Source: Anaerolineae bacterium (GTDB lineage: Bacteria; Chloroflexota; Anaerolineae; Aggregatilineales; Phototrophicaceae). From it: a stretch of DNA of 37,094 nt. Below the pieces are notes generated by a model. It worked only from the letters and a program-made list of their open reading frames with translations. It made no database searches and had not been told where the DNA came from. Position 1 is the first letter of the stretch. Each line of letters opens with the position of its first letter. A program made the position numbers and the translations under genes. Positions 1 to 37,094 of this stretch are shown in pieces. The stretch is from assembly GCA_025454525.1 (NCBI GenBank), contig JALOOG010000058.1, positions 1 to 37,094 of the forward strand, read 5' to 3'.

Positions 1-41
1 TGCCTTGGTAACGAGGTGGGAGAGTACGCCGCTGCCAACCT
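1..41 (+). rRNA. rrf: 5S ribosomal RNA, 3' end (partial)
   Basis: The first 41 bases read like the closing helices of a bacterial 5S rRNA: the stretch GTGGGAGAGTACGCCGCTGCC resembles the usual GTGGGAGAGTAGGTCGCTGCC-type 3' half, and the small CCT...AGG hairpin before it matches the helix IV position. The 5' two thirds lie outside the window. Bases 42-110 after it are pyrimidine-rich, with no gene and no clear hairpin. The gene converges on the kinase gene at 111. The exact 3' end is estimated; identification is by pattern only. Confidence 0.6.
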
Positions 42-110
42 GTTTGTCCCTCTTTCTTCTCTCCCTTTTGCTCTGTACTCCCTTCTCTCTTTATCTCCCT
101 TTTTTGATTC

Positions 111-3100
111 CTATCCCTTACTTTTTAATTCATTGGCCCATTGTTGATCGTATTTCATCCCTAAAATACCCGCGGATGTGTAGGCTTCCGTGTATTTTTG
201 CGCGGCCAGATCTTTTTTCCCTTGCAAGGCCGCTAAACGACCTCCTAAAATTAACATACGCGGACGACCAATCGGATAGAGTTTCGTAAACCCCTTAAAT
301 AACGCATATCCCGCATTGATCCGCTCAAAATCCGTCTTGATCCCACGCTCTGCTAATGTTAAATACAGATCCACAAACATCGCATAACTGTCTAACATCG
401 AATATACATTCGGCGCACTCTTACCCAACAATTGCCACGCCTTCTGCAAATATGATTCCGCTTGTTCTACCTGATCTAACGCTAAATGACAGCCCGCAAT
501 CCCCGTCATGACCCGAATTTCTGAACTCGTCTGAATATCCTTATGGATCACCTCATACGACTCTAAATATAGAGCGAGGGCCTCTGACGCTTGACCCAAC
601 TTAAACAGATTTTCGGATTTTGAATACATCCCCCAACCCACTTGCTGAGCATTGCCCGTCTGCTTGGCCGCATCCCACGCCCATTGATTCAATTCCATCG
701 ATTCGACAAATTTACCCTGATAATGACAACTAACCGCTAATGTCGTGCGACTCTGAATTGCTTGACGACGATCCCCCAACGTTTGCGCCAAGCGAAACGA
801 CTCTTCTAACGCCGCTTGTGCCTGCTCCCAAAGCCCCGCGCCAATCAGATACACCCCGCGCACATTCTGCACTTCCATCAGCGCGATCTCATCCGCTAAT
901 TCCCGCGCAGTCGCTTCAGCACGACGCGAAAAATAATCCGCAATCCCCGCTTGACCCACTAACGCCCCCGCGATACACATATTGCTACACGCACGCGCTA
1001 ATTCCCGTGACGCTTGGGTACGCTCCGATAAATTGAGCATCCGCAAAACCCCATAAATCCCCAAAATGGTCTCTGCGGTAAAATAACAAATCTCACCGAT
1101 CAACCCGTAGATCCGCGCCGCTTCTAACGTGCGCTCCCGATCTTGCGTGCGCCTCACAATCCCAATCCGATGAAAGGCTTGTTTGCCCACTTGCGAGATC
1201 AAGCCCAAGATCAATTGATCCGGCAAGCGCTCATTTAACAGCGCTACCGCGTTTTGCAGATGCTCACGCGCTTGTTTCAACTGACCCAACCCATACAACG
1301 CTTGTCCCATTTGACGCTCACGCATCGCCGACGGTTCAAACGCTAATGCTTTCGCTAAATAAGTTACCGCCTCTTGGTTCGCACCCGTATTCAGCGACAT
1401 TTCACCCGCTAACCCAGAATAATACGCTTCTTGGGCGCGATCCCCCGCCTTACCCCAGTGATACGCCAACGCCGCCGCCCGTTCTTTGCCATAAACGATC
1501 GTGATCGCTTGGGCTACCACACGATGCAGATCTTTTAGGCGATACTCCGAAAGCGATAACAACGCTTCTCGCAATTTGTCATGGGCAAAACGCCATTCTT
1601 CCTCAAAAAATTCTAAAACCGCCGCGTTCGCACATTCTGTCAACCATTGATCTAGGTTTAACTTGGGATGTAAATGCGCCATTAATTTCAGATCAATGCG
1701 ACGACCGATCACCGCCGCCGCTTGCAAAACTTCGATCGTCGATTCACTCAAATGCCCTAAGCGGCGTTGGATCAAGTTCTGAATCCCACCCGCGAACACA
1801 TGGGCCGGTAACGTGATATGACCGATGCGATCTAATTGACCCGCTTCTTCTGCTAAGGCACGGATCGCCTCCACCATAAAAAACACGTTGCCTTCGGTTT
1901 CACGCTGTAATAAGGTGACGATCTCCGGGTTATGCCCCGGATCGCCTAAAATGGACATGCTTAAGGCCCGAATATCATCGGTACTCAAACGTTTTAATTT
2001 GATTGTCTGCATCATCGGGAAATCGGCGGGTAATTGAGGCGTTTCATCGTCTCGGTAACTGCCAACGATCATCAATTTTAGGCTTGTCAACGCCCGAATC
2101 AACTCTAAGCTCTCATGACTCGCCCATTGTAGATCCTCTAGGATCAAGACGACTTTTTCACCTTGATGCAACAATAAATCGCGCATGGTGGTGATCAGAC
2201 GGGTACGGGTGGCCGCAGGATCTAAGACTGCGGCATCGCGCACCGCCGCACCTACAAAAGTCTCAATATCTGGGACAAACGGCTTTAAGACCCGCGCTTC
2301 TAAGCTATCAGCGGCCACCGATAACGCCAGATAACGAAAGATCTGTAACCACAGTTGATAAGGATGCCCCCCGCCGCTGATGCCTTGACCCCGTAAGACC
2401 ACTGCACCACTGACCAAAGCCCGCACCCGAAACTCATCTAATAACCGCGATTTTCCCACACCGGACTCGCCGCCCACTAACCATGCGGTCGGTTGTGGTG
2501 CTTCTAAAAAGTGTTGATAACTGTCTAAGAGTTGGTTTAATTCCGCTTCGCGTCCGACAAATTGCGCCGCCTGTAGAAAACTTTCGCGGATCTCATCCGA
2601 TTCAGGGGATACCTCGCGTAAACTGGTCAAAACGGATAGCACTTCCCACGCATTCGCCGGCCGCTGCATCGGATTTTTGGCCAAAAGGCGACCGATCAGC
2701 GTCACCAACCGCGAGTCTAACGCCAATTTGTCTAGATCCGGTGCGGTATTCAGCAAATTATCGATCCATTGACTCGGCTGTGAGAGATCGATCGGGGGAG
2801 TCCGTGCGAACATTTCATAGGCGATCACCCCTAGCGCATAGAGATCCGATTGCGGACTGACCGGGGATCCCTGCAAAACTTCCGGCGCAAGGTAGGCTAA
2901 TGTCCCGGCGACCGCATCCTCATCGGTCGGAAGTGCCTCCGGTGAAACGGCCAAGCCAAAATCCAACACCCGCACCCGCCCATTCACCACCAAAATATTG
3001 TCTGGTTTGAGATCGCGATGAATCACCCCGCGTCGATGTAAATAAGCCAATGCTTGCACGGTTTGATGTAACAGATCCAGTTGATGCTCAACGGTTTGGT

Positions 3101-3437
3101 CATCGGAAGCTTCATAAATGGTTTGTGCATTGGACAATAACTCCATGGTAAAAAATGGACGTTTGTCCTGATCAAACCCATAATCCAACACGCTGATGAT
3201 GTTCGGATGACGCAATGAAGCCAGCGTGCGAAATTCTTGGGCTAATGCCAAGCGAAAATCGGAGGTGCTGTGCATCGAACTGAATTGTAAGGTGGAGGCC
3301 GAGACGGTGATCCGTTTGAGCGCGATCGTCTCACCATTGAGGCGATCTAATGTGCGAAAGATCTCACCCATGCCGCCGGAATTGATCTTTTCAACCAATT
3401 GATAGCGACTGCTCACCCACTCAGATAGCGATGCCAT
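111..3437 (-). CDS. Serine/threonine protein kinase fused to AAA ATPase and TPR repeats
   Basis: A 1108-residue signalling protein of the PknB/PknK-like type. The N-terminal kinase domain (about 11-275) has a glycine loop SGGMG at 20-24, catalytic Lys41, HRDLKPDN from 140, DFG at 159-161 and APE at 184-186, so it should be active. A predicted ATPase of the AAA_16 kind follows: GREAEL near 296, Walker A GGESGVGKS at 322-330 and Walker B LILEDLQWAS at 431-440. The rest (about 650-1108) is helical, with TPR-like repeats. There is no membrane segment, so it is probably cytoplasmic. Such proteins couple phosphorylation to an NTP-driven switch with a TPR scaffold; the target is unknown. The start ATG has AGGGG 9 bases upstream. 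It lies 53 bases after the CPBP protease gene and is probably last in that operon. Confidence 0.92.
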   Translation of the reverse strand: MASLSEWVSSRYQLVEKINSGGMGEIFRTLDRLNGETIALKRITVSASTLQFSSMHSTSDFRLALAQEFRTLASLRHPNIISVLDYGFDQDKRPFFTMELLSNAQTIYEASDDQTVEHQLDLLHQTVQALAYLHRRGVIHRDLKPDNILVVNGRVRVLDFGLAVSPEALPTDEDAVAGTLAYLAPEVLQGSPVSPQSDLYALGVIAYEMFARTPPIDLSQPSQWIDNLLNTAPDLDKLALDSRLVTLIGRLLAKNPMQRPANAWEVLSVLTSLREVSPESDEIRESFLQAAQFVGREAELNQLLDSYQHFLEAPQPTAWLVGGESGVGKSRLLDEFRVRALVSGAVVLRGQGISGGGHPYQLWLQIFRYLALSVAADSLEARVLKPFVPDIETFVGAAVRDAAVLDPAATRTRLITTMRDLLLHQGEKVVLILEDLQWASHESLELIRALTSLKLMIVGSYRDDETPQLPADFPMMQTIKLKRLSTDDIRALSMSILGDPGHNPEIVTLLQRETEGNVFFMVEAIRALAEEAGQLDRIGHITLPAHVFAGGIQNLIQRRLGHLSESTIEVLQAAAVIGRRIDLKLMAHLHPKLNLDQWLTECANAAVLEFFEEEWRFAHDKLREALLSLSEYRLKDLHRVVAQAITIVYGKERAAALAYHWGKAGDRAQEAYYSGLAGEMSLNTGANQEAVTYLAKALAFEPSAMRERQMGQALYGLGQLKQAREHLQNAVALLNERLPDQLILGLISQVGKQAFHRIGIVRRTQDRERTLEAARIYGLIGEICYFTAETILGIYGVLRMLNLSERTQASRELARACSNMCIAGALVGQAGIADYFSRRAEATARELADEIALMEVQNVRGVYLIGAGLWEQAQAALEESFRLAQTLGDRRQAIQSRTTLAVSCHYQGKFVESMELNQWAWDAAKQTGNAQQVGWGMYSKSENLFKLGQASEALALYLESYEVIHKDIQTSSEIRVMTGIAGCHLALDQVEQAESYLQKAWQLLGKSAPNVYSMLDSYAMFVDLYLTLAERGIKTDFERINAGYALFKGFTKLYPIGRPRMLILGGRLAALQGKKDLAAQKYTEAYTSAGILGMKYDQQWANELKSKG

Positions 3438-3490
3438 AATGTGAACCCCTGAGATTTATGTAGACCAAAAACGCGAGAGATTACGTCACA

Positions 3491-4267
3491 TTATGACATT
3501 AAAATCAATAACGGCAAAATCACCGCGATCAGATTATTGCCCGCGTGCAAAGCAACCGCTACCCAGATCGACCCCGTGCGCTGATACGCTAATGCACAGA
3601 TCGCCCCTAACAAGGTGATCGCCACCACAGACCCTAAGCTCACATGCAACAAACCGAACACCACGGAGCTAACGATCACCCCGACCGATAGCCCCCATCG
3701 ATCCCGTATCCATGCAAACACCACCCCCCGAAAGAAGAGTTCCTCGGCAAACGGGATCAAGATCCCGGCAAACAAGATCAACAACAACGCGAAGATCCCA
3801 TCGGTAGACGGGGTGATACTCATCGGGCTATTGAGAAAATCGTCGGTAATTTCAAATCCCATCACTTGCATCACCGCCTGATTGATCGCGATGTTGATCG
3901 GGATATACAGCATCCCCGCGATCAAACCCCCGATTACCCAGAGCGGCGATACGCCACGGAGGCCAACCTTATCCCAACCCCAACCTCTGCGACGCAAGCC
4001 ATAAGCGACACCGGTCGGTAAGGTGATCGCCGATCCGATCAACGAGATCAAGATCACCGGTTGCGAATTAAAGTCTACTTCACCCGGATTGAGCAGATAC
4101 CATCCCACCAACGCCGGGATCAACAGTAAAAAAAACAGCACAATGCACACCACCGACATATTAAATACATCGTTGCCATGCCAACGTTCATCCCAGTTTG
4201 CCGGCCGTTCAATATAGACAATCGGGGCGATCTGCTCTAAAAAGTCATCTTGCGGAAGTTGATTCAT
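3491..4267 (-). CDS. CPBP-family intramembrane metalloprotease
   Basis: A 258-residue polytopic membrane protein of the CPBP (CAAX protease/bacteriocin-processing, Abi) family. It carries the family motifs in order: EELFFR at 175-180 (metal/catalytic Glu pair plus Arg), FGLLH ending in His208, and HAGNN at 241-245. Hydrophobic segments lie around 37-58, 70-90, 108-130, 158-173, 193-222 and 233-256. In Gram-positives relatives process peptides or give bacteriocin self-immunity; the substrate here is unknown. I chose the ATG at 4267 because it overlaps the TGA of the upstream lipoprotein gene as ATGA, typical of translational coupling, with GGTGGG just upstream. An in-frame ATG at 4282 would add five residues but has no useful ribosome-binding site. 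Confidence 0.88.
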   Translation of the reverse strand: MNQLPQDDFLEQIAPIVYIERPANWDERWHGNDVFNMSVVCIVLFFLLLIPALVGWYLLNPGEVDFNSQPVILISLIGSAITLPTGVAYGLRRRGWGWDKVGLRGVSPLWVIGGLIAGMLYIPINIAINQAVMQVMGFEITDDFLNSPMSITPSTDGIFALLLILFAGILIPFAEELFFRGVVFAWIRDRWGLSVGVIVSSVVFGLLHVSLGSVVAITLLGAICALAYQRTGSIWVAVALHAGNNLIAVILPLLILMS

Positions 4268-5832
4268 CGTGATCCCACCCATCCTAAGAGCCGAATTTGC
4301 CCCCGTAAGTCACTGGTGATATTGGTCGATCCAAAGCCATTGTTATCGGAGATCAAAATGTCTACCCGTCCATCGGCCGCACCAACAGCACTCGGTACGA
4401 TTCCGGTATAGGCGATAAAACGCCCGTCCGGTGACCAATAGGGACGACACATACTGGGCGGGGGTTGCGTGCGTGCCACAAAATCAAAGGTAAGATCGAT
4501 CACCGTGCGTCCATATGGGCATTGACCCCCTACGCCGCCGATCGCGATCCGTTGACCATCCGGTGACCATGAGGCCGACATGCCAAAACGGGGATAGGTT
4601 AATTCATCATTTTCGGCGATCAGCGTGCCATCACGACGCATCAAAATGAGGCTATTTTGTTCTCCGCCCGCATTTTGAAACAAGACATATTGCCCATCCG
4701 GTGACCAAGACTCGCTGATATTGATGCGATCGTCATCCGCATTGCCTAAGCGGATCGACTCCACCTCACCTGTGATCACATCGGCTAAAAACAGATGACG
4801 CGAAGGGTCTAAGAGGTCATCGGGATTACCCCCGCGCCCAAAAGCCAATAAGCGCCCATTGACCCACGTCGGAGTCTCGCTGATCGGCGCTTCGGAAAGT
4901 TGTGTCACTGTGCCGGTTTCGACTTCGATCACATACACATGACCGGCTGTAGGGGCTGGATCAACCCCTGTCACACACGATTCTCCCTCATTAGGAATCC
5001 AAGTGGGGCAGGTTTGACGATCGGATAAGAAGGCGATATACCGTCCATCCGGTGACCAGACCGGAGACCAATCATACGATCCGTTGTTGGTGAGGTTGAT
5101 CGGCGGTGCGGCCGTGAGGTTAAATAAGAAAATGTCTAGATCATAGCCCGTGGCCAAGACCACCGCTAAGCGCGTCCCATCCGGACTCCAAGACGGCGCG
5201 CTAAACAACCCTCGTTGGATAAAGGATCGAATCGGCGATACCCGCGCCGTAAACCGCGCACTCACATCGGTGAGCCAAAGGCCGGTATCTAATCCGCGCG
5301 GATCTTGTAACAGATAAGCGATCGCGTTGCCTTCTGGAGCGATGTAAATGTCTTCGGTGGTCAACGACTCCAATTGCAACACTGGAACGCGGGCCGATCC
5401 ACTGGTGGGCGATCCATAATACAACACGACCTCGTTATTCGCGGGTTCTAAGGTAGAGCTGGCCCGTTCCCGATCGTTAAAGTTGATAAATGCGACTAAC
5501 GGTTGACTGATCCCGCCGCTGATGCTATCGGGGATCTCAATCGATCGCGAATTAAACAAGAACGGCGCGACAGGTTGCGGTGTTTGGCTTGGGGTGGGTG
5601 CGATCGTTGGTGGTAGGGTGATCGTTGGGCTAAGCGTGATCGTGGGCGTTAGCGTCAACGTCGGAGTCAAAGTCGCTGACGCGGTGATCGTCGCAGTGAT
5701 CGTAGGCGTAAACGTGGCGGTTGCTGGGGCCGTCAACGTTGGGGTTGGAGTCAAAACACGATTCAGGTTACACCCAGTACACAGCCCAACCAGACCCAAA
5801 AGCACGAATAAACGAACGGTGAAAGATCCCAT
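4264..5832 (-). CDS. WSPDG beta-propeller lipoprotein (TolB/PD40-like)
   Basis: A secreted, probably lipid-anchored protein of about 522 residues. The N-terminus from the ATG at 5832 is a signal peptide ending in the lipobox-like LCTGC (Cys21). Next is a low-complexity Thr/Pro/Ala linker of roughly 60 residues, then repeated WD40-like PD40 blades marked by WSPDG (five copies: SWSPDGTRL, VWSPDGRYI, SWSPDGQYV, SWSPDGQRI, YWSPDGRFI). Such propellers bind proteins or polysaccharide outside the membrane; no catalytic motif is visible. An upstream in-frame start at 5868 gives a less signal-peptide-like N-terminus and lacks an RBS. It overlaps the CPBP protease gene by four bases, so the two are probably made together. 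Confidence 0.85.
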   Translation of the reverse strand: MGSFTVRLFVLLGLVGLCTGCNLNRVLTPTPTLTAPATATFTPTITATITASATLTPTLTLTPTITLSPTITLPPTIAPTPSQTPQPVAPFLFNSRSIEIPDSISGGISQPLVAFINFNDRERASSTLEPANNEVVLYYGSPTSGSARVPVLQLESLTTEDIYIAPEGNAIAYLLQDPRGLDTGLWLTDVSARFTARVSPIRSFIQRGLFSAPSWSPDGTRLAVVLATGYDLDIFLFNLTAAPPINLTNNGSYDWSPVWSPDGRYIAFLSDRQTCPTWIPNEGESCVTGVDPAPTAGHVYVIEVETGTVTQLSEAPISETPTWVNGRLLAFGRGGNPDDLLDPSRHLFLADVITGEVESIRLGNADDDRINISESWSPDGQYVLFQNAGGEQNSLILMRRDGTLIAENDELTYPRFGMSASWSPDGQRIAIGGVGGQCPYGRTVIDLTFDFVARTQPPPSMCRPYWSPDGRFIAYTGIVPSAVGAADGRVDILISDNNGFGSTNITSDLRGQIRLLGWVGSR

Positions 5833-5910
5833 TTTTACCCATCCAAGAATGACAAACACCGTCATCATAGCAGAGATTCAGCTAAAAATAGGAGAAGCAA
5901 TCTCACCCAC

Positions 5911-6363
5911 TTAGACTCGTGCTTCGCTTTCGATGATCTTCTTGAGATTTTTTAACCCGATCACCAGATCATCATGATTGCGTTGTTCGATCGTCAAGCG
6001 GTTAAACAATTGCCCCAAGATCGCGCCCGGCAACGAGTAATTGACCCGTACTGTCACTTGGGTTTCTGGGCCTAACCGTTGAAAACTAAACCCGAACGAC
6101 GCATCGATCCCGCTGATCGTTTTGACCAAGAGATGCTGATTTTCGACATATTCCATCACCCGATGCTCCCCTTTGATCCGCACACCCATCATGTTATAGA
6201 CATAACGGGAGATCGCGCCGACCGCCGTCGGTGGAGGGGTGACACGCTCTTGTAATTCAATCGGTGGCCACCATGCCACCATGCGTTCTGGTTGATGAGC
6301 AACTGCGCTAAACACAACTTCGAGTGGCGCACTAATTACAATCGTCTGCTCTACGTATGGCAT
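5911..6363 (-). CDS. SRPBCC (START/polyketide-cyclase-like) family protein
   Basis: A 150-residue protein with the fold signature of the SRPBCC superfamily: an opening strand (VEQTIVISAPLEVVFSAVA), a central run of antiparallel strands, and a long C-terminal helix (LTIEQRNHDDLVIGLKNLKKIIE). Family members bind hydrophobic ligands in a deep pocket; no catalytic residues or ligand can be named. No signal peptide or membrane segment. GGGGTGAG lies just upstream of the ATG. It is 78 bases ahead of the lipoprotein gene and follows a terminator hairpin at 6451-6486, so it may be the first gene of the SRPBCC-lipoprotein-protease-kinase run. Confidence 0.75.
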   Translation of the reverse strand: MPYVEQTIVISAPLEVVFSAVAHQPERMVAWWPPIELQERVTPPPTAVGAISRYVYNMMGVRIKGEHRVMEYVENQHLLVKTISGIDASFGFSFQRLGPETQVTVRVNYSLPGAILGQLFNRLTIEQRNHDDLVIGLKNLKKIIESEARV

Positions 6364-6450
6364 CTCTCACCCCAATGATCACTCTAAGATTAAGATCGAT
6401 CGTACCTGATTTAGTGTCAAGGCGCTACCCATTTTGGTTTGATTTTGATA

Positions 6451-6486
6451 AAAAAGCGCGTATCCGAATTTCGCTACGCGCTTTTT
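6451..6486 (-). terminator. Rho-independent terminator after the SWIM gene
   Basis: A perfect 12-bp inverted repeat, AAAAAGCGCGTA (6451-6462) and TACGCGCTTTTT (6475-6486), with a 12-base loop. The A/T ends give a U-run on either strand. It sits 29 bases after the stop of the SWIM protein gene and separates it from the SRPBCC gene. Confidence 0.85.
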
Positions 6487-6515
6487 ATGAGGTGATTTGA
6501 TTAAGGTGATTGTCT

Positions 6516-7016
6516 TTAGGATTCCGTGGTGGGCATCATCAACGGTTTCACCATGCCTTTTAAGATCCGTTCCATGGCCATGGTATGGCTACAGATGCCG
6601 CGACTCTTAAAGTAGTCGTTATCACAATCCCAGTGACCGTTATCGTAGTTGATCGTGTATTCGCTGTGATCGCCGCGGAAACGGGCGTTAAACGAGAGGA
6701 ATTGAATCCGATCAGGTTCAAGCGCATATTGTTTGGCTTTTTCCACATCGCTCACCACATTCTGCCCCGGTGCATAGGGCAGCGGTTCACGTTTGAGCAT
6801 CGGCCCAAAGCTGCGTTCTAACGACATGATATGCGGGCAGATCCCGTATTTTTGGAAACCGGGGCAAGAACAATGCCAACCGTCGGGCCCTAAGGTGATC
6901 GTATAACTGCTGTTGCTGCCTTTAAATTCGAGGGTGAAACTGTTGAAGGTGACACGGGATGGGTCTTCGGCGTACTTCTTCGATTTTTCGATCTTGCCGA
7001 TCATACTGTAGTCCAT
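6516..7016 (-). CDS. Tandem SWIM zinc-finger domain protein
   Basis: A 166-residue protein made of two homologous halves (about 8-75 and 90-157), each with the SWIM pattern CxC...CxH. The first is complete: Cys49, Cys51, Cys60, His62 (WHCSCPGF...GICPHI). The second is degenerate: Cys131 is kept but the partner Cys is replaced (WDCDNDYF), then Cys142 and His144 (GICSHT). SWIM domains bind zinc and mediate contacts with DNA or proteins, as in SWI2/SNF2 and MuDR relatives. Here there is no helicase or transposase domain, so the function is unknown. RBS AGAGGA lies upstream of the ATG. It has its own terminator, and a promoter plus a terminator hairpin lie upstream (7058-7204). Confidence 0.85.
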   Translation of the reverse strand: MDYSMIGKIEKSKKYAEDPSRVTFNSFTLEFKGSNSSYTITLGPDGWHCSCPGFQKYGICPHIMSLERSFGPMLKREPLPYAPGQNVVSDVEKAKQYALEPDRIQFLSFNARFRGDHSEYTINYDNGHWDCDNDYFKSRGICSHTMAMERILKGMVKPLMMPTTES

Positions 7017-7057
7017 AGTACCGTTTCCTCTCTCACATCACTAAAAAGAACTCACTG

Positions 7058-7098
7058 AAAAAAAACACGCGATTTTAGGCTCACGAAAATCGCGTGTT
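7058..7098 (-). terminator. Strong terminator hairpin 47 bases ahead of the SWIM gene
   Basis: A perfect 13-bp stem, AACACGCGATTTT (7064-7076) and AAAATCGCGTGTT (7086-7098), with a 9-base loop. On the minus strand it is followed by a run of eight or more T (complement of the A-run 7058-7065), a textbook intrinsic terminator. It could end uvrA transcription, or act as an attenuator or small-RNA terminator for the promoter at 7176-7204, because it lies between that promoter and the SWIM start codon. Confidence 0.9.
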
Positions 7099-7175
7099 CG
7101 GTAAATCTATTTTAAAAAATAAACGGCTCATCTTCATCGGTGAATCGCCTTACTGTATTGTATTGACCTGATTCC

Positions 7176-7204
7176 AGTTTAAGCCATGTTTAAGCGGATG
7201 TCAA
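7176..7204 (-). promoter_or_regulatory. Sigma-70-type promoter upstream of the terminator/SWIM leader
   Basis: On the minus strand: -35 TTGACA (7199-7204), a 17-base spacer, and -10 TAAACT (7176-7181). Transcription would begin near 7169 and run into the terminator at 7098-7064 before the SWIM gene. The -35 box lies inside one arm of the inverted repeat 7194-7251. Confidence 0.55.
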
Positions 7205-7251
7205 ATTTAGGTGACGAATGACACGGATTTTACCCGAAATTTAACATCCGC
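7194..7251 (-). terminator. Long inverted repeat at the 3' end of uvrA
   Basis: Arms of 15 bases at 7194-7208 and 7237-7251 pair fully in a minus-strand transcript, with one G-U pair; on the plus strand the same position is a C-A mismatch, so the structure suits the uvrA message. It starts about 11 bases past the uvrA stop. The loop is 28 bases and there is no strong U-run, so it may be an mRNA 3'-end stabiliser rather than a classic terminator. Confidence 0.5.
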
Positions 7252-7261
7252 TCCGAGATCC

Positions 7262-10177
7262 CTAAGCGTGTGATTCGTTGATCACGAGGTAGGGTTGCAA
7301 ATACTTTCCGGTATAACTAGACGGATGTTGCGCGATCTCTTCCGGCGTACCTTCGGCGATCACTTGCCCGCCCCCATGGCCCCCTTCTGGCCCGAGATCA
7401 ATGATGTGATCGGCCACTTTGATGATGTCAAGGTTATGTTCGATCACCAACACGCTGTTACCGCTCCCGACCAATTGTTGGATCACATCGATCAACCGTT
7501 TGACATCCACCGCATGAAGGCCCGTAGACGGCTCATCCAAGATATACAACGTTTTTCCGGTCGCACGCTTTGAAAGTTCCCGACTCAACTTAATCCGTTG
7601 GGCCTCGCCCCCGCTTAAGGTGTTGGCGGGTTGACCGATCCGAATATAACCGAGTCCGACCGCGTTCAAGGTCTCCAATTTACTCGCGATCGTCGAAAAG
7701 TTCTGGAAGAAGGTGAGGCCTTCATGTACGGTCATGTCCAACACTTCGGCGATGCTCTTGCTCTTGTAATGGACTTGCAGGGTCTCACGGTTGTAGCGCG
7801 TCCCGTGACACACCTCACAATCGACGTAAATGTCCGGTAGGAACTGCATTTCGATCTTGATCTGCCCTTGCCCCTGACAATTTTCACAGCGCCCGCCCTT
7901 GACGTTAAAGCTAAAGCGGCCCGCGTCATAGCCGCGGATCTTGCTTTCTGGTAATTCCGCGAACAAGGTGCGGATCGCGTCAAACATCTTGGTATACGTG
8001 CCGGGATTGCTACGGGGGGTGCGTCCGATCGGGCTTTGATCGATGTTGATGATCTTGTCGATATGTTCGATCCCGTCGATCGCTTCATGTGCGCCGGGAC
8101 GTTCGCGACTCCCATTGATGATTTGCGCGAGTCGGGTATACAGGATGTCTACGATCAAGGTGCTTTTGCCACTTCCACTCACACCAGTGACACAGACCAA
8201 CTTGCCCAACGGGATCTGGACATCGATGTTTTTGAGGTTATTCTCGCTGGCATTGCGGATCGTCAAAAATTTCCCGTTGCCGGGTCGCCGGGTCAGAGGC
8301 AATGGGATCTGAAACCGACCCGCGAGATAATCCCCCGTCGGACTTCCGATCACTTGCATCACCTCCGCGGGCGTGCCTTGTGCGACCACGCGCCCACCAA
8401 ATTCACCCGCCCCCGGCCCCAGATCGATCAGGTGATCGGCGGCCCGCATGGTGTCCTCATCATGTTCTACCACCAAGACAGTATTTCCCAGATCGCGCAA
8501 ACCTTCTAAGGTGTGGATCAAGCGGGCGTTATCGCGTTGATGCAAGCCGATTGACGGCTCATCCAACACATATAACACACCCGTGAGCCGACTCCCGATC
8601 TGAGTGGCGAGTCGAATCCGTTGGGCCTCACCGCCGCTCAACGATCCGGCCGATCGCGCCAAAGTGAGATACGATAACCCCACGTCATTGAGGAAACGCA
8701 CCCGCGCTTCGATCTCTTTGAGGATCTGATAGGCGATCTCTTGATCGCGGGCATTGAGGCCGGGCGTGTGGCCATGTCCGCGCAACGAATCCACCCACTG
8801 ATAGAGATCGCTGATCGAGTCGTTGGTGACCTCGTAGATCGAACGATGCGAGACGGTGACGGCTAACGCTTCTGGACGTAACCGTTTACCCTGACACACA
8901 CTACACGGGACACGGGTCATAAACTCTTCAAACGACTCGCGCATCCCTTCCGATGTGGTCTCACGGTAGCGGCGCGAGAGGTTGTTGATCACGCCTTCAT
9001 AATTGGACTCATACATGCGCTCTTGATCAAAACGATTCAAGTAGCGCATCCGTACTTTGCCCTTCATGCCATACAGGATCACATCACGCTGCTTCTGAGT
9101 GAGCGTTTTCCAAGGTTGATCCATGGGAATCTCGTTGGCCTCACACACCGCTTTCATGACGTTATACGTCCAACTTCCAGGTTCTAAGTTCCAACCGTTC
9201 GCTTCGATCGCGCCGTCATGAATGCTTAAATCCGGATTCGGCACCACACGATTCGGATCAAACTCCAGCCGAAAACCGAGTCCCTGACATTCAGGGCAAG
9301 CGCCACGCGGCGTGTTAAAGCTAAAGGTGCTAGGTTCAATCTCTGGTAAACTGCCATGACCGTTCACACAAGCCAGATGTTCACTAAACAGATGATCGAT
9401 CGGGGGTTCAGCGCTCAAATTGTTGACGATCACGATCCCATCACCCAGTTCTAAGGCGGTTTCGACGGCCTCGGTTAAGCGCGTTTCGGCGCTACGGGCC
9501 TCTTCGGAGTTGGGATCGGCGTAATGGCGGATCACCAAGCGATCGATCACGATCTCGATATTGTGGATCACGTAACGATCTAACTTGATCGCTTCTTCCA
9601 ATTCGCGCACTTGTCCATCCACCCGCACGCGGGCAAAGCCGCCTTTACGGATGTCCTCAAACACCTTGTCATGTGTGCCTTTTTTATCGCGGATCACGGG
9701 CGCAAGAATCTGTGTGCGTACCCCGGTGCCATCAGTGGATTGATCGGCTAATGCCTTCACCGCGTCTACGATCTGTTGCGCGCTTTGGGCCACCACTTCC
9801 GAACCACACACCGGACAATGGGGGACTCCCACCCGTGCAAACAACAAGCGCAAATAATCATAGATCTCCGTGACCGTCCCGACCGTTGATCGCGGGTTAT
9901 GGCTTGCGCCTTTTTGGTCAATCGACACCGCCGGGCTTAGTCCTTCGATCTGATCGACATCTGGCTTTTCCATTTGCCCTAAAAATTGACGGGCATAAGC
10001 GCTCAAGCTTTCGACATAGCGGCGTTGACCTTCCGCGAAAATGGTATCAAAAGCGAGTGAGGATTTACCCGAACCGGATAACCCGCTGATCACCACTAAC
10101 TGATTCCGTGGAATTTCGACATCAATATTCTTGAGATTATGTTCTCTCGCCCCACGCACTACGATCTTATCTTGCAT
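7262..10177 (-). CDS. uvrA: Excinuclease ABC subunit A
   Basis: The damage-sensing ATPase of nucleotide excision repair; as a dimer with UvrB it scans DNA and loads UvrB at lesions. It has 971 residues (E. coli: 940). Visible features: Walker A GLSGSGKSS at 32-40 and a second GVSGSGKST; two ABC signatures (SLSGGEAQRIRLA and TLSGGEAQRIKLS), each followed by a Walker B ending in LDEPS; and zinc-binding Cys pairs CPVC/CPEC and CSVC in the first half, CENC and CEVC in the second. AGAGG lies 8-10 bases before the ATG. It is a single-gene unit with its own promoter (10235-10263) overlapped by an SOS-like palindrome. No abnormality seen. Confidence 0.98.
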   Translation of the reverse strand: MQDKIVVRGAREHNLKNIDVEIPRNQLVVISGLSGSGKSSLAFDTIFAEGQRRYVESLSAYARQFLGQMEKPDVDQIEGLSPAVSIDQKGASHNPRSTVGTVTEIYDYLRLLFARVGVPHCPVCGSEVVAQSAQQIVDAVKALADQSTDGTGVRTQILAPVIRDKKGTHDKVFEDIRKGGFARVRVDGQVRELEEAIKLDRYVIHNIEIVIDRLVIRHYADPNSEEARSAETRLTEAVETALELGDGIVIVNNLSAEPPIDHLFSEHLACVNGHGSLPEIEPSTFSFNTPRGACPECQGLGFRLEFDPNRVVPNPDLSIHDGAIEANGWNLEPGSWTYNVMKAVCEANEIPMDQPWKTLTQKQRDVILYGMKGKVRMRYLNRFDQERMYESNYEGVINNLSRRYRETTSEGMRESFEEFMTRVPCSVCQGKRLRPEALAVTVSHRSIYEVTNDSISDLYQWVDSLRGHGHTPGLNARDQEIAYQILKEIEARVRFLNDVGLSYLTLARSAGSLSGGEAQRIRLATQIGSRLTGVLYVLDEPSIGLHQRDNARLIHTLEGLRDLGNTVLVVEHDEDTMRAADHLIDLGPGAGEFGGRVVAQGTPAEVMQVIGSPTGDYLAGRFQIPLPLTRRPGNGKFLTIRNASENNLKNIDVQIPLGKLVCVTGVSGSGKSTLIVDILYTRLAQIINGSRERPGAHEAIDGIEHIDKIINIDQSPIGRTPRSNPGTYTKMFDAIRTLFAELPESKIRGYDAGRFSFNVKGGRCENCQGQGQIKIEMQFLPDIYVDCEVCHGTRYNRETLQVHYKSKSIAEVLDMTVHEGLTFFQNFSTIASKLETLNAVGLGYIRIGQPANTLSGGEAQRIKLSRELSKRATGKTLYILDEPSTGLHAVDVKRLIDVIQQLVGSGNSVLVIEHNLDIIKVADHIIDLGPEGGHGGGQVIAEGTPEEIAQHPSSYTGKYLQPYLVINESHA

Positions 10178-10219
10178 ATTTTCGACCTCTTGGGAGGATT
10201 CGCCTTATTATGAGGAGGT

Positions 10220-10269
10220 GTACAACTGTTCTAAATTATACCCCCCGTTTGAGGGGTGTTCAATAGAAC
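10220..10269 (-). promoter_or_regulatory. uvrA promoter with a candidate SOS-type operator
   Basis: On the minus strand: -35 TTGAAC (10258-10263), a 17-base spacer and -10 TATAAT (10235-10240). Just downstream of the -10, GAACAGTTGTAC (10220-10231) matches the Gram-positive LexA/DinR box core GAAC-N4-GTTC at all but one position. A reversed palindrome GTTC-N4-GAAC (10258-10269) overlaps the -35. The promoter call is strong; the LexA link is inference. Confidence 0.6.
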
Positions 10270-10330
10270 GGAGTGTTAGAAAATTGCAAGTAAGCCCACA
10301 TCTTAATGCAAGCGTAGGGCAATCGTCGGT

Positions 10331-10357
10331 TTGAGTTGAGCTAAAACACTTTATAAT
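10331..10357 (+). promoter_or_regulatory. Probable promoter of the GNAT gene
   Basis: A perfect -10 TATAAT at 10352-10357 lies 33 bases before the start codon at 10391. The -35 is poor (TTGAGT at 10331 with a 15-base gap, or TTTGAG with 16), so assignment rests on the -10. Confidence 0.4.
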
Positions 10358-10390
10358 CGTTAAAGTTGCGAAGTTGATGGAGAAGTGATC

Positions 10391-10903
10391 ATGACCGATG
10401 AGGCAACCGTTTTCCATATACGTCCGCTGCACGACAAAGACCGTAATTGGGTCGCTCATTTTATGGATGAACATTGGCGTTCTACGAAACTGGTTTCGCG
10501 GGGACGGGTGTTCTATGGACATTTGTTACCGGGGTTCGCGGCCTTTCATGGCTCAACGGATCACTGCACAGGCAAAGCGATCGGACTCTTGACCTATCAT
10601 GTCGAAAATCAAGGGTGCGAAGTTTTGACCTTAGATAGCATAGAGCAAGGGATCGGGATCGGGTCGGCGTTGTTGGATGCCGTGAAAACGGCTGCTATCC
10701 ATGCTGGGATCAAACGTTTATGGTTGATCACCACCAACGATAACCTCCATGCCTTGCGCTTTTATCAAAAGCGTGGCTTTCGCCTAGGGCATATTTACCA
10801 TAACGCCTTAGAAGAGGCGCGCAAATTAAAACCGCAAATCCCGATTTTAGGGTTTCATCAGATTCCGATCCGCGATGAAATTGAGTTATATGTCAACCTT
10901 TAG
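10391..10903 (+). CDS. GNAT-family N-acetyltransferase
   Basis: A 170-residue acetyltransferase that should move an acetyl group from acetyl-CoA to an amine; the substrate is unknown. The acetyl-CoA loop is seen as QGIGIGSALLDAV (the Q/R-x-x-G-x-G/A motif), preceded by the strand CEVLTLDSIE and followed by the strand RLWLITTNDNLHALRFYQKRGF, the usual end of the GNAT core. The ATG at 10391 is preferred over the GTG at 10385 because GGAGAAG is centred about 9 bases upstream of the ATG. Single gene, transcribed divergently from uvrA; the next element downstream is a separate promoter at 10961. Confidence 0.88.
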   Translation: MTDEATVFHIRPLHDKDRNWVAHFMDEHWRSTKLVSRGRVFYGHLLPGFAAFHGSTDHCTGKAIGLLTYHVENQGCEVLTLDSIEQGIGIGSALLDAVKTAAIHAGIKRLWLITTNDNLHALRFYQKRGFRLGHIYHNALEEARKLKPQIPILGFHQIPIRDEIELYVNL

Positions 10904-10960
10904 GGAGATCAGAAATTGAATAGAATTGCCCAAACATGGGTTTTTATGGGTCAAAAGGGC

Positions 10961-10989
10961 TTGCATCGTTGATCAAACCGTGTTATAGT
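10961..10989 (+). promoter_or_regulatory. Strong promoter of the orphan RNA
   Basis: -35 TTGCAT (10961-10966), a 17-base spacer, and -10 TATAGT (10984-10989). Transcription should begin near 10996. It serves only the structured RNA ending at 11173, since the next gene is on the opposite strand. Confidence 0.65.
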
Positions 10990-11026
10990 ACCCGCATCGA
11001 TGGGGAGAAAAAGGAGGTGGTCGAAA

Positions 11027-11065
11027 ATGGGTAACTATAGTCGATTGGTAGGGGCAAACCTCTAG
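11027..11065 (+). CDS. Leader-peptide-like ORF, 12 residues
   Basis: ATG to TAG encodes MGNYSRLVGANL. The Shine-Dalgarno AAGGAGGTGG sits at ideal spacing, better than that of most genes here. It is too short to judge by composition and has no run of a single amino acid that would hint at what it senses. Its stop codon overlaps a segment with two alternative pairing partners. It may be a regulatory leader peptide, a small translated product, or chance. Confidence 0.35.
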   Translation: MGNYSRLVGANL

Positions 11066-11139
11066 CAACACTCCTATGAGGCGCACTGTTAGAGGTGTTG
11101 CCGTAACCTAGACAGGCGCGAGGTAATCTTGCGTAACAG

Positions 11140-11173
11140 CAGCCGGGTGGGTCTCTACGCCCGGCTGTTTTTT
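11140..11173 (+). terminator. Intrinsic terminator of the orphan RNA
   Basis: Stem CAGCCGGG (11140-11147) with CCCGGCTG (11160-11167), followed by six T (11168-11173). It points on the plus strand and ends 25 bases before the 3' end of the convergent gene at 11199. Confidence 0.85.
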
Positions 11174-11198
11174 ATTCAGGGGCAAGCTTTCGCTCATG

Positions 11199-12941
11199 TT
11201 ACGATTCAAAATCACAAGATGCCCACTCCCAAAGATGTTGCGAATCGCGTGATAATCCGGCGATCCGGTACAAGTGTGTGGTTTGCAGATCGATAAACGC
11301 AAGATGATCGCCATGCAAAGCGTAATAACGATTATCCGGTGAAAAGCTGGAGTCAAAAATTGTAAAAGGATACGGGATTGCTTGGTTGCCTTCAACCGAA
11401 ACCAGATGAAAACCGGATCCGTTGCTGGTACTAAACCAAACTTGTTGATCGCTCACGACTCTAAATTGCCCTGATATGGAGGCGGTTGTCGGGACGCGAT
11501 AAACGCGCCAGCTAAGATTGGTGCGAGAAAACAACCCTAAAAAGCGCCCCGAATCAGTTGACCACCCAAAGGCAAGATAGCCGGGGATGATAAAACGTGG
11601 GACGGTAAAGTGATCACTTCGGGCTAATTGTTGGGTGATGCCGGTATGCAGATTAAACCAATAGAGTTGTTGTTGATCGCGTTCATTCCACCGATAATAG
11701 AAAAACTGTCCATGCGCTTGAAGATGCGGATATTCAAACAACTCCGCGCTCAATAAACGGGACTTGGTGGGATTGATGACCGGAATAATCTGGACTTCTC
11801 GCGGTTTATCGGCCGGTTGACGGATCAAGATGTATTGGTTGTCCTGTGTCCACACGATCGCCCGCGAGTCGGTGGGTGGGGCGGGATATGCGGCCAATTG
11901 AATCTCGCGTTGCCCATCCCAGAGCCAGACGTGTCCGATCGGTTCTGCTTTGCGATAAAACAGGATTTTGGTCTGATCGGGTGAAAACTTGATCACTTGA
12001 TCCGCGTGTGGAATGCGAGTCCTCATCTGATCCAAGCGCCGATCGTATTCGATCAATTGCCAAGAAGGGCCTTGATTACGCCAAAACCACAAACGATCGC
12101 CATGCCAAACGAGATGCTCGATCTGTTGATCGGTGATCAGGGTTTTGGATGTTCCTTGCGCTGTATAGATCTTCAAGTCAGAGGTGCCATATAAGGCTTC
12201 TCCAGAGGGACGAATAAACTGAATCGCCAGTGTTTGAGCATCAGCGGCCCACCTAAAATCACCTAAGACGCGATCAGGTTCATCAAAGCTGTGCGTTTCC
12301 TGTTGGGAATATAACCGCACCTGTTCAGCATTATAGGTGAAGATCGCTTCTTCCGACGGCGACCAACTGAGGGTTGTCTGCTGATTGGTCGGAAGTGGCG
12401 AAAACGGAAGGGGTTGCAGATCGGGAACGGTGAGCAGATGAGTCCAATAATCGTTATAATAAATGAGAATTTGGCCATCTACCGTAAAACCATACAGGAT
12501 ATACCCCGATTCTTCCCGATTTTGACCGTCAATCTGACGCGATTGGATCAACCGTCCAGAGTGGGCTTTTAGCTCAAGCCGGCCGGTATCGGTGACATAA
12601 GCCCTATAATCACTTGACCAATGAATCGTCGATGTTGATGGCACAACATCCCGGAGAAATTCACGGTTGGGATGTGGTCTGAAATTCAATAAAACAGGCA
12701 GGTCATAAAATGACGACTCTGGATCATAGGCGCGGAGTCCCGTCCCACCCGCCCGAATCGGCTCTTGCATTTTGACCACCTGCGCTTCAGTCGGGTCAAT
12801 TAAATACCAAATAGAGTCATTTCCCCACAAGTTAATGCGATAACACCAGCGCTCTTCACGCTGCCCGAGAGCGATTGCCGCTAAGATTGCCAAGCTAAAG
12901 GTTAGGTGTAACGCGATCATCGTTCGGATCAATGGGTGCAT
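11199..12941 (-). CDS. Membrane-anchored beta-propeller (PD40-like) protein
   Basis: A 580-residue protein with an N-terminal hydrophobic segment (about 8-27) that is a signal peptide or membrane anchor, then a long exported region. The body contains diverged WD40/PD40-type blades: SWSPSEEAIF, RWAADAQTLA, FSPDQTKILF, VWTQDNQYIL, GWSTDSGRFL and SFSPDNRYYA. No lipobox and no catalytic motif are seen. The fold suggests a binding or sensing role outside the membrane. The ATG has AAGGGGG 5-10 bases upstream. A short ORF (13036-13155) and a promoter-like element (13176-13214) lie upstream on the same strand, so it may be the second cistron. Product-level function is unknown. Confidence 0.75.
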   Translation of the reverse strand: MHPLIRTMIALHLTFSLAILAAIALGQREERWCYRINLWGNDSIWYLIDPTEAQVVKMQEPIRAGGTGLRAYDPESSFYDLPVLLNFRPHPNREFLRDVVPSTSTIHWSSDYRAYVTDTGRLELKAHSGRLIQSRQIDGQNREESGYILYGFTVDGQILIYYNDYWTHLLTVPDLQPLPFSPLPTNQQTTLSWSPSEEAIFTYNAEQVRLYSQQETHSFDEPDRVLGDFRWAADAQTLAIQFIRPSGEALYGTSDLKIYTAQGTSKTLITDQQIEHLVWHGDRLWFWRNQGPSWQLIEYDRRLDQMRTRIPHADQVIKFSPDQTKILFYRKAEPIGHVWLWDGQREIQLAAYPAPPTDSRAIVWTQDNQYILIRQPADKPREVQIIPVINPTKSRLLSAELFEYPHLQAHGQFFYYRWNERDQQQLYWFNLHTGITQQLARSDHFTVPRFIIPGYLAFGWSTDSGRFLGLFSRTNLSWRVYRVPTTASISGQFRVVSDQQVWFSTSNGSGFHLVSVEGNQAIPYPFTIFDSSFSPDNRYYALHGDHLAFIDLQTTHLYRIAGLSRDSQHLWEWASCDFES

Positions 12942-13035
12942 GATTCCCCCTTACCGCTTTTTATAGCGGATTATCGATCATCCGGTAAACGATAGGCAAA
13001 TTTCGCACTATATCGACAGGGCCATCAGGAGTCGA

Positions 13036-13155
13036 TCAAATGGTGACAAGTGCGGCGGCAGGAGGAAAAAATTTTTCGGCGGTATCGTAAGCTTGATGGT
13101 AAGATCGAAATCGAGAACCCGAAAAAATCAAATGGAATTGCGACTCATCGGTCAT
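13036..13155 (-). CDS. Small unknown protein, 39 residues
   Basis: The ORF starts MTDESQFHLIF and ends AAALVTI, then TGA. It is supported by position: the element at 13176-13210 ends in an extended -10 (TGCTATGCT), followed by TAGGAG 8 bases before this ATG. It is hydrophilic then mildly hydrophobic at the C-terminus, with no transmembrane helix and no motif I recognise. The next gene on this strand begins 94 bases on. It may be a small protein, a leader peptide, or the remnant of a larger gene. A competing plus-strand ORF (13050-13277) has no RBS and poor composition. Confidence 0.4.
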   Translation of the reverse strand: MTDESQFHLIFSGSRFRSYHQAYDTAEKFFPPAAALVTI

Positions 13156-13175
13156 CTGCTACTCCTAGAGAGAGC

Positions 13176-13214
13176 ATAGCACAGATGAGCGAAAAAGCCG
13201 TAACATTTGTTACG
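13176..13214 (-). promoter_or_regulatory. Promoter-like 35-bp repeat element, copy A, with palindrome
   Basis: Read on the minus strand the element is ACAAATGTTACG, seven variable bases, then CGCTCATCTGTGCTAT. It ends in an extended -10, TG-C-TATGCT. Copy B at 19920-19954 has the same 28 fixed bases at the same spacing. Here the left end is part of a palindrome, CGTAACATTTGTTACG (13199-13214), with perfect 7-base arms, a good candidate operator about 35 bases before the likely start of transcription. Confidence 0.6.
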
Positions 13215-13250
13215 ACTTTGCGCCGATGTCTTTTAAAAGGTGACTTTGTT

Positions 13251-14183
13251 TTAGAACAGTTTTGGCTTTGCGTCTAAATTTCTTAAGCGGTTGATTGCCA
13301 TAGTTGCGTATTCAGGCACAAGCTCTATACCAATAAATTGTCGATTGTGTTGTTGTGCAACTAACGCTGTAGTTCCTGAACCTAAAAACGGATCAAGTAT
13401 AAGATCATTTTCCGCACTTCCAGCAAGTAAGCACGTTTCTACGAGTTCTTGAGGAAAAACCGCAAAATGTGCTTCTCGAAATTTACCCAATGAAATGCTC
13501 CAAACGGTACGTTTATTTCGACCTAATGGATGAAAAGCCTGATCCCACCTGCCATTGTGTAGATTTGGATTTCCAGAGTTTTTACCACGTTCAGGTGTGC
13601 CATCTCGCTTACCAAAATGATTTCTGCCACCACGCATTTTTGATTTATCGCTAAATGTAACATGAGGTTCGCGGATAGCGTCGGCGTTGTAATAATAGTC
13701 CGTAGTTTTAGAGAATAAAAAAATTGTTTCGTGGGAAGTCGTAGGGCGATTTTTTACCGATGAGGGCATAGCATTCGGTTTGTTCCAAATGATTTCACTT
13801 CTTAAAATCCAGCCACTATCTTGTAATGATAGAGCCACTCGCCAAGGAATACCTAATAGTTGATTGTTGCGGTATGTATCCCCTAGATTCAACCATAAAG
13901 TACCGTTCGGTTTGAGAGTTCGCCTCAGTTCTGTAAAAAGTTCTACCAATTTCTCAACGTATTCACTAAGCTGTTGCTCTTGCCCAAACTCCATATTTTT
14001 TAATTCGTAATGATGACCACTATAATTCCGATGTCCGAAGTATGGAGGGCTGGTAATTATAGATTGTATCGATTCGCTAGAAAGATGTTTGACTACCTCC
14101 CAACTGTCTCCAACAATGACTGTATTTGTATGTTGGGATACAGATTGTGTCAAGTCTTGGGCTGAAAGTAAACGGACAAACAT
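13251..14183 (-). CDS. Type II-like DNA methyltransferase (beta class, TSPPY)
   Basis: A 310-residue site-specific DNA methyltransferase. Motif IV TSPPY (44-48) comes first and motif I DPFLGSGTT (about 268-276) near the C-terminus, the order of beta-class enzymes. An SPPY rather than DPPY/NPPY motif favours N4-cytosine methylation, though N6-adenine cannot be excluded. The region between holds the likely target-recognition part. It follows the presumed endonuclease gene by 13 bases, its RBS AAGGGG touching that gene's stop, so the two are co-transcribed. Both are visibly richer in A+T than their neighbours, with codon use to match, which suggests acquisition by transfer. Its role would be to protect host sites from the partner. 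Confidence 0.9.
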   Translation of the reverse strand: MFVRLLSAQDLTQSVSQHTNTVIVGDSWEVVKHLSSESIQSIITSPPYFGHRNYSGHHYELKNMEFGQEQQLSEYVEKLVELFTELRRTLKPNGTLWLNLGDTYRNNQLLGIPWRVALSLQDSGWILRSEIIWNKPNAMPSSVKNRPTTSHETIFLFSKTTDYYYNADAIREPHVTFSDKSKMRGGRNHFGKRDGTPERGKNSGNPNLHNGRWDQAFHPLGRNKRTVWSISLGKFREAHFAVFPQELVETCLLAGSAENDLILDPFLGSGTTALVAQQHNRQFIGIELVPEYATMAINRLRNLDAKPKLF

Positions 14184-14196
14184 CTTGGTAAACCCC

Positions 14197-15180
14197 TTAA
14201 CTTTTTCCTTTGGGTATCACTATACCATCGAACACATTTGCGATAAAGGTATTCAAACGTATTTGAGCTTCAGATTCATAAAGCGTGAATTCACCCGGTG
14301 ACATATCGAATAGAGCTAGATGATCGGTAATTATGTTCAGTGATTCTGTCTCGCGTTGCGCCCAATTTTTAGCCACAATAACCACCACTACATAATCAGA
14401 CTCTTTAACTGCATTGATAGCCGATAGAATGTCTCTAGTGAACAGGTGAGAATGTCCCCCACCTTCTGTTTCCCGTGTTTTGATAGGGATTAATATACGT
14501 TTAACGGTGTTTCCGTCCGTGTCCAAAAGATTTACGCTAATATCATAACTTTCATTTCCAATCATTACTTGTGTATCAGGTATCTCCACTCCTGCGTAAA
14601 TGCCATACGATTTAGTTTTGTGAAAATATTCTTGAATAGCGATAATCAAGGCAGTACGTACCACTGTCTCTTTTTCATGACCTTTGATACTTCTACGCGA
14701 GCCTTCGAGTCTATCTATAATGATCTCTCGTATTACTTCCCAAGAAAACGTCTTCACATAATCTCGATATTCCACGATTAAAGCGGTGAGAACCTCAATT
14801 TCTGAATCTAAGCGAGATTGCGATGAACTTTTTACTATACGTTGAATGAGTGGAGCGAGGCGTTGTTGCGGAGCATCTCTAATAAGCCAAGAAAAGAAAT
14901 AGTAACATGCCTTTGAGTGTGGATATGTTCTTCCTATGCCGTCAAAGAGGAACGGTATATCTAATTTACCTTTAACAAGATAGCAAGAACGAATACTTTG
15001 CTTTATTTCATCAGGTTGCGCCGTAAGCAAAATGACTTCTAAAGCCTGATCCGAGGACAGAGCGATTTGAAATTGTTTCTCCACCCACTCATAAAATGGC
15101 TTGGCTTGATCGGCCAAACGTGTCAAATCAATTAAACGGAAGTGAGTAACATTTACATCTGCTATGATGAGTAAATTCAT
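14197..15180 (-). CDS. Probable type II restriction endonuclease (PD-(D/E)XK-like)
   Basis: A 327-residue protein I assign to restriction by context and a faint motif. After a helical N-terminal two thirds, GHEKETVVRTALIIAIQEYF (167-186) leads to a beta core with Asp213 (SYDISVNLL) and about 20 residues later IPIKTRETEGGG (231-242). A helix bearing Glu, then D-x(about 20)-P-x-K, is the shape of a PD-(D/E)XK nuclease, with Ile where the second acidic residue normally sits, so catalytic residues may be rearranged (for example Lys234-x-x-Glu237). AGGAAAAT precedes the ATG. It is first in the two-gene unit, and A+T rich like the methyltransferase. Specificity cannot be told from sequence. Confidence 0.7.
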   Translation of the reverse strand: MNLLIIADVNVTHFRLIDLTRLADQAKPFYEWVEKQFQIALSSDQALEVILLTAQPDEIKQSIRSCYLVKGKLDIPFLFDGIGRTYPHSKACYYFFSWLIRDAPQQRLAPLIQRIVKSSSQSRLDSEIEVLTALIVEYRDYVKTFSWEVIREIIIDRLEGSRRSIKGHEKETVVRTALIIAIQEYFHKTKSYGIYAGVEIPDTQVMIGNESYDISVNLLDTDGNTVKRILIPIKTRETEGGGHSHLFTRDILSAINAVKESDYVVVVIVAKNWAQRETESLNIITDHLALFDMSPGEFTLYESEAQIRLNTFIANVFDGIVIPKGKS

Positions 15181-15223
15181 ATTTTCCTGTTGAGCTTAAA
15201 TTAGAAAGCAAATTTCAATTGAA

Positions 15224-15251
15224 GGCCGCCTGCTCATTTGAACAAGCGGCC
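15224..15251 (-). terminator. Hairpin after the chorismate mutase-DAHP synthase gene
   Basis: GGCCGC (15224-15229) pairs with GCGGCC (15246-15251), with further inner pairing TG/CA and TCA/TGA separated by single bulges. It lies 8 bases past the stop of the aro gene. The T-run after it is weak. Confidence 0.5.
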
Positions 15252-15259
15252 ATATCCGT

Positions 15260-16348
15260 TTAAGAATGGGCCAATTGTTTTTCTAGCTTATCCAACTCAT
15301 CCATCAATTCGTTAAACTGATGCAGGTACAATTGTTGTTTGCTATCGCTCATGGCAACGGGCGGATTAGGATGAACTTCTACCATCAACCCATCGGCCCC
15401 ACTGGCCCGCGCCACCCGTGCCAAGGGGAGCGCAATATCGCGCCGGCCCGCTGAATGCGAAATATCGATCACCACGGGTAAATGTGACTCCAATTTCAGC
15501 ACGGCCACCCCGCCAACATCTAATGTGGCCCGCGTCCATTTCTCAAAAGTGCGGATACCGCGTTCGATCAAGATCACGTTCGGGTTGCCACTGCTGACAA
15601 TGTATTCCGCCGCGTATAAAAATTCTTCAAGGGTAGATCCAAAACCACGTTTAAGGATTACAGGTTTTTGTTGTTGACCGACCGCTTTTAACAGGAAGGC
15701 GTTTTGCATATTACGCGCCCCCACCCAGAACACATCGACGTAATCACTCATCATCTGAAGCTGACTCATGTCCATGATTTCGCTGACAATGTGCATCTGG
15801 TATTTATCCGCCACTTGACGGGCAATCTTTAAGCCAGCTTCCCCCAAGCCCTGAAACTCATAGGGAGAGGTGCGCGGTTTATAGGCCATGCCACGCAAAA
15901 ATTTCACGCCACGCGCTGCTAACACCGCGGCGGTTTCATCCATTTGTTCATAGCTTTCGACGGCACACGGCCCGGCGATCACCGTAAAATGGCTATTGCC
16001 GATCTGAGTGCCGTCGGGCATGGTGATAATTGTGCGTTCATCTGGGCTTTTACGTTGTACTTTGATCTTGGCTTTGGCCTGTTTTTCTTCTAGATCTAAC
16101 GAGGCGCGAAAAACCTCACGGAATAAGGCCTTGATTGTTTCATTGCTAAAGGGGCCTTGGTTGGCCATCTCTAACGCTTGTAACATTTGTGCCTCACGGG
16201 CCGGATCATAAAACGAGTTACCGAGTTCTGTATGGACTTTACCGATCTCGGTGACAATTTGCGCCCGTTTATTTAACAGTTCCAAAATTTGTAGGTTGAT
16301 CTCATCAACTTGGCCACGCAGTTCGTTTAGACGATTTTGGCTCATCAT
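15260..16348 (-). CDS. aroA(G): Bifunctional chorismate mutase / DAHP synthase
   Basis: The first enzyme of the shikimate pathway: it condenses phosphoenolpyruvate and erythrose-4-phosphate to DAHP. It is fused to an AroQ-type chorismate mutase that acts later (chorismate to prephenate). Residues about 3-90 are the helical mutase (LRGQVDEINLQILELLNKRAQ). Residues about 120-355 are a type I-beta DAHP synthase barrel with AGPCAVES from 125 and KPRTSPYEFQG from 157. In Bacillus-type fusions the mutase domain gives feedback control by prephenate/chorismate, which is likely here. AAGGA lies 6 bases before the first of two ATGs. Length (362) is normal. Single gene; mdh is upstream on the same strand behind its own terminator. 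Symbol usage differs between species (aroA, aroG, aroF). Confidence 0.95.
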   Translation of the reverse strand: MMSQNRLNELRGQVDEINLQILELLNKRAQIVTEIGKVHTELGNSFYDPAREAQMLQALEMANQGPFSNETIKALFREVFRASLDLEEKQAKAKIKVQRKSPDERTIITMPDGTQIGNSHFTVIAGPCAVESYEQMDETAAVLAARGVKFLRGMAYKPRTSPYEFQGLGEAGLKIARQVADKYQMHIVSEIMDMSQLQMMSDYVDVFWVGARNMQNAFLLKAVGQQQKPVILKRGFGSTLEEFLYAAEYIVSSGNPNVILIERGIRTFEKWTRATLDVGGVAVLKLESHLPVVIDISHSAGRRDIALPLARVARASGADGLMVEVHPNPPVAMSDSKQQLYLHQFNELMDELDKLEKQLAHS

Positions 16349-16455
16349 GAAGTGTCCTTAAGGGGAATTGAACATCGCTTCATTATAATGGAAGTGCTTA
16401 AGGCGGCAACACTCCCGCTTCCCACGAACTGCACAAACTTTCATCAGCAAAATAT

Positions 16456-16486
16456 ACAGAGGCGAGTCGGATCGGCCCGCCTCTGT
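16456..16486 (-). terminator. Terminator of mdh
   Basis: Nine-base perfect stem ACAGAGGCG (16456-16464) with CGCCTCTGT (16478-16486) lies 9 bases after the mdh stop. On the minus strand it is followed by ATATTTTG, a short T-rich tail. Confidence 0.65.
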
Positions 16487-16495
16487 GAGGAAAAC

Positions 16496-17449
16496 TTAGA
16501 CTTGTTGATAACCTAACACGTTGACGACATCGCGCACTGCGTTCGCGCTGATCTCTAACATCTGTTTTTCTTCGGCGTTCAGTTCCATCTCGATCACCTT
16601 TTCGATCCCGTTTTTGCCCAAAACGGCCGGCAACCCAATAAACAGGCCGTTGTAGCCATATTCACCTTCGGTCAACACCGCTGACGGAATCACCCGCTTT
16701 TGATCACGCACGATCGCTTCAACCATTTCCACGGTACCGGCCGCAGGAGCATAGAACCCACTGTAACCGAGTAAGCTCACGATCTCACCGCCGCCTTTAC
16801 GGGTGCGTTCAATGATCGCCTGTAATTTGTCTTCGGCCATCAATTCACGCACCGGAATACCGCCCACGGAAGTATGGCGCGGCAACGGCACCATCGTGTC
16901 GCCGTGTCCACCCAACACCATCCCATGCACATCACGCACGCTCACGCCCAACTCTTGCGCGATAAATGTCTTGTAACGCGCAGTATCCAACGCACCCGCT
17001 TGACCGATCACCCGGTTCTTGGGGAATTTGCTCTCTTCATACGCCACATGGCACATCGCATCCAATGGATTAGAGACCACGATAATCACGCTGTTGGGAG
17101 AGTATTTCGCCACTTGACGGGTGACTTCACCCACCACATCTTGATTCACCTTCACCAATTCGTCACGGCTGGGGAAAGTGCCATCGGGTTTCTTTTTACG
17201 CGGGATGCCCGCGGTGATCACCACCACATCCGAGTCGGCGGTGGGTTCATAGTTGCTGCTGCCGATGATGTTGATGTCAAACTTCAAAACGGGGCCCGCC
17301 TCAAACAGATCTAACGCTTTGCCCGCCGCAAAATCTCCCATGACATCAACTAGCACCACATCGCCTAATTCTTTCACCGCGATCCAAGTCGCGCAACTGG
17401 CACCAACGTTTCCCGCGCCTACTACCGTGATCTTTGATCTTTTAGCCAT
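16496..17449 (-). CDS. mdh: Malate dehydrogenase, LDH-like type, with an enlarged specificity loop
   Basis: Interconverts malate and oxaloacetate with NAD in the TCA cycle. 317 residues. NAD site GAGNVG at 11-16; SNPLD from 126; Asp155 and Arg158 in LDTAR; catalytic His182 in GGHGD. It resembles Chloroflexus-type tetrameric MDH. The mobile substrate loop (84-95) reads RKKKPDGTFPSR where the family normally has RKPGMSR, an insertion of about five residues. In apicomplexan lactate dehydrogenases an insertion of similar size in this loop accompanied a change in substrate choice. The malate-type Arg84 is still present, so malate remains most likely. GGAG lies about 9 bases before the ATG. Confidence 0.93.
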   Translation of the reverse strand: MAKRSKITVVGAGNVGASCATWIAVKELGDVVLVDVMGDFAAGKALDLFEAGPVLKFDINIIGSSNYEPTADSDVVVITAGIPRKKKPDGTFPSRDELVKVNQDVVGEVTRQVAKYSPNSVIIVVSNPLDAMCHVAYEESKFPKNRVIGQAGALDTARYKTFIAQELGVSVRDVHGMVLGGHGDTMVPLPRHTSVGGIPVRELMAEDKLQAIIERTRKGGGEIVSLLGYSGFYAPAAGTVEMVEAIVRDQKRVIPSAVLTEGEYGYNGLFIGLPAVLGKNGIEKVIEMELNAEEKQMLEISANAVRDVVNVLGYQQV

Positions 17450-17665
17450 TTTGGGATACTCCGAAACTTATCTTTGCGAAAAAAGGATCAATTCGGGTAG
17501 ATTGTACCGCGAAATTCGCTTGAAACGAGTGCTAAAAATCATCCACTTCTGATGACCATAGTCCCATTTGCCATGCCTGATGTCATTTTGAGAGTCTTAT
17601 TGAGATAATTTTCGCAACGATTGGGTGAATTTCGCGTTAACATACACAGAAAATTCGCACTTCCT

Positions 17666-17674
17666 TGTTATAAT
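17666..17674 (+). promoter_or_regulatory. Extended -10 promoter of tgt
   Basis: TGT-TATAAT (-10 hexamer 17669-17674) lies 30 bases before the tgt start. No good -35 is seen, which fits an extended -10 promoter. The rest of 17450-17668, between the divergent mdh and tgt, shows no gene. Confidence 0.5.
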
Positions 17675-17695
17675 CGTTGCAGTTTGTCCAGTTAA

Positions 17696-19638
<1,943 letters not shown>

Positions 19639-19919
19639 GCTATTTTTAATTCATTTTCGACGCAATCTAGGGATAGAGATCTAAAACTGCACACAAAATT
19701 TAAGATTTTTTACTCTTTAACCTCAGAAAAATATCCCACCCCTAGAGACGGTGCAGCTCTGATTTCCGCCCCATGGTTGGGTAGGGTTAAAATGGATGTC
19801 ATATAAGCTCACAAAGGCTTAAGAATGATCTGTGCCAGCTCAAAACAGTTCTTTCTCTCTGTAGTTCAAAGCTTTTCCCATATCTATTTCTATAGTTCAT
19901 AAAAAATCGAAAAATACAG
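19639..19919. other. A+T-rich non-coding stretch
   Basis: No ORF with a plausible RBS is seen on either strand. It contains a copy of an interspersed repeat (19721-19798) and otherwise A+T-rich sequence leading into the promoter element at 19920. No tRNA or clear terminator hairpin was found after the PstS-like gene. Confidence 0.5.
19721..19798 (+). repeat. Interspersed repeat, copy 1 (degenerate)
   Basis: Begins CCTCAGAAAAATA and runs through CCGCCCCATGGTTGGGTAGGGTT. It is similar over its whole length to copy 2 at 20131-20208, which begins with the same 13 bases. The palindromic centre is decayed here (ATGGTT instead of ATGCAT). Confidence 0.65.
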
Positions 19920-19957
19920 ACAAATGTTACGATTTTTCCGCTCATCTGTGCTATCAT
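19920..19957 (+). promoter_or_regulatory. Promoter-like 35-bp repeat element, copy B
   Basis: ACAAATGTTACG (19920-19931), seven bases, then CGCTCATCTGTGCTAT (19939-19954), continuing into extended -10 TGCTATCAT (19949-19957). All 28 fixed bases match copy A (13176-13210, minus strand). Only a half-palindrome is present upstream here. It drives the short ORF at 19987. Confidence 0.6.
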
Positions 19958-19986
19958 CGACTCAGGATCACCTTAAGGAGGCTCGG

Positions 19987-20058
19987 ATGAACGTGCGCGT
20001 CTACTTTATTGTTGCGGTTTTATATTGGCTTTTGGGCGCAATCTTACGATCCCCCTAA
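19987..20058 (+). pseudogene. Short membrane-peptide ORF, possibly a frameshifted gene
   Basis: ATG at 19987 has a strong RBS (TTAAGGAGG, 6 bases upstream) and the promoter element just before it. It encodes 23 residues with a hydrophobic core (VYFIVAVLYWLLGAIL), then stops. Another frame continues over the stop with hydrophobic, coding-like sequence (IPLTALPLSPNLFLGVAATV) to about 20130, where an interspersed repeat begins. I read it as a small two-helix membrane protein broken by a frameshift and cut by the repeat; a genuine 23-residue peptide is the alternative. Confidence 0.35.
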
Positions 20059-20130
20059 CGGCGTTGCCGCTGTCGCCGAATCTTTTTTTGGGCGTTGCCG
20101 CTACCGTCACCGCCGCACTAACAGAAGTAG

Positions 20131-20208
20131 CCTCAGAAAAATACCTCACCTATGGAGGCCAATTCCCTCCCCATGCATGGGTGAGGGCTAGGGTGGGGTT
20201 GGACGCAA
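20131..20208 (+). repeat. Interspersed repeat, copy 2
   Basis: Starts CCTCAGAAAAATA like copy 1, and has the palindromic centre CCCCATGCATGGG followed by TGAGGGCTAGGGTGGGGTTGG. Its end, GGTTGGACGCAAGAGACTTT, matches copy 3 at 35269-35325 read on the minus strand. It lies between the broken small ORF and tex. Bases 20209-20315 hold only the tex leader; no good promoter is seen. Confidence 0.7.
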
Positions 20209-20315
20209 GAGACTTTTCTGTACCTACAGAGGCGTTTGGAAAAGCGGATGATTTACGTTTCGGCGAAAGCACGTTAGAATATCTGGTCTAATTTTTGAGC
20301 AGATCAGAGGGTGTT

Positions 20316-22442
20316 ATGGAAGCACACATTCACCAGATCGCCGGACAACTCCAATTACGTCCGGCCCAAGTGAGCGCGGTGATCGCGCTTTTGGATGATG
20401 ACAACACGATCCCGTTTATTGCCCGTTATCGCAAAGAGATGACAGGCGGTGTCGATGAAGATCAACTCCGTCAGATCGCCGAACGGATCGAAAAAGCGCG
20501 TGCCTTAGACAAACGCCGCGACTCGATCCTCGCCGCGCTGATCGAACAAGGGCAACTCACCGATGCGTTGGCAACGCAATTGCGCGCCGCCCAAACCTTG
20601 ACCGAACTGGAAGATCTGTATCAACCGTATAAGCCCAAGCGACGCACCCGCGCCCAGATCGCCCGTGAAAAAGGACTCGAAGGCCTTGCGACCTTGATCC
20701 TTCAGCAAGAGAAAAGCACCGCCTCGCTTGAACAATTGGCCGCGCCATTTCTGAATGACACAGTGACGACGCTTGAAGAAGCGATCGCAGGCGCACAAGA
20801 CATCGTGGCCGAAACGATCAGCGATCATGCCCATGTTCGCAGCCGCGTGCGTGAGAAGGCCTTAAAATGGGGGTTGGCGCGCAGTCAGCGCACCAAAGAC
20901 AGCCAAGATCCCAAAGGAGTCTATGAACTCTACTATGAAAGCGAATTCCGAGTCGATCGCTTGCAACCGTATCAGATCTTGGCCTTGAATCGCGGTGAAT
21001 CCGAGGGAGTCCTCAAAGTGGCGATCGAGATCGCCGAACGCGATTGGCGTGAGGTGATCGAAGCGGTGTTTCGGATCAACCCACGCTCCCCGTTAGCGGC
21101 GATCATGCAGGCCGCGATGATCGATGCCGCGGAGCGGTTGCTATTACCTGCAATTGAACGCGATGTCCGACGTGAACTCACTGCCAAGGCCGAAGCTCAC
21201 GCGATCCAGGTGTTTGCCCAAAACTTGCGCGGACTGTTGCATCAACCGCCCTTAGCGGGCCAGACGATTTTAGGGATCGATCCCGGGTTTCGCACCGGCT
21301 GTAAGTTAGCGGTGATCGATCCAACTGGGAAGATCCTTGCGACCGGCGCGATCTTCCCGCATGAACCGCAACGCGAGTGGGAAAAATCGCTAAAGACACT
21401 CAACGCGCTGATCAACCAATACCAGATCACCTTGATCGCGATCGGCAACGGCACGGCCTCGCGTGAAACTGAACAACTGGTGGCCGAAGTGACTCGTCGC
21501 TTCGATCAGGTGCATTACCTTATGGTCAACGAGGCCGGCGCAAGCGTGTATAGCGCGAGTCCGGAAGCGCGGGCCGAATTACCGGATCTGGATGTCACCT
21601 TGCGTGGTGCGGTCTCGATCGCCCGCCGCGCCCAAGACCCCTTAGCCGAATTGGTCAAGATCGATCCCAAGTCGATCGGGGTGGGTTTGTATCAACACGA
21701 TGTCGATCAAGGCGAATTATCACGCACCTTAAGCGGAGTCGTCGAAAGTGTGGTGAATCAGGTGGGAGTCGATGTGAACACCGCGTCGGCCGCGCTCTTG
21801 ACGCATGTCGCAGGCATCGGCCCCAAGTTAGCACAAAAGATCGTCGCGCATCGCGATCAACAGGGTCAATTCAAAGGGCGGACAGCGCTCCGCAAAGTGA
21901 GCGGACTCGGCCCCAAGGCCTTTGAGCAATCGGCCGGATTTTTGCGGATTCGGGACGGTGAAAATCCATTAGACGCAAGCGCGATCCACCCCGAAAGCTA
22001 TGCGATCGCCGAAAGAGTCTTAGCGCGTGCAGGTCTCAGGGCCCAAAGTCCGTTAGCGCAACGAGAGGCCGCCTTACAGCCGTTGAAAGCCGCGCTTCCA
22101 CAGTTGGCTGATGAACTGGCGACCGGGCTTCCGACGTTAACCGACATTTTTGATCAATTGATTCGCCCCGGCCGCGATCCCAGGGAGTCGTTGCCCGCGC
22201 CGATCTTGCGAAGTGATGTGTTATCCATGGACGATCTACAACCCGGCATGGTGTTAAACGGCACGGCCCGAAATGTGGTCGATTTTGGGGTGTTTATCGA
22301 CATCGGCGTGAAACAAGACGGGTTGTTACACAAGAGTCGTATCCCCCGTGGTCAAACGATCCATGTTGGGGAGGTGTTAGAGGTGGTGATCTTGAGTGTG
22401 GAGATCGATCGCGGTCGAGTCAGCTTAAGTTTACGCGATTAG
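20316..22442 (+). CDS. tex: Tex-family RNA-binding transcriptional accessory protein
   Basis: A 708-residue nucleic-acid-binding protein of the Tex/Spt6-like family. In order: N-terminal helical domain with NTIPFIARYRKEMTGG, an RNase H-like YqgF domain (ILGIDPGFRTGCKLAVID), helix-hairpin-helix segments (VNTASAALLTHVAGIGPKLAQKI and LRKVSGLGPKAFEQSAGFLRI), and a C-terminal S1 domain (GMVLNGTARNVVDFGVFIDIG...DGLLHKS). Tex proteins bind RNA and are linked to transcription and stress responses; the precise role is unsettled. ATG at 20316 (AGAGGG upstream) is preferred to the TTG at 20295. Single gene with a shared terminator downstream. Confidence 0.95.
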   Translation: MEAHIHQIAGQLQLRPAQVSAVIALLDDDNTIPFIARYRKEMTGGVDEDQLRQIAERIEKARALDKRRDSILAALIEQGQLTDALATQLRAAQTLTELEDLYQPYKPKRRTRAQIAREKGLEGLATLILQQEKSTASLEQLAAPFLNDTVTTLEEAIAGAQDIVAETISDHAHVRSRVREKALKWGLARSQRTKDSQDPKGVYELYYESEFRVDRLQPYQILALNRGESEGVLKVAIEIAERDWREVIEAVFRINPRSPLAAIMQAAMIDAAERLLLPAIERDVRRELTAKAEAHAIQVFAQNLRGLLHQPPLAGQTILGIDPGFRTGCKLAVIDPTGKILATGAIFPHEPQREWEKSLKTLNALINQYQITLIAIGNGTASRETEQLVAEVTRRFDQVHYLMVNEAGASVYSASPEARAELPDLDVTLRGAVSIARRAQDPLAELVKIDPKSIGVGLYQHDVDQGELSRTLSGVVESVVNQVGVDVNTASAALLTHVAGIGPKLAQKIVAHRDQQGQFKGRTALRKVSGLGPKAFEQSAGFLRIRDGENPLDASAIHPESYAIAERVLARAGLRAQSPLAQREAALQPLKAALPQLADELATGLPTLTDIFDQLIRPGRDPRESLPAPILRSDVLSMDDLQPGMVLNGTARNVVDFGVFIDIGVKQDGLLHKSRIPRGQTIHVGEVLEVVILSVEIDRGRVSLSLRD

Positions 22443-22452
22443 GTGGATTTTT

Positions 22453-22481
22453 GCGGCGATCAAAGCGCTCTTGATCGCCGC
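22453..22481. terminator. Bidirectional terminator between tex and the anti-sigma gene
   Basis: Perfect 11-bp stem GCGGCGATCAA (22453-22463) with TTGATCGCCGC (22471-22481), loop of 7, between converging genes. T-runs are short on both sides. Confidence 0.7.
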
Positions 22482-22493
22482 GTAATCAACACG

Positions 22494-23594
22494 CTAAGGG
22501 ATCTCTATCAAAAAGCGCCATTGCCCGGCAATCCGACGTTGATCCGCACCACTCGTGCCAAAGCCGATCCATTCGGTGATCTCAAACTGCCATGGATCAC
22601 GCTGATCAAACAAGTTGACCTGATAGATGAGCGTCTCGCAATCCGGTTGATCGTCATTCGCCACGCTGATCATCGCGTCTTTGACCTCTAACCCTTGGAT
22701 CGATAAGCGCGGTGCAAGCGTCCAGCGATACGCCGCATCCGGCACGCTAAAACACAGGGTAAAGCGGGTTTGCGCGGTCGTCACGATCACCTGCTGCAAG
22801 CGGACTTCCAGCCCTTGATCTTGCGCGATCTGCACGCCGTCCCAGCTTCGGATCGCGGACTCGCCTTCCACTGGAATCGTGAGCGTAAATTCAAACAGTC
22901 CCGGAATCGCCACCCACCAATCCGGCGTATCATACACCCCTTCCGGTGGGGTGAACGGCACTTCGGTGCGCCGCGCTGCTGTGACGTAACTCGCGTTGAT
23001 CTGCAACGTGGCTTCGATCGTATCGCTGCCTAGCAACGCCTCTGGGATCTGAAATTGATAGACCGCGCCCGTAATCGACTCTGGGATGAAAGTCAATTGG
23101 CTGAGGTCAGCGGGTAAATTTGAAGCGGCATAGGTTCCCATGCCCACCGCTAATGGGTATTCGATCCCACTCGCATCAAACAATTTCGCGTGGCTATCAA
23201 GGTTGGTGTAGATCGTGTCTTGATCGCCTTGTAGTGTCCATGCGATCACCACTTGACCGCTATCGGCATACACCCATTGTAAGGCGATCGTATAACCGTT
23301 CAGGGTTTGTTGTGCGTCTAGCGGGATTCCCTTGCCCGTGAAATAGACCGATTGCAAGGCAGGATCGGGTTGTAACTGTAAAAAGGTGTGAACCGCATAC
23401 CCTGATGCGCTGATGATCATCAACAGCACCGCTGCTAAGATCCAACGATAAGGCAGGCGCAAACGGGATCGGGTGGGAGTCGCGTCAAGTTCCTGTTTCA
23501 GCTCATTCAGGAGACGGTGTTTAAATTCGGGCGTAGGTTGTGGTGCGCTCTGGATCAAACGATCCCTTAAATCGCTCCATGGTTCATGGTTCAT
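22494..23594 (-). CDS. Membrane anti-sigma-factor-like protein (DUF4179-like)
   Basis: A 366-residue single-pass membrane protein: cytoplasmic head of about 48 residues, one transmembrane helix (about 51-67), then a long outside region of beta strands. This is the layout of anti-sigma factors and DUF4179 proteins, and it starts 4 bases after the ECF sigma gene, so I infer it holds that sigma at the membrane. The zinc-type HxxxCxxC anti-sigma motif is absent. The outside part has two blocks of similar strand pattern (about 75-180 and 225-360) with no recognised ligand site. RBS AAGGATAAT is just before the ATG. Confidence 0.7.
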   Translation of the reverse strand: MNHEPWSDLRDRLIQSAPQPTPEFKHRLLNELKQELDATPTRSRLRLPYRWILAAVLLMIISASGYAVHTFLQLQPDPALQSVYFTGKGIPLDAQQTLNGYTIALQWVYADSGQVVIAWTLQGDQDTIYTNLDSHAKLFDASGIEYPLAVGMGTYAASNLPADLSQLTFIPESITGAVYQFQIPEALLGSDTIEATLQINASYVTAARRTEVPFTPPEGVYDTPDWWVAIPGLFEFTLTIPVEGESAIRSWDGVQIAQDQGLEVRLQQVIVTTAQTRFTLCFSVPDAAYRWTLAPRLSIQGLEVKDAMISVANDDQPDCETLIYQVNLFDQRDPWQFEITEWIGFGTSGADQRRIAGQWRFLIEIP

Positions 23595-23598
23595 GGGA

Positions 23599-24120
23599 TT
23601 ATCCTTCCTGTAATTGTTGATACAGATCCTCTAAGGCTCGGCTCAAATGCGAAGCGACGGTGCGCTCATCCAACTTCAAGATCAACGCGATCTCTTGGTT
23701 GCGTAAACCTCCAAAAAATTTGAGGGTGATCACCTCTTGTCGGCGTTCCGGCAGCTTGGCGATCAGCTGATACAAGTCCTGATATTCAACGAATGGATCG
23801 GAAACGGATGCGGTTGGTATGGTTTCCACGGTTTGAGACTTGGCCGCATGGCGATAAAAATCGATCACGCTGTGATGTGCGATCGTGAATAACCATGCCG
23901 CAAAGCTATGCTGTAAACGGTGCTGATCCAAATGGCGAATCATCTTCAGAAACACTTCTGAAGTGAGGTCTTCCGTGTCTTGCCGATGATTCACCCGACT
24001 GTAGATATATCCGTAGACCGCCGGAAGATAAGCTTCATACAATTCTTCTAAACAGCGTGGATCATCGCGAATGTGTTGGATCAAGTAACGTTCGCGTTCC
24101 GGTTCAATCCGGTTAGGCAT
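23599..24120 (-). CDS. ECF-type RNA polymerase sigma factor
   Basis: A 173-residue sigma-70 family factor with only regions 2 and 4. Region 2: YEAYLPAVYGYIYSRVNHRQDTEDLTSEVFLKMIRHL, the DTEDLTSEVF core matching the -10-binding helix, then FAAWLFTIAHHSVIDFYR. Region 4: LPERRQEVITLKFFGGLRNQEIALILKLDERTVASHLSRAL, the helix-turn-helix that reads the -35. The ATG at 24120 has GAGGAG 10 bases upstream; the TTG at 24126 would leave a gap of only four. It is transcribed ahead of the membrane anti-sigma-like gene, and away from the Hsp70-like gene; its target promoters and signal are unknown. Confidence 0.93.
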   Translation of the reverse strand: MPNRIEPERERYLIQHIRDDPRCLEELYEAYLPAVYGYIYSRVNHRQDTEDLTSEVFLKMIRHLDQHRLQHSFAAWLFTIAHHSVIDFYRHAAKSQTVETIPTASVSDPFVEYQDLYQLIAKLPERRQEVITLKFFGGLRNQEIALILKLDERTVASHLSRALEDLYQQLQEG

Positions 24121-24305
24121 ATACAATACACTCCTCTATTTATCAAAAAGACGCGCCAACCGCCCGAATTACTGCACGGTCGGATAACACTCCAAAAAAA
24201 CGGCATAACCGTCACCAAGATGCCCAACTGATGTTTACGCTTTACAAAGCCTCGTTCGTCTGCTAAATTACCCGCCCCATTTTTCATGCAATCGAAAGGC
24301 GCGAT

Positions 24306-26087
24306 ATGCGGATCGGAATCGATTTCGGCACGACTAACTCGGCAGCAGCGCTCTATGACGGCAACAGGCTTCATCCGATCACCACCCTAGATCATGCGAA
24401 CATTTTGCCCTCGCTGATCTACCTCACCCGCCAACATCAGGTGATCTTAGGGGTAGAGGCGGCCCGTGAATACACCCGCCGCGAAACCGGCCGCGCCGTC
24501 CACTGGAAAACCAAAGACTTCGGATCGATCGAGATCGTGGTCGCTGGCACAGGCGGGGGTCCGATCATCTACCAGCACCCGATCACCTTGACCTATGATG
24601 ACGCAGCCAACGGGCGTTTGATTCAATCGGTGAAAACCGCGCTTCGCAGTATCGAATATGGTGGGACACAGGTGTTTGATCGCTACTACACCTTGGATGA
24701 GTTGATCGCGTTGGTTTTGGGGTATCTCAAAACGCAAGCCGAAACCCAATTAGGTCAACCATGTGATGAAGTCGTGATCGGGCGGCCAGTTCAATTTTCG
24801 GATCGGGTGTATGTGTCTACGCGGGCGGAGGAGATTATCTACAAAGCGGCCTTACGAGTCGGTTTTCGCGAGGTGCGCTTTCAATTAGAGCCGATCGGCG
24901 CATTGTATCTCTATCACAGCGAGGCGACTCAGCGTCAAAAAGCGTTGGTGTTCGACTTTGGCGGAGGTACGTTGGATCTCACCGTGGCTGAAGTCGGGGG
25001 CCGATCTGACCCACAAGTATTAGCGACTCGTGGGTTATTGGTGGGTGGGGATGATCTGGATAAGCGGATCATGCGCTCACTCTTGCCTTATTTTGGTGAA
25101 GATCCGATGAATGGTATGAGTTTACCTTATGATCTGGTCAACGCTTTGGGGGATTGGCAGACGATGCCAGATCTCTCCCGTCCGCAATATCGCGATACGT
25201 TTACCCATTTGCGTAAAACTCATCCGCGGCCCGACCAGATCGCCGCATTAGAAACGCTTGTGACCAAAAACGTCGGTTTTAGCCTATTTCGTGCGATTGA
25301 ACGGGTTAAACGCGATTTAACCACTCAAGATGAGAGTGAACTCCACTTTTTATACGAAAGCATTCAAATTCAAGAGAGGATCACCCGTGCCAAGTTTGAG
25401 CGGTGGATCGCGCCCGAATTAGAGGCGGTGCGTGAAGGGGTTTTTGCGGTCTTGGCCGAAGCAAACACCCCACCTGATCAGATTGAAGTCGTTTTACGCA
25501 CGGGCGGAAGTTCACTCGTTCCGGCGTTTGTCCGATTGCTTTCGGAGATTTTCGCACCCGATAAACTCACCGAACTTGACCCGTTGATCTCGGTGGTCGG
25601 GGGTTTAGGGATCTTGGCCTATCAGGAGCGTGGCTTGGCCGGCCCGTATCGCCATAAATATCTTGATCCCATTCAGGATGCTTCTTATCCCCGCTACACG
25701 ATCGGGATTGACTCGCGGGTGTATCAGGATCGTGAGACGGTGATCCGTAAGTTACCGGTAGAATTGAGCGGATTTCAAGCGCTTCAGATGCGCTATAACG
25801 ATCGCGAAGCGCAGGATGAAACGCATTTGACCTTCACGATCGATCGCCCGTGCCGAGTATATGTGACATATGCGGCATCGGCTAACACGATCCCATTATG
25901 GTTGCGCCCGTTTAGCTTGGATGCAAATTTTAAGGTGGAAGTTCATGATGAATGGTGGGGGATCAAAGAATTAAACATCTACAGTCAAGAATACCCCCGT
26001 GGCGCGGTGATCTTAGGCGGTAATCGGGCTTATGGCGCACATGGCAAATGTGATCCGCAATATCTGGTGATCGTTGAGCCGCTTTAG
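24306..26087 (+). CDS. Hsp70-family (DnaK/YegD-like) actin-fold ATPase
   Basis: A 593-residue protein with the complete actin/Hsp70 ATPase core: phosphate-1 loop GIDFGTTNSAA at 4-14, connect/phosphate-2 VFDFGGGTLDLTV around 220, and adenosine motif VLRTGGSSLVPAF near 400. The usual peptide-binding domain of DnaK is replaced by a shorter beta-rich C-terminus (about 455-593), and the ATPase has an insertion (about 255-330), both as in YegD-like proteins. It is therefore a non-canonical chaperone-like ATPase; no DnaJ or GrpE gene is near. AAAGGC lies 6-11 bases before the ATG. Divergent from the sigma-factor gene across 185 bases. Confidence 0.88.
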   Translation: MRIGIDFGTTNSAAALYDGNRLHPITTLDHANILPSLIYLTRQHQVILGVEAAREYTRRETGRAVHWKTKDFGSIEIVVAGTGGGPIIYQHPITLTYDDAANGRLIQSVKTALRSIEYGGTQVFDRYYTLDELIALVLGYLKTQAETQLGQPCDEVVIGRPVQFSDRVYVSTRAEEIIYKAALRVGFREVRFQLEPIGALYLYHSEATQRQKALVFDFGGGTLDLTVAEVGGRSDPQVLATRGLLVGGDDLDKRIMRSLLPYFGEDPMNGMSLPYDLVNALGDWQTMPDLSRPQYRDTFTHLRKTHPRPDQIAALETLVTKNVGFSLFRAIERVKRDLTTQDESELHFLYESIQIQERITRAKFERWIAPELEAVREGVFAVLAEANTPPDQIEVVLRTGGSSLVPAFVRLLSEIFAPDKLTELDPLISVVGGLGILAYQERGLAGPYRHKYLDPIQDASYPRYTIGIDSRVYQDRETVIRKLPVELSGFQALQMRYNDREAQDETHLTFTIDRPCRVYVTYAASANTIPLWLRPFSLDANFKVEVHDEWWGIKELNIYSQEYPRGAVILGGNRAYGAHGKCDPQYLVIVEPL

Positions 26088-26103
26088 CCTTATGGGGAAT
26101 TAA

Positions 26104-26130
26104 AAACAGGGCGCACCTTGCGCCCTGTTT
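26104..26130. terminator. Bidirectional terminator between the Hsp70-like and fasciclin genes
   Basis: Perfect 11-bp stem AAACAGGGCGC (26104-26114) with GCGCCCTGTTT (26120-26130), 5-base loop, flanked by A-run and T-run. It serves both converging genes. Confidence 0.92.
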
Positions 26131-26156
26131 CGTCTTACGGTTAGCAACTGTGTGTC

Positions 26157-27185
26157 TTATTCTTCTTCAGCAGGCAGTAACACGCCGTCGATCACATGGA
26201 TCACGCCGTTGGTCGCTGCGATGTCGAATGCAGAAACGGTCAAACCATTCACGCCTTCGGCGCTGATTTCCAAGGTGTCGCCCGTTAAGGTGACAAATTC
26301 GATCACGCCTTCTTCGCTCATATCAGCGTAGCGGGCAAAATCGGTGGTCATGAACGCGCCGGGGATCACATGGTAAGCGAGGATACCCGTCACAACCATG
26401 CTATCGGCTAACAGATCGGCGGCTTCTACGCCCAATTCGGTCAACGCGCCCGCAAAGGCAGCATCGGTCGGAGCGAACACGGTGAACGCACCGTTTTCAC
26501 CAGAGAGCAAGGCCAACACGCTTTCATCCGCTGCGCCCACCGCCGCTAACAAGGTGGTGAATTCAGGGGTTTCGGCTTCGGTGGAGGCAACCACGATCTC
26601 GGCGATCGATTGGGTGGGTTCTTCCATCGGCTCTTCCATCGGTTCTTCGGTGGCCATGTCCATGTCTTCTTCCATCGACATATCCGGCACCAACACCGCG
26701 TCGATCACATGCACAGTTCCATTGGTCGCCATCACATCGGCCATGACCACGTTCGCTTGATCCACACCGGTTTCGGTGATCATCACGGCGTAACCGGGGA
26801 GTGAGGTGCCGAGGTAAGCGCCCGCATTGGGGAGCAATTGTTCGGCGCTAAATTCAAACGGCACGATATGATAGAGCAGCACGGCTTCCAATAACACGGT
26901 ATCGGCCAAGAGGTCATCCGCGGTAACACCTAATTCTTCCAACAAGGCGGTAAAGGCCGCGTCGGTCGGTGCGAACACGGTATAGCTACCTTCACCCGCT
27001 AAAGTTTCGGCGAAGATCGGATCTACCACCCCTAAAGCCGCCGCTAAAACGGTAAATTCAGGGGTTTCGGCTTCGGTGGAGGCCAATACGATTTCGGCGA
27101 TGGTTTGGGTAGGTTCTTCATCTTGGGCAAATACCGGGAAAACGGCTAACAATAAAACGACCAACAGCAAACTTAATTTACGCAT
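26157..27185 (-). CDS. Secreted protein with two fasciclin (FAS1) domains
   Basis: A 342-residue exported adhesion-type protein. Signal peptide about 1-20 (MRKLSLLLVVLLLAVFPVFA). Two FAS1 domains follow, each with the conserved blocks VFAPTDAAF and NGT/NGV...VIHVIDGVLLP (first near 28-165, second near 195-342), joined by an acidic, repetitive Met/Glu/Pro linker that also gives short DNA repeats. FAS1 domains bind proteins, sugars or the cell surface. The ATG at 27185 is chosen over 27248 because AGGAG lies 6 bases upstream and the signal peptide begins exactly there. Single gene. Confidence 0.93.
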   Translation of the reverse strand: MRKLSLLLVVLLLAVFPVFAQDEEPTQTIAEIVLASTEAETPEFTVLAAALGVVDPIFAETLAGEGSYTVFAPTDAAFTALLEELGVTADDLLADTVLLEAVLLYHIVPFEFSAEQLLPNAGAYLGTSLPGYAVMITETGVDQANVVMADVMATNGTVHVIDAVLVPDMSMEEDMDMATEEPMEEPMEEPTQSIAEIVVASTEAETPEFTTLLAAVGAADESVLALLSGENGAFTVFAPTDAAFAGALTELGVEAADLLADSMVVTGILAYHVIPGAFMTTDFARYADMSEEGVIEFVTLTGDTLEISAEGVNGLTVSAFDIAATNGVIHVIDGVLLPAEEE

Positions 27186-27326
27186 AGTGTCTCCTGTGTG
27201 ACAGAAATAGAAAGTTGTTGTGCAACGCCTTAACAATGCAATGTTCACATTAACCTTGAATGATCGCGGTTTAAGCTAGACCTTAAAGAAATTTCGTTAT
27301 ATAACAACATATCTAATGCGTTTATG

Positions 27327-27641
27327 CTAAAGGGCGCTCCATTGTGCCTGGATAAATGCTTTTATCTCCCCCGATCCGGTCAATTCCAACCAAAGCGATT
27401 CGGAGGTCTGAGTGATCCGAAATTGTAAAAACGCACAACAACGGCGCTCATTGGCAATCCAAGCTTGTAGATCTGCCTCAGATTCGATCGGCAAGCGAAA
27501 GCGATAACCTTCTGGGAGTTCGCAAATTTCGATCACGGCCGTGAATAGGGTGTGCATCAAGCGTTGATGTGCTTCGCGCTGCTCCACCGCAATCGCGTTT
27601 AGATTACAGACCAAAGCAGAGTCATCAGCCAGCGGTAACAT
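27327..27641 (-). CDS. Small Cys-containing protein divergent from a MerR regulator
   Basis: A 104-residue cytoplasmic protein. It has the pattern CNLNAI...EQREAHQ near the N-terminus, ELPEGYRFRLP in the middle and NERRCCAFLQF with a Cys pair (68, 69), plus Cys12 and Cys40. I know this as a small family often placed next to MerR-type regulators; no function is established to my knowledge, though the cysteines suggest metal, metalloid or redox chemistry. ATG at 27641 has AGGAG 8 bases upstream; a longer frame would overlap merR. Its promoter has the 19-base spacer used by MerR regulators (27676-27706). Confidence 0.82.
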   Translation of the reverse strand: MLPLADDSALVCNLNAIAVEQREAHQRLMHTLFTAVIEICELPEGYRFRLPIESEADLQAWIANERRCCAFLQFRITQTSESLWLELTGSGEIKAFIQAQWSAL

Positions 27642-27675
27642 CGGTTTGCTCCTCAAATTAAATTCAGTAGACTCC

Positions 27676-27706
27676 AGCATAGACCTTAAAGCGCACTTCA
27701 AGTCAA
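27676..27706 (-). promoter_or_regulatory. MerR-type promoter with 19-bp spacer and dyad
   Basis: Minus strand: -35 TTGACT (27701-27706), spacer of exactly 19 bases (27682-27700), -10 TATGCT (27676-27681). The long spacer holds an imperfect dyad (ACTTGAAG...CTTTAAGGT). This is the hallmark of promoters that MerR proteins switch on by twisting the DNA. It transcribes the 104-residue Cys protein and overlaps the start region of the regulator gene. Confidence 0.75.
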
Positions 27707-27718
27707 GGGGATAAGCAC

Positions 27719-28099
27719 ATGGATTACACCATTGGACAAATTGCCCATCAAGCCGGGATCGCGCCTTCTGCGATCCGTTACTATGAACGTGTTGGCTTAT
27801 TGTTACCTGCCCGTCGTGTGAAGGGTCAACGCCGCTATGACTCCGACGTGTTAAGCACATTGCGGTTGATCCAACATGCGCGGGCATTAGGCTTTACTAT
27901 CGCGGAAATTCGACAGGGATTACACGGCTTTCCCGCATTCACAAGTCCCGCAGAGCGTTGGCGACAGTTAACACCCCCCAAATTAGTCGAAATTGAGCGG
28001 GAATTAGATCGCCTACAATGGATCCGACAACGCCTCACCGGAACACTCACTTGTCAATGTGTTTCGTTGGCTGAATGTGAAGCTCAATTGCAACCTTAA
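27719..28099 (+). CDS. MerR-family transcriptional regulator
   Basis: A 126-residue regulator. The N-terminal winged helix (DYTIGQIAHQAGIAPSAIRYYERVGLLLP) is classic MerR, then the dimerising helix and a C-terminal sensor loop LTCQCVSLAEC with Cys112, Cys114 and Cys120. The spacing CxC-x5-C equals three of the four [2Fe-2S] cysteines of SoxR; the first SoxR cysteine is replaced (Thr). The pair Cys112/Cys120 also matches the spacing of the CueR copper loop. So it senses either metal or redox state; which is not decided by sequence. It is divergent from the small Cys protein and should control the 19-bp-spacer promoter between them, and its own expression. Confidence 0.92.
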   Translation: MDYTIGQIAHQAGIAPSAIRYYERVGLLLPARRVKGQRRYDSDVLSTLRLIQHARALGFTIAEIRQGLHGFPAFTSPAERWRQLTPPKLVEIERELDRLQWIRQRLTGTLTCQCVSLAECEAQLQP

Positions 28100-28172
28100 G
28101 CGGACGGGGTAGGTAAAATGAGCCACAATGTCTAAAATTTTAAATAGACCGACACCGGAGTATTATTATTTT

Positions 28173-28436
28173 ATGTTTACTCTCGCTCTCGTGGCCACAT
28201 TGCAAATCGGTGTGGATTTAGCTTAATTGTATCTTGAGAACAATGTCTCACATCATCAGTTGAAGGAAGGTTTTAGCACTCAACTGGGCCTAACGTTATT
28301 CGATCGCTATGATCCGTTGCGTTCGCTTGATCGATGCTTAATGCTGTTCTTTGATTATGAGGAGTATCACTTCAAGCAAAAAATTATCGTTGATTTTCAC
28401 GATGTTGAGGTGACAGTGGGGCCCTTTCCCGATTAA
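28173..28436 (+). pseudogene. Possible degraded small gene with an in-frame stop
   Basis: One frame runs from ATG at 28173 for 17 codons (MFTLALVATLQIGVDLA), meets TAA at 28224, then stays open to 28436 (LYLENNVSHHQLKEGF ... VEVTVGPFPD). Codon choice after the stop looks like neighbouring genes, but there is no good RBS and I recognise no family. The 3' end overlaps the gdh terminator hairpin. Could be a decayed gene or chance; apart from this, 28100-28473 holds nothing I can support. Confidence 0.22.
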
Positions 28437-28454
28437 AAAGCGATCGGGAAAGGG
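28422..28454 (-). terminator. Hairpin after the glutamate dehydrogenase gene
   Basis: Perfect 12-bp stem CCCTTTCCCGAT (28422-28433) with ATCGGGAAAGGG (28443-28454), 9-base loop, 19 bases past the gdh stop. No T-run follows on the minus strand. Confidence 0.6.
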
Positions 28455-28473
28455 GCTTGAATATGCAACGGTT

Positions 28474-29757
28474 TTACGGATAGAACCCGCGCGTCTTGAG
28501 CGCATCGGCGACGCGCTTGATCGCGGCGATTTGAGCGGCCGTCCGCATGTCAACGCGGTATTCTTCGGCTGTCCGCATGGTGAGGTCATAACCACGCACC
28601 AAGATGCGATCCAATTGACGGAACACTTCGGCCTCATCCCAGAAGAACGATTGCAGGTCTTGAATCCACTCAAAGTAGCTGACGATCACGCCGCCGGAGT
28701 TGGCCAAAATGTCCGGCACAACTTGGATACCGCGATCGTGAAAAATATCATCCGCTTCGGGGTCGGTGGGGCCATTCGCGCCTTCCACGACTAAGCGGGC
28801 TTGTACTTGGGTGGCGTTGCGTTCGGTGAGTTGGCCTTCCATCGCGCAAGGCAACAACACGTCGCACGGTAACAGCAATAATTCCTCATTGGTCACCACA
28901 TCCGATCCCGCAAAGCCTTGTACACGGCGGTTAATCGTTTGATGTTCTAATAAAGAGGGGATGTCAAGTCCGTTGGGGTTATAGATGCCGCCATAGACAT
29001 CGCTCACCGCAACCACTTTGAAACCGAGTTCATGGGCATAAGCGGCCGCATTTGAACCCACATTACCAAAGCCTTGCACCACGACGCGGATCTGGCTGAA
29101 ATCGTTCACGCCGGAGCGTTTGAGCGCTTCTACCATGTTGATCACCACGCCGCGTCCGGTGGACACAGTACGACCTTCGCTACCCCCTACGCTGATCGGC
29201 TTGCCCGTCACGATCGCTGGCACTGAATAACCGACCGTCATGCTATAAGTATCCATGAACCAGGCCATCATTTGCGGGTTTGTCCCCATGTCTGGAGCGG
29301 GGATGTCTGCATGTGGGCTGATCAACGGGATCAATTCACTGGCATAGCGCCGGGTGAGGTTTTCGAGTTCACGTTGGCTCAATTTGGTGGGATCCACGAT
29401 CACGCCGCCTTTTGCCCCGCCATAAGGCAAACCGACGAGTGAACACTTCCAACTCATCCACATCGCCAAAGCGCGCACTTCATCCATGTTGACATGCAGA
29501 TCATAACGGATACCGCCCTTAGACGGCCCTAAAATGGTGCTGTGATGCACGCGATAACCGGTGAACATCTCGACCCGACCATCATCCCGGCGCACGGGGA
29601 AATTCACCGTAAACTCGCGACGTGGGTAGCGCATAAATTCGATAATGCTGTCGTCGTAATCTAAATATTTTACGGCGCGATCAAACTGCGCGAGGGCTGT
29701 CTTGTAAGGATTGGGTGTCATCATTTGATTTTGTTGCATACGCAATGCCGCTACCAT
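28474..29757 (-). CDS. gdhA: Glutamate dehydrogenase (Glu/Leu/Phe/Val dehydrogenase family)
   Basis: Interconverts glutamate and 2-oxoglutarate plus ammonium with NAD(P), linking nitrogen and carbon metabolism. 427 residues. Substrate-binding lysines are in PSKGGIRY and WKCSLVGLPYGGAKGGV; the nucleotide site is VVQGFGNVGSNAA; conserved DIPAPDMGT and VEGANGPTDPEAD are present. Coenzyme preference is not assigned. The ATG at 29757 is preceded by GAGGAGAG at about 10 bases; a TTG at 29793 would place that RBS inside the gene. Single gene with hairpins on both sides. Confidence 0.95.
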   Translation of the reverse strand: MVAALRMQQNQMMTPNPYKTALAQFDRAVKYLDYDDSIIEFMRYPRREFTVNFPVRRDDGRVEMFTGYRVHHSTILGPSKGGIRYDLHVNMDEVRALAMWMSWKCSLVGLPYGGAKGGVIVDPTKLSQRELENLTRRYASELIPLISPHADIPAPDMGTNPQMMAWFMDTYSMTVGYSVPAIVTGKPISVGGSEGRTVSTGRGVVINMVEALKRSGVNDFSQIRVVVQGFGNVGSNAAAYAHELGFKVVAVSDVYGGIYNPNGLDIPSLLEHQTINRRVQGFAGSDVVTNEELLLLPCDVLLPCAMEGQLTERNATQVQARLVVEGANGPTDPEADDIFHDRGIQVVPDILANSGGVIVSYFEWIQDLQSFFWDEAEVFRQLDRILVRGYDLTMRTAEEYRVDMRTAAQIAAIKRVADALKTRGFYP

Positions 29758-29921
29758 GACGGTAAGCTCTCCTCTTCCGGGGTGTCCGGGCAATAAAAGA
29801 AATTCTTTTACAGATGAGTATACAGGAACTTTTTTTCCAAGAGAATAGGTCTTTTATGCAATTTACACTTTTCTAATCGGTTTTTATTGTGCATTCTGCA
29901 CATCTTTTCACAAACGGGGCG

Positions 29922-29949
29922 ATCAAGAGGGGTCAATACCCCTCTTGAT
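29922..29949 (-). terminator. Hairpin at the 3' end of the unknown gene
   Basis: Perfect 12-bp stem ATCAAGAGGGGT (29922-29933) with ACCCCTCTTGAT (29938-29949), 4-base loop; its outer end touches the stop codon of the gene at 29949. There is no clear U-run. Confidence 0.6.
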
Positions 29950-30380
29950 TAGATCAAGATCAAGTCCAGATATTCTTGATCGATCAATTGGCGTAAGGTA
30001 ACACGTAAGGCGCGGATTGCGAGGGCTAACGGGGAGTTTTGATCTGCGAGGGCATGATCTAATTTGGTAAGTTGGATCTCGGTGGATGAGATCAGCTCAA
30101 ATTTGGGTTCAAAATCACGCGGATGTTCACGGGCAAAATCGGCCTTATGGCGTAAGGCGAGGCGCTGTAAATCTATCGGCGTTAATGGGGTTGGATGGGC
30201 AAGCAACACCTCAATAAAACGGATCACACAATCATGGCGCGCTTGTTGAATGTGATCGGCGATCAAGGGGAGTTTGGCCAGCAGATCCGCCGGAAGACGA
30301 TGGGTTAAGTTGGGGGTGGGATCGTTTAACAAGGGGTTGAAGTCTTGATCCGATGAGTCATCAAAGGGAAGATCGTTCAT
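29949..30380 (-). CDS. Uncharacterised small protein, 143 residues
   Basis: I do not recognise it. It is acidic at the N-terminus (MNDLPFDDSSDQDFNPLL), then helical, with a Pro-rich turn near residue 66 and a helical C-terminus (LALAIRALRVTLRQLIDQEYLDLILI). No signal peptide, membrane segment, Cys cluster or catalytic motif. ATG at 30380 is chosen because AGGAG lies 8 bases upstream; in-frame ATGs at 30401 and 30422 lack an RBS. Single gene; codon use fits the neighbourhood, so it is probably real. Confidence 0.65.
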   Translation of the reverse strand: MNDLPFDDSSDQDFNPLLNDPTPNLTHRLPADLLAKLPLIADHIQQARHDCVIRFIEVLLAHPTPLTPIDLQRLALRHKADFAREHPRDFEPKFELISSTEIQLTKLDHALADQNSPLALAIRALRVTLRQLIDQEYLDLILI

Positions 30381-30644
30381 GGCCGTTACTCCTATCTTCA
30401 TGTATGTGGATCGACGATTCAAGCGTTAACCTAATACTATCATATTCATCGGGTTAACCTAAATGTCTAAAGATGAGTTTAGTTAATTTCAGTAGATAAG
30501 CGAATGAACGAAAAGATTACGGATCGGATGATCGTTTCAGACTAACGCTTGTGACAACGGTGTCACATCAAAGCTTTAGATACCGTCAATTGCTTATTCA
30601 AAAGCGCTTTGCCAAGTGCCAAAACATTGAACGGTTTTGGAGGC

Positions 30645-30853
30645 TCAGAATACACTTGGTTTTCGTAAAATCTTATGAGGATTTACCTGCAATCCCGTCT
30701 GGGTGAAATAGACAAGGGTGAATAAGGTTTCACCCTTGTGTAGGGTGATCAACAGGTATTCCCAGTCTGCTTTAAGACGTTTATCGCGAGAAGTAGCGAA
30801 AAATTGGCTGTAACCCGCGTCTTCAAGTGTTCCTGGCCATTAAAAGGCTCCAT
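30645..30853 (-). pseudogene. Frameshifted small gene (about 69 residues when repaired)
   Basis: On the minus strand ATG at 30853 begins MEPFNGQEHL; a one-base deletion near 30823 shifts the frame, and the other frame continues for 56 open codons (EDAGYSQFFATSRDKRLK ... PHKILRKPSVF) to TGA at 30645-30647. Composition is convincingly protein-like (YLLITLHKGETLFTLVYFTQ) and the 209-base span equals 70 codons minus one base. Adding one G (TTGGAAGAC) would restore a single ORF. I know no family for it. A perfect 10-bp inverted repeat (30712-30739) lies inside and may be coincidental. The rest of 30381-30973 shows no gene. Confidence 0.5.
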
Positions 30854-30925
30854 GACAAAAATCACCACACAAACATGACAGCTTTTACTACAAGCGATTT
30901 GCGGATACGACTATGCTAAAGATAG

Positions 30926-30943
30926 ATATAGATAAGCGTATAT
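30926..30943 (+). promoter_or_regulatory. Weak dyad upstream of the ArsR-type gene
   Basis: ATATA (30926-30930), 8 bases, TATAT (30939-30943), about 30 bases before the regulator start, in an A+T-rich leader. Possible autoregulatory operator; arms are short and the call is tentative. A -10-like TATGCT is at 30912-30917. Confidence 0.25.
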
Positions 30944-30973
30944 GTCAATGTATAGGGAAGGATACAGCGTTCT

Positions 30974-31294
30974 ATGGACTTAAAAACACGCGAAGAAGTG
31001 GCTTTATTGCACTCTCGTTTTTGTGCAAGCTTAGCCGATCCTACCCGGATGTTGATTATCTACGAACTTTCCGACGCATCGCGCAATGTGGGGGAATTAG
31101 CGACGCGGTTGAATATCGCGCAACCCGTGATCTCACGGCATTTGAAGATCTTACGCGACTCTGGCATTGTGGTCTCAGAACGGGATGGCCGTGCGGTCTA
31201 TTACCGCCTCTCGGATGAGCGCGTTGTGCAAGCATTGAATCTTTTGCGTTCAATGATCGCCGATCAGGTGAACGCTTTAGCCAAAATCGTCTAA
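30974..31294 (+). CDS. ArsR/SmtB-family transcriptional repressor
   Basis: A 106-residue winged-helix repressor: CASLADPTRMLIIYELSDASRNVGELATRLNIAQPVISRHLKILRDSGIVVSERDGRAVYYRL shows the helix-turn-helix and wing of the family. The arsenic/cadmium ELCVC motif is absent, and there is only one cysteine (Cys17), so the two-cysteine persulfide switch of SqrR/BigR is not visible either. It is first in an operon with the sulfide:quinone oxidoreductase-like gene (18 bases), the DsrC-like and the DsrE-like gene, so it most likely controls sulfide-responsive expression; the signal is inferred. AAGGA lies about 11 bases before the ATG. Confidence 0.9.
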   Translation: MDLKTREEVALLHSRFCASLADPTRMLIIYELSDASRNVGELATRLNIAQPVISRHLKILRDSGIVVSERDGRAVYYRLSDERVVQALNLLRSMIADQVNALAKIV

Positions 31295-31312
31295 TCTGAA
31301 AGGAGATCGATC

Positions 31313-32548
31313 ATGCCACGCACACTGTTAATCTTAGGAGCTGGCACAGGCGGCACCATGCTGGCCAATAAACTCGCCCATACCCTTGATCACGATCAAT
31401 GGCAGATGATCATCGTCGATCAAGAACCGGAACACTACTATCAACCCGGTTTTTTGTTTATCCCGTTTGGGATCTACCGCCCTGATGAGGTGATTCGCCC
31501 TAAACAACGCCTGTTACCTGCATCGGTGAAACTCATCTTCTCTGAAATTGCGTTGATCGAACCCGATCAACAACGGGTGAAATTGGTCAAGGATGATCAA
31601 GTGATCCCTTACGATTACTTGGTGATCGCCACGGGAAGTCGGATCGCTCCCGATGAAATTGACGGGATGTTAGGGGACGGGTGGTATCAAAACATCTTTG
31701 ATTTTTACACCTACCCCGGTGCGGTCGCTTTGGCAGAAGCGCTTAAAAATTGGAAGGGCGGCCGCTTGGTGATCAATATTGCCGAAATGCCGATCAAATG
31801 TCCGGTTGCGCCGTTAGAATTTGCCTTCCTTGCGGATTGGTACTTTGCACAACGCGGCATACGCGATCAAGTTGAGATCATTTATAGCACGCCGCTTTCT
31901 GGTGCGTTTACCAAACCCCGCGCTTCGGCCACCCTCTCCCGCTTGTTAGACGAAAAGCGTATCACGGTGATCGGCGATTTTAACATCAGTGAGGTGGATG
32001 CAGAGCGTCGAGTGATCCGCTCTTATGACGATCAAGAGATCCCCTATGACCTGTTGGTCACAATTCCGCCGAATATGGGAGCGGAAGTGATCGGGCGCTC
32101 TGGCATGGGTGATGATCTTAATTTTGTCCCTGTTGATAAACATACCCTGCAATCGAAACGCTGGGAAAACGTGTTTGTGATCGGTGATGCGGGCAATGTG
32201 CCAACCTCAAAAGCCGGATCGGTGGCGCATTTTATGTTGGAAACAGTGGTCGAAAACCTGCAACATCATATAAGTGGTGAGCCGTTGACCCCTAGTTTTG
32301 ATGGTCACGCGAATTGTTTTGTCGAAACGGGATATCAAAAAGGGTTATTGATCGATTTTAACTACGAGGTTGAACCGTTACCGGGGAAATACCCCTTGCC
32401 CACCGTTGGGCCGTTCTCGCTGTTAGAAGAAACCAAATTGAACCACCTAGGTAAGATGGGCTTTCGGTGGGTTTATTGGAACGTGTTACTTAAAGCGATC
32501 GACCTACCGATCTCGTCACAATTTTCGATGACCGGCAAAATCAGCTAA
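31313..32548 (+). CDS. sqr: Sulfide:quinone oxidoreductase-like flavoprotein
   Basis: A 411-residue FAD enzyme of the SQR/flavocytochrome c sulfide dehydrogenase family; it should oxidise sulfide at the membrane face and pass electrons to quinone, yielding persulfide or polysulfide. FAD-binding GAGTGG at 9-14; LVIATGSR from 103; VFVIGDAGNVPTSKAGSVAHF from 287. Two conserved cysteines are present: Cys163 in IKCPVAPLEF and Cys335 in ANCFVETG, the expected redox pair. The C-terminus has amphipathic aromatic segments for membrane contact. RBS AAAGGAG is before the ATG. Neighbours DsrC/TusE and DsrE2 fit as acceptors of the sulfane sulfur. A general NADH dehydrogenase-like role is the less likely alternative. 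Confidence 0.88.
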   Translation: MPRTLLILGAGTGGTMLANKLAHTLDHDQWQMIIVDQEPEHYYQPGFLFIPFGIYRPDEVIRPKQRLLPASVKLIFSEIALIEPDQQRVKLVKDDQVIPYDYLVIATGSRIAPDEIDGMLGDGWYQNIFDFYTYPGAVALAEALKNWKGGRLVINIAEMPIKCPVAPLEFAFLADWYFAQRGIRDQVEIIYSTPLSGAFTKPRASATLSRLLDEKRITVIGDFNISEVDAERRVIRSYDDQEIPYDLLVTIPPNMGAEVIGRSGMGDDLNFVPVDKHTLQSKRWENVFVIGDAGNVPTSKAGSVAHFMLETVVENLQHHISGEPLTPSFDGHANCFVETGYQKGLLIDFNYEVEPLPGKYPLPTVGPFSLLEETKLNHLGKMGFRWVYWNVLLKAIDLPISSQFSMTGKIS

Positions 32549-32585
32549 AACCAACGCTAAAAATAAACTTAGAAAGGAAAAAATC

Positions 32586-32891
32586 ATGACCACGCTTTTA
32601 GACACACTCGCTTTTAATGATGAAGGTTATTTGCTGAATTGGCAACAATGGAACGAACAAGTCGCTTATGAGATTGCGGCCGAAGAAGGGATCGAACTCA
32701 CCGATCGGCATTGGATCGTGATCCACTTTGCTCGCAAAATTTATGCAGAAAATGGTGACGCACCCACCTTGCGTCAGATCACCAAACAGACCGATGTTAG
32801 CACCAAAGAAATGTATACGTTATTCCCAGATGGCCCGGCCAAAAAGGCCGCGATGATCGCAGGTTTACCTAAACCGACGGGCTGCATCTAA
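32586..32891 (+). CDS. DsrC/TusE-family sulfur carrier with a single cysteine
   Basis: A 101-residue protein of the DsrC/TusE/RspA family: FNDEGYLLNWQQWNEQVAYEIAAEEGIELTDRHWIVIHFARKIY and the C-terminal arm GLPKPTGCI. The penultimate Cys100 (the mobile-arm cysteine) is kept, but the second cysteine of true DsrC, eleven residues earlier, is missing (KAAMIAGLPK where DsrC has ACKIAGLPK-like sequence). With one cysteine it cannot form the DsrC trisulfide and should act as a persulfide relay like TusE. No DsrAB genes are in view. RBS AGAAAGGA is upstream. Between sqr (37 bases) and the DsrE2-like gene (16 bases). Confidence 0.93.
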   Translation: MTTLLDTLAFNDEGYLLNWQQWNEQVAYEIAAEEGIELTDRHWIVIHFARKIYAENGDAPTLRQITKQTDVSTKEMYTLFPDGPAKKAAMIAGLPKPTGCI

Positions 32892-32907
32892 ACAGGAGAC
32901 TAAGATC

Positions 32908-33441
32908 ATGACCGATACAACATTTGCCTCTGAACCTGTACAATTGGGCCGCCGCAAAAAGGCTGAACCGAAAAAACAACGGAAATTAGCGATCATCTGC
33001 TCTAAAGGCTCGCTAGACATGGCTTATCCGCCGCTGATCTTGGCAAATGCCGCACGCATGAGCGGGATTGAGGCGCATCTGTTTTTCACTTTTTGGGGTA
33101 TGGATGTGATCACTAAGTCCAAAATGGAGCATCTGCATGTCGCAACGGTCGGGAATCCCAACATGCACCCGTCGTTTCATATCCCGACACTGGTAGGGGT
33201 CTTACCTGGGATGTCGTTGATGGCCTCCGAGATGATGCGTCGGGAGATCGCCCGCTTAGATTTTCCACCAGTGCCAGAATTTTTAGAGCTATTGCATGAC
33301 GCGGGCGCGCACATCTACGCTTGTCAAATGGCGATGGATATGATGAAGCTGAAACCAGAGGATCTAGTGCCTTATGCCGAGGTGTTGGGCGCAATGGAAT
33401 TTTTAGAGATCGCGGACGAAGCTCAAATCTTGTTTGTCTAA
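32908..33441 (+). CDS. DsrE2-like sulfurtransferase (DsrE/DsrF/TusD superfamily)
   Basis: A 177-residue protein with the DsrE-like fold: KLAIICSKGSLDMAYPPLILANAARMSGIEAHLFFTFWGMDVI, then a variable middle and AGAHIYACQMAMDMMKLKPEDL. Two cysteines, Cys31 and Cys139, are positioned as in DsrE2 proteins, where the second is the usual sulfur-carrying one. A basic, soluble N-terminus (about 1-25) replaces the membrane helices some DsrE2 proteins have. It likely passes sulfane sulfur between the SQR product and the DsrC/TusE-like carrier. Last gene of the operon, followed by a clear terminator at 33461. Confidence 0.9.
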   Translation: MTDTTFASEPVQLGRRKKAEPKKQRKLAIICSKGSLDMAYPPLILANAARMSGIEAHLFFTFWGMDVITKSKMEHLHVATVGNPNMHPSFHIPTLVGVLPGMSLMASEMMRREIARLDFPPVPEFLELLHDAGAHIYACQMAMDMMKLKPEDLVPYAEVLGAMEFLEIADEAQILFV

Positions 33442-33460
33442 GCCATGTTCGTCTTATCCG

Positions 33461-33490
33461 AAACCCGTCAGAGCAATCAGGCGGGTTTTT
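33461..33490 (+). terminator. Terminator of the sulfur operon
   Basis: Stem AAACCCG (33461-33467) with CGGGTTT (33482-33488), ending in a T-run (33486-33490), 20 bases after the DsrE2-like stop. Confidence 0.8.
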
Positions 33491-33575
33491 GAGATTCCTA
33501 GGACGATCGTTTTCGATCAAGTTTCGCGCTACAATGGGACGTAAAAGAACCGTTTATTAGGGAAAGATTACCCCT

Positions 33576-35144
33576 ATGTATGATTATATTATTGTCGGAG
33601 CAGGATCGGCCGGTTGTGTGTTGGCGAATCGCCTTTCAGCCAATCCCAACCATAAAGTATTGCTATTAGAGGCCGGCGGGCCCGATCAGCGCACCGAAAT
33701 TCATGTGCCGTTAGCGTGGAGTCAAACGCTGAAGACTGAAGTCGATTGGAATTATGAGACCGTGCCACAAGCACATCTGAATGGACGGCGACTCTATTGG
33801 CCGCGTGGGAAAACCCTCGGCGGCACAAGTGCGATCAACGCGATGATCTATATGCGTGGGCATCCGTCGGATTACGATCACTGGGAAGAATTGGGTAACG
33901 AGGGGTGGAGTTATGAGGATGTGTTGCCTTATTTCAAACTCTCCGAAGACAACAGCCGTGGCGCGAATCGCTATCACGGGACGGGCGGGCCGTTGAGTGT
34001 GATCGATCCGGTAGCGATCAGTCCGCTATCAGAGGCGTTTGTGGCGGCCGGACGGGCGATCGGAATGCCCTATCAAGCTGATTTTAACGATGAGGATCAA
34101 GAAGGGGTTGGATTATATCAATCCACGATCCGCAATGGCAAACGCTGTAGTTCTGCTGTGGCGTTTTTGCGGCCGGCCTTAGAACGCGATAACTTGACGG
34201 TGATCACCCACGCGCACACCACACGGATCTTGTTTGAAGGGCGGTGCGCGGTGGGTGTGCAGTATCTTGAAAATGGATTCCCGCGGGAGGCTCGCGCTCA
34301 ACGTGAGGTGATCTTAGCGGCCGGCGCAGTCAATACCCCACAGTTGTTGATGTTATCGGGGATCGGCCCCGCTGATCATTTGCGTGAGCAGGAGATCAAG
34401 GTGATCAGCGATCTGCCCGGTGTGGGTGCGAATCTGCAAGATCACTTGGTCACTGGGCTAAGCAATTACAGCACCCAACCGGTATCGCTCTCCAACGCGA
34501 TGAAACCGCATCAGGTGATCCGCTATCTGTTGACCAGTACGGGCATGTTACAGACCAATGGCGCTGAGGTGGGCGCATATTTCACCGTGGACTCCAGTTC
34601 ACCCGCACCGGATATTCAAGTTCACTTCCTACCGGGCTTCTTTGTGAATCATGGCTTTACCCGCGTAGATGGGCATGGTTTCGCTTTGGGGATCACGGTT
34701 GCACGCCCCAAGAGTCGCGGCACGATCCGCTTGCAATCCGCTAATCCGTTGGTCACTCCGTTGATCGATCCGCAATATTTTAGCGATCCCAGTGACCTAG
34801 AGTTATTGGTTGCGGCGTTTAAACGGGTGCGTGAATTGGTCTATTCTGCGCCTTTTGACCCATATCGCGGGGCGGAATTGCTACCGGGGTGGGAGGTACA
34901 ATCTGATGATCAGATCCGCGAGTACATGAAATGGCAGATCGAGACGATCTATCATCCGGTGGGAACCTGCAAAATGGGACACGATGAAATGGGTGTGGTG
35001 AATGAGCGCTTGCAAGTGCATACGCTTGAAAACTTGCGGATTGCGGATGCGTCGATTATGCCGACGATCCCCGGCGGTAATACCAACGCCCCCACGATCA
35101 TGATCGGTGAAAAGGCGGCGGAGTTGATCCTGCAAACGCGCTAG
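33576..35144 (+). CDS. GMC-family FAD oxidoreductase (choline-dehydrogenase-like)
   Basis: A 522-residue glucose-methanol-choline family flavoprotein that oxidises an alcohol; the substrate is unknown. FAD site IIVGAGSAGCVLANRLS at 5-21, LLLEAGG; GMC signature 1 GKTLGGTSAINAMIYMRGH; signature 2 GAVNTPQLLMLSGIGP; active-site His in YHPVGTCKMG and the family's second pair residue (usually His, here Asn) in PGGNTNAPTIMIGEKAA. Length is normal. No signal peptide. GGGAAAG lies before the ATG; a TACAAT -10-like box lies 44 bases upstream without a good -35. Single gene with a terminator. Confidence 0.93.
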   Translation: MYDYIIVGAGSAGCVLANRLSANPNHKVLLLEAGGPDQRTEIHVPLAWSQTLKTEVDWNYETVPQAHLNGRRLYWPRGKTLGGTSAINAMIYMRGHPSDYDHWEELGNEGWSYEDVLPYFKLSEDNSRGANRYHGTGGPLSVIDPVAISPLSEAFVAAGRAIGMPYQADFNDEDQEGVGLYQSTIRNGKRCSSAVAFLRPALERDNLTVITHAHTTRILFEGRCAVGVQYLENGFPREARAQREVILAAGAVNTPQLLMLSGIGPADHLREQEIKVISDLPGVGANLQDHLVTGLSNYSTQPVSLSNAMKPHQVIRYLLTSTGMLQTNGAEVGAYFTVDSSSPAPDIQVHFLPGFFVNHGFTRVDGHGFALGITVARPKSRGTIRLQSANPLVTPLIDPQYFSDPSDLELLVAAFKRVRELVYSAPFDPYRGAELLPGWEVQSDDQIREYMKWQIETIYHPVGTCKMGHDEMGVVNERLQVHTLENLRIADASIMPTIPGGNTNAPTIMIGEKAAELILQTR

Positions 35145-35163
35145 GGGCTTAGTGAGAGGGGGT

Positions 35164-35191
35164 TGTAGGGTGAAAAACGGCCCTACACCTT
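35164..35191 (+). terminator. Terminator of the GMC oxidoreductase gene
   Basis: Stem TGTAGGG (35164-35170) with CCCTACA (35181-35187), 10-base loop, then CCTTTTCTT, 20 bases after the stop. Confidence 0.65.
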
Positions 35192-35268
35192 TTCTTATCT
35201 TGAACAGCGTTGAGGGTACTGCTGCTTTTGGGTAGCGCATTTTTGCGTCCAAACAAGGTTATATATAA

Positions 35269-35325
35269 TCTCAGGAAAGTTTCTTGCATCCAACCCCCAC
35301 CCATGCATGGGGCGGGATTGGTCCA
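35269..35325 (-). repeat. Interspersed repeat, copy 3
   Basis: Read on the minus strand, CCCCATGCATGGG followed by TGGGGGTTGGATGCAAGAAACTTT matches copy 2 (20131-20208) except that about 12 bases of the GGGCTAGGGTG portion are missing. It lies 10 bases from the 3' end of the type ISP gene. No gene is seen in 35145-35334. Confidence 0.65.
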
Positions 35326-35334
35326 ACGGGGGTG

Positions 35335-37094
35335 TTACAATTCGGGTAGCTGGGCGATCAAGCGCATGGTCTCTAGGCTCACTTGGGTGACACGGCCGAT
35401 CAACTTCACGATGTATTGTGGATTATCGCTATATTGATTCGGATCGCTTACGATCCCGCTCTGTACGTCTTTTTTCACTTGGTATTGATCGATGATCCAT
35501 TCCAACGCAGATCGATTGCCTAAGCGATAGTCAAAGGCCGCGGCCGGAATGCCTTTAAGCGTCAAACTATCGTTCACCGTGATCGCATCGCGATCCTTGC
35601 TCAAACGGAGTTTTTCCACACGATAGGACACCGGACGATCGGGTTTCCACACGTATTCAAGTGGATAGGGTGCGATCGACTCGTAATCCAGATGCAGTTG
35701 TGCCAATTGTGACCCGATCGCGCTCACCGATCGAAAATCGGCTAGGTACGGGACGCGGGGTAGATCGCGTTTGAGGTTATCGGCATATTTTTCGCGATAG
35801 GCGGGGTGATGCAAGACACCATAGACGTAATAGAAAATGTCCCATTTGCTGATCGTCGAGTCGTGGTATTGCGTTTGGAATTGTTTAAGCGCCCAATCGG
35901 TGATGTTTTCGCGGCGGTTTGAACCGTCCTCATCATAGGTATAGAACGGAAAACATTGTGAGCTAGACCCAGCGCCTACCAGATGTAAGTCGCTTAGATG
36001 ATTTGTGATTAACGCCATGAAGGGTTTTTCAGAACCTAATGCAGTTAAACAAATCACACGGTTTTCCTGCTCGCTGGTAACATGAGTGAAAATTCGTGTT
36101 TGTAAATGAACACTGTTGATCAACAACGGATCAAAATAAAGTTTTCGCTTGGTAAAAGGGCGATACAGTGAGGTGCGAACCCATGAAGCATTAAATTTCG
36201 CGTAATGGGTATAGCGTAGGTGTCTTTTTAATGTACTATCCCATTTAAGTAAATGGTATCGGACAAAGTTATCAATATCATCAGGTTTTTCCATACGTTT
36301 ATAGCGATCCACTTCACCGTTATAATCGTCTACCATTTTTTCCACACGTTCTAGTAGCGGCTCAGGATCAAAATCGTAGACAACGGGGTCACGATTGGTC
36401 TTTATACCTCCAGAATACAGTTTAAAGATCGTCTCAACATTCTGTGATTTTGAAGATTTTGTCTCTTTTGAACCTAATCCGATCAAGTTTTCAAATTCGT
36501 TTAGGCTTTGACCAATTAACCACGTATGTTTAGGATTCGGGGTAATCAGTGACCACCGCAGCGCGTTCAATCGTCCTTCTGCATCATCCCGCGCTTTGAG
36601 ATAGTCTAACTTCTGTTCGGCTTTCCAATAATCCGGCACACGGTTGTAAAAACAGCGCCGTTGACTATGAGCCGTTGTAAAAACAGCGCCGTTGACTATG
36701 AGCCGATGACCGAATCGCGAGGGTGATTCCGACTCCCACACGAATGCGATCTTTAAAGACGTTGCCGCCCTCTTTGCGTCGACGTTCACCACTGGTACGG
36801 GCATTGCCAGTGAGATCCAATTGATACACTTGCGTAAAATCTTGCAACAAGTGTTTACGGAATCCATCAAAGGCCACGCTATCGACAAACCCATTATTCG
36901 TAACATAACACACGATCCCATCGCGTCCCTGTAAGCGGTCGCTGGCCCATCGGAAAAACCGGACGTAAGCATCATACAAAGCATTTTTATTGGTCGCTTG
37001 CGAGTCTTTGACATAGGTATCGCGGATGCGTCCGTCAATCACCTGATAAACGCGGTTTTTATTGTTGTCGTTTTCGTTGATCTGCCCGACATTA
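35335..37094 (-). pseudogene. Type ISP restriction-modification enzyme, C-terminal half, frameshifted
   Basis: The C-terminal part of a large single-chain type ISP (LlaGI-like) enzyme: helicase-nuclease (outside the window), N6-adenine methyltransferase and target-recognition domain. At the right edge the frame reads NVGQINENDNNKNRVYQVID, directly after where the family has its NPPY methylase motif, then DGRIRDTYVKDS, GIVCYVTNNGFVDS and LTGNART. The later part has FYYVYGVLHHPAYREKYADNLKRDLPRVP and a C-terminal specificity-type region. The two parts are in different frames: an exact 31-bp tandem duplication (36643-36704) adds a stop at 36665. Deleting one copy joins GITLAIRSSAHSQRRCFYN to RVPDYWKAEQKLDYL in one frame. 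The gene therefore is disrupted but one deletion from repair. Confidence 0.85.
36643..36704. repeat. Exact 31-bp tandem duplication
   Basis: Two identical adjacent units, 36643-36673 and 36674-36704, each starting GTTGTAAAAACAGCG and ending GACTATGAGCC. Thirty-one is not a multiple of three, so the second copy shifts the reading frame of the type ISP gene. The absence of any difference between the copies suggests it is recent. Confidence 0.95.

Follow-up and report, generated by a model that had tools for sequence, protein, structure and literature searches.

The window, a 37,094-nucleotide stretch of DNA from the Anaerolineae contig JALOOG010000058.1, carries on its forward strand a compact unit that would be transcribed as an RNA of about 180 nt (about 10995-11173). 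The promoter (10961-10989) consists of a -35 element TTGCAT (10961-10966), a 17-base spacer, and a -10 hexamer TATAGT (10984-10989) with TG directly before it, forming the extended -10 element TGTTATAGT. Transcription probably starts at the conserved 5' end CATCG (10995-10999). An extended Shine-Dalgarno (SD) sequence, AAAGGAGGTGGTC (11010-11022), offers 13 nt of complementarity, including one G-U pair, to the 3' tail of 16S rRNA, GATCACCTCCTTT. It precedes a 12-codon open reading frame (ORF), MGNYSRLVGANL (11027-11065), which begins with ATG at 11027 and ends with the stop codon TAG at 11063-11065. The end of this ORF pairs with 11087-11108 in a long hairpin, P (about 11047-11108), whose stem contains the stop codon. 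A small hairpin is predicted at about 11116-11134, between P and the intrinsic terminator (11139-11173), which comprises a stem at about 11139-11168 and a T run to 11173. The 185-nt RNA is predicted to fold with -71.7 kcal/mol (z -3.81), and none of 200 dinucleotide shuffles folded as well.

The initial annotation had placed the promoter, the SD sequence, the ORF, the terminator, and the segment CCTCTA (11059-11064) with two possible partners, TAGGGG (11049-11054) and TAGAGG (11090-11095); all of these coordinates proved to be correct. Of the three hairpins it described, the terminator stands, whereas the rest is better drawn as the one long hairpin and the small one. Upstream of the RNA, on the same strand, lies a GNAT acetyltransferase gene; the downstream gene is convergent and encodes a 580-aa protein without a Pfam match. 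Elsewhere in the window, on the reverse strand, a DNA methylase gene (N6_N4_Mtase) adjoins a gene for a 327-aa protein without a Pfam match (13251-15180), possibly forming a restriction-modification pair, and a gene at 6516-7016 encodes a 166-aa protein in which a cysteine-rich pattern (CSCPGFQKYGICPH...), by eye a SWIM-like zinc finger, is repeated.

Comparison of genomes shows that the unit belongs to an RNA family with a promoter, a short ORF, a long hairpin, long complementarity to 16S rRNA, and a free-standing place. Judged from these sequences the observation is real and goes beyond chance: the promoter, SD sequence, ORF, and long hairpin are kept in relatives, which often have a terminator that can be recognised as well. 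A DNA search of the window's own genome and 60 relatives returned three true relatives (E 0.005 to 0.2), all aligned in the 5' part, and a pattern search of the 154 genomes of the window's order found further members amid many chance matches. Two covariance models were used, R1 from 12 sequences and R2 from 45; both include the SD and ORF stretch, so that members were partly selected for SD and ORF features. R1 gave matches in 112 of the 154 genomes at E<=1. R2 gave matches in 98 of the 154 at E<=0.001, at a single place in 97 genomes and at two places in one; these matches were not all inspected singly, and a few may be opposite-strand or chance matches. The window's own family accounts for 89 of the 98 matched genomes, and four other families (f4, f6, f7, and f8) account for the remaining nine. 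At the same threshold R2 found no match in 56 of the 154 genomes, including nine of the 98 genomes that make up the window's own family.

Outside the order, matches were sparse. An even draw from the class yielded 32 matched genomes out of 396, 28 of them in the window's order, and a sample of the phylum yielded model matches in three of 400 genomes. The family looks confined to the order, since none of the five places matched outside it (L230, L231, L233, L263, and L260) has the whole layout by eye. One of these, L263, has the 5' stretch and SD sequence of the family, but neither ORF nor hairpin was seen there, and it lies directly upstream of a gene. Pattern matches in viral contigs and other phyla were also set aside: 16 such loci scored with R2 (10 viral and six of 61 from other phyla) gave 10 weak partial matches, and by eye two of these (L254 and L256) have no family layout. 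Two members from families f7 and f8 (L261 in genome G149 and L262 in genome G076) look divergent; they resemble the family at the 5' end and SD sequence and have a smaller hairpin. For detailed reading we took 50 members, one per genome, from the pattern-search and R1 sets; this set covers only a minority of the 34 genomes assigned to genus g17 and keeps two near-identical members. Representatives were drawn at less than 80% identity (41 sequences) and at less than 65% identity (19 sequences).

This comparison shows that the long hairpin, in which the ORF itself supplies the 5' strand, covaries across the family. In the model-fitted alignment of 45 sequences, both-side changes were found in 10 of the 12 stem pairs, compared with 6.9 in shuffles (three of 500 as high), and double-change cells numbered 61, compared with 17.3 in shuffles (none of 500 as high). 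With the partner shifted by one column, 6 and 3 such cells were left. Since a model-fitted alignment leans towards the structure, an alignment-free test was also run, in which the arms of each member were compared with swapped arms. The own pair was better, with z -10.7 for the 41 representatives and z -7.1 for the 19; these values are not probabilities, because the members are related. The mean fold z of members was -3.58, with 32 of the 41 representatives below -2, and in the predicted fold (state I) at least 10 long-stem pairs form in 38 of 41. RNAalifold on MAFFT alignments returned weak structures. The covariance search of related genomes suggested in the initial annotation has accordingly returned homologues with covariation.

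A competing fold (state II) is predicted for the same RNA. In it the ORF end would form a short hairpin, H1, by TAGGGG:CCTCTA pairing (11049-11064), and an anti-SD-like motif, CACTCCT (11069-11075, forward strand), which begins 3 nt past the stop codon, can pair with the SD sequence. This motif, absent from the initial annotation as was the order-wide distribution of the RNA, resembles the 16S tail and is complementary to the RNA's own SD sequence. It is often CACCTC-like in relatives: CACCT lies no more than 26 nt past the stop codon in 26 of the 41 representatives, compared with one and none in the next two intervals. When the pairs between the ORF and the 3' arm were penalised out, at least five SD:loop pairs formed in 35 of 41 representatives and a local H1 of at least 3 bp formed in all 41. 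The predicted energy of state II minus state I had a median of +2.2 kcal/mol over the 41 representatives, and state II compared with loop-shuffled folds gave a mean z of -1.79, below -1 in 30 of 41. These models predict two near-equal folds, with the SD sequence free in one and covered by the anti-SD-like motif in the other.

The long hairpin is backed by covariation; for state II the covariation tests were largely null. Covariation of the SD:loop pairing was not shown by the swap test (p 0.043 and 0.23; in a later run 0.056 with 41 and 0.46 with 19 representatives), the result being no better than one control (p 0.043, 41 representatives), and none was seen for H1 (p 0.54); both nulls arise in part because the two strands hardly vary. 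For an outer helix, P0, covariation was not found or was borderline (p 0.43 with 41 and 0.036 with 19 representatives). Compared with shuffles of its own loop, the SD:loop duplex reached p<=0.05 in only nine of the 50 members, and the copy in the window has an imperfect loop motif, with z +0.4 in the duplex test and z -0.8 in the state II fold test. The two competing partners that had been proposed for CCTCTA therefore differ in standing: the pairing with TAGAGG is borne out by covariation, whereas the TAGGGG hairpin is predicted in 41 of 41 representatives without it.

The SD sequence is exceptional in length. Across the family it has 10-17 contiguous nucleotides complementary to the 16S tail, G-U allowed, compared with 4-10 nt for 530 ORFs (120 aa or longer) that were listed mechanically at the same loci, each scored by the best among its candidate starts; one listed ORF scored 16, and this was in fact the RNA's own SD sequence (L179). 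A strong SD sequence had been noted at the outset, and it is this excess over neighbouring ORFs that was not visible from a single sequence. In four genomes of the order the 16S 3' end reads GGATCACCTCCTTTCTA; in one member outside the 50, L229, the SD sequence is AAAGGGGGTGATC. The window's 5.24-Mb assembly has a single copy of the 13-mer AAAGGAGGTGRTC, within the RNA. In 21 genomes searched the 13-mer gave 17 matches in 12 genomes: seven are the RNA, five are the complement of the 16S 3' end, and five lie elsewhere. The highly conserved CATCG at the putative 5' end may pair with GGTG of the SD sequence or may be an initiation signal.

Such long complementarity, a 13-mer unique in its own genome, and a strong hairpin within the ORF directly after the SD sequence could also belong to an RNA that titrates or parks 30S subunits. 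The long SD sequence would capture the subunits and the ORF hairpin would delay them, throttling translation or protecting idle subunits, and the internal anti-SD would limit the capture. We consider this unlikely. All 50 members have retained a stop codon together with an open frame of 9-12 codons, which would be needless for mere capture, and a single gene copy would presumably require very high expression.

The ORF itself is conserved as a frame and hardly as a peptide. It occupies the same place, with 9-12 codons, in 50 of 50 members (4.2% in shuffles, 41 representatives) and starts 5-11 nt downstream of GGAGG with ATG (27 members), GTG (16), or TTG (7). The stop codons are TAG in 25 members, TAA in 16, and TGA in 9, and the other two frames have an internal stop in 37 and 24 of the 50 members. 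Outside this set, the ORFs read by eye have 10-12 codons in L228, L229, L232, and L227 (where the model match was to the opposite strand) and about 17 and 19 codons in the divergent members L261 and L262. The initial annotation had anticipated a conserved ORF like that of the window; the short ORF is indeed general, but the peptide is not, with 43 distinct sequences among the 50. Only one of the 50 peptides has three or more identical residues in a row, and the regulatory codon runs of a trp-type leader are absent. Because the ORF is kept while the peptides number 43 and residue runs only one, selection seems to act on translation, or on the position of the stop codon, more than on the peptide.

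These data bear on the explanation that the RNA is a mini-mRNA whose peptide is the product, either a signal or a regulator, with the hairpin tuning translation or RNA stability. A frame kept with varied start and stop codons would fit, as would a loose [KM]G[VA] pattern seen by eye near the C end of many peptides. The diversity of the peptides speaks against it, and the G to E changes that do occur track, by eye, changes in the stem. We regard a peptide product as improbable.

The initial annotation had taken the unit to be free-standing, and this is upheld: the next ORF is convergent in the window and, by mechanical ORF calls, in 31 of the 50 members, with a same-strand ORF next in 17 and none on the contig in two. 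The promoter signals recur, the -10 element ending 5 nt upstream of CATCG in 40 of 50 members, with a spacing of 17 in 28 and TG before the -10 element in 37; a simple scan for a hairpin and T run in a 190-nt stretch found a terminator in 38. No conserved same-strand downstream gene was found among the 50 members. In a Pfam scan, six same-strand neighbours proved to be a short-chain dehydrogenase, a DNA methylase, a UvrD helicase, an FAD/Fe-S protein, and two kinase-STAND proteins, mixed kinds that recur mainly among close relatives. A convergent GNAT acetyltransferase (one BLAST cluster, two members Pfam-confirmed) has its gene close to the RNA in 12 of the 50 members (L131, L133, L134, L187, L188, L190, L192, L207, L208, L209, L213, and L214) and is the next ORF in 10. 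Because of this recurrence the RNA's place is not wholly random; the gene faces the RNA from the opposite side, which disqualifies it as a target of cis control by read-through. The same-strand GNAT gene upstream in the window differs from this cluster.

An attenuator or leader acting in cis, whose downstream gene was lost or displaced in the window's genome, had been one of the first suggestions for this locus. The segment layout is attenuator-like and the 17 same-strand ORFs would be compatible, but the convergent majority, the mixed neighbours, the frequent terminator, and the near absence of residue runs leave this explanation very improbable. On the neighbour comparison we rejected a leader that lost its gene; nor do the homologues always precede a gene from which this copy might have been separated, a same-strand ORF being next in 17 of 50 only.

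Rfam 15 gave no match in the window at the gathering score and none in 10900-11300 up to E 10, in agreement with the initial view that no Rfam-type family is present; in nine relatives at E up to 1, two sub-threshold matches only were obtained, both outside the RNA. A known housekeeping RNA (6S, for example) in an orphan copy too diverged for Rfam would suit a nearly single-copy RNA of about 180 nt that is widespread in the order, but its chance is negligible, as 6S RNA (RF00013), which has no match at the RNA, is found elsewhere in 38 of the 41 genomes searched, the window's genome included (G000:C202), and the RNA therefore does not stand in for it.

The explanation that we prefer, and that we regard as about evenly balanced between right and wrong, is a ribosome-gated riboregulator with a tiny ORF and a bistable fold, acting in trans or on 30S subunits; its main rivals are the titration and mini-mRNA explanations. 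The locus, nearly always present as a single copy, would be transcribed on its own into a small RNA of about 180 nt, and the tiny ORF would be translated for the passage of the ribosome and not for its peptide. In state I the long hairpin would have the ORF as its 5' strand, leaving the SD sequence free; in state II the anti-SD-like motif would pair with the SD sequence, the ORF would fold into the short hairpin, and the 3' arm would be released. Binding of 30S subunits through the long SD:16S duplex, together with passage of the ribosome to the stop codon within the stem, may shift the balance between the states, so that the anti-SD-like motif and the 3' arm become accessible or are hidden. 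With no gene of the unit following, we would expect an output in trans. Our first guess is that the exposed CACCUC-like motif pairs with SD sequences of other mRNAs; the second is a capture of 30S subunits.

A bolder form of this proposal is that the RNA represents a new class, a bistable switch that stands alone and has the 30S subunit for its ligand. The subunit would be bound through a near-full-length complement of the 16S tail, with which an internal copy resembling the tail competes; translation of the tiny ORF, which is also a helix strand, would reset the switch, and the whole would serve across the order as a trans-acting sensor of translation capacity. This we advance tentatively, as a possibility that is on balance doubtful. 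The RNA would be an undescribed one from Chloroflexota, a single object that serves as coding sequence, helix strand, and ribosome binding site; no description of such an RNA in this phylum was found among the matches listed from the open-access literature, in a search that depends on the terms used. If it is ribosome-gated, it would sense translation capacity in nature with no gene downstream, and it would show how attenuator-like logic can be tested for action in trans.

Attenuators of the trp type combine a strongly initiated leader peptide ORF, competing pairings at the end of that ORF, and a terminator. The RNA resembles them in its strongly initiated short ORF and its terminator, and would do so in its competing pairings, of which one is supported by covariation and the other is predicted. 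It differs in having no downstream gene of the unit, its own locus, the long 16S complementarity, an anti-SD-like motif after the stop codon, and a hardly conserved peptide without codon runs. RNAIII, SgrS, and SR1 are examples of dual-function or peptide-coding small RNAs. As in such RNAs, the sequence signals comprise a promoter and terminator of its own with no gene of the unit beside it; in contrast, its ORF has only 9-12 codons and forms one strand of a conserved stem, and the peptide is hardly conserved. Dual-function and peptide-coding small RNAs are likewise free-standing, of regulatory size, and furnished with a small ORF (PMC5521070).

Precedents for single elements of the preferred mechanism exist. 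The attenuator peptide peTrpL of Sinorhizobium is reported to act in trans, a precedent for trans action of an attenuator product (PMC7298713). RsaA of Staphylococcus is described as a C-rich small RNA that binds SD sequences, and thus shares with our RNA a C-rich motif complementary to them (PMC3961350); the motif studied here also matches the RNA's own SD sequence. In Staphylococcus aureus, a study that also touches on uORF control reports extended SD:anti-SD pairing as a general feature of initiation (PMC13009471). The pairing is longer than usual in both cases, but it is reported as species-wide there, whereas here it belongs to one RNA and exceeds that of the ORFs beside it. Minigenes or mini-ORFs are reported to have two codons and to act in cis upstream of a gene (PMC8708949); they share with the RNA a very short ORF and, under the proposed mechanism, its translation and a regulatory effect, and differ from its free-standing ORF of 9-12 codons.

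A minor observation concerns the terminator, whose loop is CUAAYCC-like in many members (for example L133, L175, and L143). The motif CTAA[TCA] occurs at 518 sites in 49 loci; 14 of these sites fall within hairpins that have a 6-bp stem, and on reading all 14 were the RNA's own terminator.
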